From Tenacibaculum pelagium (GTDB taxonomy: Bacteria > Bacteroidota > Bacteroidia > Flavobacteriales > Flavobacteriaceae), in assembly GCF_014062345.1 (NCBI RefSeq), contig NZ_JACGLS010000003.1, positions 186,001 to 250,000 on the forward strand: DNA of 64,000 nucleotides. The letters are read 5' to 3'. The position numbers were made by a program, and so were the translations under genes. The notes under the pieces are model-generated. The model was not told the DNA's origin and did no database searches. It saw nothing but the letters and a program-made list of their open reading frames with translations. Shown here piece after piece: positions 1-64,000 of the stretch (position 1 is its first letter; each line of letters starts with the position of its first letter).

Positions 1-16
1 TTTGCAGTTTGCTGAT

Positions 17-24
17 TACATTTG
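17..24 (+). promoter_or_regulatory. Candidate -7 promoter box for tamB
   Basis: TACATTTG matches the Bacteroidetes -7 consensus TAnnTTTG exactly. It predicts transcription starting near base 28, about 20 bases before the best non-AUG start of tamB. The -33 element would fall at or beyond the left window edge, so it cannot be checked. Confidence 0.5.
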
Positions 25-50
25 TTAGTTAGTTTATAAAGGGGAATAGT

Positions 51-3000
51 ATCAAAAAAACAGGTAAAATAATATGGAGAATTGTAAAGTATATACTACT
101 TTTTTTACTCTTGCTTTTTATTTTACTTTCACTACCAGCTGTTCAAACTAGAATAGCGAAGAAAGCAACAACTTTACTTAATAAAGAGTTTAATACTAAT
201 ATTGTTGTTAAAAAAGTTGACCTATCGTGGTTAGGTATTTTGCAACTTAAAGAGATTGAAATTAGAGATCACCATAAAGACACACTTATTTTTGTAAAAA
301 ACTTAAGTACTTCGCTTTTAAATGCTAAAAGAGTTATTGAAAACAGAGTTGATTTAGGAGAAGCTTCTTTGTCAGGAATTCATTTTTATATGAAAACATA
401 TAAAGGCGAAAAAAACGATAATATGTCAATCTTCATAGATAGTTTTGAAGATGGTAAACCAAGAGATAGCTTATCTAATCCGTTTATTTTACGAAGTGAT
501 AAGATTTCATTAGATGATTTAACTTTTAAGTTGTTAGACGAAAATAAAAAAGACCCACTTCAATTTGCGGCTTATAAGGCAGGTGGAGAGCTGAATGATT
601 TTTCAATTATTGGTCCTGATGTATCCCTGAAAATTAGAGGGATGCACTTTACTGAAAATAGGGGAGTAAATGTATCTAATTTATCTACTGATTTCTCTTA
701 CACACTAAAGCAAATGCTTTTTGAGAAAACAACGCTCGAAACAGATAATAAATCTAAAATAATTGGTGATATAAAGCTTACATATAACCGTAAAGATTTA
801 GCCAATTTTAATGATAAAGTTAAGATTAAAGCGAAGTTTGTAAAGAGTGCTCTCGCAGTTAAAGATTTAAGCAAGTTATATAGCGAACTAAGTGGTAATG
901 ATGTATTGTATTTTACTGGAAATATTAACGGAGTACTAAATAACTTTAGTGCTAATGATATAAGATTACATTCTAAAAGAGGAATGAGAATTATTGGTGA
1001 TATGGGATTTGTTAATGCGATAAAAACCAGTAGAGGATTTGTTTTTGATGCTGACTTAGATAACGTAACAGCCAATTACCAACAATTAAAAAGTGTGTTA
1101 CCTAATCTACTAGGTAAAAGTTTGCCTTCAGAATTTCAGCGATTAGGGAATTTTACAATGCAAGGAATTGTAAAAGTTACACCTGAGCAAATGGATGCAA
1201 CGCTGTCTGTTGATTCAGAAATAGGAACTACAATTTCCGACCTTCAACTTACCAATATCGATAATATTGATGAAGCTACTTATATCGGTGAAGTAGAGTT
1301 TAAAGATTTTGATTTAGGCGTATTTACCAACGATCCTATTTTAGGAAAAATCTCATTAAAAGCTGATGTAAACGGTAGCGGTTTTAATGTAGATAATATC
1401 AACACAACAATTATTGGTAAGGTAAGTAGCTTAACATTTAATAAATATGAGTATAAAGAGTTAAATGTAAATGGGCAGTTTCAAAACAAAAAATTTGATG
1501 GTTTATTGAGTGCTAAGGATGACAATTTTAAATTGAAATTTGAAGGGTTAGCAGATTTTTCATCAGCCATAAATAAGTTTGATTTCGTTGCCAATATCGA
1601 CCGAATAGATTTAAAAAAGACTAATCTATTTACTCGTGATAGTATTGCGGAGTTAAAAGGAAATGTAAACTTAAATATCTCAGGAAATACTTTTGATGAT
1701 ATCGTTGGTAAAGCAACATTTAAAAACTTAATATATAAAAATCAAAAGCAGAGCTACGCCTTTAAAAGATTCGAGGTAAACTCATCTGTAAAAGATAGTA
1801 TTAAAACAATTAATGTAGATTCTGAAGATATTGTAAAAGGGCAATTAAAAGGTAAGTTTTCTTTTGATGAGTTGATACCAATTACTCAAAATGCCTTGGG
1901 TAGTGTTTATACTAATTATCAACCGCATAAGGTAGCTCCTAATCAGTTTTTAGATTTCGATTTTACAATTTACAATCAAATAATCGATGTGTTTTTACCA
2001 GAAGTTTCTATAGGAAAGAACACAAAATTAAAAGGACGAATAAATTCAGATAAGAATTCTGTTAAGTTAACATTCTCATCTCCTGAAATTGATGCGTATA
2101 AGAATGTTATTGAGAATATGGTGCTGAGATTAGATAATAAAAACCCACTCTATAATACCCACTTAACAGCAGGTAAGATTAATACAAAATATTATAATAT
2201 TGAAAAACTGAATTTACTAAACCGTACAAAAAATGATACATTGTTTTTTAAATCGGTTTTTAAAGGAGGAAAGAATTATACAGAAACTTATGATCTCGAT
2301 TTTTTCTATACGATAAACGAATTACAAAAATCTGTTGTAGGGATACAGAAATCAACTTTTAACTATAAAGGATTTGATTGGGTCATCAATCCAAAAAGCG
2401 ATTTAAATAATAAAGTTTCTTTTAATTTAAAAGAAGATAATTTTGAGATAAGTCCGTTTGAATTCAAGTCAGGAAATCAAAAAATAGGATTTAAAGGAAT
2501 TGTTAGAGATAGCACTTACAAAGATGTACAAGCTAATTTTGAGAACGTAAAATTAGCGAGTTTTTTACCGCCTGTAGATAGTTTAAAATTGAACGGAAAT
2601 TTAAACGGAATTGTTGATTTTAAACAGGAAGGAAAAAGGTTTGCTCCGAAAGGAAATTTATTAATCGAAAACTTTAAAATAAACGATTTACCTCAAGGTG
2701 ATTTAGCTTTAAATGTATCTGGAGATAACTCATACGAAAAGTTTAAAGTAAATCTTTCTTTAGCAAACGATAGAGCTAAAAATATTTCGGCTGTTGGTGG
2801 AGTTGATTTTTCAAAAGATAGACCTACTGTTGATTTAGATGTCTTTTTAAAAGAATATGAAATTGCAGCATTTAGTCCGTTAGGAGAAGAAGTTTTAAAT
2901 AAACTTAGGGGAAAAGTTACGGGTAATTTTACAGCCAAAGGCTTTTTGAGTAATCCTGATTTTCAAGGAGTTTTAAATTTTGAAGACGCTGGTTTAACTT

Positions 3001-4502
3001 TTCCTTATTTAAACGTTGATTTTAATTTAAAAGGAAACACAAGTGTTGTTTTAAATCGTAATGAATTTCAATTAAATAATATTGTATTAGAAGATACAAA
3101 ATATTTAACTAGAGGAAATTTGTCAGGAAGTATAGCACATCAAAATTTTAAAGACTGGTTTTTAAATCTTAAAATTAATACGAATAATTTACTAGTGTTA
3201 GATACACAAGAAGAAGAAGAGGTACAATATTATGGCACAGGATTTTTAGATGGTATCGCAAAAATAACTGGACAAACAAGTAATCTTTTCATTCGTTTAA
3301 ATGGAAAAACTAATAGAGGAACCAAATTCGTTATTCCTCTTAGTGATGTAAAAACGATTGATAATTATAAATTAATTCGTTTTAAAACAGGAAAGTCTGA
3401 AAATGAAGAAAAGAATAAAAAAACTAAAGATATTAAAGGCTTAGAGCTAGAGATTAATTTAGATGTTACTAAAGATGCAGTTGCTCAAGTGGTAATAGAT
3501 AAAGTTTCTGGAAGTGAATTAAAAGGTAGTGGAGAAGGTAATTTAAGAATTGACATAAATACGCTTGGTAAGTTTAATATGTATGGTAATTTTAAGATTG
3601 ATAACGGATTGTACAATTTTAAATATGCTGGTATAACGAAACCATTTATAGTACAAAAAGGAGGAACTATATCTTGGGATGGAGATCCTTATAATGCCGA
3701 GTTAGATTTAACAGCGATATATAGAACAAAAGCAAATCCTGCACAATTATTAGATAATATCAATTCTAATCGTAAAATTCCTATAGATTTATATACAAAA
3801 ATTACAGGAAGCTTATTCGATTCAAAGCAAGAATTTGATATTAAAATACCTAATGCAAACTCAACTGTAGCATCTGAGTTAGAGTTTATTTTAAACGGAA
3901 ATGATTTGAATACTAAAATGCAGCATTTCTCATTTTTATTAGCATTTGGTACTTTTTATAACCAAGAGACTATCGGTAATAGTGCTGCTTCAGGATTAAC
4001 AGGAACGGCATCTCAAATTGCTTCTAGTATCTTAACCAATATGTTAAACTCTAAAGGAAATAAATTTCAATTAGGATTAGGGTATGTACAAGGTGATAGA
4101 AGTAACGTTGATGATTTAAATTCTGATGATCAGGTAGATGTTTCCTTTTCAACCCAGTTTGGAGATCGAGTTTTAGTAAACGGAAAAGTGGGAGTTCCAG
4201 TAGGAGCAAATACACAAACTAGTGTGGTAGGTGAAGTAAAAGTTGAGGTGTTGTTGAATGAAGAAGGAAATTTAAGAGCAAATGTTTTTAACCGTCAAAA
4301 TGAAATTCAGAATTCAACAGAAGAAGAAGGATACACACAAGGAGTTGGTATATCGTATCAGGTAAACTTTAATAATTTATCTGAGCTAGGTAAAAAAATT
4401 GGACTGAAGAAGAAAAAGAAAAAAGAGGTTAAAAAAGATACTTTAAAGCCTAAAAAGAACAATTTAATTAAGTTTAAAACTAAAGAAGAAAAGAAAGAAT
4501 AA
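51..4502 (+). CDS. tamB: TamB-type translocation/assembly module protein (AsmA-like, DUF490)
   Basis: Very large inner-membrane-anchored, beta-rich protein of the TamB/AsmA-like family. Relatives span the periplasm and are linked to outer-membrane protein insertion and lipid transport. One N-terminal transmembrane helix (about residues 14-33) is followed by over 1,300 residues of repetitive beta-strand sequence. The conserved TamB C-terminal domain covers roughly the last 400 residues, ending in a Lys/Glu-rich tail. The start is uncertain. The frame opens at base 33, the first accepted start is TTG at 111, yet that would cut into the membrane helix. The basic segment IKKTGKIIWRIVKYI directly upstream is a typical anchor beginning, so initiation at ATC 51 or ATA 69/72 looks likelier. 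A -7 box at 17-24 fits this. The family call is firm; the start is not. Confidence 0.9.
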   Translation: MKKTGKIIWRIVKYILLFLLLLFILLSLPAVQTRIAKKATTLLNKEFNTNIVVKKVDLSWLGILQLKEIEIRDHHKDTLIFVKNLSTSLLNAKRVIENRVDLGEASLSGIHFYMKTYKGEKNDNMSIFIDSFEDGKPRDSLSNPFILRSDKISLDDLTFKLLDENKKDPLQFAAYKAGGELNDFSIIGPDVSLKIRGMHFTENRGVNVSNLSTDFSYTLKQMLFEKTTLETDNKSKIIGDIKLTYNRKDLANFNDKVKIKAKFVKSALAVKDLSKLYSELSGNDVLYFTGNINGVLNNFSANDIRLHSKRGMRIIGDMGFVNAIKTSRGFVFDADLDNVTANYQQLKSVLPNLLGKSLPSEFQRLGNFTMQGIVKVTPEQMDATLSVDSEIGTTISDLQLTNIDNIDEATYIGEVEFKDFDLGVFTNDPILGKISLKADVNGSGFNVDNINTTIIGKVSSLTFNKYEYKELNVNGQFQNKKFDGLLSAKDDNFKLKFEGLADFSSAINKFDFVANIDRIDLKKTNLFTRDSIAELKGNVNLNISGNTFDDIVGKATFKNLIYKNQKQSYAFKRFEVNSSVKDSIKTINVDSEDIVKGQLKGKFSFDELIPITQNALGSVYTNYQPHKVAPNQFLDFDFTIYNQIIDVFLPEVSIGKNTKLKGRINSDKNSVKLTFSSPEIDAYKNVIENMVLRLDNKNPLYNTHLTAGKINTKYYNIEKLNLLNRTKNDTLFFKSVFKGGKNYTETYDLDFFYTINELQKSVVGIQKSTFNYKGFDWVINPKSDLNNKVSFNLKEDNFEISPFEFKSGNQKIGFKGIVRDSTYKDVQANFENVKLASFLPPVDSLKLNGNLNGIVDFKQEGKRFAPKGNLLIENFKINDLPQGDLALNVSGDNSYEKFKVNLSLANDRAKNISAVGGVDFSKDRPTVDLDVFLKEYEIAAFSPLGEEVLNKLRGKVTGNFTAKGFLSNPDFQGVLNFEDAGLTFPYLNVDFNLKGNTSVVLNRNEFQLNNIVLEDTKYLTRGNLSGSIAHQNFKDWFLNLKINTNNLLVLDTQEEEEVQYYGTGFLDGIAKITGQTSNLFIRLNGKTNRGTKFVIPLSDVKTIDNYKLIRFKTGKSENEEKNKKTKDIKGLELEINLDVTKDAVAQVVIDKVSGSELKGSGEGNLRIDINTLGKFNMYGNFKIDNGLYNFKYAGITKPFIVQKGGTISWDGDPYNAELDLTAIYRTKANPAQLLDNINSNRKIPIDLYTKITGSLFDSKQEFDIKIPNANSTVASELEFILNGNDLNTKMQHFSFLLAFGTFYNQETIGNSAASGLTGTASQIASSILTNMLNSKGNKFQLGLGYVQGDRSNVDDLNSDDQVDVSFSTQFGDRVLVNGKVGVPVGANTQTSVVGEVKVEVLLNEEGNLRANVFNRQNEIQNSTEEEGYTQGVGISYQVNFNNLSELGKKIGLKKKKKKEVKKDTLKPKKNNLIKFKTKEEKKE

Positions 4503-4512
4503 CCAAACTTAT

Positions 4513-5436
4513 ATGAATAGAACTAATAAAGATTACTTAGTAGTAATGTTAAAAGGAATTGCGATGGGAGCTGCAGATGTTGTTCCTGGAGTTTCAGGAG
4601 GAACAATAGCATTTATTTCAGGAATTTATGAAGAGTTATTGGGTTCAATTAGCAATATAAATTTAGATCTTTTTAAAACGCTTAAAAAAGACGGGTTTAA
4701 AGCTGCTTGGAAACAATTAAACGGTAATTTTTTAGCCTCTCTTTTTGTTGGAATATTTATAAGTATTGTTTCGTTAGCGAAAATGATTAAATGGCTACTA
4801 GAGTATAAGCCAATTTTACTATGGGCTTTCTTTTTTGGTTTAGTATTAGCTAGTATTATTTATATAGTAAAACAGGTAAAAGAGTGGAGTGTGTTAAGTA
4901 TTGGTATAGGTGTTTTAACAGCTGTTTTAGGATACTTAATTACAGTTATTCCATCTGTTAACACTCAAGAGGTTAGTTATTTGTTTTTAGTTTTTTCTGG
5001 GGCAATAGCATCTTGCGCAATGATATTACCAGGTATTTCAGGTTCTTATATATTATTGTTGATTGGAATTTACCCATTGGTAATGACTGCAATATCTGAT
5101 AGAGACGTGAAGGTGATTTCAGCAATTGCAGTAGGAGTTATAATTGGATTAACAACATTCTCTAAACTATTAAAATGGTTATTTACTAATTACAAGAATG
5201 AAATGTTGATTGCATTAACTGGTCTTATGATTGGGTCATTGAATAAAGTATGGCCTTGGAAAAGTGTAATTTCAACGTATACTGATAGGCATGGTGTCGT
5301 AAAACCACTTTTAGAAAAAAGTATTCTGCCTCAAAATTTTAATGGAGACTCACAATTATTGTATGCAAGTTTATTAGCAATTGTTGGATTCAGTTTAATT
5401 TTATTATTAGAAAAATTAGCTGTTAAGAAACACTAG
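4513..5436 (+). CDS. DUF368 family polytopic membrane protein (first of two)
   Basis: Integral membrane protein of the DUF368 family, about eight to ten hydrophobic segments in 307 residues. Two related motifs mark an internal repeat: GAADVVPGVSGGT at residues 19-31 and ILPGISGSY near 170-178, the pseudo-twofold pattern of this family. Some DUF368 proteins (PopT) have been reported to recycle undecaprenyl phosphate across the cytoplasmic membrane; applying that role here is inference. It starts 10 bases after tamB and is followed 32 bases later by a diverged paralog, so all three are probably co-transcribed in an envelope-related operon. Confidence 0.88.
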   Translation: MNRTNKDYLVVMLKGIAMGAADVVPGVSGGTIAFISGIYEELLGSISNINLDLFKTLKKDGFKAAWKQLNGNFLASLFVGIFISIVSLAKMIKWLLEYKPILLWAFFFGLVLASIIYIVKQVKEWSVLSIGIGVLTAVLGYLITVIPSVNTQEVSYLFLVFSGAIASCAMILPGISGSYILLLIGIYPLVMTAISDRDVKVISAIAVGVIIGLTTFSKLLKWLFTNYKNEMLIALTGLMIGSLNKVWPWKSVISTYTDRHGVVKPLLEKSILPQNFNGDSQLLYASLLAIVGFSLILLLEKLAVKKH

Positions 5437-5468
5437 AAATAAGTACCTTAGTCTTCTAATGAAACAGT

Positions 5469-6476
5469 ATGTATAAGCAACGTACACTATTACAAAAAGT
5501 AAATCTTTTTTTAAAAGGGTTGGCTATGGGAGGAGCAAACAAAGTACCCGGAGTTTCTGGAGGTATGGTTGCTTTTGTAATGGGGTTTTACGAAGAACTT
5601 ATTTACACATTTCAAAAAATAAATCTCAAAGCGTTTAAGTTACTTTTTAACGGACGATTTAAAAGTTTTGTTGAATATACCAATCTATCCTTTTTAGCAT
5701 TTGTAATGCTAGGAAGCATGTTTAGTTATTTTAGTGTTTCATTAATTTTAGATTATTTTTTAAAGAATTACGAGCTATATGTTTGGGCGTGGTTTTTCGG
5801 AATGATAATCGGTTCGATTTATTATATCTCTAAGGATTTCGGGGATTGGAAACTTAAAAACATACTCGCTTTAATTATTGGAGCTTCTATAGGGATTGCT
5901 ATTAGTTTTATGACTCCTGCTAAAGAAAACGATAATCTTTGGTTTGTTTTTATTTGTGGAATTATTGGTGTTTCTGGAATGACTTTACCTGGGCTTTCAG
6001 GTTCTTTTATTTTGATTTTATTGGGTAATTATGTGTTGCTTTTAGTTGATAGTGTAAATGTTTTTGGTAGCGTAATAAAAAGTTTGTTTTCAGGAGACTT
6101 CGAAGTATTGAAAGATCAAACTAAAGTACGTTACCTGAAAATCATAGGCGTTTTTACAGCAGGGTCAGCTTTTGGTTTAGTATCAATATCTCATGTGTTA
6201 GGATATGTTTTAAAAAGATGGCATCAAATAGTTACGGCTGTTATTATTGGTTTTATTACAGGATCTTTAGGAATAGTTTGGCCTTGGAAAAAAACAATTT
6301 ATAAAACAGAAGGGACTAATTTTTTATTGGATCAAAACGGAAATAAAGTTGTAGAAAATTATCAACGTTATATTCCAGATTTTTCTTCAACCGAAACATG
6401 GATTTCAATAGGATTTATATGCTCCGGTATCGCTTTAATTTTAATTATTGATTTTTATGGGAAAAGAAAAAAATAA
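5469..6476 (+). CDS. DUF368 family polytopic membrane protein (second of two)
   Basis: Paralog of the preceding gene, 335 residues, with the same two motifs: GGANKVPGVSGGM at residues 21-33 and TLPGLSGSF near 172-180. Apart from these motifs and the SLGIVWPWKK-like region near the C-terminus the two differ clearly, so this is an old duplication and not a recent or assembly copy. It is predicted to sit in the cytoplasmic membrane and belongs to the family in which PopT-type undecaprenyl-phosphate transporters were described. Substrate here is unknown. Its 3' end overlaps aroE by 20 bases, indicating translational coupling. Confidence 0.88.
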   Translation: MYKQRTLLQKVNLFLKGLAMGGANKVPGVSGGMVAFVMGFYEELIYTFQKINLKAFKLLFNGRFKSFVEYTNLSFLAFVMLGSMFSYFSVSLILDYFLKNYELYVWAWFFGMIIGSIYYISKDFGDWKLKNILALIIGASIGIAISFMTPAKENDNLWFVFICGIIGVSGMTLPGLSGSFILILLGNYVLLLVDSVNVFGSVIKSLFSGDFEVLKDQTKVRYLKIIGVFTAGSAFGLVSISHVLGYVLKRWHQIVTAVIIGFITGSLGIVWPWKKTIYKTEGTNFLLDQNGNKVVENYQRYIPDFSSTETWISIGFICSGIALILIIDFYGKRKK

Positions 6477-7215
6477 AGCGCTTTTTGCTTTAGTGGGTAG
6501 AAATATTTCTTACTCGTTTTCTAAAGGATATTTTACGAATAAATTTAAAGAGCTAAATTTTAATACTCATGAGTATATCAATTTAGATATTCAGGATATT
6601 AAAGAGCTTCCTCAAAAAATAAAAGAAAATAAGAAGTCGTTAAAAGGATTAAATGTTACAATTCCTTATAAGCTAGAGGTGTTTAATTATTTAGATAAGA
6701 TTGATAAGAAAGCCCTAAAAGTTGGAGCTGTTAATACAATAAAGATTACTAAAAAAGGACGATTGAAAGGTTTTAATACCGATGTTTATGGTTTTAAAAG
6801 ATCATTAAAGCCCTTATTAAAAAGCAACCATAAAAAGGCGCTGATTTTAGGAACAGGAGGAGCATCTAAAGCAGTAGCATTCGTGCTTGATAAATTAGAA
6901 ATCAAATATAAATTTGTTTCGAGAAATCCAGAAGGTAAAAAACAAATATCATACAAAGAACTAACTCAAAAAAGTATAGCTTCTCATCATTTAATAATTA
7001 ACTGCACACCGTTAGGTACTCATCCAAATATTGATAGTTGCCCGGATATTCCGTATGAATTTTTAACAGAAAATCATTTGTTATACGATTTGATATACAA
7101 CCCATCTGAAACCACTTTTTTAAGAAAAGGAAAAGAAAAAGGGGCAAGTATAAAAAACGGATTAGAAATGTTAGAGCAACAAGCCGAAAAAGCTTGGGAA
7201 ATTTGGAATGAATAA
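6457..7215 (+). CDS. aroE: Shikimate dehydrogenase
   Basis: NADPH-dependent reduction of 3-dehydroshikimate to shikimate in the cytoplasmic pathway to aromatic amino acids. The shikimate-binding motif NISYS (16-20), NVTIPYK with catalytic Lys72, GAVNTI, NTDVYGF with catalytic Asp109, the nucleotide-binding GTGGASKA (from 132) and NCTPLGT are all present. Length 252 residues is usual for bacterial AroE without a fused dehydratase. ATG 6457 is chosen over a TTG nine bases upstream because family members begin just before this conserved ALVGRNISYS segment. It overlaps the end of the DUF368 gene and closes the tamB-led run. Confidence 0.93.
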   Translation: MGKEKNKALFALVGRNISYSFSKGYFTNKFKELNFNTHEYINLDIQDIKELPQKIKENKKSLKGLNVTIPYKLEVFNYLDKIDKKALKVGAVNTIKITKKGRLKGFNTDVYGFKRSLKPLLKSNHKKALILGTGGASKAVAFVLDKLEIKYKFVSRNPEGKKQISYKELTQKSIASHHLIINCTPLGTHPNIDSCPDIPYEFLTENHLLYDLIYNPSETTFLRKGKEKGASIKNGLEMLEQQAEKAWEIWNE

Positions 7216-7305
7216 AAGAGATTATTGCCCTAAAATAAACTTTGGTATTTTATAAGAATCCGTATCTTTATAATCTAAATTAATTGGAACTTAAACATTG
7301 TATAT

Positions 7306-9150
7306 ATGTTAGAAAATAACGAGGAAAAAGTAGAACAACCTATAGTTGAGGAGAATACAGTAGCAAATTCAGAAATAGAAAGTGCTGTAAATGAAGTTGA
7401 GAATGAAGTAGCAAATGAAGCTGAAAAAGCTGAAGAGAAGCATGAAATAAAAATGCTTGACTACGCTTCAATGGAGTTGGATAGTTTGGTTGATGAATTA
7501 AGCAAGTTGTTAAAAGGACATCCTGTTCAACAATTAAAGTCAAATGTAGAAGCACTTAAAAGTGCTTTTAATACAAAATTTGGTGCGTTGTTAGCAGAGA
7601 AAAAAGCAGCTTTTTTAGCAGATGGAGGTAATTCAATCGATTTTCAATTTTCTAGCCCAGTAAAATCAGAATACAATAAGTTATTAGGAGAATATAAATC
7701 TAAGCGAGATGCGTATTATTCTCAGTTAGAAAGTCAATTAAAAGATAATTTAGAGAAACGTAATAATTTAATTGATGAGTTAAAGTCGTTAATTACAAAT
7801 GCGGATCCTAAAACAATGTATAACGATTTTCAAGCAATACAAAAGCGATGGAAATCTATTGGGGCGGTTCCAAAAACAAAATACAATGATACCTGGAAAA
7901 TTTACCACCACCATGTTGAGCGTTTCTACGATTTATTACATTTAAATAAAGATTTTAGAGAACTAGATTTTAAACATAATTTAGAAGAGAAATTAAAGTT
8001 AATTTCTAGAGCAGAAGCTTTAAATGAAGTAGCAGATGTTAATGCAGCATTTAAAGATTTACAGGAATTGCACCGTATGTGGAAAGAAGAAATTGGTCCT
8101 GTAGGTAAAGATCATAGAGAAGAAGTTTGGGGAAAATTTAGTGAAGCAACTAAAAAAATACACGACAAGCGTCACCAGTATTTTAAAGAATTAAAATCGA
8201 AGTATCAAGATATGATTGATGCTAAATTAGAAGTTGTTGCAGAAATTAATGCGTACGATACATCTAATAATAAAACACATAACGATTGGCAAAAAAGTAT
8301 TGTAGCTATAGAAGCAATGCGAAAAAAATATTTCGATATTGGTAAGCTTCCATATAGTAAAAGCGAATCGGTGTGGCAACAATTTAAAGCAGCTACCAAA
8401 AAATTTAATACTGCTAAAAATACTTTTTATAAGTTTGAAAAAAGTGCTCAGAATGACAACTTAAAAAAGAAAATGGCATTGGTTGAGTTGGCAGAAAGTA
8501 TTAAAGATAGCGATGATTGGAACGAGGCTACCAATACCATGAAGCGTATTCAGGCTGATTGGAAGAAAATAGGACACGTGCCAAGAAAATTTTCTGATGA
8601 TATCTGGAAGCGTTTTAAAAATGCTTGTAATTTTTATTTTGATAGATTACATGCTCAGAAAAACGAGCAAAATAAAGAGCAATTAGCTGTTGTTGAAGCG
8701 AAGAAAGAATACATCGAGCAAATTAAAGCTAGCGAAAGTTTTACTTTAGATAATGTTAAAGAGGCTATTTTAAAGTGGAGAGAATTAGGATCTTTACCTA
8801 GAAATGCACGTCATTTAGATGAGAAATTTAACAAAGCAATTGATGCTCATTTAGGTGGATTAAACATGAGTAGAGCAGACATTGAAATGATGAAGTTTAA
8901 AAATGTTGTGGATACTTATTTAGCGCAAGAAGACTATAGAAAGTTAGATGGAGAACAATATTTTATCCGCAAAAGAATAGACGAAACTGTTCGTGAAATG
9001 CAACAATTAGAAAATAACTTAAGTTTTATTTCTAACGCAACAGCAGATAATCCTCTAGTACAGAACGTACGTAAAGGAATTCAAGAGTTTAAAGACCAAT
9101 TAGATGTTTGGCAAGCGAAACTAGAATATGTAAAGAAATTAGATCATTAA
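7306..9150 (+). CDS. DUF349 repeat protein
   Basis: Cytoplasmic, highly charged, mostly helical protein of 614 residues. After an acidic Glu-rich N-terminus (1-50) it carries four to five DUF349 repeats, recognisable by Trp/Lys-rich cores such as RWKSIGAVPK, DWKKIGHVPRKF and WRELGSLPRN at about 75-residue spacing. There is no signal peptide or membrane helix. The family is widespread in Bacteroidetes and has no established biochemical role known to me. The 90-base gap after aroE contains TATCTTTA (7263-7270), one base off the -7 consensus, so it may have its own promoter. A strong terminator follows. Confidence 0.85.
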   Translation: MLENNEEKVEQPIVEENTVANSEIESAVNEVENEVANEAEKAEEKHEIKMLDYASMELDSLVDELSKLLKGHPVQQLKSNVEALKSAFNTKFGALLAEKKAAFLADGGNSIDFQFSSPVKSEYNKLLGEYKSKRDAYYSQLESQLKDNLEKRNNLIDELKSLITNADPKTMYNDFQAIQKRWKSIGAVPKTKYNDTWKIYHHHVERFYDLLHLNKDFRELDFKHNLEEKLKLISRAEALNEVADVNAAFKDLQELHRMWKEEIGPVGKDHREEVWGKFSEATKKIHDKRHQYFKELKSKYQDMIDAKLEVVAEINAYDTSNNKTHNDWQKSIVAIEAMRKKYFDIGKLPYSKSESVWQQFKAATKKFNTAKNTFYKFEKSAQNDNLKKKMALVELAESIKDSDDWNEATNTMKRIQADWKKIGHVPRKFSDDIWKRFKNACNFYFDRLHAQKNEQNKEQLAVVEAKKEYIEQIKASESFTLDNVKEAILKWRELGSLPRNARHLDEKFNKAIDAHLGGLNMSRADIEMMKFKNVVDTYLAQEDYRKLDGEQYFIRKRIDETVREMQQLENNLSFISNATADNPLVQNVRKGIQEFKDQLDVWQAKLEYVKKLDH

Positions 9151-9170
9151 TAAAATTTAATAAACGACAA

Positions 9171-9215
9171 AATAAGCCTCTTGATTATATAATGTCAGGA
9201 GGCTTATTGTTTTTT
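9171..9215 (+). terminator. Rho-independent terminator after the DUF349 gene
   Basis: Perfect 10-bp inverted repeat AATAAGCCTC / GAGGCTTATT (9171-9180 and 9199-9208) around an 18-base loop, followed by a T tract. It lies 20 bases after the DUF349 stop codon. Confidence 0.8.
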
Positions 9216-9297
9216 CTTCCCTTATGCTTGTTATTACTAAGGGAATTTCAAGTATTAGAGAAGTAAATGTTTAAAAGTTATTTACTGTTCAGAAACT

Positions 9298-10095
9298 TTA
9301 TTGATTTTTTCTCTTTTTTTTGCCTTGCTTGTAATGATTGATTTTGTCTGAAGCAATTTCTGTTGTGGGGTCAATTATAAAACTGTCAGGGTCAGCATCT
9401 TTTATAATTTCTCTATGATAATATACATTGTTTTTATCCTTAGAGTAATTTGCTTCTAAAACTTTAAACGTATTGTAATCAATACCGTCGAAAACCTTGT
9501 TTTCGTAAAAAAAATTACGCTCATCTTTAGCCCATAATTCATTAATGATCTGGAAAGTATTAGGGTCACAATCTTTGATTATATCACTTCCAAAAAAAAC
9601 AAAGTTGTTATCTTTTGCTAAGCTACAATCTAAATAAAAAAATGTTTTGTAATTAGCCTTTTTTAAGTAGAAGTCTTTATAAAAAACGCTGTCATTTTTA
9701 ATTCTGTATGAATCGCAAAAGCCAATGTAACCTTTTTCCTTTTTCTTTTCTAATTCAGACAAAAATTCAGATTGATAATTTTCATCTGTACCAAAAATAT
9801 TTAAATAACCAATAAACATCAAAATTATAGAAGATAGAGGAAGTATATAAGCTGCGTATTTTAATTTTATAAAAACTCTAGCATTAATTTCGGCAATTAA
9901 TAATAGAATTAATGGGTAAGAGTTCATTCCAAAAAATAAGATATAGTTTTTTATCTCAGAATTACTACTTGGAGCATCAAAAATAAAAATACTCATAAAG
10001 AATATCAAAGGCCATATTAAAATAGGTAGAAGAACGAGAAAATTAAAATATTTAAAACTATTAGGTAGCTCTTTGGAGAAAGATTTTAGTTTCAT
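9298..10095 (-). CDS. DKNYY-repeat membrane protein
   Basis: Protein of 265 residues with three hydrophobic segments (about 16-39, 51-70 and 79-100), then an exposed C-terminal half. That half contains the repeated pattern typical of the DKNYY family: AKDNNFVFFGSDIIKDCDP, AKDERNFFYENKVFDGID and SKDKNNVYYHREIIKDADP, each about 25-30 residues apart. The repeats are thought to form a beta-rich periplasmic or surface module; function is unknown. It is a single gene bounded by terminators on both sides. The C-terminus is Lys-rich. Confidence 0.75.
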   Translation of the reverse strand: MKLKSFSKELPNSFKYFNFLVLLPILIWPLIFFMSIFIFDAPSSNSEIKNYILFFGMNSYPLILLLIAEINARVFIKLKYAAYILPLSSIILMFIGYLNIFGTDENYQSEFLSELEKKKEKGYIGFCDSYRIKNDSVFYKDFYLKKANYKTFFYLDCSLAKDNNFVFFGSDIIKDCDPNTFQIINELWAKDERNFFYENKVFDGIDYNTFKVLEANYSKDKNNVYYHREIIKDADPDSFIIDPTTEIASDKINHYKQGKKKRKNQ

Positions 10096-10118
10096 GCGTT
10101 ATTTTTAATAAAGATAAT

Positions 10119-10148
10119 AAAAAAAGCTCTCGATATCGAGAGCTTTTT
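10119..10148 (-). terminator. Terminator of the nif3-like / zinc-ribbon-family operon
   Basis: Perfect 20-base palindrome AGCTCTCGATATCGAGAGCT at 10125-10144, flanked by an A tract on the left and a T tract on the right, so it could act in both directions. It lies 19 bases beyond the stop codon of the minus-strand coiled-coil gene. Confidence 0.8.
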
Positions 10149-10166
10149 ATATATGTTAGAAAAATA

Positions 10167-10937
10167 TTAAGCAAATAAGCTGTCAATTTTATCTTTTTCT
10201 TCTTGTGCTAAAGCAGCATCTACTAAAATACGACCACTGTGCTCATCAATTGTAATCTTCTTACGATTTGCAATCTCTAATTGTACCTGTGGTGGAATTG
10301 TAAAGAAAGAACCTCCTGCAGCTCCACGCTCAATAGCAACAACTGCTAATCCGTTTCTTACTTTAGTACGAATTCTTGTGTAAGCATTTAATAAGTGCTC
10401 GTCGATAGATTTTGAAAATTCAATAGACTTTTCTTTTAATAATTGCTCTTCTTTCTCAGTTTCTTTTAAAATTGCATCTAACTCGTTTTTCTTGTGAGTT
10501 AAGTGGTTTTCTTGCTGAGCTAATTTTTCTTTAGTTGCATCAATAACTTCATTTTTCTGAGCTATTTTAGCCTTGTATTCTTTAATTCTTTTTTCAGATA
10601 ATTGAATCTCTAATTCTTGGTATTCAACTTCTTTTGTTAAAGAATCAAACTCACGATTGTTACGAACATTTTTTTGTTGCTCCTCGTACTTAGCAATTAA
10701 AGTTTTAGATTCTTCAATAGCTAATTTCTTATTATTAATATCAGTATCTAAATTACTAACATCCTCTCCTAAATTAGAAAGTCTAGTATTTAATCCGGCA
10801 ACTTCATCTTCTAAATCTTCTACTTCTAAAGGTAATTCACCACGCACGTTTCTAATCTCGTCAATTCTAGAATCGATTAATTGTAAATCGTATAACGCTC
10901 TTAACTTTTCTTCTACCGTTACTTCTTTTTTTGCCAT
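10167..10937 (-). CDS. Coiled-coil protein of the C4 zinc-ribbon family, zinc ribbon degenerate
   Basis: Cytoplasmic 256-residue protein: a long heptad-rich coiled coil (about 25-185) followed by the C-terminal globular segment of the CdsZ/C4-type zinc-ribbon family. The family skeleton survives (GAAGGSFFTIPPQVQ, then DEHSGRILVD), but the usual GACGGC and CxxCGRIL cysteines are replaced. The whole protein contains no cysteine, so it cannot bind zinc in the usual way. In its relatives the molecular role is poorly defined. It starts 3 bases after the nif3-like stop codon, a common pairing in Bacteroidetes that suggests a joint function. Confidence 0.85.
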   Translation of the reverse strand: MAKKEVTVEEKLRALYDLQLIDSRIDEIRNVRGELPLEVEDLEDEVAGLNTRLSNLGEDVSNLDTDINNKKLAIEESKTLIAKYEEQQKNVRNNREFDSLTKEVEYQELEIQLSEKRIKEYKAKIAQKNEVIDATKEKLAQQENHLTHKKNELDAILKETEKEEQLLKEKSIEFSKSIDEHLLNAYTRIRTKVRNGLAVVAIERGAAGGSFFTIPPQVQLEIANRKKITIDEHSGRILVDAALAQEEKDKIDSLFA

Positions 10938-10940
10938 CTG

Positions 10941-12035
10941 TTATATATAGTGTATTGGATTTGTGCTTTTTTCGCTTAAAATAATGGCAAAAGTACTAAA
11001 TTTTTTACTAAGATAATCAACCAAAAGGTTTTTTGTAAACTGCTCGCTTTCATAATGTCCTACATCTGCCAATAATATTCTTTTTTCAGCTTTAAAAAAC
11101 TCATGATATTTAAAATCCGCACTTATATAGGCATCAGCTTTTGCACGTATGGCATTTTTAATAGCAAAGCTACCAGAACCTCCTAAAACAGCCACTTTTT
11201 TTATTGATTTATTTAGTAGTTCTGAATGGCGCACACAATCAGTCTTAAAAGTCTTTTTTACAAATTGTAAAAAGTCTTTTTCGTTCATTTCTGATGGAAG
11301 CTCACCAATCATTCCCATACCTACATTTTGATTACTGTTGTCTAACGTAATAATTTCGTAAGCAACTTCTTCATATGGATGGTTTTTAAACAGGGCATTT
11401 AATATTTTACCTTCTAAAAAACTATTAAAAGTAACCGAAATACAAGTTTCCTCTTCAAAGCGTAATTCCCCTTTTTGTCCAACCACAGGGTTAGAATCTT
11501 CATTCCCTTTAAAACTTCCTTTGCCTTCTACATTAAATGAGCAGTTTTCATAATTTCCAATATTTCCTGCTCCAGCTTCAAAAAGTTTATTTCTTAAATT
11601 ATTAGCTTCCGCAAAAGGAACATAGGTGGTTAGCTTTTTTATAATTCCTTTTTTAGGAATTAATGTTTTACAATTTTGCAAACCTAAAACTTCACACATT
11701 TTAGCCGAAACACCATTGTTAACATTGTCTAAAGCTGTATGTGTTGCGTAAATGGCAATATTGTTTTGAATGGCTTTTAAAACCACACGTTCAACATAAT
11801 TACTGCCGTTAATTTTTTTCAATCCGCCAAATACAATAGGGTGGAAGCTTATAATTAAATTACAATTTTTAGCAATAGCTTCATCTACAGTTTCTTCTAA
11901 AGTATCAAGCGTAACTAAAACTCCATTTACTTCGGTATTGTAGTTTCCTATTAATAAACCAACATTGTCAAAATCTTCCGCATATGATAGTGGAGCTAAT
12001 TGCTCAATGTAACTTGTAACGTCTTTTATTTGCAT
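10941..12035 (-). CDS. Nif3-like dinuclear metal centre protein (YbgI/NIF3 family)
   Basis: Hexameric metal-binding family, 364 residues, the long form with an inserted PII/CutA-like domain between the two halves of the core. Metal-site motifs are visible: FDNVGLLIG near the N-terminus, ISFHP (His about 65), ATHTALDNVNNGVS and the C-terminal DVGHYESEQF. Relatives are often labelled GTP cyclohydrolase I type 2, but the physiological reaction is not settled. First gene of a two-gene minus-strand operon with the coiled-coil protein. Transcription probably starts from the TAACTTTG box at 12062-12055, back to back with the lpxK promoter. Confidence 0.88.
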   Translation of the reverse strand: MQIKDVTSYIEQLAPLSYAEDFDNVGLLIGNYNTEVNGVLVTLDTLEETVDEAIAKNCNLIISFHPIVFGGLKKINGSNYVERVVLKAIQNNIAIYATHTALDNVNNGVSAKMCEVLGLQNCKTLIPKKGIIKKLTTYVPFAEANNLRNKLFEAGAGNIGNYENCSFNVEGKGSFKGNEDSNPVVGQKGELRFEEETCISVTFNSFLEGKILNALFKNHPYEEVAYEIITLDNSNQNVGMGMIGELPSEMNEKDFLQFVKKTFKTDCVRHSELLNKSIKKVAVLGGSGSFAIKNAIRAKADAYISADFKYHEFFKAEKRILLADVGHYESEQFTKNLLVDYLSKKFSTFAIILSEKSTNPIHYI

Positions 12036-12054
12036 AGTGTAAAATATCTTGAAT

Positions 12055-12062
12055 CAAAGTTA
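12055..12062 (-). promoter_or_regulatory. Candidate -7 box for the nif3-like operon
   Basis: Minus-strand TAACTTTG fits TAnnTTTG exactly. The predicted start near 12051 would give a leader of about 15 bases before ATG 12035. Confidence 0.5.
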
Positions 12063-12072
12063 AGATTTTTAT

Positions 12073-12080
12073 TACTTTTG
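12073..12080 (+). promoter_or_regulatory. Candidate -7 box for lpxK (leaderless geometry)
   Basis: TACTTTTG is an exact TAnnTTTG match ending only five bases before the lpxK ATG at 12086. The predicted start falls within one or two bases of the start codon, implying a leaderless or near-leaderless mRNA. Confidence 0.5.
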
Positions 12081-12085
12081 ATATA

Positions 12086-13111
12086 ATGAAGTTACTTCGA
12101 TTTTTATTATTTCCGTTTGCAGTTTTATATGATGTAATTACGACGATTCGTAATTGGTTTTTCGATATCGGAATTTTAAAATCTACTTCTTTTGATATTC
12201 CTGTAATAGCCGTTGGAAACTTAAGTGTTGGAGGTACTGGAAAATCTCCTCAAATAGAATATTTGATACGTTTACTACAAGATGATTATTCGATTGCTGT
12301 TTTAAGTAGAGGGTATAAGCGTAAAACAAAAGGATTTCAAATTGTAAACGACAACCATCAGGCTATTGATGTTGGTGATGAACCACTTCAGTTTTATAAA
12401 AAGTTTAGGAATAAGATTACGGTTGCAGTTGATGCAAATAGAACGAATGGGATTCAACAATTATTAAAAAGTAAAAATCCAGCAGAAGTAGTTTTATTAG
12501 ATGATGCGTTTCAGCATAGAAAAGTAAAAGCAAGTACGTATATTCTGCTAACAAAATACAACGATCTATATTCTGATGATTTTATGTTGCCAACGGGTAA
12601 TTTAAGAGAGGATAGAAGAGGAGCGAAGAGAGCCGATGTAATTATTGTAACAAAATGCCCTGAAGATTTATCAGAACTAGATCAGAAGAATATTCTTAAA
12701 AAGATAAAGCCAGCGAAAAATCAGCAAGTGTTTTTTACTACGATTTCTTATAATGAGGATTTAAAAGGAGAGAGTAAGCTTTCTATTTCTGAACTAAAAA
12801 ACAAAGAAGTTTTGTTGGTTACAGGTATTGCAAACCCGAAGCCATTACTTAATTATTTAGATGCTAAAGAAATTAAGTATAAACACTTAAACTATCCTGA
12901 TCATCATAACTTTACAAAAGATGATATTGATAAAGTGGTTAAAACAAAACAAGAGCTTTCATCGTCAAAATCAATTGTTTTAACAACAGAAAAAGATTTT
13001 ATGCGTTTAAGTGGTAAAATTGAAAATCTGTATTATATTTCGATACAATCTGAGTTTTTAAATAATAGTGAAATATTTAACGACTTTATTTTCAGTCAAA
13101 TAAAAAGTTAA
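12086..13111 (+). CDS. lpxK: Tetraacyldisaccharide 4'-kinase
   Basis: Phosphorylates the 4' position of the lipid A disaccharide precursor at the inner face of the cytoplasmic membrane, the step giving lipid IVA. The N-terminal hydrophobic/amphipathic segment (1-30) fits membrane association. The diagnostic P-loop-like motif GNLSVGGTGKSP lies at about 43-54, followed by the family sequences LSRGYKR, DVGDEP and LLDDAFQHRKV. Length 341 is normal. It stands alone or leads a pair with the downstream thioredoxin-fold gene, 56 bases away. Confidence 0.93.
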   Translation: MKLLRFLLFPFAVLYDVITTIRNWFFDIGILKSTSFDIPVIAVGNLSVGGTGKSPQIEYLIRLLQDDYSIAVLSRGYKRKTKGFQIVNDNHQAIDVGDEPLQFYKKFRNKITVAVDANRTNGIQQLLKSKNPAEVVLLDDAFQHRKVKASTYILLTKYNDLYSDDFMLPTGNLREDRRGAKRADVIIVTKCPEDLSELDQKNILKKIKPAKNQQVFFTTISYNEDLKGESKLSISELKNKEVLLVTGIANPKPLLNYLDAKEIKYKHLNYPDHHNFTKDDIDKVVKTKQELSSSKSIVLTTEKDFMRLSGKIENLYYISIQSEFLNNSEIFNDFIFSQIKS

Positions 13112-13129
13112 AATTTTTATTTGTGGTAT

Positions 13130-13146
13130 TATTTTTGATATTTTTG
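13130..13146 (+). promoter_or_regulatory. Two overlapping candidate -7 boxes before the thioredoxin-fold gene
   Basis: TATTTTTG occurs at 13130-13137 and again at 13139-13146, both exact TAnnTTTG matches, 21-30 bases before ATG 13168. No well-spaced -33 TTG was found, so which one is used, if either, is unclear. Confidence 0.35.
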
Positions 13147-13167
13147 AAGCGGTAAACAATTATAACA

Positions 13168-13629
13168 ATGAGAAAAATACTTTTGATTTTGGTTCTGTTT
13201 TTTGGAGTGAATGTAGCTTTTGCTCAAGAACATGTTGTTGCTAATGAAAATGTGAAGTGGGAAATGTCTTTTGAAAAAGCAATTAAAAAGGCAAAGAAAG
13301 AAAAGAAGCCTGTGTTAGTATTTTTTACAGGTTCAGATTGGTGTCCTCCATGTAAAAGGATAGAAAGAGAGTTGATTGAAACAGATAAGTTTAAAGGTTT
13401 TTCTGATAAAAACTTAGTGTTATATAAAGCTGATTTTCCAAGAAATAGAGATTTAGTTACTGAATCTGCAAGAAAAGAAAACGGACAGTTGAAGTTTAAA
13501 TACGGTGTTAGTTCTTTTCCTACAATGCTTGTTGTAAATGCTGAAGGTGATGTTTTAGGTCAAAAAAAAGGAGCTTATATGACAGAATATTACTATCCTT
13601 TTTTAGAAGAAATTGTAAAAAACAATTAA
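13168..13629 (+). CDS. Secreted thioredoxin-fold protein
   Basis: Exported 153-residue protein with a signal peptide (1-19, ending VAFA before QEH) and a single thioredoxin domain. The active-site motif is FFTGSDWCPPCK with Cys59 and Cys62; the cis-Pro segment VSSFPTMLVV follows. It resembles the Thioredoxin_7/DsbD-gamma-like group with an extended helix before the active site (EKAIKKAKKEKKP). The likely role is periplasmic disulfide reduction or repair; substrate unknown. Its stop codon overlaps the convergent stop of the Tet(M)-like gene by four bases. Confidence 0.85.
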   Translation: MRKILLILVLFFGVNVAFAQEHVVANENVKWEMSFEKAIKKAKKEKKPVLVFFTGSDWCPPCKRIERELIETDKFKGFSDKNLVLYKADFPRNRDLVTESARKENGQLKFKYGVSSFPTMLVVNAEGDVLGQKKGAYMTEYYYPFLEEIVKNN

Positions 13630-15602
13630 ATAACTCTTTCATCTGCTTTGTAAGCACCGCGACGGTGTAAAATCCATTGGGCTTCATCTAAAGGATTTAC
13701 ACCTTTAAATTCTTTCGATTTACCTTCTCCTTCTGGGCATACTGTGTATTCATGAAAAACCATGCGTAAGCGAAGGCGTCCGCTACAAATAGCATTTAAT
13801 TTAATACTTAAATCTAAAGAAGTGGCTACGGGAATAGTTCCTGTAAGAGAAACTAAATCTTGCTGAAACATTGGTGTTTCTATAGAAGCTCTTCTATTGG
13901 TTAGTTCTGAAATTAGTTTGCCTAATAATTCTTCATTTGTTTTTATTTCAAAACGTAATAAAGGTTCTAGTAAATGAGTGCCACCGTTTTGTAAACCTTT
14001 CATAATTCCCATAGGAGTAGCGAGGTTAAAATCTCCAGGTCTTGAGTGTACATTATGATCTTCACCTTTAATTAAAGTGATTTTTACATCAGTGACTTCC
14101 CAACCAAGTAAACCTTGTTCTAGAGCTTTAGGAATTGTTCTAGCTATTTCGTTTTGATATTTATTATGAACATCGTTTTTTGAAACAATAGATTGATAAG
14201 TAACTCCTGAATTTAAAGGTGCTGGTTCTATTAAAAAAGTCATGATAGCCCAACATGGTTTAGGCATCCAATAACGAATATAACCTTCTGCAGCTTTACT
14301 TATAGTTTCTTTATATACAATTTGAGGTTCTGTAAAACGTACATCTATATTGAAGCGTTCTTGTAATAAGTGGGTAAGTACTTCTATTTGCATATCACCC
14401 ATTAATAAGAGTATTAACTCTTTTTCAGGTTTATGCCATTTAAATTGTAAACTAGGATCTTCTTTGTCTATAATTTGTAAAGCTTGTGCAAGTGCATTAT
14501 AATCTTTATCGTTAATTGCTATTACTTGTACGCTTAATACAGGGATATTTAATTGTGGTAACTTTGGAATTCCTTTTGATGTTCCAAGAATATCGCCTGC
14601 TTTTGTACCTAAAACACCAGTGACAATTCCAATATCTCCAGATTTAATATTGGTGTCTATATGTTTGGTTTGGTAAAAAGTTTTTGATTGATTGATTTTC
14701 GTTTCTAAATCTTGTGTGTGATTGTAAATAGCAGATTTAGAAGATAACTCACCCGAAAAAACTTTTACATGTGCCATAGCTCCATGTATTTTATGATGCT
14801 CTAGCTTGTACACATAAGCAGAGGTCTCTTTAGTATCACTTATTTTATTTGGTTCAATAAATTGGATGATTCCATTAAGTAATTCCTCAACACCAATGTT
14901 ATTTTTAGCAATTCCAGTAAAAACGGGTGATATTATTGCTTTAGAAGTGTTTTTTGTAATAGTTTTTAAATACACTTCATCAGATAGATGAACACCATTT
15001 AAATATTGAGTTAGTAAGTTTTCATCGGTTTCAATTAATTCCTCAATAATTCCCTCTTTATTTACAGTTGAATTATTAAATACAGGATTGATATGAGCAG
15101 ATGGTAATCCTTCATCATGACTAGTATATATAGCTACAGTTTTAAATTGTAATTCACTTTTTATTTGCTTTAAAACTATTTCTGTATCCGCACCTTGTCT
15201 ATCTATTTTATTAATAAAAATAAGTGTAGGTATGTTTAGTTTGTGTAAAGCATCAACAATAGTTAAGGTATGTGCTTGTACACCTTCTACAGCTGAGACT
15301 ACTAAAACAACAGCGTCAACAACACAAAGAGTTCTGGCAACTTCACTTGAAAAATCTACGTGACCAGGCGTATCGATTAAATTTACCTTGGTGTTTTTCC
15401 AAACAAAAGAAGTAGTTGCAGCTTTAATAGAGATACCGCGTTTTTTTTCTAAAGTTAGATTATCGGTAACAGCTGAACCTTTATCTACACTTCCAATACT
15501 TCTAATAGCTCCAGCATGATATAATAAATGTTCTGTTAAAGTTGTTTTACCAGCATCTACATGGGCTAGAATACCAATATTAAGAATTTTAGAATACTCC
15601 AT
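13626..15602 (-). CDS. Tet(M)/Tet(Q)-like translational GTPase (EF-G family)
   Basis: Ribosome-associated GTPase of the EF-G/ribosomal-protection family, 658 residues, close in length to Tet(M) (639). G-motifs are intact: AHVDAGKTT (13-21), DTPGH (77-81), NKID (131-134). The domain order and the C-terminal EF-G domains follow the Tet(M) pattern, including a GTHLLEPLLRFEI segment. However, the domain IV loop that contacts the tetracycline site, YYSPVSTPADF in Tet(M), reads DHNVHSRPGDF here. It may therefore be a housekeeping or stress paralog and not a resistance protein. Convergent with the thioredoxin gene; likely end of a minus-strand run with manC, sprT-like and SDR genes. Confidence 0.8.
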   Translation of the reverse strand: MEYSKILNIGILAHVDAGKTTLTEHLLYHAGAIRSIGSVDKGSAVTDNLTLEKKRGISIKAATTSFVWKNTKVNLIDTPGHVDFSSEVARTLCVVDAVVLVVSAVEGVQAHTLTIVDALHKLNIPTLIFINKIDRQGADTEIVLKQIKSELQFKTVAIYTSHDEGLPSAHINPVFNNSTVNKEGIIEELIETDENLLTQYLNGVHLSDEVYLKTITKNTSKAIISPVFTGIAKNNIGVEELLNGIIQFIEPNKISDTKETSAYVYKLEHHKIHGAMAHVKVFSGELSSKSAIYNHTQDLETKINQSKTFYQTKHIDTNIKSGDIGIVTGVLGTKAGDILGTSKGIPKLPQLNIPVLSVQVIAINDKDYNALAQALQIIDKEDPSLQFKWHKPEKELILLLMGDMQIEVLTHLLQERFNIDVRFTEPQIVYKETISKAAEGYIRYWMPKPCWAIMTFLIEPAPLNSGVTYQSIVSKNDVHNKYQNEIARTIPKALEQGLLGWEVTDVKITLIKGEDHNVHSRPGDFNLATPMGIMKGLQNGGTHLLEPLLRFEIKTNEELLGKLISELTNRRASIETPMFQQDLVSLTGTIPVATSLDLSIKLNAICSGRLRLRMVFHEYTVCPEGEGKSKEFKGVNPLDEAQWILHRRGAYKADERVI

Positions 15603-15630
15603 TAATTAGAAGTGATGCTTTTTAAAATAG

Positions 15631-16692
15631 TTAGAATTTCTCTTTTGCTACTGCACTAATTTGTTTGATGTCTTGCTCGTCTTTTCTTGGGCAAATTAAA
15701 ATAACATCGTCTTTTTCAACAACAATAAAATCGTTTAAACCTTGAATAATTACTTTTTTACCATTTTGAGTTCTAACCATATTTCCGCTAGCATCTCTAA
15801 AAATAGTTTTAGCTCCAACGATTGCATTTTCTTGAGTGTCTTTTTCTAATTTATTATATAAAGAACCCCAAGTACCTAAGTCGTTCCAGTCAAAATCTAC
15901 AGGTAAAACATGTACGTTTTTAGCACGTTCCATAATTCCAAAATCGATAGAAATATTTTCACATTTCTCGTAATTAGATTTTATAAAATCATCTTCAAAA
16001 TCGGTATTATATACATTATTTCCATCGTCTAAAATGTCAACCATTTCTGGAAGATGATTTTTAAAAGCATTGATAATACTTTTTGCCGACCAAACAAAAA
16101 TTCCGGCATTCCATAAATAATCACCGCTTGATAAAAATTCTTGAGCTTTTTTGAGATGAGGTTTTTCAGTAAAATTTTTTACTTTTTTTATTACTGATGA
16201 ATTTTGCTCAAATTGAATATAACCATAACCAGTATTTGGTGCATCTGGTTGAATACCTAAAGTCATTAAAATATCATCTTTCCCTGTTGCATCAAAAGAA
16301 GTTTTAATATTATTTAAAAACTCAGTTTCATTTTCTATCCAATGATCTGAAGGAGCAACTAACATAACTGCTTCAGGATTTTGATCGTATATTTTTAAAG
16401 CAGCATATAAAATACAAGGAGCAGTATTTCGCATTGCTGGCTCCAATAATAATTGCTGTTGTGTAGTTTTTGGCAGTTGTTTTAAAACTAAATCTTCGTA
16501 ACGTTTATTAGTAGCGATTAAAATATTATCAGAAGGAATTAATTGATTAATTCTATTAAACGTACGTTGAATCAACGATTCGCCAGTACCTAACATATCA
16601 TGAAATTGCTTTGGATATTCTTGCGTGCTTACAGGCCAAAATCTTGAGCCTACACCACCTGCCATAATTACTGCGTAATAATTGTTATTCAT
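15631..16692 (-). CDS. manC: Mannose-1-phosphate guanylyltransferase
   Basis: Makes GDP-mannose from mannose-1-phosphate and GTP for surface polysaccharides and protein glycosylation. The nucleotidyltransferase signature MAGGVGSRFWPVS with downstream EYPKQF sits at residues 10-30. AMRNTAPC, APSDHW, the FTEKP motif and NAGIFVW are all in order. The protein has 353 residues, so it is the single-domain form without a fused phosphomannose isomerase. It lies 28 bases upstream of the Tet(M)-like gene and 38 bases after the SprT-like gene, probably in one transcript. Confidence 0.92.
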   Translation of the reverse strand: MNNNYYAVIMAGGVGSRFWPVSTQEYPKQFHDMLGTGESLIQRTFNRINQLIPSDNILIATNKRYEDLVLKQLPKTTQQQLLLEPAMRNTAPCILYAALKIYDQNPEAVMLVAPSDHWIENETEFLNNIKTSFDATGKDDILMTLGIQPDAPNTGYGYIQFEQNSSVIKKVKNFTEKPHLKKAQEFLSSGDYLWNAGIFVWSAKSIINAFKNHLPEMVDILDDGNNVYNTDFEDDFIKSNYEKCENISIDFGIMERAKNVHVLPVDFDWNDLGTWGSLYNKLEKDTQENAIVGAKTIFRDASGNMVRTQNGKKVIIQGLNDFIVVEKDDVILICPRKDEQDIKQISAVAKEKF

Positions 16693-16730
16693 AAAGCTTT
16701 ATTGTTACTCTTGGAAGAGTAGAATCTGAA

Positions 16731-17330
16731 TTAGATGTTTGAAGTGATTAGTTTCACTTCCGCATTTTGATTAAAAAGATATACTTTTTTATTGGTTAAA
16801 TTTAAGCATTCGTAACGAGTTCTTCGCTTATTACCTCTTTTATATAAAGTGTTTTTAAATTGAAAAACACTTTCAAATGGAATTTCAAAGATAAAACTCT
16901 TTCCGTTTTCTGCTTGTCCGCCTCGTAAAGCTAATGACAAATTTACATCTGTATCAGTACTCGCTTTTGGGTTTTTAAGATAGTTTGCTAAATGCGGAAG
17001 GATTTCTTTTGGGTAAATCTCTGGTTGTAAAAAAGGGAGCATTAAATGTTGAAAAACGGTTTTCCAATGTTTTCCGTGTGGTTGTACACGTCCGAATTTT
17101 TTATGAGTTACATGATGCGCAATTTCATGAACTAGAGTTAATAGAAATTGATGAGGATTTAAATTATTATTAACAGTAATTTGTGTTTGTCCGTTCGGAA
17201 ATGTTCTAAAATCACCATGTTTTGTTTGTCGTTGATTAACGATTTTAAGACGTACTTTATGCTCGTTAATTAAATATTCAACTAACGGAACAGCTTTTTC
17301 TGGTATGTATTTTAGAAGAGTTCTATGCAA
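16731..17330 (-). CDS. SprT-like zinc metallopeptidase family protein
   Basis: Cytoplasmic 199-residue protein with the zinc-binding helix VHEIAHHVTH (HEIAH at 68-72, catalytic Glu69) and a downstream third-ligand candidate His in PHGKHWK (about 85-88). This is the arrangement of the SprT-like/SPRTN family. The C-terminal third, rich in Arg, carries the sequence RGNKRRTRYECL and no obvious CxxC zinc ribbon. Substrate and role are unknown in Bacteroidetes; some eukaryotic relatives cut DNA-protein crosslinks. It sits in a minus-strand run between an SDR and manC. Confidence 0.82.
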   Translation of the reverse strand: MHRTLLKYIPEKAVPLVEYLINEHKVRLKIVNQRQTKHGDFRTFPNGQTQITVNNNLNPHQFLLTLVHEIAHHVTHKKFGRVQPHGKHWKTVFQHLMLPFLQPEIYPKEILPHLANYLKNPKASTDTDVNLSLALRGGQAENGKSFIFEIPFESVFQFKNTLYKRGNKRRTRYECLNLTNKKVYLFNQNAEVKLITSNI

Positions 17331-17349
17331 GTTTAGTTTGTTCTATTTT

Positions 17350-18030
17350 TTATGGTGTAGAGCTAGAAACTTGTAAAACTTTTCCGTTGTAAAACTTGTT
17401 GCCTGTTAATGAAAAATTAAAAATATAATCAGCCATTTCTTTAGCAGATAACGGAGCTACATAACCAGGGAAAGCTTCTTCTAACATTTCTGTTTGTACA
17501 GCACCTAAAGCCAATACGTTAAAAGCAATTTGTTGTTCTTTATATTCTTCAGCTAATAATTCAGACAAAGTAATAACTGCTCCTTTTGCAGAACTATAAG
17601 CTGCTAATCCTGGGAATTTCATGCTCCCTTGAATTCCGCCCATAGAACTAACGGTAACTACATGACTACCTTTTTGCATAAACGGAATTAATTGTTTGGT
17701 TAATTCGGCAACTGCAAAAACGTTTACTTTGTATACTTCTTCAAAATCGGTAGTAGTTAATTCAGTAAAAGGTTTATTAATTAGTTTTCCAGCATTATTA
17801 ATTAAAATATCTACTTTTTTCCATTTGTCTTTAATGAAATCAGTAGCTTTTTTTATATCAGAGTCTTTAGATAAATCAACAGAAATTGTTGTAATGTTTT
17901 TATGATTTACAGTTTCTAAAGGTTTTATATTTCTAGATAAAGCAAGCACATGATGTCCTTCATTAGCAAATAATTGTGCTAACTCAAAACCAATACCTCT
18001 ACTAGTACCTGTAATAACAATGTTTTTCAT
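17350..18030 (-). CDS. Short-chain dehydrogenase/reductase
   Basis: Classical SDR of 226 residues with cofactor motif TGTSRGIG (7-14), NNAG (78-81), the catalytic serine in VSSMGG and Tyr145-x3-Lys149 in YSSAKGA. The Arg after TGTS and the downstream SRN hint at NADPH preference. Start chosen at ATG 18030 because the upstream alternative at 18078 adds 16 residues before the glycine motif, unlike the family. Substrate cannot be told. It heads the minus-strand run SDR, SprT-like, ManC, Tet(M)-like. Confidence 0.85.
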   Translation of the reverse strand: MKNIVITGTSRGIGFELAQLFANEGHHVLALSRNIKPLETVNHKNITTISVDLSKDSDIKKATDFIKDKWKKVDILINNAGKLINKPFTELTTTDFEEVYKVNVFAVAELTKQLIPFMQKGSHVVTVSSMGGIQGSMKFPGLAAYSSAKGAVITLSELLAEEYKEQQIAFNVLALGAVQTEMLEEAFPGYVAPLSAKEMADYIFNFSLTGNKFYNGKVLQVSSSTP

Positions 18031-18104
18031 CGAATGGTAAAAATTTATAAGGAGCAAGCTACTTAATTTTTCATACATTTATAGTTCTAATTATAATTTT
18101 TATT

Positions 18105-19388
18105 ATGAAGAAAATCAATCTTTTAATAGTGCTTTTATTCTCGGTGTCAGTATCTTTTAGTCAAACAACTCATATACTTTGCGGAAAGTTGATAGATACT
18201 GAAAAAGGAATTGTAAAAGAGAAGCAAACAATAGCAGTAAAAGGTAATAAAATTACACACCTTTATAACGGTTATGTTGTACCAAGAGGAGGAGATGTTG
18301 TAGTTGTAGATTTAAAAGATAAAGTGGTGATGCCTGGTTTGATTGATATGCACGTGCATATTGAGTTAGAATATGATAAAAAAGCAAGATTAAATAAGTA
18401 CATTTTAAATGAAGCAGATATAGCTTTTAATTCAGTAAAGTTTGCTGAAACTACTTTGTTAAACGGGTTTACAACAGTTCGTGATTTAGGAGGTACTGGC
18501 GTTAATATTGCAATTAAAAAAGCAATTAAATCAGGTAAGATACCTGGACCTAGAGTTTTTACTGCCGGAAAATCTTTAGCAACTACAGGTGGTCATGCTG
18601 ATCCAACCAACGGAAGTAGTAGAAAATTAATAGGAAACCCTGGTCCAAAAGAAGGAGTGGTAAATTCTGTTGAAGATGCTAAAAAAGCAGTACGTCAACG
18701 TTATAAAAACGGAGCAGATTGTATTAAAATTACAGCAACAGGTGGCGTTTTAAGTGTTGCTAAAAGTGGAGATAACCCTCAGTTTACAATTGAAGAAGTA
18801 AAAGCAATTTGTGATATGGCAAAAGATTATGGAATGCATGTAGCTGCACACGCCCATGGAGACGAAGGAATGCAGCGTGCAATTATAGGAGGTGTAAAAA
18901 CAATTGAACATGGGACTTATATGAGTGATAAAACCATGGAGTTGATGAAAAAGCACAATGCGTATTTGGTTCCGACTATAACAGCAGGAAAAGAAGTAGA
19001 AGAGAAAGCAAAAGTAAAAGGATTTTATCCAGACATTGTTGTGCCTAAGGCATTAGCAGTTGGTCCTCAAATTCAAGGAACATTTGCCAAAGCGTATAAA
19101 AAAGGAGTAGGTATTGCTTTTGGTACGGATGCAGGAGTTTTTAAACACGGTAATAACGGAAAAGAGTTTGGTTATATGGTTGAAGCTGGTATGCCAGCGA
19201 TGGAAACGATTCAAGCAGCTACAATTACCAATGCAAAAATTTTAAAGATGGAGAATGAGGTTGGACAAATTAAAATAGGTTTTTTAGCAGACATCATTGC
19301 AGTAGATGAAGATCCAACTAAAAATATTAATACCATGGAAAATGTTGTTTTTGTTATGAAAAACGGAAAAGTATATAAGAAAAAATAG
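18105..19388 (+). CDS. Exported amidohydrolase family protein
   Basis: Metal-dependent hydrolase of the amidohydrolase superfamily, 427 residues, with a cleavable signal peptide (1-19, ending SVSFS before QTT). The metal-binding HxH is in DMHVHIE (His83, His85). A Lys-containing CIKITATGGV segment (carboxylated-Lys candidate), HAHGDEG, IEHGTYM and the Asp of FGTDAGVFKHGNN (about 342) follow. This pattern is closest to imidazolonepropionase-like and Xaa-Pro (prolidase-type) amidohydrolases acting on small amides or dipeptides. Substrate is not determined. It is monocistronic and divergent from the SDR. Confidence 0.85.
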   Translation: MKKINLLIVLLFSVSVSFSQTTHILCGKLIDTEKGIVKEKQTIAVKGNKITHLYNGYVVPRGGDVVVVDLKDKVVMPGLIDMHVHIELEYDKKARLNKYILNEADIAFNSVKFAETTLLNGFTTVRDLGGTGVNIAIKKAIKSGKIPGPRVFTAGKSLATTGGHADPTNGSSRKLIGNPGPKEGVVNSVEDAKKAVRQRYKNGADCIKITATGGVLSVAKSGDNPQFTIEEVKAICDMAKDYGMHVAAHAHGDEGMQRAIIGGVKTIEHGTYMSDKTMELMKKHNAYLVPTITAGKEVEEKAKVKGFYPDIVVPKALAVGPQIQGTFAKAYKKGVGIAFGTDAGVFKHGNNGKEFGYMVEAGMPAMETIQAATITNAKILKMENEVGQIKIGFLADIIAVDEDPTKNINTMENVVFVMKNGKVYKKK

Positions 19389-19459
19389 TTTCAATAAAAG
19401 GTAACAAAACTTGAATATGAGCTACTAATAGAATAGAAGTAATTTAATAAGATTTGTAT

Positions 19460-20467
19460 ATGTATTCTAAAATTAATTTACAAAGTAATTTAATAGTTTT
19501 CGGAATTCCTTTATTGATGATTTTATCACTTATAGCTGTGGTGAAATCATCTTTTTTTATACCTAAACTTTCTCCATTCGTAATTGTAGACTTTTTAATT
19601 ACTATACCTTTAGTTTATTTTTTCTTGATCAGAAAAAGAGAAATAACAAATAAAACTGTAATTACAGTTGCTTTTTTAGGTTTGGCAGTTGCAGGTATTG
19701 TACTTCCTAAAGAAAATCAATGGTTGTTGTCGCAAATAAAAGTGTATTTGTTGCCTTTGGTAGAGTTGTTTTTAGTTGGTTTTGTATTTGTTAAAGGAAG
19801 GAAAATAATTAAAAAGGTTAAAAAGAGTAATAATGATTCTTTTGATTTTTTTGATGTGATGCAACAAGTCTGTAATGATATATTACCAGCTGGAATTGGA
19901 AGTGTTTTTGCATCAGAGATTTCTGTAATTTATTATGGATTGTTTAATTGGAAAAAGAAAACACTTCAAAAAAATGAGTATAGTTACCATAAAGATAGTA
20001 CAGCGGTAAGTGTTATACTTGGTTTTTTGCTAGTAGTAGTTGTAGAAATGTTTGTTACTCATGCTATGATGAAACAAGGAAATGTAAAAGGTTCATTTAT
20101 TTTAGGTGTACTTAGTGTATATACGGCTTTGCAAGTAATAGCTATTTTACGTTCTTTAGCTAAAAGACCAGTTTACATTGATGTGGATAAAAAACAATTA
20201 ATACTTAAGTTTGGAATATTAGCTAATGCCGTTATTCCTTTTAATCAAATAAAAGAGGTAGAGTTAACAACGAAAGAGTTGTCAGAAAAAACACAAATAA
20301 AATATTTCTCTCCATTAGGTAGTTCAGGAGGGCATAATTTAGTTTTACATCTAACAGAAGAAATTAAATTTAATAGTTTTTATGGACTTTCTAAAAAAGC
20401 TAGTTCTTTAGCTATTTTTATAGATGATAAAAATGGATTTAGACAAAGCTTAGTGAAGCATATTTAA
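19460..20467 (+). CDS. Multi-pass membrane protein with a C-terminal PH-like segment
   Basis: No named family recognised. 335 residues with about six hydrophobic helices (two to four in the first 115 residues, two near 195-240). The cytoplasmic tail, KRPVYIDVDKKQLILKFGI onward, ends in a beta-rich region that resembles bacterial PH-like domains. ATG 19460 is preferred over the TTG at 19454. The gene follows the amidohydrolase by 71 bases and ends within a TTTAAA shared with the stop codon of the convergent lipoprotein gene. Confidence 0.6.
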   Translation: MYSKINLQSNLIVFGIPLLMILSLIAVVKSSFFIPKLSPFVIVDFLITIPLVYFFLIRKREITNKTVITVAFLGLAVAGIVLPKENQWLLSQIKVYLLPLVELFLVGFVFVKGRKIIKKVKKSNNDSFDFFDVMQQVCNDILPAGIGSVFASEISVIYYGLFNWKKKTLQKNEYSYHKDSTAVSVILGFLLVVVVEMFVTHAMMKQGNVKGSFILGVLSVYTALQVIAILRSLAKRPVYIDVDKKQLILKFGILANAVIPFNQIKEVELTTKELSEKTQIKYFSPLGSSGGHNLVLHLTEEIKFNSFYGLSKKASSLAIFIDDKNGFRQSLVKHI

Positions 20468-21960
20468 AACTCTATATGTTGGTAAGCTCCAATATCAGGG
20501 TTTATGGTTCTGTTTACTCCTAAAATGTCTTCAGAAACCGATGAGGCTTTGGCTTTATTTATAACATCACTTTCTTTACCAATAATAAAATCGTTTTTAG
20601 AAGTATCTCTAAAGTTTGGATTTCCATTTAAAATGATGTTTTGATAATGAGATGTGTCGTCAAAGTCTAATTCAGTATTACCAGCAAACGAATTATTAAA
20701 GTCGTTAAATTGAATTAAGCAATTTTCTACACTATAATTAAAAGAGCTTCCAGCTACTTTGTCTAAGATGAACTCGATGTTATTATTTCCGTTAATAATA
20801 CAATTTGTAAAATTAGCAGCAGTTAAATCTCTAGTTAAAATTGTCTCGTTATTGTTTGCATCAATTTGAGTAAAGTGATTGTTTACAATAACTGCAGGTA
20901 AGTTTCTAAAACTATTGCTCCAATAATTAGCAAAAGTACTATGTGTAAAATTGTAAGTCCCGCCAAAAGTACATGCTAAAGAAGATTGACCAGTGTTTCC
21001 AATTACAACGTTTTCTCCTAAGATATTTGCATTTCGCCCTAAGAGACCATAATTAGAGCTATTGTATATTTCAGTGTTTTTAATTGTAAGAGTAGGTTCA
21101 GTAGTATTTTCATTATCGTCTACTAAAAGACCTACACTAGCATTTTTAATAATTGCGTAATTAATTTCGTTTCTGCTATCTTCTCGCATCGAAATAAAAC
21201 CCCATTGCCCAGGTATTTCACTAAATCGATGTTCTAGTCGATCGCCTTCGAAGGTTACTTTTTTATCTAACGTTCCGTTAACTAGTAAACTTCCTTTTTT
21301 GTCAATAATTAATCCTGAGTTTTTATGAAAATGAATTTTAGCTCCAGCATTAATTGTTAAAACTTTATCTTCAGCAACGGCAGCATATCCGTAAATAACA
21401 TAAGGTTTTTCATCTGTAAAAGTTAATTCAGCATCCGTTAAAAAACGACCTTGTAGTTCTGTATCTCTCCCATCAATCGTTAAGGTCTCAATACCAGTAC
21501 TATTTCTAGAAGGAAAAATAAAATTTGCATCTTGAACTAAGGTAACTAAATCAACATCTTGTTGATTGTTTCCGTTATCAAATAATATCTTATCAGTATA
21601 TAAAGGGTTTGTTACAGTAGTAGCATTAATAGTTGTTTCTATAAAAACATAGATGCTATCGTTAGCTAAAATGTCCATGTCTCTAAATTCTTTCCCACTT
21701 TCTCCATCTACATTTAAACGATAGTTTGATGTTTGTCCGTTTTCTAATTTTATTTCAGGAATTGTAATTGCTTTATTACTTCGGTTGTATACTTTTAAAT
21801 TGTAAGTAGCAGATCCAATATTAGAGAAAACAGTGTCTAAAAATACCGTGTCTTTAGAAAACTCAAGATTTCCAAAACTAGGAACGGTATCAAAATCTTT
21901 TCTACAAGAACTGATCGATATTAATAAAATAGCGGCTAAAAAAAGAAGGGCATTTTTCAT
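20464..21960 (-). CDS. Lipoprotein with predicted right-handed beta-helix
   Basis: Exported lipoprotein of 498 residues. The signal peptide ends in lipobox ISSC with Cys19. A first domain (about 25-135) resembles the cell-surface modules of Bacteroidetes, with DTVFLDTVFSNIGSATYNLKVYN like an Ig/choice-of-anchor fold. The rest has short repeated Asn-rich turns (IIKNASVGLLVDDNEN, IKNTEIYNSSNYGLLGRNA, NCIINGNNNIEF) typical of right-handed parallel beta-helices. It ends with the repeat-protein tail VNRTINPDIGAYQ. Probably an outer-membrane or surface carbohydrate-related protein, but no catalytic residues could be assigned. Confidence 0.75.
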   Translation of the reverse strand: MKNALLFLAAILLISISSCRKDFDTVPSFGNLEFSKDTVFLDTVFSNIGSATYNLKVYNRSNKAITIPEIKLENGQTSNYRLNVDGESGKEFRDMDILANDSIYVFIETTINATTVTNPLYTDKILFDNGNNQQDVDLVTLVQDANFIFPSRNSTGIETLTIDGRDTELQGRFLTDAELTFTDEKPYVIYGYAAVAEDKVLTINAGAKIHFHKNSGLIIDKKGSLLVNGTLDKKVTFEGDRLEHRFSEIPGQWGFISMREDSRNEINYAIIKNASVGLLVDDNENTTEPTLTIKNTEIYNSSNYGLLGRNANILGENVVIGNTGQSSLACTFGGTYNFTHSTFANYWSNSFRNLPAVIVNNHFTQIDANNNETILTRDLTAANFTNCIINGNNNIEFILDKVAGSSFNYSVENCLIQFNDFNNSFAGNTELDFDDTSHYQNIILNGNPNFRDTSKNDFIIGKESDVINKAKASSVSEDILGVNRTINPDIGAYQHIEF

Positions 21961-21995
21961 AAATGAAATTTAGTAAAGATTTAAAGGTAGAAATT

Positions 21996-23057
21996 TTATT
22001 TCTTAATCAACTCAATTTCAAATAACTTACCCCAATGTTTACCTGTAACAAATAAGCGGTTGTTTTCTGTATCATAGGCAATTCCGTTTAAAACATCGTC
22101 AGAATCTAATTTTTGTTCTTTAGATACTATTTCTCTAAGACCATCTAAACCTATCAAGCCCTCTACAACTCCAGTTTCTGGATTGATAATTACAATAGTT
22201 GATTTTATTTTACCTCGAGAAGTATCTGTATACCACCAATTAGAATAAATTTTTCCATTTATTAATTCAATTTCATTTAAATTATTAATTGATCTATCAT
22301 GAGTGTAAACTTGAATGTTTCTTTTTTCTTTTTGATTTTTTGCATCTAAAAACCAAATTTTATTGGTTCCGTCAGACTTTATTAATTCAGCATCATTATG
22401 AGTTAATCCCCAACCTTCGTTACTGTTGTTGTAGTCAAACTCACCAACTTGTTTAAAAGTATCTAAATCGTACACAAAACCTTTACGAGCTTGCCATGTT
22501 AACCAATAAATTTTATTGTTTAAAATAGTCATTCCTTCACCAAAGTATTTTTTGTCTAAATCTACTTTTTGTAAAACTTCACCAGTTTTTAAATCCACTT
22601 TTCTTAAAGTTGATTGCCCTCTACGTCCAGTAGTTTCGTATAAAAAACCATCTTTATATTCTAAACCTTGAGTGTATGCATCTTTATCATGCGGAAAAGT
22701 ATTAACGATTTTATAAGAATAAACCGCTGGAGCTTCCTTTGCTAAAATTTCAATAGAGTTATTGATTTTTTTAGATTTATTAGGGTAAAAAGCTAAGGCA
22801 GTAACACTATGTTTACCAACACCAAAATCAGCTGTGTTTATAGCTACACTAGTTTCGTTTTTATTTACACGTTTATTATCAACATATATTTGAACAGAAT
22901 CAATTTTATCACCTTTAAGTTGCTCAAATTTAATAGCAGCCTTTTTTCCTAAAGTTGTTTTTTTTGAGGTGTTTAGCTTAAATTTGTATCCAGCATCGCT
23001 GCAAGAAGTAATCGTTATAATTGATAAAGCTAAAGCAAAGTATGTATAAACACGCAT
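21996..23057 (-). CDS. Glutaminyl-peptide cyclotransferase (plant/bacterial type), lipoprotein
   Basis: Converts N-terminal glutamine of peptides to pyroglutamate. The 353-residue protein has a lipoprotein signal (lipobox TITSC, Cys19), a short beta-sandwich-like region (25-110), then the five-bladed beta-propeller of the glutamine cyclotransferase family. The entry motif FPHDKDAYTQGLEY is followed by ETTGRRGQSTLRKVDL, FGEGMT, WGLTHND and NGIAYD. Cellular placement is likely the periplasmic face of the inner or outer membrane. It lies 35 bases upstream of the beta-helix lipoprotein and is probably co-transcribed with it. Confidence 0.88.
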   Translation of the reverse strand: MRVYTYFALALSIITITSCSDAGYKFKLNTSKKTTLGKKAAIKFEQLKGDKIDSVQIYVDNKRVNKNETSVAINTADFGVGKHSVTALAFYPNKSKKINNSIEILAKEAPAVYSYKIVNTFPHDKDAYTQGLEYKDGFLYETTGRRGQSTLRKVDLKTGEVLQKVDLDKKYFGEGMTILNNKIYWLTWQARKGFVYDLDTFKQVGEFDYNNSNEGWGLTHNDAELIKSDGTNKIWFLDAKNQKEKRNIQVYTHDRSINNLNEIELINGKIYSNWWYTDTSRGKIKSTIVIINPETGVVEGLIGLDGLREIVSKEQKLDSDDVLNGIAYDTENNRLFVTGKHWGKLFEIELIKK

Positions 23058-23117
23058 ATTTTATAGTTTGATTTCTAATTTATTCGATTTCTCTACAAAT
23101 TAAAACAATTTATTTGT

Positions 23118-23146
23118 TTGAAAATTAAAAAATATGGTTAAATTTG
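23118..23146 (+). promoter_or_regulatory. Promoter of the L31 gene (-33 and -7 boxes)
   Basis: TTG at 23118-23120, an 18-base spacer and TAAATTTG at 23139-23146: both Bacteroidetes elements at good spacing, the clearest complete promoter in the window. Predicted start about 23150, giving a leader of roughly 90 bases. Confidence 0.65.
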
Positions 23147-23159
23147 CACCCTCAAACAG

Positions 23160-23199
23160 CTAAAAATATTTTTTTAGTGTAAAACCTTACCATTTTTAC
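23160..23199 (+). promoter_or_regulatory. Possible structured leader of L31
   Basis: Two short inverted repeats lie in the predicted 5' leader: CTAAAAA with TTTTTAG (23160-23177) and GTAAAA with TTTTAC (23179-23199). Ribosomal-protein leaders often autoregulate, but the stems are AT-rich and weak; this is a suggestion only. Confidence 0.25.
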
Positions 23200-23242
23200 A
23201 TGTTTGATAAATAATTAAAACAATATTTAAAAGTCATTTAAG

Positions 23243-23494
23243 ATGCAAAAAGGAATACATCCAGAAAATTATAGAATGGTAGCTTTTAAAGATATGTCTA
23301 ACGGAGATGTATTTTTAACTCGTTCAACTGCTAACACTAAAGAAACTTTAGACGTAGAAGGAGTTGAGTATCCATTAATCAAATTAGAAATCTCAAGAAC
23401 TTCTCACCCTTTCTATACAGGTAAGTCTAAGTTAGTTGATACTGCAGGACGTATTGATAAGTTCAAAAACAAATACGCGAAATTCAAAAAGTAA
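23243..23494 (+). CDS. rpmE2: 50S ribosomal protein L31, type B
   Basis: Large-subunit ribosomal protein of 83 residues. It begins [19 protein letters not shown] and contains [20 protein letters not shown], the type B signature. It has no cysteines, so this is the zinc-independent form. Transcribed as a single gene from a strong promoter with a terminator directly after it. Confidence 0.96.
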
Positions 23495-23515
23495 TTTTAA
23501 GTATATACAATATCT

Positions 23516-23547
23516 AAAAGCTCTGACAAATGTTAGAGCTTTTTTTA
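23516..23547 (+). terminator. Terminator after rpmE2
   Basis: Hairpin AAAAGCTCT-GAC with GT-TAGAGCTTTT around an AAAT loop, running into seven Ts, 22 bases after the L31 stop codon. Confidence 0.8.
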
Positions 23548-23587
23548 TGTTAAAAATCTTGTATTTTAGCCTGTAAAATTCACAAAA

Positions 23588-25120
23588 ATGAGAGATACTA
23601 TTTTAGCTGTTATTATTGTTGTTAATGTTTTATGCGGAGTGTTAGCATATTTTATTCCTGATATGGGGAATTACATTTTATTAACAATTGCAACAGCAGT
23701 AACTGTTTTAGCAATATATGATGCTTTTATTCAGAAAAAGCATTCGTTAATGCGCGCTTTTCCTGTGGTTGCTAGATTGCGTTGGGTTTTTGAAGAAGAA
23801 CGTGAGAAAATTCAACAATATTTTATTGAAGATGATTTAAATGGAACACCAATTAATCGTGAAAAAAGAAGTATCGTGTATCAGCGATCTAAAAGAGAAG
23901 TTGAAACTGTACCATTTGGTACACAGCACAATTTATACGAAAAAGGCTACGAGTTTGTAAAGCATTCGTTATTTCCAAAAGATCATCATCATATAGAGGG
24001 AGAGAAAGTACTGATTGGTTCAGATAAATGTACTCAGAAGTATAATACCTCAATTATTAATATTTCTGCAATGTCTTTTGGTTCGTTGAGTAAAAATGCA
24101 ATTATGGCGTTAAACCAAGGAGCTAAAATGGCAGGATTTGCACATAATACAGGTGAAGGAGGAATTTCACCTTATCATTTACAGGGAGGTGATTTAATTT
24201 TCCAAGTAGGAACAGGTTATTTTGGAGCAGGAAAAAGTGTGAAAGGTAAGCGTGTTTTTGATGATGCAGTTTTTAAAGAGAATGCGGTTCGTCCAGAAGT
24301 AAAAATGATTGAAATTAAATTTTCTCAAGGAGCAAAACCTGGTCATGGAGGAATTTTACCTGCAAAGAAAAATACAGAGGAAATTGCAAAAATTCGTGCT
24401 GTAGAACCACATACTACTGTAGATTCACCTCCTGGTCATTCAGCTTTTTCAAATTTTGATGAAATGATTGTGTTTATTCAAAGGGTTCGTGATTTAGCAG
24501 AAGGAAAACCAGTAGGGGTTAAGTTCTGTGTAGGAGACAATGAAGAAATAGAAAACATGATTAACGCTTTTGCTGAAGCAAATAATTATCCAGATTTTAT
24601 AGCTGTTGATGGAGGTGAAGGTGGTACTGGAGCAGCACCTTTAGAGTTTTCTAATTATATAGGAACTCCTTTGTTAGAAGGATTAGTTTTTGTAAACAAA
24701 ACATTAAAAAAATACAATTTAAAAGATCAAATAAAAATTATAGCGAGTGGTAAAGCGATTGATGCTTTCGATATTATTAAATACAAAGCTTTAGGTGCTG
24801 ATGTAATTGCGATGGCACGAAGCTTTATGTTGAGTATTGGATGTATTCAAGCACGCGAATGTAATTTAGATACTTGTCCTGTAGGAGTTGCAACACAAGA
24901 TGAAGATTTGGTGGAAGCATTGGTAGTTGGTGATAAAAATATTCGTGTTAAAAATTATCATGATAAAACTGTAGCAGCGGTTAAAGAAGTAGTTGCAGCT
25001 ATGGGAAAAGATTCAATTGCTGATGTAAAAGCTAAACATATTTTTAGAAGAAATAAAGCTGGAGATATTGATTCGTTAGATACAATTTACGGTTTAAAAG
25101 AAGAAAGTTTAGTTAGCTAG
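23588..25120 (+). CDS. FMN-binding glutamate synthase-like protein
   Basis: Resembles the FMN/iron-sulfur synthase domain of glutamate synthase (GltB central domain, archaeal-type stand-alone form), 510 residues. Two N-terminal hydrophobic segments (4-43) suggest membrane attachment. Family motifs include ISAMSFGSLSKNAIMALN, NTGEGGISPYH, KPGHGGILP, VDGGEGGTGAAPLEF and the Cys cluster GCIQARECNLDTCPVGVATQ (Fe-S ligands). The glutaminase domain is absent, so whether it makes glutamate from ammonia or has another redox role is unknown. Its stop codon is immediately followed by the next start, so the two genes are coupled. Confidence 0.88.
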   Translation: MRDTILAVIIVVNVLCGVLAYFIPDMGNYILLTIATAVTVLAIYDAFIQKKHSLMRAFPVVARLRWVFEEEREKIQQYFIEDDLNGTPINREKRSIVYQRSKREVETVPFGTQHNLYEKGYEFVKHSLFPKDHHHIEGEKVLIGSDKCTQKYNTSIINISAMSFGSLSKNAIMALNQGAKMAGFAHNTGEGGISPYHLQGGDLIFQVGTGYFGAGKSVKGKRVFDDAVFKENAVRPEVKMIEIKFSQGAKPGHGGILPAKKNTEEIAKIRAVEPHTTVDSPPGHSAFSNFDEMIVFIQRVRDLAEGKPVGVKFCVGDNEEIENMINAFAEANNYPDFIAVDGGEGGTGAAPLEFSNYIGTPLLEGLVFVNKTLKKYNLKDQIKIIASGKAIDAFDIIKYKALGADVIAMARSFMLSIGCIQARECNLDTCPVGVATQDEDLVEALVVGDKNIRVKNYHDKTVAAVKEVVAAMGKDSIADVKAKHIFRRNKAGDIDSLDTIYGLKEESLVS

Positions 25121-26218
25121 ATGAGTGTAAAACTAGAATTTAACTCGATTGAGTATCATTTAGAACGTTACCCAAAAACGGACGAAAAATCGTTGCGTGC
25201 ATGGAGTAATGCTGAACTATTGGTGTTAGATTATATAGCTGATAGAAAAGTAGAAAACATTCATTTGTTTAATGATCGTTTTGGGGTTTGGAATTCTATT
25301 TTAAACGACAAAAACCTAACTACAGTTTGGACATATGCTAGCCAGCAAAAAGCAATTGCTCAAAATTTACAGTTGAATAATTTTCCTGATGAGGTAATTT
25401 ATAAAACTCCTTTAGATGATTTAGTAAAGGTTGATTTAGCCTTAATCAAAATTCCAAAATCACTAGAATTGTTTGAGCTATTTTTACAACAGATTCATAA
25501 AGTATCTGGAGATAAAACAGAAGTTGTCTGTGGTTTTATGACCAAATATTTTTCTCCTTCTTATTTAAAAATAGCAGAACAATATTTTGATGTAACAGAA
25601 CAATCTAAAGCATGGAAAAAAGCACGATTGTTAATTTTAAAACAGCCGAAATCTATAAATAAGTATGAAGAACTAATCAATTCATTTACATGGAAAGGTA
25701 AAGAGTATAAACAATACTACGGAGTATTTTCATCTGGAAACATTGATATAGGAACGCAATTTTTTCTAGAGAACATGCAAATTCAACAAGAAGAACAAAA
25801 GGTATTAGATTTAGCTTCTGGAAATGGAGTTATAGCTCGTTGGGTAAATGAGCAAAATTCAGAAGCTGAAGTTACTTTAGTTGACGATTTTAATTTGGCA
25901 ATTGAGTCGTCAAAACTGAATTTAGAAAATCAGAAAACGAATTTTGTTTGTAATGATAGATTAGAGAAATTAGATGATAATTCTTTTGATTTAGTAGTTT
26001 CAAATCCACCATTTCATTTTGAATATGAAAATAATATTGAGATAACATTATCTCTGTTCAAAGATGTTTTTAGAGTTTTAAAACCAAACGGAAGATTAGT
26101 GTTAGTGGCAAATTCGCATTTAAACTACAGTACGCATTTAAGTAAGCTTTTTGATAAAGTAAATGTGGTTAAACAAAATAAAAAATTTCAAATAATAGAA
26201 TGCATAAAAAAAGCCTAA
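25121..26218 (+). CDS. Class I SAM methyltransferase, RsmC/RlmG-like
   Basis: Probable rRNA guanine-N2 methyltransferase of 365 residues. It has a diverged N-terminal half and a C-terminal Rossmann domain. The SAM motif LDLASGNGVIARW is near 228-240, an acidic VTLVDDFNLA follows, and the catalytic NPPFHF is at about 296-301, the N2-guanine methylase signature shared with RsmC and RlmG. Which rRNA position is modified cannot be decided. It begins directly after the glutamate-synthase-like stop codon. The stop codon itself is inside the terminator stem. Confidence 0.82.
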   Translation: MSVKLEFNSIEYHLERYPKTDEKSLRAWSNAELLVLDYIADRKVENIHLFNDRFGVWNSILNDKNLTTVWTYASQQKAIAQNLQLNNFPDEVIYKTPLDDLVKVDLALIKIPKSLELFELFLQQIHKVSGDKTEVVCGFMTKYFSPSYLKIAEQYFDVTEQSKAWKKARLLILKQPKSINKYEELINSFTWKGKEYKQYYGVFSSGNIDIGTQFFLENMQIQQEEQKVLDLASGNGVIARWVNEQNSEAEVTLVDDFNLAIESSKLNLENQKTNFVCNDRLEKLDDNSFDLVVSNPPFHFEYENNIEITLSLFKDVFRVLKPNGRLVLVANSHLNYSTHLSKLFDKVNVVKQNKKFQIIECIKKA

Positions 26219-26237
26219 GAGAATTCTTAGGCTTTTT
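26208..26237. terminator. Bidirectional terminator between methyltransferase and histidine decarboxylase genes
   Basis: 13-bp perfect stem AAAAAGCCTAAGA / TCTTAGGCTTTTT with a GAAT loop. A and T tracts on both sides let it serve both convergent genes; the methyltransferase TAA (26216-26218) is inside the stem. Confidence 0.85.
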
Positions 26238-26264
26238 ATTTATAACTTAAGTAAAGTATTATTT

Positions 26265-27440
26265 TTAGCTTAATGAGAAATCATATGAAAATTCATCTTC
26301 TATAATTGGCTCGCTACAATTTTTCATATCGTTAATAAACTCATCAATTTGAGTTTTAGTTACATTAGGCATACAGATAATGTGAGCAACATCACCCTCG
26401 GTAGCTAATTGCCATTTGTTTTTAATACTCTTTGGTGTTTTTGGTAATACTACGGTAATCGCATTCGGATTTCTCCAAGCATCTACACCAATAGATTTTA
26501 ATTGTGTTTCGCAATATTCAGCAACTTCTAAACTGTGTAAATATCTGTCACGCAATCCTTCTGTTCCTAATTGTTTTAACGCATACCATAAGAATAAAGG
26601 AGAATGTCCGTTACGAGAACCAGTAATAGTAGTGTCTAAAGAACCGATATATGAAATGCCTTTTGCAATTCGATCTCTATTGGAACGTTTGGCTATTAAT
26701 ACTCCTGTTGGTATTGGAGAACCTACAAATTTATGACCACTTATAGAGATACTATCAGCTCCATCCATAAAATCAAAGGCTAATTTAGGTTGCATAAAAG
26801 GACCAAAAGTTCCAGCCAATGCAGCATCACAATGTATATAATGATCTTGGATTGCCATGTCTCCTAATATTCCTTTAATTTTAGAGATATCATCTTTTGC
26901 TTCTTTCATAGTAGTTCCAAAAGTAGCTAATACAATAACTGGTTTATGACGATTCATACGAACGGTATTTTTAAAATCCTCATAATCCATTTCGCCACTA
27001 GGTTGAGACTTAATTACTATACTAGGAATGTTTAATAAGTGAATATTTTTACGAACACTATAATGTGTAGATTCTGAATAATACACAATTGCTTTTGGAA
27101 ATAATTCACGCGCAAGATATAATCCGTATAAATTACTTTCTGAACCTCCATTGGTTACATATCCCCAAAAGTCTTTCGGATTTGCTCTAAATAATTTAGC
27201 AAAAAAAGCAATTACCTCACGTTCCATTTCATGGGTTTGAACACGATAGGTTCCATGTTCAAAAGGATCACCTAGATTATTGATAGGGAATTTTAAAAAC
27301 TCGTTCAATACCGAATAATCAAAATCTTTAGATACAGGGTATCCTAGAAAACTATCTCTAGCTGAAGTTAATTGTTTTTTAAGAGCATCTAACTTTTGTT
27401 GAATCTTTATAGAAGTATCATTTAATTCTGCCATGGTCAT
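26265..27440 (-). CDS. hdc: Histidine decarboxylase (PLP-dependent)
   Basis: Decarboxylates histidine to histamine, a group II PLP enzyme. 391 residues match the bacterial PLP-type Hdc length. Signatures: NNLGDPFEHGTYRVQTHEME near 52-71, VTNGGSESNLYGLYLAREL, HYIHCDAALAGT, and SISGHKFVGSPIPTG with the cofactor lysine at about 235. GSLDTTITGSRNGHSPLFLW follows. ATG 27440 is used; ATG two codons later is equally possible. In some bacteria such enzymes feed siderophores, but no siderophore genes are nearby. It has its own promoter box and a 146-base gap from yggS. Confidence 0.88.
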   Translation of the reverse strand: MTMAELNDTSIKIQQKLDALKKQLTSARDSFLGYPVSKDFDYSVLNEFLKFPINNLGDPFEHGTYRVQTHEMEREVIAFFAKLFRANPKDFWGYVTNGGSESNLYGLYLARELFPKAIVYYSESTHYSVRKNIHLLNIPSIVIKSQPSGEMDYEDFKNTVRMNRHKPVIVLATFGTTMKEAKDDISKIKGILGDMAIQDHYIHCDAALAGTFGPFMQPKLAFDFMDGADSISISGHKFVGSPIPTGVLIAKRSNRDRIAKGISYIGSLDTTITGSRNGHSPLFLWYALKQLGTEGLRDRYLHSLEVAEYCETQLKSIGVDAWRNPNAITVVLPKTPKSIKNKWQLATEGDVAHIICMPNVTKTQIDEFINDMKNCSEPIIEDEFSYDFSLS

Positions 27441-27453
27441 AAAATTTAGCGGG

Positions 27454-27461
27454 CAAAAGTA
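27454..27461 (-). promoter_or_regulatory. Candidate -7 box for hdc
   Basis: Minus-strand TACTTTTG, exact TAnnTTTG, predicting a start near 27450 and a leader of about 10 bases. Confidence 0.5.
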
Positions 27462-27586
27462 ATAGAACTAGCATTATGTGTCAGTTATTTTTCATTAAAG
27501 TAGATTATTTTTCTGTTTATATCTTAAATGTAGAAAAATAGTCTAAATAGATAGGGGTTGCTATGTTTAAAACGAATTTATTAGTG

Positions 27587-28327
27587 CTATCGAATGGTGT
27601 TTTTCTCATTCCAATAATAGCTATCAGGATATATTCTCTCTCCAAAAATAGCTGTTCCAATTCTAATGATGGTTGCACCCTCCTCAATAGCAATTTCTAA
27701 ATCACTACTCATTCCCATAGAAAGTTCCTTCATTTCTATATTTGGAATATTTTGGGCAATTATTTCTTGTTGAATTGACCTTAACAACTTGAAACATGCT
27801 CTTACTTTTTCTGCTTCTGCACTAAAAAGGCCAATAGTCATTAAGCCTTTGATATAAATTCTATCAAAACTAGCAAATTCTTTTGCTAAATTAATGGCTT
27901 CATTTGGAGGAATTCCAAATTTACTTTCTTCTGCAGAGGTATTAACTTGGATAAAAGCATTGATAGTTTTGTCTTCAGTTTCTAATCTTTTTTGCAGTTT
28001 TTCAGCTAAAGAAATTCGATCTAATGATTGAATACATGAAATGTCATATTTAAGAATTTCTTTTATTTTGTTAGATTGAAGATGTCCAATAAAATGTTTT
28101 TGATGTGAGATGTTTTTAAGATTATCGTACTTTTGCTTGATTTCCTGTATTTTATTTTCACCAATAAGGGTTTCTCCTTTTTCAATAACTGTTTTAATAC
28201 GATTGGCATCTACCGTTTTTGTAGCAAGTAATAATTTAACTTCATTAGCTTCTCTATTTGCTTTTCTACAAGCATTTTCGATTCGTTGTTGAATTACCTT
28301 TAGATTATCTAAGGTTGTTTGTGGCAT
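27587..28327 (-). CDS. YggS/PROSC family PLP-binding protein
   Basis: Cytoplasmic PLP-homeostasis protein with a TIM-barrel fold and no known catalytic reaction; it buffers PLP levels. 246 residues. The cofactor lysine is Lys37 in [11 protein letters not shown], followed by [32 protein letters not shown] and the phosphate-binding [23 protein letters not shown] region. It is the last gene of the thioredoxin-MarR-AAA-YggS run, 10 bases after the AAA gene, and lies among other PLP-dependent genes (hdc, gcvP). Confidence 0.92.
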
Positions 28328-28337
28328 ATTGTTTTAG

Positions 28338-29051
28338 CTATGTTTCTTTGGTTTTTTCTAAGGCTATAAGCTTTCTTTTTACTTGTTGGTAAGTAAGGTT
28401 TTTAGCTTCAGCATAAGAGATGTTATAATCTCTTTTGATATTTTGAAATTCTTTAGGAAACTTATTCACTAATTCATTATAGTATACATCCAGTTCTTTA
28501 TTTTTAGGTAAGTCAAACTTTAATCGAAGTTCAAATCTTCTTAAAAGAGCTGAATCAATTACTTGAACATAATTAGTAGCAGCAATTAAAAGGGCATCAT
28601 TATTTAAATGATCTATTAGTTGAATTACGGTATTTACTAAACGTTTCATTTCACCAGAATCTTTAGTGTCATAATCACGAGTCTTTCCAATAAAATCGAA
28701 TTCATCTATAAAAAGCACAGCTTTTTCTAGAGAAGCTCTTTTAAAAATTTCAGAAATATTCTTAGATGTTTCTCCAAGTTTAGAAGAAACAAAATTTCCT
28801 AAGTTCAAGACAATAATTTTTTTATTGAGTGCCTTTGCAATTGACTTTGCTGTAGCAGTTTTCCCACAGCCTGTATGACCATGAAATAAGATCTTATTGT
28901 CTATTGGTAAATTATATTTTTTCAAAGAAGCATAATAGGTAAATTCATCTAATAATTGATTTATTGCTTCTTGGTTTTCGTTACTTAAATGAAGTTCTTC
29001 TAAAGCAAGAGTTACTTCTTTTGATTGAATACCAATATTTATAAAACTCAT
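28338..29051 (-). CDS. Small single-domain AAA ATPase
   Basis: 237-residue AAA-family ATPase with Walker A GHTGCGKT (58-65), Walker B VLFIDEFDF (Asp116-Glu117), sensor 1 Asn160 in IAATN, and Arg fingers Arg171-Arg172 in LLRRFE. There is no protease, transmembrane or extra domain; a helical N-terminal segment (1-48) may bind a partner. Such short AAA modules usually remodel or load a dedicated protein. Start is 2 bases after the MarR-family stop codon, so the two are translationally coupled, which points to a shared pathway. The target is unknown. Confidence 0.8.
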   Translation of the reverse strand: MSFINIGIQSKEVTLALEELHLSNENQEAINQLLDEFTYYASLKKYNLPIDNKILFHGHTGCGKTATAKSIAKALNKKIIVLNLGNFVSSKLGETSKNISEIFKRASLEKAVLFIDEFDFIGKTRDYDTKDSGEMKRLVNTVIQLIDHLNNDALLIAATNYVQVIDSALLRRFELRLKFDLPKNKELDVYYNELVNKFPKEFQNIKRDYNISYAEAKNLTYQQVKRKLIALEKTKET

Positions 29052-29053
29052 TT

Positions 29054-29656
29054 TTATGATACTTTTAAAGCATGATCTTCACAATCTACTCTTAATTCTG
29101 AATCTTGAAGATTAGATTGTAATAAAGTGCAAAAATGCTGGTTGTTTTGAAGTTTGTAATTTGTACATGAAAAGCACATACGTTGTAGCGTTATTACCCC
29201 AGAAGTATTTAAACTTTTAATCATCTGTAAAAGGCTGCTAAAAACCACTTCTTTTTGCTCTTCTGAAAATTGCTGAATTGGTTTCTCTATAGAAGTAGTA
29301 AAATATGCTGATTTTTTAGCTATTCCCCTTCCTTTAGTGCTTAATTGTATAGTGTAACTTCTGCTATCTGTCTCGTTATATGCTTTGAAGATTAACTCCT
29401 TGTTGTGGAGTACTCTAATACTATCACTTATAGTAGCTTTGGTAAGATTAAATTCATCTGCTAAATAACTTACCTTACATTTTTCTTCTGAATGGAAAAG
29501 TAAAAAAATGAGAACTTGAATTTGAATTGGACTTAACGAATTCTCTTTGCTTTCTTTCCAAAGTAATACTTTAAACGCTTCAGAAATACGTTCCAGTGCA
29601 ACCACTATTTTATTGTCAATATTATTTTCTTGTTCTTTTAAATTGAATGAAGACAT
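29054..29656 (-). CDS. MarR-family regulator with C-terminal cysteine cluster
   Basis: 200 residues: a winged helix-turn-helix of MarR type (about 35-110; recognition helix near LTKATISDSIRVL) and a C-terminal extension. The extension has Cys161-x2-Cys164, Cys176 and Cys192, plus His174 and His195, spacing that could hold zinc or an iron-sulfur cluster, or form disulfides. Such sites make thiol- or metal-sensing plausible. The gene is preceded by a -7 box overlapped by a 17-base palindrome closely matching one before the thioredoxin-like gene, so autoregulation plus control of that gene is likely. It is coupled to the AAA ATPase. Confidence 0.8.
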   Translation of the reverse strand: MSSFNLKEQENNIDNKIVVALERISEAFKVLLWKESKENSLSPIQIQVLIFLLFHSEEKCKVSYLADEFNLTKATISDSIRVLHNKELIFKAYNETDSRSYTIQLSTKGRGIAKKSAYFTTSIEKPIQQFSEEQKEVVFSSLLQMIKSLNTSGVITLQRMCFSCTNYKLQNNQHFCTLLQSNLQDSELRVDCEDHALKVS

Positions 29657-29674
29657 AGTAAAAAATTTGCTTCA

Positions 29675-29682
29675 CAAAGTTA
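29675..29682 (-). promoter_or_regulatory. Candidate -7 box for the marR-AAA-yggS unit
   Basis: Minus-strand TAACTTTG, exact match to TAnnTTTG, predicting a start near 29671. Its upstream half lies inside the palindrome at 29678-29694. Confidence 0.5.
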
Positions 29683-29694
29683 GTAATCCTAACT
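29678..29694. promoter_or_regulatory. Putative MarR operator 1
   Basis: AGTTAGTAATCCTAACT: perfect 6-bp arms AGTTAG/CTAACT around five bases, overlapping the regulator's own -7 box. It is identical at 14 of 17 positions to the palindrome at 29992-30008. Confidence 0.6.
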
Positions 29695-29712
29695 ATATGA
29701 AGCAAAAAAATA

Positions 29713-29946
29713 TTATCCTTTTACATCTTCTATAGATGCACCAAAATTAATATGTAAAACATTTCCGCTTGGAGTTACTAGTGCAGGTACCGATTTTACC
29801 CCTGAATTTTCAGCAGTTAATATTTTAGAACGATCTTCACCTATATGAATGATTTGTACGTTACCTTCTCCAATAAGATTTACAATGTCTTGTTCAGCAC
29901 TAATGCAAACAGGACAACCTGCATGATAAAAAATTGATTTTTCCAT
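29713..29946 (-). CDS. Small thioredoxin/glutaredoxin-like protein
   Basis: 77-residue cytoplasmic protein with redox motif CPVC (Cys11, Cys14) after a first beta strand SIFYHAG, and the cis-Pro segment VKSVPALVTPSGNVLHINFG. This is a minimal thioredoxin-like fold of glutaredoxin size. Start taken at ATG 29946; the upstream ATG at 29973 would add nine residues that run through the predicted leader. It is the first gene of the run with the Cys-rich MarR protein 57 bases downstream. Likely a small disulfide reductase or sensor partner. Confidence 0.78.
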   Translation of the reverse strand: MEKSIFYHAGCPVCISAEQDIVNLIGEGNVQIIHIGEDRSKILTAENSGVKSVPALVTPSGNVLHINFGASIEDVKG

Positions 29947-29984
29947 TTTTATTAAATTAAATTTTCTTGGCATTATTACCGTTA

Positions 29985-29992
29985 CAAATATA
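29985..29992 (-). promoter_or_regulatory. Candidate -7 box for the thioredoxin-like gene
   Basis: Minus-strand TATATTTG, exact TAnnTTTG. The second palindrome starts at its upstream edge. Predicted start near 29981, leader about 34 bases. Confidence 0.5.
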
Positions 29993-30008
29993 ATTAGGAT
30001 TCCTAACT
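29992..30008. promoter_or_regulatory. Putative MarR operator 2
   Basis: AATTAGGATTCCTAACT contains the perfect palindrome TTAGGA-T-TCCTAA and sits where RNA polymerase would contact the region between -7 and -33 of the thioredoxin-like gene promoter. Confidence 0.6.
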
Positions 30009-30057
30009 AATAAAAATTAATTTGAGAATAATTTTTGAAACATAAAAAAAGGAGTAT

Positions 30058-30090
30058 AAAAAAACCTTACCAAAAACGGTAAGGTTTTAA
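30058..30090 (-). terminator. Terminator of gcvP
   Basis: 11-bp perfect stem AAAACCTTACC / GGTAAGGTTTT with an AAAAAC loop, 20 bases past the gcvP stop codon; on the minus strand it is followed by a T-rich run. Confidence 0.85.
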
Positions 30091-30108
30091 AAGTTTTAGA
30101 AATATTTT

Positions 30109-32964
30109 TTATGCTTCTACATCCATATAATCTTCAATAGGGTTACAAGAACAAATTAAGTTTCTATCTCCAAAAGCATCATCTACTCTACGGACTGATG
30201 GCCAAAACTTATTATCTGCAATATACTCTAAAGGAAATGCTGCTTGCTTACGCGTGTATGGTAAGTTCCATTCATCTGCAGTTAACATTTCTTGCGTATG
30301 GGGCGCATTCTTTAAAGGATTGTTGGCATCTTCTTTTGTCGCTTCAGAAATTTCTTTACGAATAGAAATCATCGCATCGCAAAAACGATCTAGTTCAGCA
30401 ACAGATTCAGATTCTGTTGGTTCTACCATAATTGTTCCTGCAACTGGGAAAGAAACTGTTGGCGCATGAAAACCATAATCCATCAAACGTTTTGCGATAT
30501 CAACTACTTCAATTCCGTTTTGTTTAAACTCACGGCAATCTAAAATCATTTCATGAGCAGCTCTGTTCATTTCACCAGAATACAACGTCTCATAATGTCC
30601 GTGTAAACGTTCTTTAATATAGTTTGCGTTTAAGATGGCGTTTTTGGTAGAATCTGTTAATCCGTCTGCACCTAACATAGTAATATATCCGTAAGAAATT
30701 AAACAAGCCAAAGCAGAACCCCAAGGAGCAGCAGAAATTGCGGTAATTGCATTTTCACCTCCAGTAGCAACTACAGGATTTGTTGGTAAAAACGGAACTA
30801 ATTGTGGCGCCACACAAATTGGTCCAACACCAGGTCCACCACCACCATGCGGAATAGCAAATGTTTTATGTAAGTTTAAGTGACAAACATCTGCACCAAT
30901 AGTAGCAGGGTTTGTTAATCCTACTTGTGCGTTCATATTTGCACCATCCATATATACTTGACCGCCATTATCGTGGATAATCTGTGTGATTTCCATAATA
31001 GCTTTTTCGTATACTCCGTGTGTAGAAGGGTAGGTTACCATTAATGCCGCTAAATTATCTTTATGTAATTCTGCTTTTGCACGTAAATCTTCTACATCAA
31101 TATTTCCTCGTTCGTCTGTTTTAGTAACAACTACTTTCATACCCGCCATAACTGCAGAAGCAGGATTTGTTCCGTGAGCAGAAGCAGGAATTAAACAGAT
31201 GTTTCTATTAGCGTCTCCATTAGCTTCATGGTATGCTCTAATAGTCATTAATCCAGCAAATTCCCCTTGCGCACCAGAATTTGGTTGTAATGAAGTTCCT
31301 GCAAAACCAGTAACAACATTTAATTGATGTTCTAAATTTTTTAATACCGTTTGATATCCTTCTGCCTGATTTAAAGGTACAAATGGGTGAATATTTCCCC
31401 ATTGAGGATTACTCAACGGTAACATTTCAGAAGCTGCATTTAACTTCATGGTACAAGAACCTAGAGAAATCATTGAGTGATTTAAAGCTAAATCTTTACG
31501 CTCTAATTTTTTAATATAACGCATCATTTCAGTTTCTGATTGATACGTATTGAATATTTCGTTATCTAAGAATGAAGTATTTCTTTTAGCGTTTTCAGGA
31601 ATTACATCTTCAGAGATGAATTCTGTTACAGTAATATCTTGAACATTAAATGCTTGTTCGAAACAATCTACAATAGCATTTATTTCTTTTAAACTAACGG
31701 TTTCGTTTAAAGAAATAGAAACCGTATTGTCATCAATATAATTAAAGTTGATTCCGTTTGCTTCAGCAACAGGTTTCAATACGTTTGCTTCAACATTAAT
31801 AGTAAGGGTATCGAAATACGATGAATTAGTTTGCTTAAAGCCTAAATCGTTTAATGCTTTAGCTAATGTATTTGCAGCAGAATGAACTTTATCTGTTATA
31901 TATTGTAAGCCATCTTTACCATGATATACTACATACATTCCAGCCATAACAGCTAATAATACTTGCGCAGTACAAATGTTAGATGTTGCTTTTTCACGTT
32001 TAATGTGTTGCTCTCTAGTTTGTAATGCCATACGTAATGCACGACCACCATCAACATCTTTAGTTACTCCAATAATACGACCAGGAATACTTCTTTTGTA
32101 TTTCTCTTTGGTAGCAAAATATCCAGCGTGAGGACCACCATAACCTAACGGGATCCCGAAACGTTGTGTAGTTCCAACTACAACGTCAGCACCAAACTCA
32201 GCTGGAGCTTTTAATTTTACTAATGATAAAATATCAGCAGCAACGGCTACTTTTATGTTCTTTTCGTTACAATTAGCAACAAACTCTGTATAATCATAAA
32301 CTTGTCCGTGTTTTCCTGGGTACTGAACAATAGCTCCGAAGAATTCTTCAGAAAAATCAAAGTCTTGATGATCTCCAATTACTAATTCAATTCCGATTGG
32401 AATTGCACGAGTTTGTAATACAGATAATGTTTGAGGTAAAATTTCTTCAGAAATAAAGAATTTATTTACACCTGCTTTTTTCTGAGCACGTTCACGAACA
32501 TCAAATAATAAAGCCATAGCTTCGGCAGCAGCTGTACCTTCATCCAGCAAAGAAGCATTTGCTAACTCCATTCCAGTTAAATCACAAACCATCGTTTGGT
32601 AATTTAATAAAGCTTCTAAACGACCTTGAGCAATTTCAGCTTGATATGGTGTATAGGCAGTATACCAACCTGGATTTTCTAAAATGTTACGTTGAATAAC
32701 ACTTGGTACAATAGCTTCATGATACCCTAAACCAATATAGCTTTTAAAAACCTTGTTTTTAGCACCTAATTCGTTAATATGATTTAGATATTCATATTCG
32801 CTCATTGCTGGAGCTAAATCTAGCTCATTTTTTAAACGAATGTCATCAGGAATAGTCTCGTAAATTAATTGGTCTAAACTATCAACTTTAATAGTTTCTA
32901 ACATTTGCTTTTGATCCTTAGTGCGAGGACCGATATGTCTTAATTGAAATGAATTTGTGTTCAT
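30109..32964 (-). CDS. gcvP: Glycine dehydrogenase (decarboxylating), P protein of the glycine cleavage system
   Basis: PLP enzyme that decarboxylates glycine and passes the aminomethyl group to the lipoyl H protein. 951 residues, the fused single-chain form. N-terminal [17 protein letters not shown] and [20 protein letters not shown] are family hallmarks; [11 protein letters not shown] and [11 protein letters not shown] follow. In the C-terminal half, [22 protein letters not shown] and [18 protein letters not shown] carry the cofactor lysine (about 700). Monocistronic here; gcvT and gcvH are not in the window. Confidence 0.97.
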
Positions 32965-32989
32965 TTTGTGCTGTTTGTTTAAAGTGGCT

Positions 32990-32997
32990 CAAAAATA
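32990..32997 (-). promoter_or_regulatory. Candidate -7 box for gcvP
   Basis: Minus-strand TATTTTTG, exact TAnnTTTG, predicting a start near 32986 and a 21-base leader. No glycine-riboswitch-like structure fits in this short leader. Confidence 0.5.
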
Positions 32998-33083
32998 ATG
33001 AAATTGAATGGTTTTTAAATGTATATTTTTTGTTTAAAAACAATATTTTATTAACCAAAACTTAAGGTTATAAACAGAAAGAT

Positions 33084-33091
33084 TATTTTTG
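33084..33091 (+). promoter_or_regulatory. Candidate -7 box for the UbiA-like gene (leaderless geometry)
   Basis: TATTTTTG, exact TAnnTTTG, ends four bases before ATG 33096, so the predicted first transcribed base is next to or at the start codon. Confidence 0.45.
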
Positions 33092-33095
33092 TTTT

Positions 33096-33908
33096 ATGCG
33101 CTTTTTACAACAACTATTTAACTTTTATATAAATGCTAGTATTCATGTAGCCTTAGCAGTATATGCTTTGGTTAGAATAACAGCCTTATATTTTGATTTG
33201 CCATATAATGTGCCATTAGATTATTTTATTTTTTTTGGAACAATTACGGGGTATAATTTTGTAAAATATGCTGGTGTTGCAAAATTGCATCATAGAAGTT
33301 TAGCAACACACTTAAAAGTAATTCAGATTTTTTCTTTGATTTGCTTTTTGTTATTGTGTTATTATGCTTGGCAATTATCTATAAAAACACTTTTGTTGTT
33401 TGTGCCTTTGGGAGTGTTAACTTTGTTATATGCGATTCCTTTTTTAAGTGGATTTCAAAAAAACCTGAGAAGCATTGGGTATCTAAAAATTATTATAGTA
33501 GCCTTGGTTTGGGTAGGAGCAACTGTATTTGTCCCTGTTTTAGATGTAAAAGAGGAATTTACAAATCAATTGTGCTTAACGGCAGTTCAACGTTTTTTTT
33601 TAGTGGTGGTGTTAATTTTACCTTTTGATATTAGAGATATGAAATACGATTCTATTTCTTTACAAACCATTCCTCGAAAAATTGGAATACAAAAGACAAA
33701 GATGTTAGGATATGTCTTATTAAGTATCTGCCTAATTTTAGAGTTTATAATAACTTCAAATATTGGTTATAGAACCTTATTTATAGTTTTCTCTTTATTG
33801 ATTTTTATATTGTTGATGAAGGCAAGTGAAAACCAATCTAGATATTACAGTTCCTTTTTTGTGGAAGCGCTTCCAATTATTTGGTGGATACTGTTGTTAA
33901 TTGTCTGA
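33096..33908 (+). CDS. UbiA-superfamily-like integral membrane protein
   Basis: 270 residues with about eight transmembrane helices. The loop after helix 6 contains DIRDMKYD (about 178-185), matching the second Asp-rich motif of UbiA prenyltransferases, and TIPRKIGIQKTK after it also fits the family. At the first motif position (about 51-60) the sequence is TGYNFVKYAG, with the Asn and Tyr but no aspartates. The protein may be a diverged prenyltransferase or a non-catalytic relative; no substrate can be named. It is monocistronic. Confidence 0.6.
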   Translation: MRFLQQLFNFYINASIHVALAVYALVRITALYFDLPYNVPLDYFIFFGTITGYNFVKYAGVAKLHHRSLATHLKVIQIFSLICFLLLCYYAWQLSIKTLLLFVPLGVLTLLYAIPFLSGFQKNLRSIGYLKIIIVALVWVGATVFVPVLDVKEEFTNQLCLTAVQRFFLVVVLILPFDIRDMKYDSISLQTIPRKIGIQKTKMLGYVLLSICLILEFIITSNIGYRTLFIVFSLLIFILLMKASENQSRYYSSFFVEALPIIWWILLLIV

Positions 33909-34101
33909 TAAAAAATGTTTTTAGAATGATTACGATATGATAAATAACATTCGGGAAAATGATTGTTTAATTGTTATAAGAAAGAATGGATTTATAATTG
34001 ACTACTATTTGTAACTAAATTATGTAGCGATTAAGCAGTTAACAAAAACCTTTGTACATTCGTTCACTCAACAACAACACAACAAAAAGAGTAAAAACAA
34101 C

Positions 34102-35994
34102 ATGAGTTTAGTAAAACGAAATTTCGTTTTCGATTTCGATAGTACTCTCACAAGAGTAGAAGCATTAGATGTTTTAGCAGAAATCACCCTGGCGGGAAAT
34201 CCCAAAAAAGAGGAAATTATCCAAGAGATTATTAATATTACCAATCAAGGAATAGATGGTGATATTTCCTTTCCTCAATCTTTAAAGAAACGTATTCAGT
34301 TATTGAATGCAAAAAAATCAGATTTAACTTTTTTAATTAAAGAGTTAAAACAAAAAGTTTCTCATTCTATTGAGAGTAATAGGGAGTTTTTTGAAAACTT
34401 CTCCGATGATATTTATGTAATTTCAGCAGGATTTAAAGAGTTTATTGATCCTATTGTTGCTGAATATAACATTCCGTCAGAAAGAGTATTTGCAAATACT
34501 TTTGAGTTTGATTCTGATGATCAAATTATAGGTTTCGATGCTGAAAACCCTCTGTCAAAACATAATGGAAAAATTGAATGCTTACAAGATTTAAATCTTG
34601 AAGGAGAAATTCAAGTAATAGGAGATGGATATAGCGATGCTGTAACCAAAGAAGCTGGAGTGGCTGATAAATTTTTTGCTTATACAGAGAATGTGTCAAG
34701 AGAAAAAACTGTTGAAAACGCAGATCATGTTACCCCAAATTTAGATGAATTTTTATACGTAAATAAATTGCCAAGAAATATATCATATCCAAAGAATAGA
34801 ATAAAGATTTTATTATTAGAAAACGTGCATCCAGATGCGTTTACAAGATTGTCTGGAGATGGTTTTTCTGTAGAAACTGTTTCAAGAAGTTTATCAGAAG
34901 ATGAATTGATTGAGAAGCTAAAAGATGTACATGTTTTAGGAATTCGATCTAAAACGCAAGTAACTAAAAAAGTAATAGAAGCTGCTGAAAAATTAATGGT
35001 AGTTTCAGCTTTTTGCATAGGTACAAAACAAATTGATTTAGTAGCTGCAAAAGAAAACGGGGTAGTTGTTTTTAATGCACCTTATAGTAATACGCGTTCG
35101 GTGGTTGAGTTAGCGATTGGTGAAATTATTATGTTAATGCGTAGTGTTTTTCAGCGTAGTACAGAATTGCATAACGGGCAATGGAATAAAACAGCGCAAG
35201 GTTCAAGAGAGGTTCGTGGTAAAAAACTAGGAATTGTTGGTTATGGTAACATAGGTAAGCAATTATCTGTTTTAGCAGAGGCACTTGGAATGAATGTGTA
35301 TTATTATGATGTTGAAGACAAATTAGCTTTAGGAAACGCAACAAAAATATCAACTTTAAAAGAACTGCTAAATATTTCTGATGTAGTCACTTTACATATT
35401 GATGATAATGCTGCAAATAAAAATTATATAGGTAAAGAAGAAATTGAACAGATGAAAGATGGTGTTCATTTTGTAAATCTTTCTCGTGGATTTGTAGTTG
35501 ATATTGAAGCTTTAGTAACTGCTATTAAATCAGGTAAAATTGCTGGTTGCGCGGTAGATGTTTATCCAGAAGAGCCAAGAAAAAACGGTGATTTTTATAC
35601 TGAATTAAAAGGGTTAGATAATGTGATATTAACACCGCACGTTGGGGGTAGTACTGAGGAAGCTCAGAAAGATATTGCTGATTTTGTTCCGAGTAAAATA
35701 ATGGCTTACATCAATTCAGGTAATACAGTTGACGCTGTTAATTTTCCAAATATCAGATTGCCTAGACAAACCAATGCACATCGTTTTTTACATATTCATA
35801 AAAATGTACCTGGTGTAATGGCGAAAATTAATAAAGTATTGGCTAAATATGAGTTAAATATTACTGGACAATACTTATCTACTGATGAAAAAGTAGGTTA
35901 TGTAATTACTGATGTTGATAAAGAATACAACCAAGAAGTAATTGCAAAACTTCGTAATGTAGACGGAACAATTAAATTTAGGGTATTGTATTAA
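34102..35994 (+). CDS. serA: Phosphoserine phosphatase-like / D-3-phosphoglycerate dehydrogenase fusion
   Basis: 630 residues. Residues 1-220 form a HAD phosphatase of SerB type with nucleophile motif FDFDSTLT (about 9-16), Ser in VISAGF, Lys in HNGKIECL, and IGDGYSDAV. Residues 230-560 are D-3-phosphoglycerate dehydrogenase with the NAD motif GIVGYGNIGKQL (about 374), SRGFVVD, and the catalytic His of LTPHVGGSTEEAQ. Residues 565-630 are an ACT domain (HKNVPGVMAKINKVL), suggesting serine feedback. All motifs look intact, so one protein could carry the first and last steps of serine synthesis. An A/C-rich leader precedes it; AACCTTTG (34047-34054) is one base off a -7 box. Confidence 0.92.
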   Translation: MSLVKRNFVFDFDSTLTRVEALDVLAEITLAGNPKKEEIIQEIINITNQGIDGDISFPQSLKKRIQLLNAKKSDLTFLIKELKQKVSHSIESNREFFENFSDDIYVISAGFKEFIDPIVAEYNIPSERVFANTFEFDSDDQIIGFDAENPLSKHNGKIECLQDLNLEGEIQVIGDGYSDAVTKEAGVADKFFAYTENVSREKTVENADHVTPNLDEFLYVNKLPRNISYPKNRIKILLLENVHPDAFTRLSGDGFSVETVSRSLSEDELIEKLKDVHVLGIRSKTQVTKKVIEAAEKLMVVSAFCIGTKQIDLVAAKENGVVVFNAPYSNTRSVVELAIGEIIMLMRSVFQRSTELHNGQWNKTAQGSREVRGKKLGIVGYGNIGKQLSVLAEALGMNVYYYDVEDKLALGNATKISTLKELLNISDVVTLHIDDNAANKNYIGKEEIEQMKDGVHFVNLSRGFVVDIEALVTAIKSGKIAGCAVDVYPEEPRKNGDFYTELKGLDNVILTPHVGGSTEEAQKDIADFVPSKIMAYINSGNTVDAVNFPNIRLPRQTNAHRFLHIHKNVPGVMAKINKVLAKYELNITGQYLSTDEKVGYVITDVDKEYNQEVIAKLRNVDGTIKFRVLY

Positions 35995-36027
35995 TAGAAA
36001 GTAGGCAGTAATTTGAAAAAATATGTA

Positions 36028-36393
36028 ATGAAAAAAAATCTTTGTCTTATTGTTTTAAGTATTTTACTTTCATGCAAAAGTGAAAAACAGGAAAAACCTA
36101 TAGAAGTTAAATCATGGATTTATCTTGAAATGGGATCAAAAGAGGATTCCAATAACGATGCTGTATATGGAGAAATATCTCAAAAGCACTTAAGTTTTTT
36201 AAGAGATAATACGAAATCTGAAAAGTTGATTATGATTTCAAATGCTCGATTTATAGATAAGGATAGCATCATAAAAGATGTTACGGAGGGTACAAATGAA
36301 AAAGGGATATTGTTTTACAAAATTAAAACCATCAATTATGTTGAAGTTTTGAAAGAAGATCCGATAAATAAAAAAAATGATTATATAAAATAA
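36028..36393 (+). CDS. Small lipoprotein of unknown function
   Basis: 121 residues starting at ATG 36028; a TTG at 36013 would add five residues before the signal peptide. Signal sequence MKKNLCLIVLSILLSC ends in lipobox LLSC (Cys16). The mature part contains a segment like WIYLEMGSKEDSNND, then mixed alpha/beta sequence with no family I recognise. It follows serA by 33 bases and is directly followed by a structured palindromic element, an arrangement resembling a mobile small-gene unit. Confidence 0.6.
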   Translation: MKKNLCLIVLSILLSCKSEKQEKPIEVKSWIYLEMGSKEDSNNDAVYGEISQKHLSFLRDNTKSEKLIMISNARFIDKDSIIKDVTEGTNEKGILFYKIKTINYVEVLKEDPINKKNDYIK

Positions 36394-36401
36394 GAACAAC
36401 T

Positions 36402-36534
36402 GTTAACAACGTGTATAATTAATTAGACTGAATTTCCTCGGCGGAAAATCAATCTTATTAATTATCTTCCGCAGCAACGGAAAAGGACTAGAGTACTTTT
36501 CCCACAAAAAATCATATACAAATACGTTATAAAC
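36402..36534. repeat. Palindromic multi-stem element
   Basis: About 133 bases with nested inverted repeats. The ends pair imperfectly (GTTAACAACGTGTAT with ATACAAATACGTTATAAAC). Inside, 36415-36437 and 36443-36465 form a 23-bp stem with three mismatches and the loop TCGGC. A second arm region has TTCCG/CGGAA (36467-36482) or alternatively GGAAAAG/CTTTTCC (36479-36502). The folded form would be a junction with two long hairpins. It may be a miniature repeat or integron-attachment-like site; the canonical attC core GTTRRRY is not matched exactly. Confidence 0.6.
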
Positions 36535-36539
36535 TATAA

Positions 36540-36573
36540 AAAAAGGATCTCATTTAATGAGGTTCTTTTTTTT
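36540..36573. terminator. Terminator next to the iclR-family gene
   Basis: Stem AGGATCTCATT / AATGAGGTTCT (two G-U type pairs) at 36544-36566 with A tract on one side and T tract on the other; it can end the minus-strand regulator gene and transcription from the left. Confidence 0.7.
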
Positions 36574-37349
36574 TACAAACTATCAAAATCTTTAAATTCT
36601 TCTTCAATAAGAGTAGCTCCCTTTTTTAAAATGGAAATATAGTTAGGAATGTTTTCAGTTCTAAACCTACTTAAAGGACCCGAAGCGCTAATGCTAGCAA
36701 TAATATTCTGTTGTCTATTTCTAATAGGAATTGCAATGCTAACTAAGCCAAGTTCAAATTCTTCAATATCTAAAGCATAGTCTCTATTTACAGTTGTAGC
36801 TAATTCTTTTTTGAATGCTTTTACGTTTGTAATAGTATGTTGAGTAACTTTGGTAAGTTGAATGTTTTTTAGAATGTCTTCTTGGGTGGTTTGATCAGAA
36901 AAAGCAAGAAGTAATTTACCTGAAGCGGTAGCGTGTATAGGTTGATAAGAACCAATAGAAGTATTAATCTTTAAACCATGTAAGCTATCTGCTTTATTAA
37001 TATGAAAAACTTGATGTTCTTTTAAGATACTAAGTAACACGGTTTCCTTAATTTCTAAAGCAACATTCTTTATCGGGTTGTTAGTCGATTTTGCTATGGT
37101 TTTATAGATGGAAACTCTGTTTCCTAATTCAAATAGTTTGCTGCCTAAACTATACTTTTCATTACTATTTTGATGAACAATGTTTAACGAAGTTAAAGTA
37201 TTTAGCAAACGATAGGTTGTGCTTTTGTTATAGCCGGTTTTATTAGCTAACTCTCTAACTCCCCATTCTTTTTTATCATTTGTAAAAGCATCAAGTACTG
37301 TGAAAGCTTTTATAATTGATTGGTTTAAAGTTTTATTGTCAGAGCTCAT
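36573..37349 (-). CDS. IclR-family transcriptional regulator, likely of the kynurenine operon
   Basis: 258 residues: an N-terminal winged helix (about 10-65; ELANKTGYNKSTTYRLLNTL) and the C-terminal IclR effector-binding domain (about 85-255), with HATASGKLLLAF, DIEEFELGLVSIAIPIRN and ISASGPLSR. IclR proteins bind aromatic or sugar-acid ligands and act as repressors or activators. It diverges from kynU with 148 bases between, containing a perfect 7-bp inverted repeat (37404-37422). Control of the kynurenine genes is inferred from position. Effector unknown; kynurenine or 3-hydroxyanthranilate would be natural candidates. Confidence 0.88.
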   Translation of the reverse strand: MSSDNKTLNQSIIKAFTVLDAFTNDKKEWGVRELANKTGYNKSTTYRLLNTLTSLNIVHQNSNEKYSLGSKLFELGNRVSIYKTIAKSTNNPIKNVALEIKETVLLSILKEHQVFHINKADSLHGLKINTSIGSYQPIHATASGKLLLAFSDQTTQEDILKNIQLTKVTQHTITNVKAFKKELATTVNRDYALDIEEFELGLVSIAIPIRNRQQNIIASISASGPLSRFRTENIPNYISILKKGATLIEEEFKDFDSL

Positions 37350-37403
37350 TTTTTACAATTCGTTTTGGCTAAGATATTAAAAAAGTGTAGATTTATAAAA
37401 CAA

Positions 37404-37422
37404 CGTTTCATTTAGTGAAACG
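37404..37422. promoter_or_regulatory. Putative IclR-family operator
   Basis: CGTTTCA-N5-TGAAACG, perfect 7-bp arms around TTTAG. It resembles the GTTTCA/TGAAAC half-sites known for some IclR-family operators. It lies about midway between the divergent regulator and kynU starts. Confidence 0.6.
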
Positions 37423-37497
37423 CTAAAGTTTTTAATTTGATAATAAATCAAGTATCTTTAGTGTTCTCAAGAAATGGTTTTTTGAAACAAAAGAGAC

Positions 37498-38757
37498 ATG
37501 CACAAAGCAACATTAGATTACGCACAACAGCAAGATAAAGAAGATAAGTTATCTTATTTAAGAGAGCAATTCCATATACCTAAGGATAAAGAAGGAAACG
37601 ATTGGTTATATTTTACAGGAAATTCTTTAGGGTTACAGCCAAAGCAAACTCAAAAGTATATTCAACAAGAATTAGACGATTGGGCAAACTACGGTGTAGA
37701 AGGTCATTTTGAAGCTAAAAATCCTTGGATGCCATATCACGAGTTTTTGACAGAGAAAATGGCGAAAATCGTGGGAGCAAAACCACTAGAAGTTGTGGTG
37801 ATGAACACACTAACAACGAATCTTCATTTGTTAATGGTATCATTTTATCAACCCACAAAAAAGAAATATAAAATTGTAATAGAATCTGATGCCTTTCCTT
37901 CGGATAGATATGCGGTTCAATCACAGTTAAAATTTCACGGATTTGACGCAGATGAAGGTTTAATCGAATGGAAGCCTCGCGAAGGAGAAGAGCTTTTAAA
38001 TATTGAAGATTTAGAGCAAATAGTTTCTGAACAAGGCGATGAAATCGCTTTATTATTAATTGGAGGTGTAAATTATTACACTGGTCAGTATTTAGATTTA
38101 AAGCGTATTGCAGAAATAGGACATTCAAAAGATTGCATGGTTGGAATCGATTTAGCGCACGGAGCAGGAAATATTTCTCCAGAATTGCATGATAGCGGAG
38201 TGGATTTCGCAGCTTGGTGTACTTATAAGTATTTGAATTCTGGTCCAGGAAGTTTAGGAGGCTTATTTGTGCATGAAAAACACGCACATAATAAAGAATT
38301 ACCACGTTTTTCAGGTTGGTGGAATCATAATAAAGAAACACGTTTTAATATGCGTCAACCTTTTGATGTTATGGCTGGTGGCGAAGGTTGGCAATTGTCA
38401 AATCCACCAATATTATCAATGGCAGCAATTAAAGCGTCGTTAGATATGTTTGATAAAGTTGGTATGGAAGCTTTACGAGGAAAATCAGAGAAGTTAACAG
38501 GGTATTTTGAGTTTTTAATCAATGAAATAGATACTGACAGAATTAAGATTATTACACCATCTAATCCAAAAGAAAGAGGTTGTCAATTATCAATTCAAGT
38601 AAAAAATGCTGATAAAAGTTTACATCACAAATTAACTGAGAATAATATTATTACCGATTGGAGAGAGCCAGATGTAATTCGTTGCGCACCAGTGCCGATG
38701 TATAACAGTTTTGAAGATGTATTTAGAATGGTTGAGATTTTAAAAGGATTGTTGTAG
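37498..38757 (+). CDS. kynU: Kynureninase
   Basis: PLP enzyme that cleaves kynurenine or 3-hydroxykynurenine to anthranilate or 3-hydroxyanthranilate plus alanine. 419 residues. Signatures: YFTGNSLGLQPKQT (near 39-52), GHFEAKNPWMPYHEFL, NTLTTNLHLLMVSFY, GIDLAHGAGN and CTYKYLNSGPGSLGG with cofactor Lys244. First gene of the operon. TATCTTTA at 37453-37460 is a near -7 box, one base off, downstream of the putative operator. Confidence 0.95.
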   Translation: MHKATLDYAQQQDKEDKLSYLREQFHIPKDKEGNDWLYFTGNSLGLQPKQTQKYIQQELDDWANYGVEGHFEAKNPWMPYHEFLTEKMAKIVGAKPLEVVVMNTLTTNLHLLMVSFYQPTKKKYKIVIESDAFPSDRYAVQSQLKFHGFDADEGLIEWKPREGEELLNIEDLEQIVSEQGDEIALLLIGGVNYYTGQYLDLKRIAEIGHSKDCMVGIDLAHGAGNISPELHDSGVDFAAWCTYKYLNSGPGSLGGLFVHEKHAHNKELPRFSGWWNHNKETRFNMRQPFDVMAGGEGWQLSNPPILSMAAIKASLDMFDKVGMEALRGKSEKLTGYFEFLINEIDTDRIKIITPSNPKERGCQLSIQVKNADKSLHHKLTENNIITDWREPDVIRCAPVPMYNSFEDVFRMVEILKGLL

Positions 38758-38765
38758 AAAATAAT

Positions 38766-39233
38766 ATGAGAAAGAATAAAGCAATTTCTATTTTAGAAAA
38801 CCAGATTAAAAAATTAGGAAAAAAAGAGAATCTTAATCATAGGTGGACAATTGAAACAAGAACATATTTAAAAGAGTTTTTTGGAGAGGATTCTGAGCAA
38901 TTGCAATTTCTTAAAGATTTTAATTGGAAACCAGGAATTGCAAGTGAACCAGAAATATATAAGCCAACAATAGAGAAGTTCCTTTATGATTGTATTAGTA
39001 CAATCAAGAATATAGGATTAAAAAAAGAGGTAACTGAAAATTGGTTTTCTAAGATACCTAACTGGATTATGTCTTTAAGTTTGACGGGGTTGTTTGGGTT
39101 AGGGATTGTAATAGGTAATGTAACCAATGATAAGCAAAATTTTGAATTAAGGCAGGAGAATAAAGTATTGAAAAGAGAGTTGTTGAATAAAACAGAAGAT
39201 ACATTGTCAATAAAAAATGAAAAAACAAGATAA
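38766..39233 (+). CDS. Unknown membrane-anchored protein in the kynurenine operon
   Basis: 155 residues, no family recognised. A hydrophilic helical N-terminal part (1-95) with conserved-looking Trp/Phe residues precedes one transmembrane helix (about 99-120, WIMSLSLTGLFGLGIVIGNV). A short Glu/Lys-rich, possibly coiled tail ends the protein. It starts 8 bases after kynU and overlaps kmo by 17 bases, so it is embedded in the operon. It has no obvious catalytic motif and may be a recently inserted gene. Confidence 0.6.
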   Translation: MRKNKAISILENQIKKLGKKENLNHRWTIETRTYLKEFFGEDSEQLQFLKDFNWKPGIASEPEIYKPTIEKFLYDCISTIKNIGLKKEVTENWFSKIPNWIMSLSLTGLFGLGIVIGNVTNDKQNFELRQENKVLKRELLNKTEDTLSIKNEKTR

Positions 39234-40611
39234 TATATTAATTATTGGAGCCGGTTTATGCGGTAGCTTACTAGCTTTACGTTTAGCACAAAGAGGTTAT
39301 AAAGTTGAAGTTTACGAAAGTCGTCCAGATTTACGAACTACAGATATTTCTGCTGGTAGATCTATCAATTTAGCTTTGTCTGATCGTGGTTTCAAAGCAT
39401 TACGATTAGCGGGAGTAGAAGAGAAAGCACGTGAAATTTGTATTCCAATGTATGGGCGTTTAATTCACGATATTGAAGGAAATACTTTTGCATCCAATTA
39501 TTCAGGAAGAGAAAATGAGTATATTAATTCAATATCAAGAGGAGATTTAAATGGTATTTTGTTAACTGAAGCAGAGAAACACGAAAATGTAACGATTCAT
39601 TTTAATTCAAAATGTACATCCGTAGATATAGAAAATACTATTGCTAATTTTAAGAGTTACGAAACAAAAGAAGAATTTTCTGTAAATGTCGATGTTATTT
39701 TTGGAACAGACGGGGCAGGTTCAATACTTCGCAAGAGTTATTATTTAGAAAAAAAGTTCTTGTTTAGTTATTCGCAAAATTATTTAACACATGGGTATAA
39801 AGAACTAGAAATTCCAGCTGATATAAATGGAAAGCATCAAATAAGTAAAGATCATTTACATATTTGGCCTCGTGGTGATTATATGCTAATTGCGTTACCA
39901 AACTTAGATGGTAGTTTTACAGTAACTTTATTTTTAGGACATGAAGAAGGAGCGTATCACTTTGAAGGATTAGATTCTGAAGAAAAAATAAAAGATTTCT
40001 TCCAGGCTCAGTTTCCTGATGCGTTAAAGTTAATTCCAAATATAGCAGAAGAGTTTGCTAATAATCCAACAGGAGCTTTAGGAACAGTAAAATGTTCCCC
40101 TTGGTATTACAAGGGTAATACTCTGTTAATGGGAGACGCAGCACATGCGGTTGTTCCGTTTTACGGACAAGGAATGAATGCTTCGTTTGAAGATGTAACG
40201 GTTTTAGATGAAATTTTAAATCAAAATTTAGGAAGCTGGGATGCTACTTTTAAAGGGTATCAAAAAGTAAGAAAGAAGGATGCAGATGCTATTGGAGATT
40301 TAGCGGTTGAGAATTATTATGAAATGCGAGATCATGTAGCAAATCCTTTGTTTAAAGAAAAGAGAAAATTAGAAATGGAGTTAGAGAAGAATTTTCCGAA
40401 TGAATATTTCTCTAAATACTCAATGGTAACATTTAATGAAAACATTGGTTACCATGAAGCAATGACTAAAGGACGAGCACAAGACAAAGCTTTGTTAAAT
40501 ATGGTTGCAGATAATGATTTAAGGGATGTTTCCGATTTAAAAGAGGTACTAAAAAGAGTGCAAAAAGAAACGAACGAAATTTTAGAAGAAGATAAAATAG
40601 CTGGGTTATAA
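39217..40611 (+). CDS. kmo: Kynurenine 3-monooxygenase
   Basis: FAD- and NADPH-dependent aromatic hydroxylase converting kynurenine to 3-hydroxykynurenine. 464 residues. Dinucleotide motif IIGAGLCGSLLALRLAQRG (8-26), YESRPD, the Kmo-specific GRSINLALSDRGFKAL, the DG motif GTDGAGSILR, and GDAAHAVVPFYGQGMN (about 305-320) for FAD ribityl binding. The C-terminal region contains KGRAQDKALL and lacks a clear membrane anchor. It overlaps the preceding unknown gene and abuts the DUF1697 gene. Confidence 0.94.
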   Translation: MKKQDNILIIGAGLCGSLLALRLAQRGYKVEVYESRPDLRTTDISAGRSINLALSDRGFKALRLAGVEEKAREICIPMYGRLIHDIEGNTFASNYSGRENEYINSISRGDLNGILLTEAEKHENVTIHFNSKCTSVDIENTIANFKSYETKEEFSVNVDVIFGTDGAGSILRKSYYLEKKFLFSYSQNYLTHGYKELEIPADINGKHQISKDHLHIWPRGDYMLIALPNLDGSFTVTLFLGHEEGAYHFEGLDSEEKIKDFFQAQFPDALKLIPNIAEEFANNPTGALGTVKCSPWYYKGNTLLMGDAAHAVVPFYGQGMNASFEDVTVLDEILNQNLGSWDATFKGYQKVRKKDADAIGDLAVENYYEMRDHVANPLFKEKRKLEMELEKNFPNEYFSKYSMVTFNENIGYHEAMTKGRAQDKALLNMVADNDLRDVSDLKEVLKRVQKETNEILEEDKIAGL

Positions 40612-41136
40612 ATGAAAACATATATCGTTTTACTTCGTGGAATAAATGTGTCAGGAAAAAATAAACTTCCTATGGCAGAATTACGTGAATTATTAAATGA
40701 TTTAGGTTTTCAAAATGTAAGAACGTATATTCAAAGTGGAAATATTCTACTTAGTTCAGAAGAAAGTAAATCTGTAATCTGTAAAAAGATAAGAGATGAG
40801 ATTTTAGTAAAGTTCGAATATGATGTTCCTGTATTGATAAGAACTCCAAAAGAATGGAGAAAAGCAATAGATAATTATCCTTTTTCAGTTGAAAATGAAA
40901 AAATAGTAGCGTTTTCTTTTTTAAGTAAAATTATCGATCAAACAGAAATTGAAATCAAAGGAATAAACGAAGATCAATATAAAATAGATAACGATGTGGT
41001 GTATTTGTATTGCCCGTCAACTTTTGCTAAAACGAAACTAACAAATAATACTATCGAGAAAAAGTTAAATGTAATAGCTACTACTCGTAATTATAAAACA
41101 ACAATTAAGTTACTTGAAATGGTAACAGAGGCATAA
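40612..41136 (+). CDS. DUF1697 family protein
   Basis: 174 residues with the family start [26 protein letters not shown] and the following [15 protein letters not shown], both diagnostic for DUF1697. Cytoplasmic, no catalytic role known. It begins at the base after the kmo stop codon and ends 4 bases before the RidA-family gene, so it is co-translated with pathway enzymes. That context may be accidental, as DUF1697 proteins occur in many settings. Confidence 0.88.
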
Positions 41137-41140
41137 AAAT

Positions 41141-41551
41141 ATGGATAGTAAAGTAATTAAAGGAAAAGCAATACCAAGAGGTAAGTTTCCACATGTAAAG
41201 CAAGTAGGAGATTTTATCTATGTGTCAGGAACCAGTTCTCGTAGACCCGATAATTCTTTTGAAGGAGTTGAGGTAGATGAGTTTGGTACAACGAACTTGG
41301 ATATAAAGAAGCAAACAAGAGCTGTAATTGAAAATATTAGAGGGATTTTACAAGAGGTAGGAGCTGATTTAGAAGATATCGTTGATGTAAGTTCTTTCTT
41401 AGTTAATATGAACGATTTTGGAGGATATAACGAAGTATATGCAGAATATTTTGATTATAAAGGACCAACGCGTACAACAGTAGCAGTACATCAGTTACCA
41501 CATCCACATTTGTTGATAGAAATTAAGGTTGTGGCATTTAAAAAGAGTTAG
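41141..41551 (+). CDS. RidA/YjgF-family protein, probable 2-aminomuconate deaminase
   Basis: 136 residues of the RidA fold with [52 protein letters not shown], the substrate-binding Arg in GPTRTTVAV and Glu in LLIEIKVVA. Most RidA proteins hydrolyse enamines/imines. The neighbours (ACMSD, aldehyde dehydrogenase, dioxygenase) make 2-aminomuconate deaminase, which turns 2-aminomuconate into 4-oxalocrotonate with ammonia release, the best reading. The assignment rests on fold plus context. Confidence 0.85.
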
Positions 41552-42202
41552 ATGAAGAAATTATTGTTTTTAGTTATATTTTTTTTATCAGTTAAAACTT
41601 TTGCTGATGCTGGTTATGCTTATCGCTTTTATATAAAGGCAGAAGTAAAAGGAAAAGAAGTAAAAGGTTATTTTTATCATTATAGTTATGATAAATTTGA
41701 TGTAGATAGAAGTTTTTATGAGTATTTAAAAAAGACAATTCATAATAGAGATATTAATATTTTTAAAGAGATAGTTACAGTTAATTTAAACTCGAACTAT
41801 GATTTTGCTTTAAAGGATTCTGATTTAAGCTTTGAATTAAAAGATTTAAATCACATTGAATTATTAGAGACTTTAATTTTTTTACCAAATTCTAGGTTGA
41901 TTAAACTAACTAATAAAGAATTTGAAATAATTAATTGTAGTAAGGTAAATTATAAATTTGTTATAGAAGAAGGGGAAATTAGTTTTTTTGAAAATTGTTC
42001 TTATGTAATAATAAGTTTAGAAAGTGTTGACTCTATGATGAATAGAAAAATAACAATAGAGAAATTAATAAAAGATAAAATCAAAAATTTAGGTGGTTTG
42101 AAAGAAGATAATTATGAAAATTATTATAGTTATTTTAAACAATTACGAGAGGAACTTTTAAAAGAAAAAGTTCTTTTAATTTCAGTTTGTTCACCTTTAT
42201 AA
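41552..42202 (+). CDS. Secreted protein of unknown function in the kynurenine operon
   Basis: 216 residues with a signal peptide (1-18, ending KTFA before DAGYAYRF). The mature protein is rich in Lys, Asn, Tyr and Phe, with alternating beta-like segments and a charged helical C-terminus (about 160-205). No family recognised. Its codons are even more AT-rich than those of the flanking enzymes, as expected for recently acquired DNA. It starts at the base after the RidA-family stop codon and ends 3 bases before the aldehyde dehydrogenase gene. Confidence 0.6.
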   Translation: MKKLLFLVIFFLSVKTFADAGYAYRFYIKAEVKGKEVKGYFYHYSYDKFDVDRSFYEYLKKTIHNRDINIFKEIVTVNLNSNYDFALKDSDLSFELKDLNHIELLETLIFLPNSRLIKLTNKEFEIINCSKVNYKFVIEEGEISFFENCSYVIISLESVDSMMNRKITIEKLIKDKIKNLGGLKEDNYENYYSYFKQLREELLKEKVLLISVCSPL

Positions 42203-42205
42203 AAT

Positions 42206-43648
42206 ATGAAAATTCAAAACTACATAAACGGCGAATTTGTAAATCCAATTTCTAATAATTGGATTGATAATTACAATCCATCAATTGGTGAAGTGTATGG
42301 GCAAATTCCAAATTCATCAAAAGAGGATGTTGAATTAGCGTATCAAGCAGCTTCAAAAGCATTTCCAATTTGGAGCAATACAACTTTAGATGAACGCCAC
42401 AAAATATTGTCTAAAATAGCTGATGGCATAAAAAACAAATTATCTTTTTTAGCAGAAGCCGAATCTAAAGACAACGGTAAGCCATTAAGTTTGGCAACAG
42501 CGATTGATATACCAAGAGCGTCGTCTAATTTTCAGTTTTTCGCAAACGCGATTACGCAATTCTCTTCTGAGGCTCATGAAAGTGTAGGGTTGAATGCCGT
42601 TAATTTTACTTTGCGTCAACCAATTGGAGTCGTAGGTTGTATCTCTCCATGGAATTTACCATTGTACTTATTTACATGGAAAATCGCTCCAGCAATAGCA
42701 GCAGGTAATTGTGTTGTAGCAAAACCAAGTGAAGTCACACCAATGACAGCTTATTTATTAGGAGAAATATGTAATGAAGCTGGTTTACCAAAAGGAGTGT
42801 TAAACATTGTTCATGGATTAGGAGGTTCAACAGGTCAAGCAATCGTTGAGCATCCAAATATTAAAGCGATTTCGTTTACTGGCGGAACAACAACAGGTGC
42901 TCATATTGCTAGAGTTGCTGCACCTATGTTTAAGAAATTATCGTTAGAGTTAGGAGGGAAAAATCCGAACTTAATTTTTGCAGATTGCGATTATGAGAAG
43001 ATGTTAGATACCACGGTTCGTTCTTCATTTGCTAATCAAGGTCAGATTTGTTTATGCGGAAGTAGAATTTTTGTAGAAGAGTCAATTTACGAGCAATTTA
43101 AAAAAGACTTTGTTCAGAAAGTATCTCAGTTAAAAGTTGGAAATCCATCAGAGGCCGATGCAAATGTTGGAGCATTAGTGTCCAAACAACATTTAGAAAA
43201 AGTTAAATCCTACATTGATATTGCAGAGCAAGAAGGCGGAAAAATTCTTTTTGGAGGCGATAGAGTTGAGGTGAATGGAAGTGAAAAAGGTTATTATTTA
43301 CAACCAACAATTATAGAAGTTACAAGTAATGATTGTAAATTAAATCAAGAAGAAATTTTTGGGCCAGTAGTTACGATTATGCCATTTAAAAATGATGAGA
43401 AAGCATTGCAATTAGCAAACAATGTAAAGTATGGTTTATCAGCAACCTTATGGACAAACAATTTAAATAGAACGATGCGAATATCGAAAGAAATTCACGC
43501 AGGTATTGTTTGGGTTAATACATGGTTGTTGAGAGATTTAAGAACTCCTTTTGGTGGGCAAAAAGAAAGTGGAGTAGGACGCGAAGGAGGTTTTGAAGCT
43601 TTACGCTTTTTTACAGAACCTAAAAATGTTTGTATTCAATATGAATAA
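42206..43648 (+). CDS. Aldehyde dehydrogenase, probable 2-aminomuconate-6-semialdehyde dehydrogenase
   Basis: NAD-dependent enzyme of 480 residues. Motifs: PWNLPLYLFTWKIAPAIAAGN, FTGGTTTGAHIA, general-base Glu in LELGGKNPN (about 248), catalytic Cys282 in NQGQICLCGS, EEIFGPVVTIMPF, and the C-terminal PFGGQKESGVGREGG. It belongs with hydroxymuconic- and aminomuconic-semialdehyde dehydrogenases. In the pathway it follows ACMSD and yields 2-aminomuconate, the RidA-family substrate. Its last 8 bases overlap the next small gene. Confidence 0.9.
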   Translation: MKIQNYINGEFVNPISNNWIDNYNPSIGEVYGQIPNSSKEDVELAYQAASKAFPIWSNTTLDERHKILSKIADGIKNKLSFLAEAESKDNGKPLSLATAIDIPRASSNFQFFANAITQFSSEAHESVGLNAVNFTLRQPIGVVGCISPWNLPLYLFTWKIAPAIAAGNCVVAKPSEVTPMTAYLLGEICNEAGLPKGVLNIVHGLGGSTGQAIVEHPNIKAISFTGGTTTGAHIARVAAPMFKKLSLELGGKNPNLIFADCDYEKMLDTTVRSSFANQGQICLCGSRIFVEESIYEQFKKDFVQKVSQLKVGNPSEADANVGALVSKQHLEKVKSYIDIAEQEGGKILFGGDRVEVNGSEKGYYLQPTIIEVTSNDCKLNQEEIFGPVVTIMPFKNDEKALQLANNVKYGLSATLWTNNLNRTMRISKEIHAGIVWVNTWLLRDLRTPFGGQKESGVGREGGFEALRFFTEPKNVCIQYE

Positions 43649-43859
43649 AGAAATAAGGCAAAAAATCGTCCAGATTTGCGATGATAAAATTGCTAAAAAA
43701 GGTGAGAATGTAGGATTGTCGTTCTATGCTTTTTTTAAGAATAAAAACGACAATCCAAAATTATTAATGGAAGTTGCAAAATGGTGGATTGAAACACATC
43801 AATTAGATCATTTTGAAAAAGCAATGAAGATTAAAACGATGATTCAGAATAACTACTAA
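43641..43859 (+). CDS. Small conserved-looking protein (possibly DUF6500)
   Basis: 72 residues from ATG 43641, overlapping the aldehyde dehydrogenase stop region by 8 bases; the longer frame from 43593 lies inside that enzyme gene. It contains IVQICDDKIAKKGENVGLSF, YAFFKNKNDNP and WWIETHQLDHF, a compact helical protein without membrane segments. It may be the DUF6500 family, from memory and not certain. Its consistent tight packing suggests a role with the neighbouring enzymes. Confidence 0.65.
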   Translation: MNKEIRQKIVQICDDKIAKKGENVGLSFYAFFKNKNDNPKLLMEVAKWWIETHQLDHFEKAMKIKTMIQNNY

Positions 43860-43861
43860 AA

Positions 43862-44638
43862 ATGAATTTAGATATACAAAATAAAAATGCCTTAGTTTGC
43901 GGAAGCACACAAGGAATAGGAAAGGCTTCGGCAATGCAATTAGCACTGGAAGGAGTAAATGTAACATTGATTGCTCGTAACGAAGAAAAACTGAAAAAGG
44001 TTTTAACAGAGTTACCAAATAATAATCAAAATCATAGTTATATAGTTGCTGATTTTTCAAAACCACTAGAGTTAAAAGAAAAATTAGAAGCGAGTAACTT
44101 GAATTTTCATATCCTGGTAAATAATACAGGAGGTCCGGCTGGAGGTCCCGTATTTAATGCACAATTAGACGAGTTCGAAAGAGCATTTACGCAACATTTA
44201 AAATGTAATCACGTTTTGGTACAAGCATTGGTTCCTTTTATGAAAGAAGCTGGTTATGGTAGAATTATCAATGTAATTTCTACATCAGTAAAACAACCCT
44301 TAGATGGTTTGGGAGTTTCTAATACCATTCGTGGTGCTGTTGCTAATTGGTCTAAAACATTAGCGAACGAGTTAGGCCAGTTTAATATCACAGTAAATAA
44401 TGTACTGCCTGGAGCAACAGGTACAGAACGTTTAAATGAGATAATTAATAATAAAGCAAAGAAAACAGGATTATCTGTTGAAGAAGTTTCAAAAAATATG
44501 ATGAACGCTTCACCAGCAAAACGTTTTGCAAAACCTGAAGAGATTGCGAATGCAGTGGTGTTTTTAGCTAGCGAAAGAGCAAGTTTTATCAACGGAATTA
44601 ATGTTCCAGTTGACGGAGGAAGAACAAAATCATTGTAG
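43862..44638 (+). CDS. SDR-family protein lacking the canonical Tyr-Lys pair
   Basis: 258 residues with the SDR cofactor motif GSTQGIGKAS (about 13-22), NNTGGPAGGP in place of NNAG, and the C-terminal FINGINVPVDGG. At the active site, VISTSVKQPLDGLGVSNTIRGAV has Ser but Asn/Arg-type residues where Tyr-x3-Lys normally lies. This variant subgroup exists among 3-oxoacyl-reductase-like SDRs. Whether it reduces a pathway intermediate or has a non-redox role is unknown. It lies in the operon 2 bases after the small protein gene and 25 before the dioxygenase. Confidence 0.85.
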   Translation: MNLDIQNKNALVCGSTQGIGKASAMQLALEGVNVTLIARNEEKLKKVLTELPNNNQNHSYIVADFSKPLELKEKLEASNLNFHILVNNTGGPAGGPVFNAQLDEFERAFTQHLKCNHVLVQALVPFMKEAGYGRIINVISTSVKQPLDGLGVSNTIRGAVANWSKTLANELGQFNITVNNVLPGATGTERLNEIINNKAKKTGLSVEEVSKNMMNASPAKRFAKPEEIANAVVFLASERASFINGINVPVDGGRTKSL

Positions 44639-44663
44639 ATTTATAAAATTAAAACAAACAACT

Positions 44664-45194
44664 ATGAGTAAGCTAGTACAACCTTTAAATTTTAAAAAGT
44701 GGATAGATGAACATCGTCATTTATTAAAACCACCTGTTGGTAATAAGCAAGTTTGGGATAATGGTGAGTATATTGTAATGGTTGTTGGCGGACCCAATAA
44801 TCGTAAAGATTATCATTATAATGAAACACCAGAATTCTTTTATCAAGTAGAAGGTGATATGGTTTTAAAAATTATTGATGATAAAGGAAAAATGGTTGAT
44901 GTTGAAATAAATGAAGGAGATATCTATTTATTACCAGCTAAAGTGCCACATTCGCCACAACGAAAAGAAAATACTGTTGGTTTGGTAATCGAGTATCCAA
45001 GGGCAGAAAAAATGTTGGATGCTTTAGAGTGGTATTGTGAAAATTGTAGTACCCCTTTATATAGAGAAGAGTTTGCTTTGGATAATATAGAAACCGATAT
45101 GCCAATTATTTTCGATAAATATTACTCAGATAAAAAGAAGTGTACTTGCGACAATTGTGGAACGGTAATGGAAGCGCCTAATAAAGTTAAATAA
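44664..45194 (+). CDS. nbaC: 3-hydroxyanthranilate 3,4-dioxygenase
   Basis: Non-haem Fe(II) cupin that opens 3-hydroxyanthranilate to 2-amino-3-carboxymuconate-6-semialdehyde. 176 residues from ATG 44664; a TTG start at 44601 inside the SDR gene is rejected. Iron ligands His51, Glu57 and His96, substrate-binding Arg47 and Arg100, and Glu110 are visible (NRKDYHYNETPEFFY; VPHSPQR). A second rubredoxin-like metal site is formed by Cys125/Cys128 and Cys162/Cys165. This matches the bacterial enzyme closely. Confidence 0.95.
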   Translation: MSKLVQPLNFKKWIDEHRHLLKPPVGNKQVWDNGEYIVMVVGGPNNRKDYHYNETPEFFYQVEGDMVLKIIDDKGKMVDVEINEGDIYLLPAKVPHSPQRKENTVGLVIEYPRAEKMLDALEWYCENCSTPLYREEFALDNIETDMPIIFDKYYSDKKKCTCDNCGTVMEAPNKVK

Positions 45195-45431
45195 ATGAAG
45201 CTTTATTATTCAAAAACCTATTCTGATGAAGAAGGAATAGCAGAACAAGCTAATTCAGTTATGATATTTGGTTCAAAAGAAGAGTTGTTAAAAATGTGTA
45301 ATTTTTTTGAAAAGATAAAAACTCATTTAAAGGAGAATGATAATTGTCATATGCATTTATGCGATAATTATGATGGTTGGAAAAAGAAAGAAAATTTTGA
45401 TTTAGAAATTAGTTTAGAAGAAAAGATATAA
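45195..45431 (+). CDS. Small unknown protein in the kynurenine operon
   Basis: 78 residues, starting at the base after the dioxygenase stop codon and sharing one base (ATAATG) with the ACMSD start. Sequence features: SVMIFGSKEELLKMCNFFEK and CHMHLCDNYDGWKK, acidic overall, no signal peptide. The HMHL after a helix is reminiscent of small immunity-protein folds such as Imm32, but similarity is too weak to claim. It may also be a pathway accessory. Confidence 0.55.
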   Translation: MKLYYSKTYSDEEGIAEQANSVMIFGSKEELLKMCNFFEKIKTHLKENDNCHMHLCDNYDGWKKKENFDLEISLEEKI

Positions 45432-46513
45432 TGAAACGCAAACTTAGAATAAACGGACATTCACATTTATTACCATATCCAGAGCAAATACCTGCTTTTA
45501 TGAAAGAAAAGGAAATTTTCTGGGTAGATGATGAACGTAAACATATGTTACAAAAAGGATGGAAACGGCCTGTAACAGATTCAAGTTTTTTCTTGGATGA
45601 GAAATTACTTTGGATGGAGAAAAATAAACTCGATCATGCAGTAGTTTTAAACCTTTCTCAACTATATGGTAACGGATTACGGTTAGAAGAGATGAAGAAA
45701 GCGTTGCGCTTTCAAAATGATTTTAACGCAAAAGTACAGCACGATCATCCATCAAAATTTACATGTGGATTTGTAGTACATCCAGGATTTATATATGGGG
45801 CTTTGTATGAGATAGAACGTTGCGTAGAAGAATTAGGGCTAAAAGTATTGTGCTTGCCAACTCATTTTATGGATTCTATTGGGCAATGGCGTTGTGTATT
45901 TGATAAAGAAAACGATCCAATTTTTGAGTTAGCGAACAAGTATAAATTAGCTATTGAAATCCATCCATATGACGGGGATAAAATGATAAAACTAGAAAAT
46001 ACCAATTGGCGTTTTCATTTAATTTGGATGTTAGCTCAGTGTGGTGATGCTTATCATTTTTATACCTTAAACGGAATGCAAGAGCGTTTTCCAAATATCA
46101 GAACTTGCTTCGCACACGGAGGTCAGTTAGCGCAAATGAATTTAGGAAGACGTATTCAAGGTTTTGATGGTCGTCCTGATTTATTTGAAGGAAAAACACA
46201 TCCAAGAAAAGCTGTAGGACACCCAAATATTTACTTTGATACCTTAGTACATGATACTGATTCTTTAAAGCTAATGATTGATCGTCAAGGGTCAAATCAA
46301 GTAATCATGGGGTTAGACGATCCATACCCATTAGGAGAAATGGAAAGCGATGCGCAGTCTTCTTACCCAGGTAAATTATTAGATTTAGCAATTGATAGAG
46401 ATATTATCAATCAAACACAATATGATGAAATTTGGGAAGATAATACCTTACGTTGGTTGTTTGGTGATGATGAAAAAGCTAAAGAAGATTTAGTGTCTAA
46501 AATTTTAAAGTAA
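45431..46513 (+). CDS. Amidohydrolase, 2-amino-3-carboxymuconate-6-semialdehyde decarboxylase (ACMSD) type
   Basis: Zinc-dependent decarboxylase that diverts the unstable dioxygenase product to 2-aminomuconate-6-semialdehyde, away from quinolinate/NAD. 360 residues. Metal ligands: NGHSHLLP (His10, His12), His177 in IEIHPYDG, His229 in CFAHGG, and Asp about 295 in GLDDPYPLG. Substrate-like signatures such as HPRKAVGHPNIYFDTLVHD follow. Last gene of the operon; a strong terminator begins 36 bases later. Confidence 0.92.
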   Translation: MKRKLRINGHSHLLPYPEQIPAFMKEKEIFWVDDERKHMLQKGWKRPVTDSSFFLDEKLLWMEKNKLDHAVVLNLSQLYGNGLRLEEMKKALRFQNDFNAKVQHDHPSKFTCGFVVHPGFIYGALYEIERCVEELGLKVLCLPTHFMDSIGQWRCVFDKENDPIFELANKYKLAIEIHPYDGDKMIKLENTNWRFHLIWMLAQCGDAYHFYTLNGMQERFPNIRTCFAHGGQLAQMNLGRRIQGFDGRPDLFEGKTHPRKAVGHPNIYFDTLVHDTDSLKLMIDRQGSNQVIMGLDDPYPLGEMESDAQSSYPGKLLDLAIDRDIINQTQYDEIWEDNTLRWLFGDDEKAKEDLVSKILK

Positions 46514-46548
46514 TGTTAAGTTATCTAATTTAATATTTCAATAAAAAC

Positions 46549-46577
46549 AAAAGCCTTAGATATATCTAAGGCTTTTT
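46549..46577. terminator. Bidirectional terminator between the kynurenine operon and yceI-like gene
   Basis: Near-perfect palindrome AAAGCCTTAGATA / TATCTAAGGCTTT with flanking A and T tracts, between the two convergent operons. Confidence 0.85.
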
Positions 46578-46599
46578 AATTTTCTTACGAAGTATATTT

Positions 46600-47229
46600 T
46601 TACTTAAAAGTAGAAGTAATATTAATAGCTACATCATCCCAAGTTTTAGAAACGCCATCAGCTCCTTTATGTAAATCTTTACAAGCTTCATTTAATGATG
46701 CTAAAGCTTTGTCTGCTCCCCAATCAGAAATTTTCATTTCTCCAGAAAAATTAAAGACCTTACCATTAATAGTATATTTAAAAGGAAGTTTATTTGTTAT
46801 TCCGTTCATGGTTAAATTAGCGTAACCTAATGAATCATTTTCTATAACAAGTTTTCCAGATAGTAATTCAGTCTTGTCCATTATTCCAAAGAAGAACTTT
46901 TTAATTTTAAAATCTCTACTCGTATCTTTTGTGAAAATACTACTAATTGGAATTGAGAATTCTGCATTATTAATCGCTTCTTTAGCAGTGTCGCCTTCAC
47001 CACCTGCTGTAATATTAACTTTTTTAAATTGACCTTTTACAGGAGCTTTCTCAGTTGTTTTATAAGCTGTCCAATTTATTTGATTATCAGCTTCAGTAAG
47101 AGAAAAAGCTGCTTTATTTTCAACCTTAACTTCTTCTTTTATTGGTGTTTCTTTTTTTGCTTCTGATTTACAAGAAACCATAGCGTTAACTGTAAAGCAT
47201 ACTAGTAATGAGTAAATTACTTTTTTCAT
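46600..47229 (-). CDS. YceI-family lipoprotein
   Basis: 209 residues: lipoprotein signal with lipobox MVSC (Cys20), a charged spacer to about 40, then the YceI lipocalin-like beta barrel (DNQINWTAYKTTEKAPVKGQF, NNAEFSIPISSIFTKD, LTMNGITNKLPFKY). YceI barrels bind polyprenoid or other lipids in the periplasm. Last gene of the rsfS-ftsH-LUD-cdsA-ACBP-yceI unit, 5 bases after the ACBP gene. Confidence 0.85.
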   Translation of the reverse strand: MKKVIYSLLVCFTVNAMVSCKSEAKKETPIKEEVKVENKAAFSLTEADNQINWTAYKTTEKAPVKGQFKKVNITAGGEGDTAKEAINNAEFSIPISSIFTKDTSRDFKIKKFFFGIMDKTELLSGKLVIENDSLGYANLTMNGITNKLPFKYTINGKVFNFSGEMKISDWGADKALASLNEACKDLHKGADGVSKTWDDVAINITSTFK

Positions 47230-47234
47230 GAGGT

Positions 47235-47492
47235 TTATTTTATAATTGTATTGACTAAGTTGATGTATTCTTCTTTTGCTTGATTTTCATCCATACCATT
47301 TAATTGCATCCAAGCATTAAACTTAAAGGCGTTTCTTAAATCGCTATTCGCATTAAAGCTAAACTTATCTCCTTTAACTGCTTGTTTATAATATGCGTAT
47401 AATTTAAGCATAATGTCTGGAGGAAGTTTTTCCTTTAGCTTGGAAGCCTTTTGATAAGCTTCATTAAATTTTGAATCTAAATCATTTACCAT
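47235..47492 (-). CDS. Acyl-CoA-binding protein
   Basis: 85-residue four-helix ACBP fold with LDSKFNEAYQKASKL, the core DIMLKLYAYYKQAVKGD (the YaLYKQAtvGd signature) and KFNAWMQLNGMDENQAKEEYI. It binds and buffers long-chain acyl-CoA in the cytoplasm. Placement next to cdsA and yceI groups it with lipid handling. Confidence 0.9.
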   Translation of the reverse strand: MVNDLDSKFNEAYQKASKLKEKLPPDIMLKLYAYYKQAVKGDKFSFNANSDLRNAFKFNAWMQLNGMDENQAKEEYINLVNTIIK

Positions 47493-47519
47493 AAAAAGAT
47501 AGATTAAGTAAATGTATAA

Positions 47520-48314
47520 TTATATTATATAATGGATATACAAATATACGAAGGGAGCAAGGAAAAACAAGCTATCTAGTCGATCTAATAAACCACCATG
47601 ACCGGGCATAATGTTTCCGCTGTCTTTAATATTAGCTTGCCTTTTAAATTTTGATTCTACTAAATCTCCTAGAGTTCCAAAAACCGAAACGATAATCGCA
47701 ATAAAAATCCAGTTAGTGGTTGAGAAAATAGTAACAGATTTACTAATAATTAACCCTGCGATAATTGCAAAAACAAGTCCTCCTACAAAACCTTCAATGG
47801 TTTTTTTAGGAGATACTTTTTCGAAAAGTTTATGTTTACCAAAATTTTTACCAACTAAATAAGCAAAACTATCATTTGTCCAAATAATCAAAATTATAGC
47901 AATGATAATATTTGAATGATATTCACCATTTATAAAAGGTAAACTCATTAGAAAGAAAAAAGGAAGAATTAAATAGGTGAAATTAAGCAGTGTTTTTTGA
48001 TTAACATTCTCAGTACTAATGGTTTTGTTAGTGATAAGTTGATATAGGAATTTTATTAAAAAAAATAATGAAATACCTAGTAAGAATGGATATGTAAAAA
48101 GTGCTTTTTCAGTAATTAAACAGTACACAATAAAAGCTAAAATAACATAAGGTACATAGCTCTTAAATTGAATTATTTTCGAAAATTCAAAAATACAAAT
48201 AGCAGTAAAAACAGCTAATAATCCTAAATAAGTTTCGGCAGAGAAAAGAATTGCAGAAATAAAGATAATAGCATAAACAAGTCCTGAAATACTTCTTGTT
48301 ATAAGGTTGCGCAT
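47520..48314 (-). CDS. cdsA: Phosphatidate cytidylyltransferase (CDP-diglyceride synthase)
   Basis: Integral membrane enzyme making CDP-diacylglycerol from phosphatidate and CTP. 264 residues, about seven to eight helices. The C-terminal signature is complete: GTLGDLVESKFKRQANIKDS followed by MPGHGGLLDRLDS, with the conserved Asp pair. It follows the LUD gene by 3 bases. Confidence 0.95.
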   Translation of the reverse strand: MRNLITRSISGLVYAIIFISAILFSAETYLGLLAVFTAICIFEFSKIIQFKSYVPYVILAFIVYCLITEKALFTYPFLLGISLFFLIKFLYQLITNKTISTENVNQKTLLNFTYLILPFFFLMSLPFINGEYHSNIIIAIILIIWTNDSFAYLVGKNFGKHKLFEKVSPKKTIEGFVGGLVFAIIAGLIISKSVTIFSTTNWIFIAIIVSVFGTLGDLVESKFKRQANIKDSGNIMPGHGGLLDRLDSLFFLAPFVYLYIHYII

Positions 48315-48317
48315 GGT

Positions 48318-48908
48318 TTATAAATCTTCAAAGAGCAGCAAATATAAGTTTTTTGAGTTAGTGTTACCATAACTTAAAAAATTATCCTCATCAGCTTCAA
48401 TTTTATAATTAGTTATAGAACTAATATTTGTAGGGATGTTACCGCTAAAGTGTGTTTTAATACCTGTTAAACCTTCTCCCATATTTTTTACTAATTGACT
48501 AGTAGTAGCGTACACAATAAAATGTTTAGGAAGAGAAGATAGTTTGTTGCTTCCTAATTGATTAGATGAAAATAATAATTCTCCCTTATTAGAAATCAAG
48601 TGTTCACAAGATGTAAAAAAAGGTATTGATTCAGAAAAATGTTCTTGTAAATTAACATCTATTTTATCAGTAAGCTTTACTAGATCATAATCTGAACATG
48701 TAATCTTTTTCCAGTTATTTTCTTGTAAAATATGTTTAAGGTTATTTTTTACTTCTTTTATAGAAGTACAGTATAAAAACTTACCGCCTTTATTAATAAA
48801 ATTATGCACAAAAGAATCATCTAGAGATAAATTAACTTCTTGTTTGTTAATTTCTTTGTTTCTAGATGATTCTATTTGTGATTTAAATAACTTCTTAAAA
48901 AAATTCAT
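48318..48908 (-). CDS. LUD-domain protein (LutC-like)
   Basis: 196-residue LUD (lactate utilization) domain protein. Recognisable parts are the N-terminal helix, FISSNQ-like segment LLFSSNQLGSNKLSSLPKHF, and the C-terminal GEGLTGIKTHFSGNIPTNI. It lacks iron-sulfur ligand clusters, so it is a stand-alone LUD module. The position between ftsH and cdsA is a known Bacteroidetes arrangement; function there is unknown. 10 bases after ftsH. Confidence 0.82.
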   Translation of the reverse strand: MNFFKKLFKSQIESSRNKEINKQEVNLSLDDSFVHNFINKGGKFLYCTSIKEVKNNLKHILQENNWKKITCSDYDLVKLTDKIDVNLQEHFSESIPFFTSCEHLISNKGELLFSSNQLGSNKLSSLPKHFIVYATTSQLVKNMGEGLTGIKTHFSGNIPTNISSITNYKIEADEDNFLSYGNTNSKNLYLLLFEDL

Positions 48909-48918
48909 TAATTAAAAA

Positions 48919-50847
48919 CTAATCTTCAGTTACTGTATCAGTTTTTTCTTCTTTTTTATCAAAAGGTCTCTCTCCAAAAACTTTTATTAAATCGTCTTTA
49001 AAGATAACTTCTCTCTCTAATAATAACTCGGCTAGTTCGTTTAGTTTATCTTTATGTTGATCTAGTATTTCAATAGCTCTTTGATATTGACCTTCTATAA
49101 TTTTTGAAATTTCTTCATCAATAGTTTTAGCAGTACCGTCGCTATAAGGCTTTACAAAAGAATCGTTTCCAGTTGAATCGTAATAGGTAATATTTCCTAC
49201 TTTTTCGTTTAAACCATAAACGGTAACCATGGCACGAGCTTGTTTAGTAACTTTTTCTAAATCACTTAATGCTCCTGTTGATATTTTGTTGAACATTAGT
49301 TTTTCTGCAGCTCTACCTCCCATAGTAGCACACATTTCATCTAACATTTGTTCAGTTTGAACAATTTTTCTTTCTTCTGGTAAATACCATGCAGCACCTA
49401 AAGATTGACCTCTAGGAACAATAGTTACTTTTACTAACGGAGCAGCGTGTTCTAACATCCAGCTAACTGTTGCATGACCTGCTTCGTGATAAGCAATTAC
49501 TTTCTTCTCTTTAGGAGTAATTACTTTATTTTTCTTTTCCAATCCACCAACGATTCTATCAACTGCATCTAAGAAATCTTGATGCTCAATAGCTTCTTTA
49601 CCATTACGAGCAGCTATTAAAGCAGCTTCATTACAAAGGTTAGCTATATCTGCACCAGAAAAACCTGGAGTTTGCTGTGCTAAGAATTCTAAATTAGCAT
49701 TATCTGCTAATTTCAAAGGCTTAATATGTACTTCAAAAATTTCTCTACGCTCGTGTAAATCTGGTAAGTCAACATAAATTTGACGGTCAAAACGACCAGC
49801 ACGCATTAAAGCTTTGTCTAAAACATCAGCACGGTTTGTTGCAGCTAATACAATTACATTTGTATCGGTACCAAAACCATCCATTTCAGTTAAAAGTTGG
49901 TTTAATGTATTTTCACGTTCATCATTACCACCTGTCATACTATTTTTTCCTCTAGCTCTACCAATGGCATCAATCTCATCAATAAAAATAATTGATGGTG
50001 ATTTTTGTTGCGCTTGTTTAAATAAATCTCTTACACGAGAAGCACCAACACCTACAAACATCTCAACAAAATCAGAACCTGATAAAGAAAAGAAAGGAAC
50101 ACCAGCTTCACCAGCTACTGCTTTTGCAAGTAACGTTTTACCGGTACCTGGAGGGCCTACTAATAAAGCTCCTTTAGGTATTTTACCACCTAGTTTTGTG
50201 TATTTTTCTGGTGTTTTTAAGAAATCTACAATTTCTTGAACCTCTTCTTTTGCACCTTCTAAACCAGCAACATTTTTAAACGTAGTTCTAACTTTAGAAT
50301 CTTCATCAAAAAGTTTGGCTTTCGATTTACCAATGTTAAATATTTGGCCTCCGCCAGCACCTCCGCCAGCACCTCCAGACATTCTTCTCATAAAGAATAA
50401 CCAAATACCAATTAGTAAAATAAAAGGAAGGAAACTAATGATTCCATCAATCATACTAGTTCTTTCAACATTAGAGACATCAAAGTCTAAATTATGCTCA
50501 GATTTTTCAGTTGAAATTTCTTTTTCGAAATTTTCTTGATTTCCAAAGTTGTACGTGTATAAAGGAGATCCTTTTCGGTAAAAAGGAGATTCAGTTAATT
50601 TCTTGTGATTTTCTTTTTCCTCAGCTTCTTTCTTTAAAAAGATTTGTGCTACATTATTGTTTTCAACAACAATTTTTTTAATGTCGTTAGCCTCTAAAAT
50701 CTTTGTGAATTCATTTTTAGATATCTGACGAGAACCTAAGTCTCCTGAATTCAAAAAGCTTAAACCTAGTAAAACAACAAATATTGGAATGTATAACCAA
50801 AATGAATTTAGTTTAAATTTTGGTGTATTTTTTTTCTTATCACTCAT
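48919..50847 (-). CDS. ftsH: ATP-dependent zinc metalloprotease FtsH
   Basis: Membrane-bound AAA+ protease degrading misfolded membrane and regulatory proteins. 642 residues with two membrane helices (about 14-30 and 136-152) around a periplasmic domain, Gly/Ala linker GGAGGGAGGGQ, Walker A GPPGTGKT (about 228-235), Walker B SIIFIDEIDAIG, second region of homology, and the zinc site HEAGH (about 452). The tail is acidic (KTDTVTED). Second gene of the rsfS operon. Confidence 0.97.
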   Translation of the reverse strand: MSDKKKNTPKFKLNSFWLYIPIFVVLLGLSFLNSGDLGSRQISKNEFTKILEANDIKKIVVENNNVAQIFLKKEAEEKENHKKLTESPFYRKGSPLYTYNFGNQENFEKEISTEKSEHNLDFDVSNVERTSMIDGIISFLPFILLIGIWLFFMRRMSGGAGGGAGGGQIFNIGKSKAKLFDEDSKVRTTFKNVAGLEGAKEEVQEIVDFLKTPEKYTKLGGKIPKGALLVGPPGTGKTLLAKAVAGEAGVPFFSLSGSDFVEMFVGVGASRVRDLFKQAQQKSPSIIFIDEIDAIGRARGKNSMTGGNDERENTLNQLLTEMDGFGTDTNVIVLAATNRADVLDKALMRAGRFDRQIYVDLPDLHERREIFEVHIKPLKLADNANLEFLAQQTPGFSGADIANLCNEAALIAARNGKEAIEHQDFLDAVDRIVGGLEKKNKVITPKEKKVIAYHEAGHATVSWMLEHAAPLVKVTIVPRGQSLGAAWYLPEERKIVQTEQMLDEMCATMGGRAAEKLMFNKISTGALSDLEKVTKQARAMVTVYGLNEKVGNITYYDSTGNDSFVKPYSDGTAKTIDEEISKIIEGQYQRAIEILDQHKDKLNELAELLLEREVIFKDDLIKVFGERPFDKKEEKTDTVTED

Positions 50848-50872
50848 AAATTAGTGTGTAAATTGTTTGCAA

Positions 50873-51241
50873 TTAAGCAGGGTTAATTTCGGTGATTTTT
50901 GCGTCACCCCAAAGACTTTCAATGTCATAATACTCACGTATTTGTTTTTGAAAAACATGTACAACAACATTAACATAGTCCATTAAAATCCATTCTGAAT
51001 TTCCTTGCCCTTCTATGTGCCAAGGTTTATCTTGAAGTTCTTTACTAACAGTTTTCTGAACAGAACCTGTAATAGCATTTACTTGTGTGTTAGAATTACC
51101 AGAACAAATTACAAAATAATCACAAACTGTATTTTCAATTTCTCTTAAATCTAGTAGTTGAATATCCTCTCCTTTTACATCATCAATCCCCTTTATTATC
51201 ATAGCGATTAAGTCGTCTGTGTTTGCTTGTTTTTTAGTCAT
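50873..51241 (-). CDS. rsfS: Ribosome silencing factor RsfS
   Basis: 122-residue Iojap/RsfS protein that binds L14 and blocks subunit joining in starvation. Family motifs: DLREIENTVCDYFVICSGNSNTQV, KPWHIEGQGNSEWILMDYVNVVVHVF and FREYY-like IREYYDIESLWGDA. It leads the six-gene minus-strand operon; a -7 box lies 21 bases upstream. Confidence 0.95.
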   Translation of the reverse strand: MTKKQANTDDLIAMIIKGIDDVKGEDIQLLDLREIENTVCDYFVICSGNSNTQVNAITGSVQKTVSKELQDKPWHIEGQGNSEWILMDYVNVVVHVFQKQIREYYDIESLWGDAKITEINPA

Positions 51242-51261
51242 TAAAAAAAATTAAGTTTTAG

Positions 51262-51269
51262 CAAAGTTA
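51262..51269 (-). promoter_or_regulatory. Candidate -7 box for the rsfS-ftsH operon
   Basis: Minus-strand TAACTTTG, exact TAnnTTTG, predicting a start near 51258 and a leader of about 17 bases. Confidence 0.5.
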
Positions 51270-51327
51270 TTATTTTTTTGCGAGTAATTTATGTAATATT
51301 GATACTTGTTTTACTTGCAAAACGTAT

Positions 51328-52059
51328 ATGAAAATAATCAAACTTGATGCCATTGATTCGACCAATTCATTTTTGAAGAATTTGTCAGTTAACTCTACTG
51401 TTCAAGACTTTACAATTGTGATGGCAAAGGAGCAGACATCTGGTAAAGGGCAAATGAATGCTAAATGGGTTGTTGACGGTGGTAAAAACCTAACCTTTAG
51501 TGTTTTTTCTTGTTTTGATGACTTAGAAATATCTAATCAAAAGTACTTGAGTTTTGGCGTTTCATTAGCTGTTTTTGAGACTCTTAATGAGTTAAAATTA
51601 CCAAAATTGGCTATAAAATGGCCAAACGACATTCTGTCAGTGAATAAAAAGTTAGCTGGAATTTTAATAGAAAATAATTTAAAAGGCAATAAAATAACGT
51701 CATCAGTTATTGGAATTGGAATTAATGTAAATCAAGAAATCTTTTCAAAAGATTTGCCAAATGCAACATCGATAAAAAAAATAGTAAATAAAGAATTTGA
51801 TTTAGATATTTTATTAAATGAAATTTTAATAAGGTTGAAAAGTAAACTTGAATTGCTTCATAAAAAAGATTACGCGTTTTTAGAAAAACAATATTTAAGT
51901 GTTTTGTATAAAAAAAATGTTCCGAGTATGTTTAAAAACAATCAGAACATTTTATTTATGGGTAAAATAATTGGAGTCTCTGAAAACGGAAAACTCCAAA
52001 TAGAATTAGAGAACGAAACGATTAAAGAATTTGGTCTTAAAGAGGTTTCGTTTGCTTAG
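51328..52059 (+). CDS. birA: Biotin--[acetyl-CoA-carboxylase] ligase
   Basis: Attaches biotin to the carboxyl carrier protein. 243 residues, the single-domain form without the DNA-binding domain, so no repressor function is expected. Motifs: DSTNSFLKNL near the N-terminus, EQTSGKGQMNAKWV (the GRGRxGR-equivalent), LAIKWPNDI, KLAGILIEN and IGIGINVNQ. It ends one base before the convergent SRPBCC gene. Confidence 0.93.
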   Translation: MKIIKLDAIDSTNSFLKNLSVNSTVQDFTIVMAKEQTSGKGQMNAKWVVDGGKNLTFSVFSCFDDLEISNQKYLSFGVSLAVFETLNELKLPKLAIKWPNDILSVNKKLAGILIENNLKGNKITSSVIGIGINVNQEIFSKDLPNATSIKKIVNKEFDLDILLNEILIRLKSKLELLHKKDYAFLEKQYLSVLYKKNVPSMFKNNQNILFMGKIIGVSENGKLQIELENETIKEFGLKEVSFA

Positions 52060-52060
52060 T

Positions 52061-52450
52061 TTATAATTTTGAAATATTTTCAGTTAAAGTTTCAATAAAC
52101 TTAGTTAATGGTTTTTTTACCATCATAGCCATCATTGGATTAAAATCTCCATTAAAACTTAAAACTACTTCACTTTCGTTTTCTGAAAGTTCATTAATGT
52201 CAGATGATAAAGTAAATGGTAATTTACTACTTGCAGCTCCTAAAGTTATATTTGAATATTCAGTTTTTTCTTTCATAACCAATCTTATTTCTGGCATTCC
52301 TTTTAATCCAAAAATAAAACTATCGCCATCTACCTCAAATTTTTGAGTGTTTTCTGGCATTAATTGTTCAAAGTTTTCAAGTTTGCTAAAAAAATCAAAT
52401 GTGTCTTTTGCTGATTTTTTTACGATTACTTTGTTTCCTTCAATATTCAT
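52061..52450 (-). CDS. SRPBCC (START-like) family protein
   Basis: 129 residues with the START/Bet v1-like layout: an initial strand, the helix SAKDTFDFFSKLENFEQLMP, antiparallel strands and the long C-terminal helix MVKKPLTKFIETLTENISKL. The hydrophobic cavity of such proteins binds small lipophilic ligands; ligand unknown. It follows pyrE by 13 bases in the same direction. Confidence 0.75.
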   Translation of the reverse strand: MNIEGNKVIVKKSAKDTFDFFSKLENFEQLMPENTQKFEVDGDSFIFGLKGMPEIRLVMKEKTEYSNITLGAASSKLPFTLSSDINELSENESEVVLSFNGDFNPMMAMMVKKPLTKFIETLTENISKL

Positions 52451-52463
52451 ATTCTATTATTTT

Positions 52464-53114
52464 TTATTCTTCGTTTTGTTTCCATTTGCTTGGATTCATT
52501 CTCCAATCTTCTAAAGAACGTAGCTCTTCACTTGTAATATATTTGCTATCTAAAGCTTGCTCTAGCATATATTCATAATTACTAAGTGTAGTTAGCTCTA
52601 CATTATCTTTTTCAAAGTTTTCAGAAGCGATATTAAATCCGTAAGAAAAAATAGCGACCATACCTTTTACATTTGCATGCGCTTCTTTTAAAGCTTTAAC
52701 AGCATTCAAGCTACTTTTGCCAGTACTGATTAAATCTTCGATAACCACTACATTCTGGCCACTTTCTAAATGTCCTTCTATCTGATTTTTTCTTCCATGT
52801 TTTTTAGGTTCAGGACGAATATAAATAAAAGGAACCCCTAATTCTTGAGCAACTAATATGCCAATTGCAATAGCGCCTGTGGCAACACCTGCAATTACAT
52901 CAGGCTTACCGTGTTTTTCTTCTACTAACTTAGCGATTTCTTCTTTTAAAAAATTTCTAACAGGTGGATACGATAATGTAACTCTATTGTCACAGTAAAT
53001 TGGTGATTTCCAACCAGAAGCCCATGTAAAAGGATTTTGTGGACTCAGTTTTATAGCTTTTATTTGTAAAAGAAGTTCAGCTGTTTTTTTTGCAGTATCT
53101 TTGTTAAAATCCAT
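52464..53114 (-). CDS. pyrE: Orotate phosphoribosyltransferase
   Basis: Forms OMP from orotate and PRPP in pyrimidine synthesis. 216 residues with FTWASGWKSPIYCDNR, GVATGAIAIG, RPEPKKHGRKNQIEG and the PRPP motif VVVIEDLISTGKSS. Its ATG is seven bases from the divergent Nudix ATG. An exact -7 box ends four bases before the start, predicting a leaderless mRNA. Confidence 0.95.
   Translation of the reverse strand: MDFNKDTAKKTAELLLQIKAIKLSPQNPFTWASGWKSPIYCDNRVTLSYPPVRNFLKEEIAKLVEEKHGKPDVIAGVATGAIAIGILVAQELGVPFIYIRPEPKKHGRKNQIEGHLESGQNVVVIEDLISTGKSSLNAVKALKEAHANVKGMVAIFSYGFNIASENFEKDNVELTTLSNYEYMLEQALDSKYITSEELRSLEDWRMNPSKWKQNEE
53096..53103 (+). promoter_or_regulatory. Candidate -7 box for the Nudix gene, inside pyrE
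   Basis: TATCTTTG, exact TAnnTTTG, located within the first codons of pyrE on the opposite strand, predicting a start near 53107 and a leader of about 15 bases. Confidence 0.45.
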
Positions 53115-53118
53115 AGCG

Positions 53119-53126
53119 CAAATGTA
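53119..53126 (-). promoter_or_regulatory. Candidate -7 box for pyrE, overlapping the Nudix start codon
   Basis: Minus-strand TACATTTG, exact TAnnTTTG. It includes the Nudix ATG (53122-53124) and predicts a pyrE start at about 53115, next to its own ATG. Confidence 0.45.
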
Positions 53127-53730
53127 TAAAGTTTTTGTTAATGATAAGCCGATAATCTTTACAACTTCTGTAAAAAATGAAGAAGATTATCCAGTTTATG
53201 TTTACAAAAATACAATTATAGATGAACTTATCTACAAGTTAAAACTAGGTAAATTAAAAGGAGTTTATCTTTTTTCTAACGATCTTGAAAATCATTGGCA
53301 ATCATTCAAAATTAATTTAAAAGTTATTACTGCTGCTGGAGGACTTGTTTTAAATGATGAAAATGAAATTTTATTTATTTATAGAGGAAATAAGTGGGAT
53401 TTACCTAAAGGGCGTATTGAGAAAGGTGAGGAGATTGAAGAAACTGCTGTTCGTGAAGTAGAAGAAGAATGCGGAATTAAAAATTTATCAATTAAAAAGA
53501 AGCTGATTAACACTTACCATCTATTTGTTCAAAAAGGAGAGCACCGTTTAAAAGAAACACATTGGTATTTAATGTATTCTAATTACAAAGGGAATCTGAT
53601 TCCTCAAACAGAAGAAGGAATAACAAATGTTTTGTTTAAAGGTAAAAGCGATACAGAAAAAGCACTGCAAAACACTTACTTAAACATTAAGTTAGTGTAC
53701 GATTCGTACAATAATTCAATAAAAAAATGA
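53122..53730 (+). CDS. Nudix hydrolase
   Basis: 202 residues: a Bacteroidetes-type N-terminal extension (1-70) and a Nudix domain. The Nudix box is complete (GRIEKGEEIEETAVREVEEE plus CGI), with the REVEEE metal-binding glutamates and a preceding KWDLPKG. Substrate is probably a nucleoside diphosphate derivative; not resolvable here. ATG 53122 is chosen over TTG 53101, which lies inside pyrE. The stop codon is within a terminator hairpin. Confidence 0.9.
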   Translation: MYKVFVNDKPIIFTTSVKNEEDYPVYVYKNTIIDELIYKLKLGKLKGVYLFSNDLENHWQSFKINLKVITAAGGLVLNDENEILFIYRGNKWDLPKGRIEKGEEIEETAVREVEEECGIKNLSIKKKLINTYHLFVQKGEHRLKETHWYLMYSNYKGNLIPQTEEGITNVLFKGKSDTEKALQNTYLNIKLVYDSYNNSIKK

Positions 53731-53745
53731 CACTCTGTCATTTTT
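53723..53745 (+). terminator. Terminator at the end of the Nudix gene
   Basis: 10-bp perfect stem AAAAATGACA / TGTCATTTTT with loop CTC; the TGA stop codon of the Nudix gene forms part of the stem. Confidence 0.75.
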
Positions 53746-53777
53746 AAAACCCATTATTATTCTTTTTCTGCCAAAAT

Positions 53778-53794
53778 ATTAGCCAATAGCTAAT
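53778..53794. promoter_or_regulatory. Inverted repeat upstream of dnaK
   Basis: ATTAGC-CAATA-GCTAAT, with outer TGCCA (53769-53773) and TGGCA (53794-53798) extending the symmetry after a bulge. It lies 60-80 bases before ATG 53858 and may be an operator. It does not match CIRCE (TTAGCACTC-N9-GAGTGCTAA). Confidence 0.4.
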
Positions 53795-53857
53795 GGCACA
53801 CACTTTGACTATTACTACTCGTAAAATTGAATTAAAAATTTATTTAAGATAATAATT

Positions 53858-55753
53858 ATGAGTAAAATTATAGGTATAGATTTAGGAACTACCAACTCAT
53901 GTGTTTCTGTAATGGAAGGAAACGAGCCAGTAGTAATTCCTAATGCTGAAGGAAAAAGAACAACACCATCTATCGTAGCATTCGTAGAAGGAGGAGAGCG
54001 TAAGATTGGAGATCCAGCAAAAAGACAAGCAGTAACTAATCCAACAAAAACAGTTTATTCTATTAAACGTTTTATGGGTAATAAGTTTTCTGAGTCTTCT
54101 AAAGAAGCAGGAAGAGTTCCTTATAAAGTAGTAAAAGGAGATAACGATACACCACGTGTAGATATTGATGGACGTTTATATACGCCACAAGAAATTTCTG
54201 CAATGGTATTACAGAAAATGAAGAAAACTGCTGAAGACTATTTAGGTCAAGACGTAGCAGAAGCAGTAATTACTGTACCAGCATATTTTAACGATGCACA
54301 GCGTCAAGCAACTAAAGAAGCTGGTGAAATTGCAGGATTAAAAGTTCGTCGTATCATCAACGAGCCAACTGCAGCAGCATTAGCTTATGGTTTAGATAAA
54401 GCAAGCGAAGACAAGAAAATCGTAGTATTTGATTTTGGTGGAGGTACACATGATGTTTCTATTTTAGAATTAGGAGACGGAGTATTTGAAGTATTAGCTA
54501 CAGATGGAGATACACACTTAGGAGGAGATGATGTTGATGAAAAGTTAATCAACTGGTTAGCTGAAGAGTTTATGGCTGAAGAGAACATGGACTTACGTAA
54601 AGATCCAATGGCTTTACAGCGTTTAAAAGAGGCTGCTGAAAAAGCGAAGATCGAATTATCTTCTACAACTTCAACAGAAATTAACTTACCATATATTACA
54701 GCTACAGCTAGTGGACCTAAGCACTTAGTTAGAACAATGACTAGAGCTAAGTTTGAGACTTTAATTGATGATTTAATTAAAAGAACTATTGAGCCTTGTG
54801 CTACTGCTTTAAAAAATGCTGATTTATCAATTTCTGATATTGATGAAGTAGTATTAGTAGGTGGTTCAACTCGTATTCCTGCAATTCAAGAAGCAGTTGA
54901 AAAATTCTTTAAAAAAGCGCCAAGTAAAGGAGTAAACCCTGATGAAGTAGTTTCTTTAGGAGCTGCAATTCAAGGTGGAGTTTTAACTGGAGATGTAAAA
55001 GACGTTTTATTATTAGATGTTACGCCTTTATCTTTAGGAATCGAAACTATGGGGAATGTATTTACAAAGTTAATCGATGCAAATACAACAATTCCTACTA
55101 AGAAATCGCAGGTATTTTCTACAGCAGTAGATAACCAACCATCGGTAGATATTCACGTATTACAAGGTGAAAGAGCGATGGCAGCAGATAACAATACAAT
55201 TGGTCGTTTCCAATTAACTGATATTCCACCAGCACAAAGAGGAGTTCCTCAAATTGAAGTAACTTTCGATATTGATGCAAACGGAATTATTAAAGTTTCT
55301 GCAGCTGATAAAGCAACAGGAAAATCTCAAGATATTCGTATCGAAGCTTCTTCTGGATTATCTGATGAAGAAATCGAAAAGATGAAAGCTGAAGCTGAAG
55401 CAAATGCTGATGCTGATGCAAAAGCAAAAGAAACTGCTGAGAAAATCAACGGAGCTGATTCTATGATTTTTCAAACAGAAAAGCAATTAAAAGAGTTTGG
55501 AGATAAGTTATCTGATGATAAGAAAGGTCCAATCGAAGCTGCTTTAACTGAATTAAAAGCTGCTCATGAATCTAAAGACTTAGCACAAATTGATGCTGCT
55601 ATGGAAAAGATTAATGAAGCTTGGAAAGTTGCTTCTGAAGAAATGTATGCTGCACAACAAGGTGGAGCTGATGCAGGAGCACAACAAGGTCAACCTGAAG
55701 CAGATGCTCAAGGTGACAATGTTGAAGATGTAGACTTCGAAGAAGTGAAGTAA
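53858..55753 (+). CDS. dnaK: Molecular chaperone DnaK (Hsp70)
   Basis: 631 residues. ATPase domain: [17 protein letters not shown] (4-20), [43 protein letters not shown] and [13 protein letters not shown]. Substrate domain: [18 protein letters not shown] and a helical lid; the tail is Ala/Gln-rich and ends [12 protein letters not shown]. Monocistronic; dnaJ and grpE are not adjacent. TTG at 53805 with TAAAATTG (53822-53829) is a weak promoter candidate. Confidence 0.98.
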
Positions 55754-55775
55754 TTTTTTTGAAATTATAAATATT

Positions 55776-55805
55776 AAAAGCCATCTAGTTTTAGATGGCT
55801 TTTTT
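55776..55805 (+). terminator. Terminator after dnaK
   Basis: Stem AAAAGCCATCTA / TAGATGGCTTTT with short GTTT loop and T tract, 22 bases past the stop codon and immediately before the yjbQ-like gene. Confidence 0.85.
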
Positions 55806-55816
55806 ATTTTTACAAG

Positions 55817-56239
55817 ATGAAATTTTATCAAAAAGAAATTCAGTTATCAGAGTATCCAAGAGGTTATCATTTAATAACTGATGTTTTATTAGGTGCCGTT
55901 CCTAAGTTAAGAGAAATTAAAATTGGACAATTTCAAGCGTTTATTAAACACACCTCTGCGAGTTTAACTATTAATGAAAATGCAGACCCAACTGTGCGGG
56001 TGGATTTCGAATCACATATTAATAAAATGATTCCTGAAAATATGCCGTATTATAAGCATGATTATGAAGGAGCTGATGATATGCCAGCGCATATAAAAAG
56101 TTCAATATTAGGTAGTCAAGTTCAAATTCCAATAACAAACGGAAAACTAAATTTAGGTACTTGGCAAGGTATTTATTTAGGTGAGCATCGTAATTACGGG
56201 GGAAGGAGAAAAATTGTAATTACTGTTTTTGGAGAATAA
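55817..56239 (+). CDS. YjbQ/UPF0047 family protein
   Basis: 140-residue conserved protein (secondary thiamine-phosphate synthase family). Signatures: the C-terminal GTWQGIYLGEHRNYGGRRKIVITVFGE, HTSASLTINENADPTVR and a His/Asp-rich site (YYKHDYEGADDMPAHIKSS is the probable metal or phosphate site). Some members complement thiamine-phosphate synthase loss; the native reaction is unclear. TATTTTTA ends four bases before the ATG, one base off a -7 box. Confidence 0.9.
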   Translation: MKFYQKEIQLSEYPRGYHLITDVLLGAVPKLREIKIGQFQAFIKHTSASLTINENADPTVRVDFESHINKMIPENMPYYKHDYEGADDMPAHIKSSILGSQVQIPITNGKLNLGTWQGIYLGEHRNYGGRRKIVITVFGE

Positions 56240-56240
56240 A

Positions 56241-56765
56241 ATGTATTATAAGTTTAATTTTTTTAAATACACTTACTGCGAATTTGAGTCAAAAAAGATC
56301 GATTTTTTTGAAGGGAAATCAGCACATTATCAAAGTAAATCTGGTAGCTTGTATTTTTATGCTGATGATGGTGTATACCGTTATTCGAATCATTGGGGAA
56401 GAGTAGCAAACTGTAGATGGAAAATTAAAGGTGTCGAAAATTATAAGAGCCAAAATTATTATGTTGGCTTTGCAAAATGGATTGATTTTTATCCATTAAA
56501 TGATTTTGATAAAGTGTTTTATTTAGAGGTAGATTTTAATAAACAACAGGCAAGAATAAAAAGAATAGGAAGCGTAGCGAATACAGATAAATTTTTAATG
56601 ACTTCTGAGTTCGTACATCAACGTTTAAAGCAAATACAAACTTTATTTAAAGAGTATAAATGGGCAAAGTATTTTGATGATGATATAGATGTTGTTAGAA
56701 AAAAACTGATACTAGGTTTAGTAACTTCAAATAAAGCTATTCAGCAGTTAAAGCAACAACTATAA
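56241..56765 (+). CDS. Hypothetical protein
   Basis: 174 residues from ATG 56241, one base after the yjbQ-like stop codon; a TTG at 56229 is rejected as it lies inside that gene. Rich in Tyr, Phe and Lys: YYADDGVYRYSNHWGRVANCRWKI and VGFAKWIDFYPLNDFDKVFYLEVDF suggest a beta-sheet fold with a helical C-terminus. No signal or membrane segment, no family recognised. Probably co-transcribed with yjbQ. Confidence 0.7.
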   Translation: MYYKFNFFKYTYCEFESKKIDFFEGKSAHYQSKSGSLYFYADDGVYRYSNHWGRVANCRWKIKGVENYKSQNYYVGFAKWIDFYPLNDFDKVFYLEVDFNKQQARIKRIGSVANTDKFLMTSEFVHQRLKQIQTLFKEYKWAKYFDDDIDVVRKKLILGLVTSNKAIQQLKQQL

Positions 56766-56766
56766 A

Positions 56767-57198
56767 TTAATTATTGTAAGTTTTATTTACACCAATACTA
56801 AATCCAAAACGAACAGTACTTTCACTGCCTAGTCGTAGAATTGCTAATTCACCTAAAGATATTTTACTGAATTCATTATTCGTTATTTCATCATTATTTA
56901 GAATTAGTTTTCCAGTAAATTGCTTTTTGGTATTGTATTCGCTTCTATCTTGTTTATTTTGATAAAAATTAATAGATAAAATATTGTCTTTATCTTCATA
57001 ACCACAAAATATGCCTAGTTTGTCCCAAATAATGTAATTTTTACTTTTGTTTAATTTCCTATCTGGTTTACCAAAAGTGTTTATTAAAGTATCATAGTTT
57101 GTTGGAAAAGTAACCGGTTTACTATTTATGGTAATAACATCTGTATCGCACTCAATAACTAATCTTTTTTGTTTTTTTTTCTTTAAAAAATTAAACAT
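56767..57198 (-). CDS. Hypothetical protein
   Basis: 143 residues beginning with a basic, helix-like MFNFLKKKKQKR, then beta-rich sequence including NTFGKPDRKLNKSKNYIIWDKLGIFCGYED. That GKPD-x20-WD-LGI pattern resembles small Bacteroidetes proteins of unknown function. No signal peptide. It ends one base from the convergent preceding gene and has no partner on its strand. Confidence 0.65.
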   Translation of the reverse strand: MFNFLKKKKQKRLVIECDTDVITINSKPVTFPTNYDTLINTFGKPDRKLNKSKNYIIWDKLGIFCGYEDKDNILSINFYQNKQDRSEYNTKKQFTGKLILNNDEITNNEFSKISLGELAILRLGSESTVRFGFSIGVNKTYNN

Positions 57199-57284
57199 GA
57201 CAATCTGTTTTTAATTAATTATTTATTTTCAGAGGTTTAGTGTAAATCTAAAGAATAAATTTTAACTAACTCGTTTCACTTTCG

Positions 57285-57292
57285 TAAATTTG
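57285..57292 (+). promoter_or_regulatory. Candidate -7 box for the ndh-like gene
   Basis: TAAATTTG, exact TAnnTTTG, 31 bases before ATG 57324. Confidence 0.5.
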
Positions 57293-57323
57293 TAATTAGA
57301 TTATTTAATGATAATAAATCTAC

Positions 57324-58619
57324 ATGAACATACCACAAACGAGCTTTCCTCGAGTAGTAATTATAGGAGGAGGTTTTGCAGGATTAGCGGCTGCAAGAGG
57401 ATTAGAAGACCAAGATTTACAAGTTGTTTTAATAGATAAACACAACTACCATACATTTCAACCATTATTATATCAAGTAGCTACAGGAGGATTAGAACCT
57501 GATAGCATTGCTTTTCCATTACGTAAACGTTTTAACGATGTGGAGAACTTCTTTTTCCGATTAGCAGAAGTTACCAATATAAATGCAGATGAAAATACTA
57601 TTGAAACTTCTATAGGGAATTTAGAATACGATGAGCTAATCATTGCAACTGGTTCTACCACTAATTTCTTTGGAAATACTAATATTGAAAAGTTTGCAAT
57701 GGAAATGAAATCGGTTCCGCAAGCATTAAATATTCGTAGTTTAGTTCTAGAAAATTTTGAAGAAGCGCTATTAGAAACAGATTTAGACAAGCGTAGAGCT
57801 TTGATGAATTTTGTAATTGTTGGTGGTGGGCCTACAGGTGTTGAATTGGCAGGAGCTTTGGCAGAAATGAAAAAAGGTATTCTACCTAAAGATTATCCAG
57901 ATTTAGATATCCGTCAAATGAAAATAAATTTGATTCAAAGTTCTGGAGAGTTGTTAAAAGGAATGAGCAACAAAGCATCTGCAAAAGCAGAAGATTTTTT
58001 AATAAAATTAGGTGTTGATGTTTGGAAAGATCTCCGTGTTTTAGATTATGATGGAGAAACTGTAACTACCAATGGTCACGATCATTTTAAAGCTGAAACA
58101 GTAATTTGGGCAGCGGGTGTAAAAGGAGATTCAATTACAGGTTTAGAGCAAGAATGTTTAATTGAGAGAGCTAATCGATTTAAAGTTGATGAGTACAGCA
58201 AAGTTATTGGTTATAATAATGTATATGCTATTGGAGATGTAGCTTGTATGGAAACCAAAAAATATTCTTACGGGCACCCAATGATGGCACAACCAGCTAT
58301 TCAGCAAGGAAAATTATTGGGCAAGAATATTCTTGCAAAATTAAAAGGGAAAAAACTAAAACCTTTTAAATATAACGATAAAGGCTCTATGGCTACAATT
58401 GGTCGTAATAAAGCTGTGGTAGATTTACCTAAATGGAAGTTTCAAGGAGTATTTGCTTGGTTTGTTTGGATGTTTGTTCATTTGTTTTCATTAATCGGAT
58501 TCAGAAATAAGGTAATAGTATTTATGAATTGGATTTATAATTACATCCGATTTGATAGAGAAACAAGATTGATTATTCGTCCATATAAAAAGAAAAATAA
58601 TTATAGTTTTAAAGAATAA
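57324..58619 (+). CDS. ndh: Type II NADH:quinone oxidoreductase
   Basis: Non-proton-pumping flavoprotein passing electrons from NADH to quinone. 431 residues: FAD motif VVIIGGGFAGLAAARGLE (11-28), quinone/FAD region FQPLLYQVATGGLEPDSIAFPLR, NADH motif FVIVGGGPTGVELAGALAEM, VYAIGDVA, and a C-terminal membrane-anchoring stretch (about 372-405, VFAWFVWMFVHLFSLIGF). Followed 3 bases later by a small zinc-ribbon gene. Confidence 0.92.
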   Translation: MNIPQTSFPRVVIIGGGFAGLAAARGLEDQDLQVVLIDKHNYHTFQPLLYQVATGGLEPDSIAFPLRKRFNDVENFFFRLAEVTNINADENTIETSIGNLEYDELIIATGSTTNFFGNTNIEKFAMEMKSVPQALNIRSLVLENFEEALLETDLDKRRALMNFVIVGGGPTGVELAGALAEMKKGILPKDYPDLDIRQMKINLIQSSGELLKGMSNKASAKAEDFLIKLGVDVWKDLRVLDYDGETVTTNGHDHFKAETVIWAAGVKGDSITGLEQECLIERANRFKVDEYSKVIGYNNVYAIGDVACMETKKYSYGHPMMAQPAIQQGKLLGKNILAKLKGKKLKPFKYNDKGSMATIGRNKAVVDLPKWKFQGVFAWFVWMFVHLFSLIGFRNKVIVFMNWIYNYIRFDRETRLIIRPYKKKNNYSFKE

Positions 58620-58622
58620 AGC

Positions 58623-58937
58623 ATGAGTGTTACAAGGAATATAAAATGTCCAAACTGTGGAGTTTTTAATACTAATAAAGAGTATTGCGAAAATTGTAAC
58701 ACGTTAATTTCTCACGAAAAAAAGAGGGCTTTAAAGGAAAAAGAATATAAGGAAACTTTAATAAATGAAGCTAAAGAAAAGATTGAGAATCCTAATTTAG
58801 CAGAGCGTTTAAAAAAGCATCCTTTCTTTTTGTATAGAATTGTTGGTTGGGATTTTGTATTCAGCTTTTCTAGTGGTAAGTGCTATAGGAGCTTTATTAG
58901 CATGGTTTATAGCTATGGTAGCAGCTGGATAATATGA
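58623..58937 (+). CDS. Small zinc-ribbon protein, C-terminus apparently frameshifted
   Basis: As read, 104 residues: zinc ribbon CPNCGVFNTNKEYCENC (Cys at about 9, 12, 21 or 22, 24), a Lys/Glu helix, then from residue 76 a low-quality tail. If one G of the GGG at 58849-58851 is skipped, the frame continues as WILYSAFLVVSAIGALLAWF plus IAMVAAG. That is a clean transmembrane helix ending at TAA 58930-58932, one base before the next ATG. The original gene was therefore very likely a ribbon plus C-terminal membrane anchor. Mutation or sequencing error cannot be told apart here. Confidence 0.7.
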   Translation: MSVTRNIKCPNCGVFNTNKEYCENCNTLISHEKKRALKEKEYKETLINEAKEKIENPNLAERLKKHPFFLYRIVGWDFVFSFSSGKCYRSFISMVYSYGSSWII

Positions 58938-59311
58938 ATCGATTTTTAAAAGTCTATTTTGTTTCTTCTTTATTTATTGGGCTATGTGTTTATATAACTC
59001 AAAGAAATAAATACTTATTACCAGATATCATTCAGTTTTATTTAAACGACTTTTTAATAATTCCAATTGTATTAACAATTAGTCTTTATATCCTGAGATG
59101 GAGTAAGAATAATAAAAATTACCATATTCCTTTAAGTATCGTTTTGTATAGCTGTTTTCTGTATAGTTTCTTATTTGAGTATTTTCTTCCTAAATTTCAT
59201 TTAAGATACACTTCAGATTTTATTGATGTTATTTTGTACTTTGCTAGTGGAATAATATTCTACATCTTTCAGAAAAATAATTATGAAATCTTCAAAAAAA
59301 CTAAATACTAA
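58934..59311 (+). CDS. Small multi-pass membrane protein
   Basis: 125 residues with four predicted transmembrane helices (about 6-22, 37-55, 66-86 and 97-115). Short flavobacterial proteins of this look are sometimes labelled magnesium citrate secondary transporter, an annotation with little support. It overlaps the downstream AraC gene by 29 bases. Confidence 0.6.
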   Translation: MNRFLKVYFVSSLFIGLCVYITQRNKYLLPDIIQFYLNDFLIIPIVLTISLYILRWSKNNKNYHIPLSIVLYSCFLYSFLFEYFLPKFHLRYTSDFIDVILYFASGIIFYIFQKNNYEIFKKTKY

Positions 59312-60206
59312 AGTAGTAACTAGAATAGGTAAATCGATTACTTATATTGAAGAACACTTACACGAAAAGTTAATGTTAAATGATATCGCTGAGAAAGCAC
59401 ATTTTTCTCCATTTCATTTTCATCGATTATTTTCAATAGTAACAAAAGAAACTTTAAATAATTTTATCACAAGAAAAAGAATTGAAAAGGCAGCTTCTTT
59501 TTTGTTACATAAAAAAGAATTAACAATTACTGAAATTTCCGATAGAGTAGGGTTTACTAGTTTATCGTCATTTTCAAGAGCTTTTAAGAAATTTTACGGA
59601 ATGAGCCCTGTTGAATTTAGAGAAAGTAGTCCTCATAAGTTTAGCAAGATTAGTAAAGAAGAAAGCAAGAATGGACAAATGATTACCTTATTTGAACAAT
59701 ACATTTGTAACGTAAATAACTCTTTAAATTGGTTAAAAATGAATGCGATTACAGAAGTTAAAATAATTCCAGAGGTACAATTAGCTTATATAAGTCATCA
59801 AGGTAAAATGGATTTAATAGGTAATGTTTATAACAGACTAATGCAATGGGCTTTTCCAAAAGGTTTAATGCAGCAAGAAAATTTAAGAATGATAACCATT
59901 TATCATGATAGTCCTAAAATTACAGATCCGAATAATTTAAGGATGAGTGCTTGCATGACTTTAAACAGAGAAGTAAAAACTGAAGGAGAAGTAAACCTTA
60001 GAACATTACCAGATACCAAATGTGTTGTTTCTCGTTTAGGAATTGCACCAATGGAGTTTCAAGAAGCTTGGGAAGCAAATTTTGTTTGGATGTCAGAAAA
60101 AGGATTTAAAAGAGCAGATCAAGATCCTTTTGGAATTTATTATAACAATCCGCAAGAGCATCCTGAAGGAAAGTGCATTGTAGATCTGTGTATTCCTATA
60201 GAATAA
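59283..60206 (+). CDS. AraC-family regulator with GyrI-like effector domain
   Basis: 307 residues: N-terminal AraC-type double helix-turn-helix (about 15-115; HFSPFHFHRLFSIVTKETL and ISDRVGFTSLSSFSRAFKKFYG) and a C-terminal GyrI-like small-molecule-binding domain (about 155-307; EVQLAYISHQGKMDL, LPDTKCVVSRLGIAP, CIVDLCIPIE). This layout is typical of Rob/BltR-type sensors of hydrophobic compounds. Target genes unknown; it is coupled to the upstream membrane protein. Confidence 0.9.
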   Translation: MKSSKKLNTKVVTRIGKSITYIEEHLHEKLMLNDIAEKAHFSPFHFHRLFSIVTKETLNNFITRKRIEKAASFLLHKKELTITEISDRVGFTSLSSFSRAFKKFYGMSPVEFRESSPHKFSKISKEESKNGQMITLFEQYICNVNNSLNWLKMNAITEVKIIPEVQLAYISHQGKMDLIGNVYNRLMQWAFPKGLMQQENLRMITIYHDSPKITDPNNLRMSACMTLNREVKTEGEVNLRTLPDTKCVVSRLGIAPMEFQEAWEANFVWMSEKGFKRADQDPFGIYYNNPQEHPEGKCIVDLCIPIE

Positions 60207-60239
60207 AAAAATCCCGAGTTAAAAAACTCGGGATTTTTT
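60205..60239. terminator. Bidirectional terminator between the AraC gene and ribB
   Basis: 15-bp perfect stem from AAAAAATCCCGAGTT to AACTCGGGATTTTTT with a short A loop; serves both convergent genes. Confidence 0.88.
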
Positions 60240-60260
60240 ATGTTTTATTCTTTTAGCAAA

Positions 60261-61403
60261 TTAATAGTTTACATAATCAACAATTTCTAAACCATAACCA
60301 ATCATACCAACACGCTTGGTTTGTTTGGTGTTAGAAACTAAACGTAATTTATGAATGTGTAAGTCGTGTAAAATTTGCGCTCCAATACCAAAGTCTTTAT
60401 TATCCATAGCTACATGCGGAGCTTTCATTTCTCCTTTAGCTTGGTTTTCTTTTAAACCACGTAATCGAGCTAATAAGTTTAAAGCTTGACTTTGTTGATT
60501 GATAAAAATAATAGCACCACGTCCTTCATCGTTTATTACTTTAAACATCTGGTCTAATTTCTTGTCAGCATTATTAGTTAATGTACCTAAGATATCGTTG
60601 TTTACAAGCGTAGAATTTACGCGTGTTAATATTGGTTCATTTTTACTCCAAACACCTTTGGTTAACGCAATATGTATTTGTTTGTTAGTAGTTTGTTGAT
60701 AAGCTCTTAAACGGAATTCACCAAAACGAGTTTTAATATTAAAATCTTCTTTCTTTTCAATTAAAGAATCGTGCTCCATACGATAAGCAACTAAATCTTC
60801 GATAGAAACAATTTTTAAATCGAATTTTTTAGCAACTTTTAAAAGTTGAGGTAAACGAGCCATGGTACCGTCTTCATTCATGATTTCTACAATAACTCCA
60901 GCAGGTTGTAAACCAGCTAATCGAGCAAAATCAATTGCAGCTTCGGTATGCCCCGTTCTTCTTAAAACACCTCCATTTTTAGCTTTTAAGGGGAAAATAT
61001 GTCCTGGGCGTGCTAAATCGAAAGGTTTTGTTTCTGGATCGATTAAAGCTTCAATAGTTTTAGATCTATCTGAGGCAGAAATACCTGTGGTTACACCTTT
61101 ACCTCTTAGATCTACAGAAACTGTAAAAGCAGTTTCCATAGGGTCGGTGTTGTTGTTTACCATCATGTTTAGTTGTAACTCTTTGCAGCGATCTTCGGTA
61201 AGTGGAGTACATATTAAACCTTTACCATGGGTTGCCATAAAGTTAATCATCTCTGGGGTTACCTTTTCGGCTGCCGCTAAGAAATCACCTTCATTTTCAC
61301 GGTCTTCATCATCAACAACAATAATTACTTTTCCGTTTTTAATATCTTCTATTGCTTCTTCAATAGTGTTTAACTGAACTTTTGTTGATGTTTGTGTTGT
61401 CAT
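60261..61403 (-). CDS. ribB: 3,4-dihydroxy-2-butanone 4-phosphate synthase with degenerate GTP cyclohydrolase II domain
   Basis: 380 residues. Residues 1-205 are an intact RibB: VDDEDRENEGDF (30-41), TPLTEDRC, GISASDRSKTI, RPGHIFPL, and RRTGHTEAA. Residues 215-380 follow the RibA fold but have lost the zinc ligands and catalytic cysteine. Where GTP cyclohydrolase II has CxTGD and RCDCG, this protein reads NSTLVNNDILGTLTNNADK (263-281), and no cysteine occurs after residue 73. So it should make the four-carbon riboflavin precursor but not open GTP. Two bases after the LptF/G gene. Confidence 0.92.
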   Translation of the reverse strand: MTTQTSTKVQLNTIEEAIEDIKNGKVIIVVDDEDRENEGDFLAAAEKVTPEMINFMATHGKGLICTPLTEDRCKELQLNMMVNNNTDPMETAFTVSVDLRGKGVTTGISASDRSKTIEALIDPETKPFDLARPGHIFPLKAKNGGVLRRTGHTEAAIDFARLAGLQPAGVIVEIMNEDGTMARLPQLLKVAKKFDLKIVSIEDLVAYRMEHDSLIEKKEDFNIKTRFGEFRLRAYQQTTNKQIHIALTKGVWSKNEPILTRVNSTLVNNDILGTLTNNADKKLDQMFKVINDEGRGAIIFINQQSQALNLLARLRGLKENQAKGEMKAPHVAMDNKDFGIGAQILHDLHIHKLRLVSNTKQTKRVGMIGYGLEIVDYVNY

Positions 61404-61405
61404 TG

Positions 61406-62854
61406 TTATGTTGTTTTCTCTTTTTTAGAGAATAAGTTTTTAATCGTAGTACGTATAGATGCAAAAAATGTATTCACATCAAAAAGACCTTTGTCTTTAG
61501 TGGCTCTAACGGTTAATATTATAGCCAAAGGTAGCATTATAAACACACTTATCCAAGATCCTATTATGGCAGTTAAAGAGCTTTCTTCTGCTAAATTTCT
61601 ACCAAAAGTATTTGAAAAGAAATACAATACATAAATAGCAATTGCTAAAATCATTGGTAATCCCATTCCTCCTTTTCTAATAATTGAACCTAAAGGAGCA
61701 CCAATAAAAAACAGTAATAAACAAGATAAAGAGAAAGCAACTCTGTTATAATATTCAATATCATACAGGTTTAAGTATTTCCTTCTGTTTTTTAAAGTTT
61801 CTTTATTAGATTTATTATTATTTAATGTTCTTTCAATTTTTGAAACCGCAGAAGATAGGATGTTACGTTTCTCTCTGTCATTAAAGTTTTCAAGAATATT
61901 TGGCGAAATTTCTTTATTAACTAAAGAATCTGGGTAGTGGTGTAAATCTTCAATATCAATACTTAAAAACAAGTTTTTGGCTTTACTTTTAATAAAGTCA
62001 TCATAGTTTTTTTTCATTGTAGGTACAGTATCCTTCAATTGAGCTAAACTAAGCATGTTATACTGACGTGTGTATTTTTCATCACCAAGATCATCATCGT
62101 TAAAAGAAGAAATGTCAATATTTATAGTGTACTTGTCAAAATATGCATGAGAAGCGGGCATTTTTTGCTTTTCTTTAAAAGAAGATCCATTTTTTAAATG
62201 ATGCTCAAAATAGTAACCATCTTCTAAAACTAAAGTCATATACCTACTGCTTTCGTCAGAAATTATTTTACCTTTTTCCGCAGTAATAATTTTATTATTT
62301 CCTTTTCTATCAGATAAATCATAAATCATCACCTTTTTTAAAAGGTTATCGTCTTCTCCGTACTTCTCTTCAAACTTAATTTGATAATTAGGTAGTTCGG
62401 TGTTAAAACTCCCTGCAACTAAAGCTATAGCAGGTTGCTTTTTCTTGATGTTAACTTTCATGTTTAACTGCTTTAACATCGCATAAGGGTAAACGTTGTT
62501 TAAAAACAAAAAGTTAATACCACTTAAAAAAAGAGTTAAGAAAACTAACGGGCGCACCATTCGAGGTAATGAAATACCAGCTGATTTCGTAGCTGCAAAT
62601 TCATAATTTTCAGATAGGCTACCCAAAGTCATTATCGAAGATAGTAAAACACCAATAGGTAATGCTTGTGGTACTACTAAAAGAGTGGTGTACCAAAGAA
62701 ATTTTAATATAATTCCAAGACTAATACCTTTGCCAGCAAAATTGTCAAAAGCTAACCATAAGGCCTGCATTACCAAAACAAATAATATGATAAGGAATGT
62801 GGCGAAAAAAGGTTTTAAAAAGCTTTTTAAAATATATCTGTCTAATGTTTTCAC
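61406..62854 (-). CDS. LptF/LptG-family permease
   Basis: 482 residues: inner-membrane permease of the lipopolysaccharide-export ABC machine. Three N-terminal helices (LDRYILKSFLKPFFATFLI, then 50-75 and 98-120), a large periplasmic jellyroll, and three C-terminal helices. The start is GTG at 62854, giving MKTLDRYILKSFL as expected. An exact -7 box ends five bases before it. Confidence 0.9.
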   Translation of the reverse strand: MKTLDRYILKSFLKPFFATFLIILFVLVMQALWLAFDNFAGKGISLGIILKFLWYTTLLVVPQALPIGVLLSSIMTLGSLSENYEFAATKSAGISLPRMVRPLVFLTLFLSGINFLFLNNVYPYAMLKQLNMKVNIKKKQPAIALVAGSFNTELPNYQIKFEEKYGEDDNLLKKVMIYDLSDRKGNNKIITAEKGKIISDESSRYMTLVLEDGYYFEHHLKNGSSFKEKQKMPASHAYFDKYTINIDISSFNDDDLGDEKYTRQYNMLSLAQLKDTVPTMKKNYDDFIKSKAKNLFLSIDIEDLHHYPDSLVNKEISPNILENFNDREKRNILSSAVSKIERTLNNNKSNKETLKNRRKYLNLYDIEYYNRVAFSLSCLLLFFIGAPLGSIIRKGGMGLPMILAIAIYVLYFFSNTFGRNLAEESSLTAIIGSWISVFIMLPLAIILTVRATKDKGLFDVNTFFASIRTTIKNLFSKKEKTT

Positions 62855-62859
62855 AGATG

Positions 62860-62867
62860 CAAAGGTA
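62860..62867 (-). promoter_or_regulatory. Candidate -7 box for the lptF/G-ribB pair (leaderless geometry)
   Basis: Minus-strand TACCTTTG, exact TAnnTTTG, five bases before the GTG start at 62854; predicted start about 62856. Confidence 0.45.
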
Positions 62868-62879
62868 GTAGGTTAGTTG

Positions 62880-62936
62880 GATAAAAAAATAAAAGTTTTG
62901 TTAATGATTTTTAAAGATTCATTAACAAAACTTTTT
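62880..62936 (-). terminator. Terminator of lolA
   Basis: 17-bp perfect inverted repeat (62891-62907 with 62919-62935; AAAAGTTTTGTTAATGA and its complement) with an 11-base loop, followed on the minus strand by a T-rich run. It separates lolA from the LptF/G gene. Confidence 0.85.
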
Positions 62937-62948
62937 AGATGTATTAGT

Positions 62949-63602
62949 TTAGTCTATAAAGTAACCCTGTTTTAAATATTTCTCTTTATCAAATGAAAAC
63001 ATTTTTTTAGAAATTGGTTGGTTACTTTTAAATTTTGTAATTGTAAAGGTAGTTTCAGCTCCGTTAGAACCTATTTGTACTAATTTATATATGTGCTTCG
63101 TTTTAGCATCAATACCTAATTGTACTTTTACGATATCAGAGTTGCTATCAATAGGAGTTAAATCTACAAACTGAACTTTACGACCGTTATTGTTTTTTAA
63201 TTTTCCCATAGAAAAATTATAACCGTCTTTATAAAAAGTTAATAGTTTAGAAGGGTAAATAAAACCATCTTCTTCATCTAAATCTCCGTTAGTTATATTT
63301 ACTTCTTTTTCTTCTTGATTGATAACAACTAGCTTGTTTCCGTCAAAAATAAAATTGTTACCTAAATAATCAAGGTTGTATTTTTCTCCAGAAAGTGTTA
63401 TTTCTCCACGTATTGGAGGATCGTTTGTAATTCCTGCTTCTTTGTTTACTAATGTTGAGTTAAAACCAATAATCATATTGGTGTAAGCTCCCATTTTTAC
63501 TGATACTTCATCTAGTAGTAGCTTAGCTTCAGACGAGCTATTTTGAGCTATACTATTTAAACTAATAAATGCTGCGATGAATAATAATCCTACTTTTTTC
63601 AT
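62949..63602 (-). CDS. lolA: LolA-like outer-membrane lipoprotein carrier
   Basis: Periplasmic shuttle for lipoproteins, 217 residues. Signal peptide 1-19 (FISLNSIAQ before NSS), then a half-barrel beta-rich LolA fold: LLDEVSVKMGAYTNMIIGF, GEITLSGEKYNLDYLGNNF and FIYPSKLLTFYKDGYNF. It lies 17 bases after the ftsK stop codon, the usual neighbour. Confidence 0.88.
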   Translation of the reverse strand: MKKVGLLFIAAFISLNSIAQNSSSEAKLLLDEVSVKMGAYTNMIIGFNSTLVNKEAGITNDPPIRGEITLSGEKYNLDYLGNNFIFDGNKLVVINQEEKEVNITNGDLDEEDGFIYPSKLLTFYKDGYNFSMGKLKNNNGRKVQFVDLTPIDSNSDIVKVQLGIDAKTKHIYKLVQIGSNGAETTFTITKFKSNQPISKKMFSFDKEKYLKQGYFID

Positions 63603-63619
63603 ATTTCTAAATTAGAAAT

Positions 63620-64000
63620 TTAATTATTGTTTTTTTCGTTTTCTAATAACTGATCTAAAGCAACCAAATCAGGGACTAAAACTTGTCTTGCTTTACTACC
63701 TTCGAAAGACCCAACAATACCAGCAGCTTCTAATTGATCTATCAATCTACCAGCTCTGTTGTATCCTAACTTTAATTTACGTTGCAATAAAGATGCCGAA
63801 CCTTGTTGCGCTGTAACAATAAGTTCAGCTGCATCTTTAAACAGTTTATCTCTATCTGAAATGTCTATATCAAGATTTGTGCCACCTTCTTCACCAACAT
63901 ACTCTGGTAATAAGTGTGCTTTTGGATATGCGCGCTGAGAACCAATAAAATCAGTGATTTTTTCTACTTCAGGAGTATCAACAAAAGCACATTGAATTCT
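63620..64000 (-). CDS. ftsK: DNA translocase FtsK, C-terminal part (cut by window edge)
   Basis: The last 126 residues of FtsK run off the right edge. Seen are the end of the motor (RIQCAFVDTPEVEKITDFIG) and the gamma winged-helix domain that reads KOPS sites (SASLLQRKLKLGYNRAGRLI, DQLEAAGIVGSFEGSKARQV). Stop codon at 63620-63622. FtsK pumps DNA at the division septum. First gene of the ftsK-lolA pair. Confidence 0.93.
   Translation of the reverse strand, partial: RIQCAFVDTPEVEKITDFIGSQRAYPKAHLLPEYVGEEGGTNLDIDISDRDKLFKDAAELIVTAQQGSASLLQRKLKLGYNRAGRLIDQLEAAGIVGSFEGSKARQVLVPDLVALDQLLENEKNNN

Follow-up and report, generated by a model that had tools for sequence, protein, structure and literature searches.

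The window, that is, the whole stretch of 64,000 nucleotides of Tenacibaculum pelagium DNA analysed here, contains on its reverse strand a set of four genes encoding a small thioredoxin, a MarR-family regulator, a AAA ATPase and a protein that we take to be YggS (Table 1). The latter consists of a single Ala_racemase_N domain of about 240 residues, as is characteristic of the YggS/PLPHP proteins. Besides yggS, the flanking genes include one for a PLP decarboxylase (Pfam); upstream lies a gene for GcvP, recognised from its sequence. For the thioredoxin, 29946 is the most likely start (77 residues), in agreement with its homologues, rather than 29973 (86 residues). As described below, the arrangement in the window is a reduced form, comprising only the thioredoxin, MarR, AAA and yggS genes.

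Table 1. Features of the thioredoxin–MarR locus, in positions of the window
Feature	Position	Strand	Remarks
YggS-type PLP homeostasis protein	27587..28327	-	Pfam Ala_racemase_N, 57.3 bits (cut-off 24.1)
Single-domain AAA ATPase, IetA-like, optional member	28338..29051	-	Pfam AAA, 105.5 bits; PADLOC IetA
MarR-family regulator, 200 aa	29054..29656	-	Pfam MarR_2
C-terminal Cys4 domain of the regulator	29072..29185	-	residues about 158-195; C161-x2-C164, C176, C192
Terminator-like hairpin and T run	29665..29706	-	inner stem is operator 2
-7 box TAACTTTG, MarR promoter	29675..29682	-	operator 2 overlaps the box
Operator 2	29678..29694		ahead of the MarR gene; AGTTAGGATTACTAACT on the - strand
Small CPVC thioredoxin-like protein, 77 aa	29713..29946	-	start as in homologues; PDB 2k8s profile match
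-7 box TATATTTG, thioredoxin promoter	29985..29992	-	shares the last base (- strand) of the operator 1 palindrome
Operator 1	29992..30008		ahead of the thioredoxin gene; AGTTAGGAATCCTAATT on the - strand

The regulator scores 31.8 bits against Pfam MarR_2 (PF12802, cut-off 27), indicating a MarR-type winged helix domain, and the listed PDB fold matches of its structure model (pLDDT 94) are MarR-type proteins, MepR and others. The C-terminal cysteine cluster noticed in the original prediction is confirmed. Each of the four cysteines is invariant in 115 of 115 aligned relatives (a 150-bit filter removed 0 of 80), which disposes of the reservation that they might not be conserved. In the model, the Cys4 domain contains beta strands at residues 167-170, 173-176 and 181-183. 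We judge that a C-x2-C pair and strict invariance within a predicted beta-rich end domain look more like a metal site, and metal binding is the probable function of the domain. That the centre is an Fe-S cluster rather than zinc has slightly less than an even chance; the four cysteines could also be structural or form disulfides. Against the NCBIfam model of AdcR-type zinc MarR proteins the regulator scores 34.6 bits, below the cut-off of 175.

The thioredoxin is matched over its full length by the profile of PDB 2k8s, annotated as 'Thioredoxin' (113 bits, 4.2e-32, positions 2-77), and the CPVC motif is found in eight of nine aligned sequences, the ninth (L095) having CSVC. Among 149 genomes of the family, the thioredoxin is present in 31 and never without the MarR gene; it occurs in 31 of the 35 MarR-positive versus none of the 114 MarR-negative genomes (p 5e-28, uncorrected for relatedness). 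The two genes, whose co-occurrence the original prediction had proposed to check, are kept together in all 31 thioredoxin-positive genomes. At least 60 of the 80 named loci carry the thioredoxin, a lower bound since antisense ORFs masked it in some of them.

Operators 2 and 1 (+ strand, AGTTAGTAATCCTAACT and AATTAGGATTCCTAACT, respectively) are palindromes identical at 14 of 17 positions. Both were seen as originally described, each overlapping or abutting an exact -7 box, and both boxes match, on the coding (-) strand, TAnnTTTG, the -7 box consensus of Bacteroidota. The RNA fold of 29657-29720, which covers the terminator-like hairpin, has an energy of -21.4 kcal/mol (z -6.45). Such structures are found within 110 bp 5' of the MarR gene at 22 of 35 family loci, versus 2.2 in shuffles. 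They also occur 5' of thioredoxin genes (15 of 30 versus 0.6 in shuffles), where they are presumably the ends of preceding genes.

When searched in the genome, the loose pattern TTAGGANTNCTWA gave 9 matches versus 12 for a reversed control. The count alone is thus no better than the control, and it is conservation that decides against chance. With at most one mismatch, TTAGGAWTNCTWACTWTRTTTG is present in 30 of the 149 family genomes, one copy each, and by position 28 of these copies lie at the MarR/thioredoxin system and two (G127, G133) elsewhere. A weight matrix built from the family sites and applied to the 80 named loci detected 140 sites versus 12 and 9 in two shuffles, which keep only the local base make-up. 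Far from being unconserved, as the original prediction had allowed they might be, 139 of the 140 sites are located upstream of the MarR gene at a distance of up to 2.6 kb, and the remaining one immediately precedes the thioredoxin gene in a longer operon (L155); 78 of the 80 loci have a site within this distance. Judged from these sites, the operator is retained across Bacteroidota. The operators conserved at both promoters support the autoregulated circuit with paired operators proposed originally, which we regard as almost certainly correct.

A wider regulon was sought and rejected. For the whole-genome searches, 35 of the 80 named genomes were hand-picked, five of them for an operon protoglobin. 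Among the matches listed, the positions of all sites with at most one mismatch fall at the MarR locus, except for one site in G469. Behind this site and a second one with two mismatches, 306 bp from it, lie a degenerate thioredoxin and the gene for the exported protein in intact form. Allowing two mismatches gave 168 matches versus 124 for the reversed control, so most 2-mismatch sites are background. Besides G469, 13 off-locus operator-like sites were examined, of which 10 are inside called ORFs, two (L307, L308) lie ahead of an ORF and not within one, and one (L303) is in neither position; one of the 10 (L305) is also located 129 bp ahead of another gene. No NO gene was recognised behind these 13 sites, the genes being judged by eye only. 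Among the matches listed, near-exact operators are restricted to this system, and in Bacteroidota carriers the operator has the specificity needed to locate the regulon.

Regulators of this type were found in Bacteroidota, Balneolota, Deinococcota, Proteobacteria and Cyanobacteria. In relatives, the operon gains DUF2024, an unnamed exported protein and a truncated globin or protoglobin (opposite-strand ORFs shorter than 110 aa were ignored in the tally). Protoglobin is present in 9 of the 80 named loci, and all six strong protoglobin matches in the 35 genomes sit in the MarR operon. A truncated globin directly precedes the MarR gene at 7 of the 80 loci, and in L174 a single protein represents a DUF2024–globin fusion. 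No sequence match was obtained for the exported protein, nor any convincing fold match (best Foldseek E 0.15; best VIA Z 6.4, a value that the tool rates as common); it faintly resembles an ethylbenzene dehydrogenase subunit (2ivf_C, Z 5.6). Four of the 80 loci encode an RIC-type di-iron protein (ScdA_N and hemerythrin) 4-6 genes upstream. A cytochrome P460 gene lies directly upstream of the MarR gene in Thermus HB27 (Pfam) and T. oshimai (annotation), and a nitrite reductase cluster is annotated near the MarR gene of Thermus SG0.5JP17-16; the NCBIfam models confirmed neither the Thermus 'nitrite reductase' nor NorB in L258. At 22 of the 80 loci, the MarR gene has a YggS gene on its own strand no more than two genes downstream, and this gene often overlaps the preceding one by 4-8 bp.

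In the MarR tree, linkage to globins requires five changes for the truncated globin and five for the protoglobin, at least three being forced by well-supported branches; these counts omit 99 sequences that fall in no group. Two MarR sequences of 260 aa or more, with overlong starts, were removed before tree building, and the Agrobacterium C58 match (L265), which has no Cys domain, was excluded from the tree and the linkage counts. The distant sequence L250 forms a very long branch. Most loci, including that in the window, are without a globin. Related truncated globins exist outside the operon too; a search of 20 genomes, taken from the 80 named genomes and chosen partly for operon globins, gave 26 places in 18 of them, the eight best coming from the eight genomes with an operon globin.

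The association with globins, protoglobin, the RIC-type protein, P460 and YggS suggests reactive nitrogen or some other small compound that reacts with haem and PLP. Reactive nitrogen (NO or hydroxylamine) is the likeliest candidate, and we give even odds to its being the main signal; cyanide, sulfide or PLP-reactive toxins fit the gene set as well. A link to denitrifiers was considered and rejected. The models used found neither NirK nor NosZ in the genome of the window. Across the 149 family genomes, NirK is mildly enriched (13 of 35 MarR-positive versus 21 of 114 MarR-negative, p 0.036 uncorrected), whereas NosZ is not (20 of 35 versus 52 of 114, p 0.25), and a genome of the same genus (G131) has NirK and no MarR gene. 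These findings weigh against reactive nitrogen as the signal, as do the many loci lacking a globin, the truncated globins elsewhere in the genomes, the lack of recognised NO genes behind the 13 off-locus sites and the NCBIfam results on nitrite reductase and NorB.

Paired operators conserved at the promoters, invariant cysteines and gene linkage are read directly from the sequences; repression, metal binding, the identity of the signal and the roles of thioredoxin and YggS are what we infer. The reading we put forward, with a chance of being right that we consider equal to that of being wrong, is a local self-regulated stress-response unit in which a MarR autorepressor senses reactive nitrogen through a metal centre (Fe-S or zinc) at its C-terminal tip. 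A dimeric repressor would most likely occupy both TTAGGAnTnCTAA operators and so shut off its own promoter as well as that of the thioredoxin gene. The Cys4 domain would probably bind an Fe-S cluster, or else zinc or iron, and the repressor would come off the operators when nitric oxide, hydroxylamine or related reactive nitrogen species damage this centre. Expression of the operon would then provide the thioredoxin first, followed, depending on the lineage, by the exported protein, DUF2024 and globin, with YggS protecting pyridoxal-phosphate enzymes. Once detoxification is over, the centre would re-form and repression resume. More tentatively, and with the balance tilting against it, these regulators might constitute a so far unnamed class of reactive-nitrogen sensors spanning several phyla: MarR proteins, extended by a Cys4 Fe-S tip, that each control a single operon marked by the operator. 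In such an operon the 77-residue thioredoxin, DUF2024 and globins would form an NO/hydroxylamine detoxification chain and YggS would guard pyridoxal phosphate.

The original prediction also coupled the regulator to the AAA ATPase. The AAA gene starts 2 bp past the MarR stop codon, and the transcription unit probably continues through it into yggS; the latter, separated from the AAA gene by 10 bp, had been left out. However, AAA orthologues (at least 42% identity) are present in only 10 of the 149 family genomes, five of them MarR-positive, and lie adjacent to, or one gene from, the MarR gene in only three; among the 80 named loci, the AAA gene is found in 12. It is thus an optional passenger and not a core partner, and since it so rarely accompanies the MarR gene, the suggestion that it remodels the target of the regulator is unlikely as a general mechanism. 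PADLOC IetA models, for which no cut-off is stated, match the AAA protein with scores as high as 198.5 bits, which, with the close spacing, would favour an IetA-like anti-phage ATPase with its own regulator. The score against the NCBIfam IetA model is only 171.4 bits versus a cut-off of 510, no IetS-type protease was recognised among the genes adjoining the system in the window, and given the rarity of the AAA gene an AAA-centred unit is highly improbable; as the main explanation, the anti-phage reading was rejected.

Two further alternatives concern the cysteines. In the redox idea of the original prediction, oxidants or reactive sulfur would convert some or all of them into disulfides or persulfides, which the thioredoxin would then reduce. 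The thioredoxin is indeed the most constant partner, and oxidant-defence genes at some plasmid loci keep this idea alive: a thiol peroxidase gene lies between the MarR and thioredoxin genes in Nostoc, redoxin/TlpA-like genes are located 1-2 genes from the MarR gene in Sphingomonas, Sphingopyxis, Novosphingobium, Tistrella, Rhizobium SSA_523 and Shinella, and catalase is encoded near it in Hymenobacter and Rhizobium SL42 and superoxide dismutase in Rhizobium SSA_523. Sulfur genes near the thioredoxin gene in Thiothrix also favour it. Yet the metal-like character of the Cys4 domain argues against a thiol switch, which also leaves globins, P460 and YggS unexplained, and we consider it unlikely. 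Less likely still, the cysteines could hold structural zinc while a small molecule, such as a PLP-reactive toxin or a cyanide-like compound, binds in the ordinary MarR pocket. The coupling to YggS is consistent with this, as are the MocR-type regulator/glyA/YggS/pdxY cluster with the same thioredoxin in Agrobacterium and the MOSC genes at 5 of the 22 plasmid loci examined (8 of 66 records for the thioredoxin and 14 of 83 for MarR). MpaR is reported to sense cyanide-modified PLP (PMC11837568). Against this alternative, nitrogen-oxide and haem genes recur across unrelated lineages.

If the reactive-nitrogen reading is true, a MarR-fold regulator joins the nitrogen-stress sensors, and DUF2024, the exported protein and the 77-residue thioredoxin, three families for which we found no role, gain a testable one, with Thermus thermophilus HB27 and ordinary marine isolates as tractable hosts. 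We found no description of the system in open-licence full texts. NsrR is reported to be an NO-type stress repressor with an Fe-S cluster, but belongs to the Rrf2 family and fold, whereas the listed PDB fold matches of the window regulator are MarR-type. The thiol-switch regulators OhrR, AbfR, SarZ and MgrA have the MarR fold in common with it; the aligned regions of the listed PDB relatives extend no further than residue 160, short of the Cys4 domain. The sensing cysteines of these four proteins are located elsewhere. BmoR of Bacteroides fragilis is reported to be a MarR autorepressor of Bacteroidota concerned with thiol balance, targeting a disulfide oxidoreductase (PMC6158253). Since its complementing fragment is 418 bp including 39 bp upstream, BmoR would have about 126 aa, too short for a Cys4 domain. 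According to PMC11837568, CioR of Chromobacterium is a MarR-type autorepressor of an operon for NO and cyanide resistance; unlike the window regulator, it is GbsR-type, controls cytochrome bd and is induced by cyanide among the stressors tested. The nearest functional parallel, by analogy, appears to be ArnR of Corynebacterium, described in PMC12343034 as a wHTH dimer and Fe-S repressor that is released by NO and controls hmp and nar. Both regulators combine a wHTH domain with a C-terminal cysteine cluster, but ArnR has three cysteines versus four and other target genes. With 20.6 bits against the NCBIfam ArnR model (cut-off 400), the window protein is not a relative by score, and ArnR would serve as a precedent for the mechanism.

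The unit lies on the minus strand, where a GcvP-like gene is followed by a hairpin, operator 1 with its -7 box, the thioredoxin gene, operator 2 with a second -7 box, and the genes for MarR, the AAA ATPase and YggS. The narrow gaps between MarR and AAA and between AAA and yggS suggest that these three genes share a single transcript. The nearest named relatives are Tenacibaculum loci L134 (94% identity) and L135 (90% identity), by which the window probably belongs to that genus. The PLP decarboxylase gene 3' of yggS is also present in L134.

Features of the unit (window positions) and of related loci
Feature	Position	Strand	Remark
GcvP-like gene	first in series	-	identified from sequence
Terminator-like hairpin	30061-30088	-	between GcvP-like gene and operator 1
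Operator 1	29992-30008		palindrome
Thioredoxin		-	77 aa; behind operator 1 with -7 box
Terminator-like hairpin	29665-29706	-	inner stem is operator 2; ends just 5' of MarR start
Operator 2	29678-29694		palindrome
MarR		-	200 aa; behind operator 2, -7 box nested in terminator-like hairpin
AAA ATPase		-	237 aa; 2 bp gap from MarR
yggS		-	246 aa; 10 bp gap from AAA
PLP decarboxylase	26265-27440	-	146 bp past yggS
Exported-protein family	L155:2580-3299, L244:2855-3622, L261:5663-6379		examples; homologues also belong
Degenerate thioredoxin	L296:3397-3687		first active-site cysteine lost
DUF2024-truncated globin	L174:4360-4992		fused in a single protein
MarR remnant	L251:5466-5744		Cytobacillus plasmid
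MocR-type locus	L256:2434-7760		Agrobacterium plasmid

The original prediction required that thioredoxin and regulator be kept together, and this pairing is real. MarR is present in 35 of the 149 sampled family genomes and thioredoxin in 31, all of them MarR-positive. By match coordinates, the two lie within about 2 kb of each other in 30 of these 31 genomes, the exception being G102, where they are about 26 kb apart. Across the phylum-wide sample the MarR profile matches just 22 of 296 genomes, making the module sporadic. The pairing is no quirk of Bacteroidota, since thioredoxin as a query (66 matching plasmid records) recovers the Cys4 MarR on plasmids: in five of the eight records examined (L250, L253, L254, L255, L257) the MarR gene adjoins thioredoxin or is one gene off. 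L251 carries a MarR remnant only, and no MarR gene was found at L252 or L256. The remnant, of a related MarR, adjoins thioredoxin, YggS and MOSC genes. The L256 locus encodes a MocR-type regulator, the same small thioredoxin, an amidotransferase, glyA, YggS and pdxY.

All four cysteines of the predicted C-terminal cluster proved invariant in 115 of 115 sequences. In the predicted MarR structure (pLDDT 94) a small beta-rich C-terminal domain is added to the MarR body; the PDB relatives listed are MarR proteins by fold, with alignments reaching residue 160 at most. The Cys4 end occurs in 13 of 14 plasmid MarR records examined (of 83), with plasmid members in Thermus, Paraburkholderia, Sinorhizobium, Rhizobium, Shinella, Tistrella, Sphingomonas, Sphingopyxis, Novosphingobium, Nostoc, Citrobacter, Spirosoma and Hymenobacter. 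In a tree built from 131 MarR proteins, leaving uncounted the rows in none of the linkage groups, truncated globin and protoglobin linkage each require five changes, of which well-supported branches force three or more; AAA linkage requires four, with two or more forced. Other Tenacibaculum species (L139, L142-L144, L148) branch apart from the window lineage, and Chryseobacterium likewise has two groups in separate places; these split placements suggest that the module was passed by transfer.

At most family loci, TTAGGAnTnCTAA-like palindromes are found at the -7 box upstream of both the thioredoxin and MarR genes. A weight matrix built on 55 family sites was scanned on 80 named loci from a separate search, some possibly close to the training genomes, and recovered 140 sites versus 12 and 9 in two shuffles, bearing out the expected conservation of the palindromes. 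All but one of them (139) fall in the 2.6 kb that precede the MarR gene, a region making up roughly a quarter of the scanned sequence, and 78 of the 80 loci have a site there; the exception stands in front of the L155 thioredoxin gene. No site was detected in L169, whose upstream sequence spans 184 bp only, or in L185, where 1.2 kb is present and thioredoxin starts at base 62. Genes behind the sites encode thioredoxin, the exported protein, DUF2024, MarR and truncated globin, and, by our gene calls, protoglobin in seven of nine protoglobin loci. Among the matches listed for 35 whole genomes, the positions of all sites with at most one mismatch map to the MarR locus, apart from a single site in genome G469. 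There, this site and a two-mismatch site precede a degenerate thioredoxin and an intact exported-protein gene, on a contig different from that of the MarR locus. Given this confinement of near-exact sites among the matches listed, the regulon looks local, though weaker sites could escape detection; the two-mismatch search of the 35 genomes gave 168 matches, barely above the control (124). A terminator-like structure stands within 110 bp of the MarR gene at 22 of 35 family loci (5 around the operator, 15 directly after the -7 box and 2 elsewhere). The MarR transcript could start inside the hairpin and so escape it, while the upstream transcript would end there.

Several further genes recur at the locus. 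Of 36 stretches examined, 18 encode DUF2024 (confirmed by Pfam) within the unit or next to it, and 16 an exported protein (240 residues, signal-like N-terminus). The latter has no match in Pfam or NCBIfam; its motifs HPDFDD and HPHW are invariant in 25 aligned rows and vary slightly in distant ones. A homologue (175-181 bits) occurs at the MarR locus in four Rhizobiaceae records, adjoining the MarR gene in L248, L261 and L262 and three genes off in L263. Across the 80 named loci, thioredoxin belongs to the run of genes upstream in at least 60, DUF2024 in 49 and the exported protein in 16; YggS follows downstream in 22 and AAA in 12. Often, yggS begins 4-8 bp before the preceding MarR or AAA gene ends. 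No partner gene was recognisable at the MarR locus of two Paraburkholderia records.

Beside the Cys4 repressor, NO/hydroxylamine-binding or -converting haem proteins, di-iron repair proteins and PLP-maintenance genes are recurrent. Protoglobin (Pfam, 100 bits) occurs in 9 of the 80 named loci; a search of 35 genomes gave seven matches, six strong ones, all in this operon and from five genomes, and a weak domain match outside it. Truncated globin (24.4 bits, cut-off 21) lies immediately 5' of the MarR gene in seven of the 80 and is less exclusive to the operon, with 26 occurrences spread over 18 of the 20 genomes searched. Hemerythrin and RIC-type proteins are encoded three to six genes upstream in five and four loci, respectively. 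In Thermus, the MarR gene is 3' of a cytochrome P460 gene in HB27 (Pfam-confirmed) and T. oshimai (by annotation); in SG0.5JP17-16 it lies opposite genes whose annotations read cytochrome c, radical SAM, nitrite reductase and cbb3-type oxidase subunit, among which Pfam confirmed COX1 and cytochrome c and NCBIfam gave no support for nitrite reductase or NorB. MocR-like genes are present at three plasmid loci (GntR and aminotransferase domains shown for L256), and MOSC genes at 5 of 22.

P460 uses hydroxylamine as a substrate, PLP is open to attack by the same compound, and Fe-S clusters are destroyed by NO. Together with the recurring haem, di-iron and PLP genes, this chemistry would make reactive nitrogen the simplest common signal. 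P460 is reported to act on both NO and hydroxylamine (PMC6967387). The reactive-nitrogen reading is weakened by the window genome, in which neither NirK nor NosZ was found, and by the weak genome-wide association of NirK with the MarR gene. The signal may instead be an oxidant, cyanide, sulfide or some other toxin that reacts with carbonyls; oxidant-defence genes, too, are present at some plasmid loci.

We assign the regulator to the MarR family, where it makes up a subfamily that the searched copies of Pfam and NCBIfam do not name, and see the circuit as a new form of autoregulated stress repressor. The nearest published mechanism found is that of ArnR, of which the MarR protein described here is no relative by the curated ArnR model.
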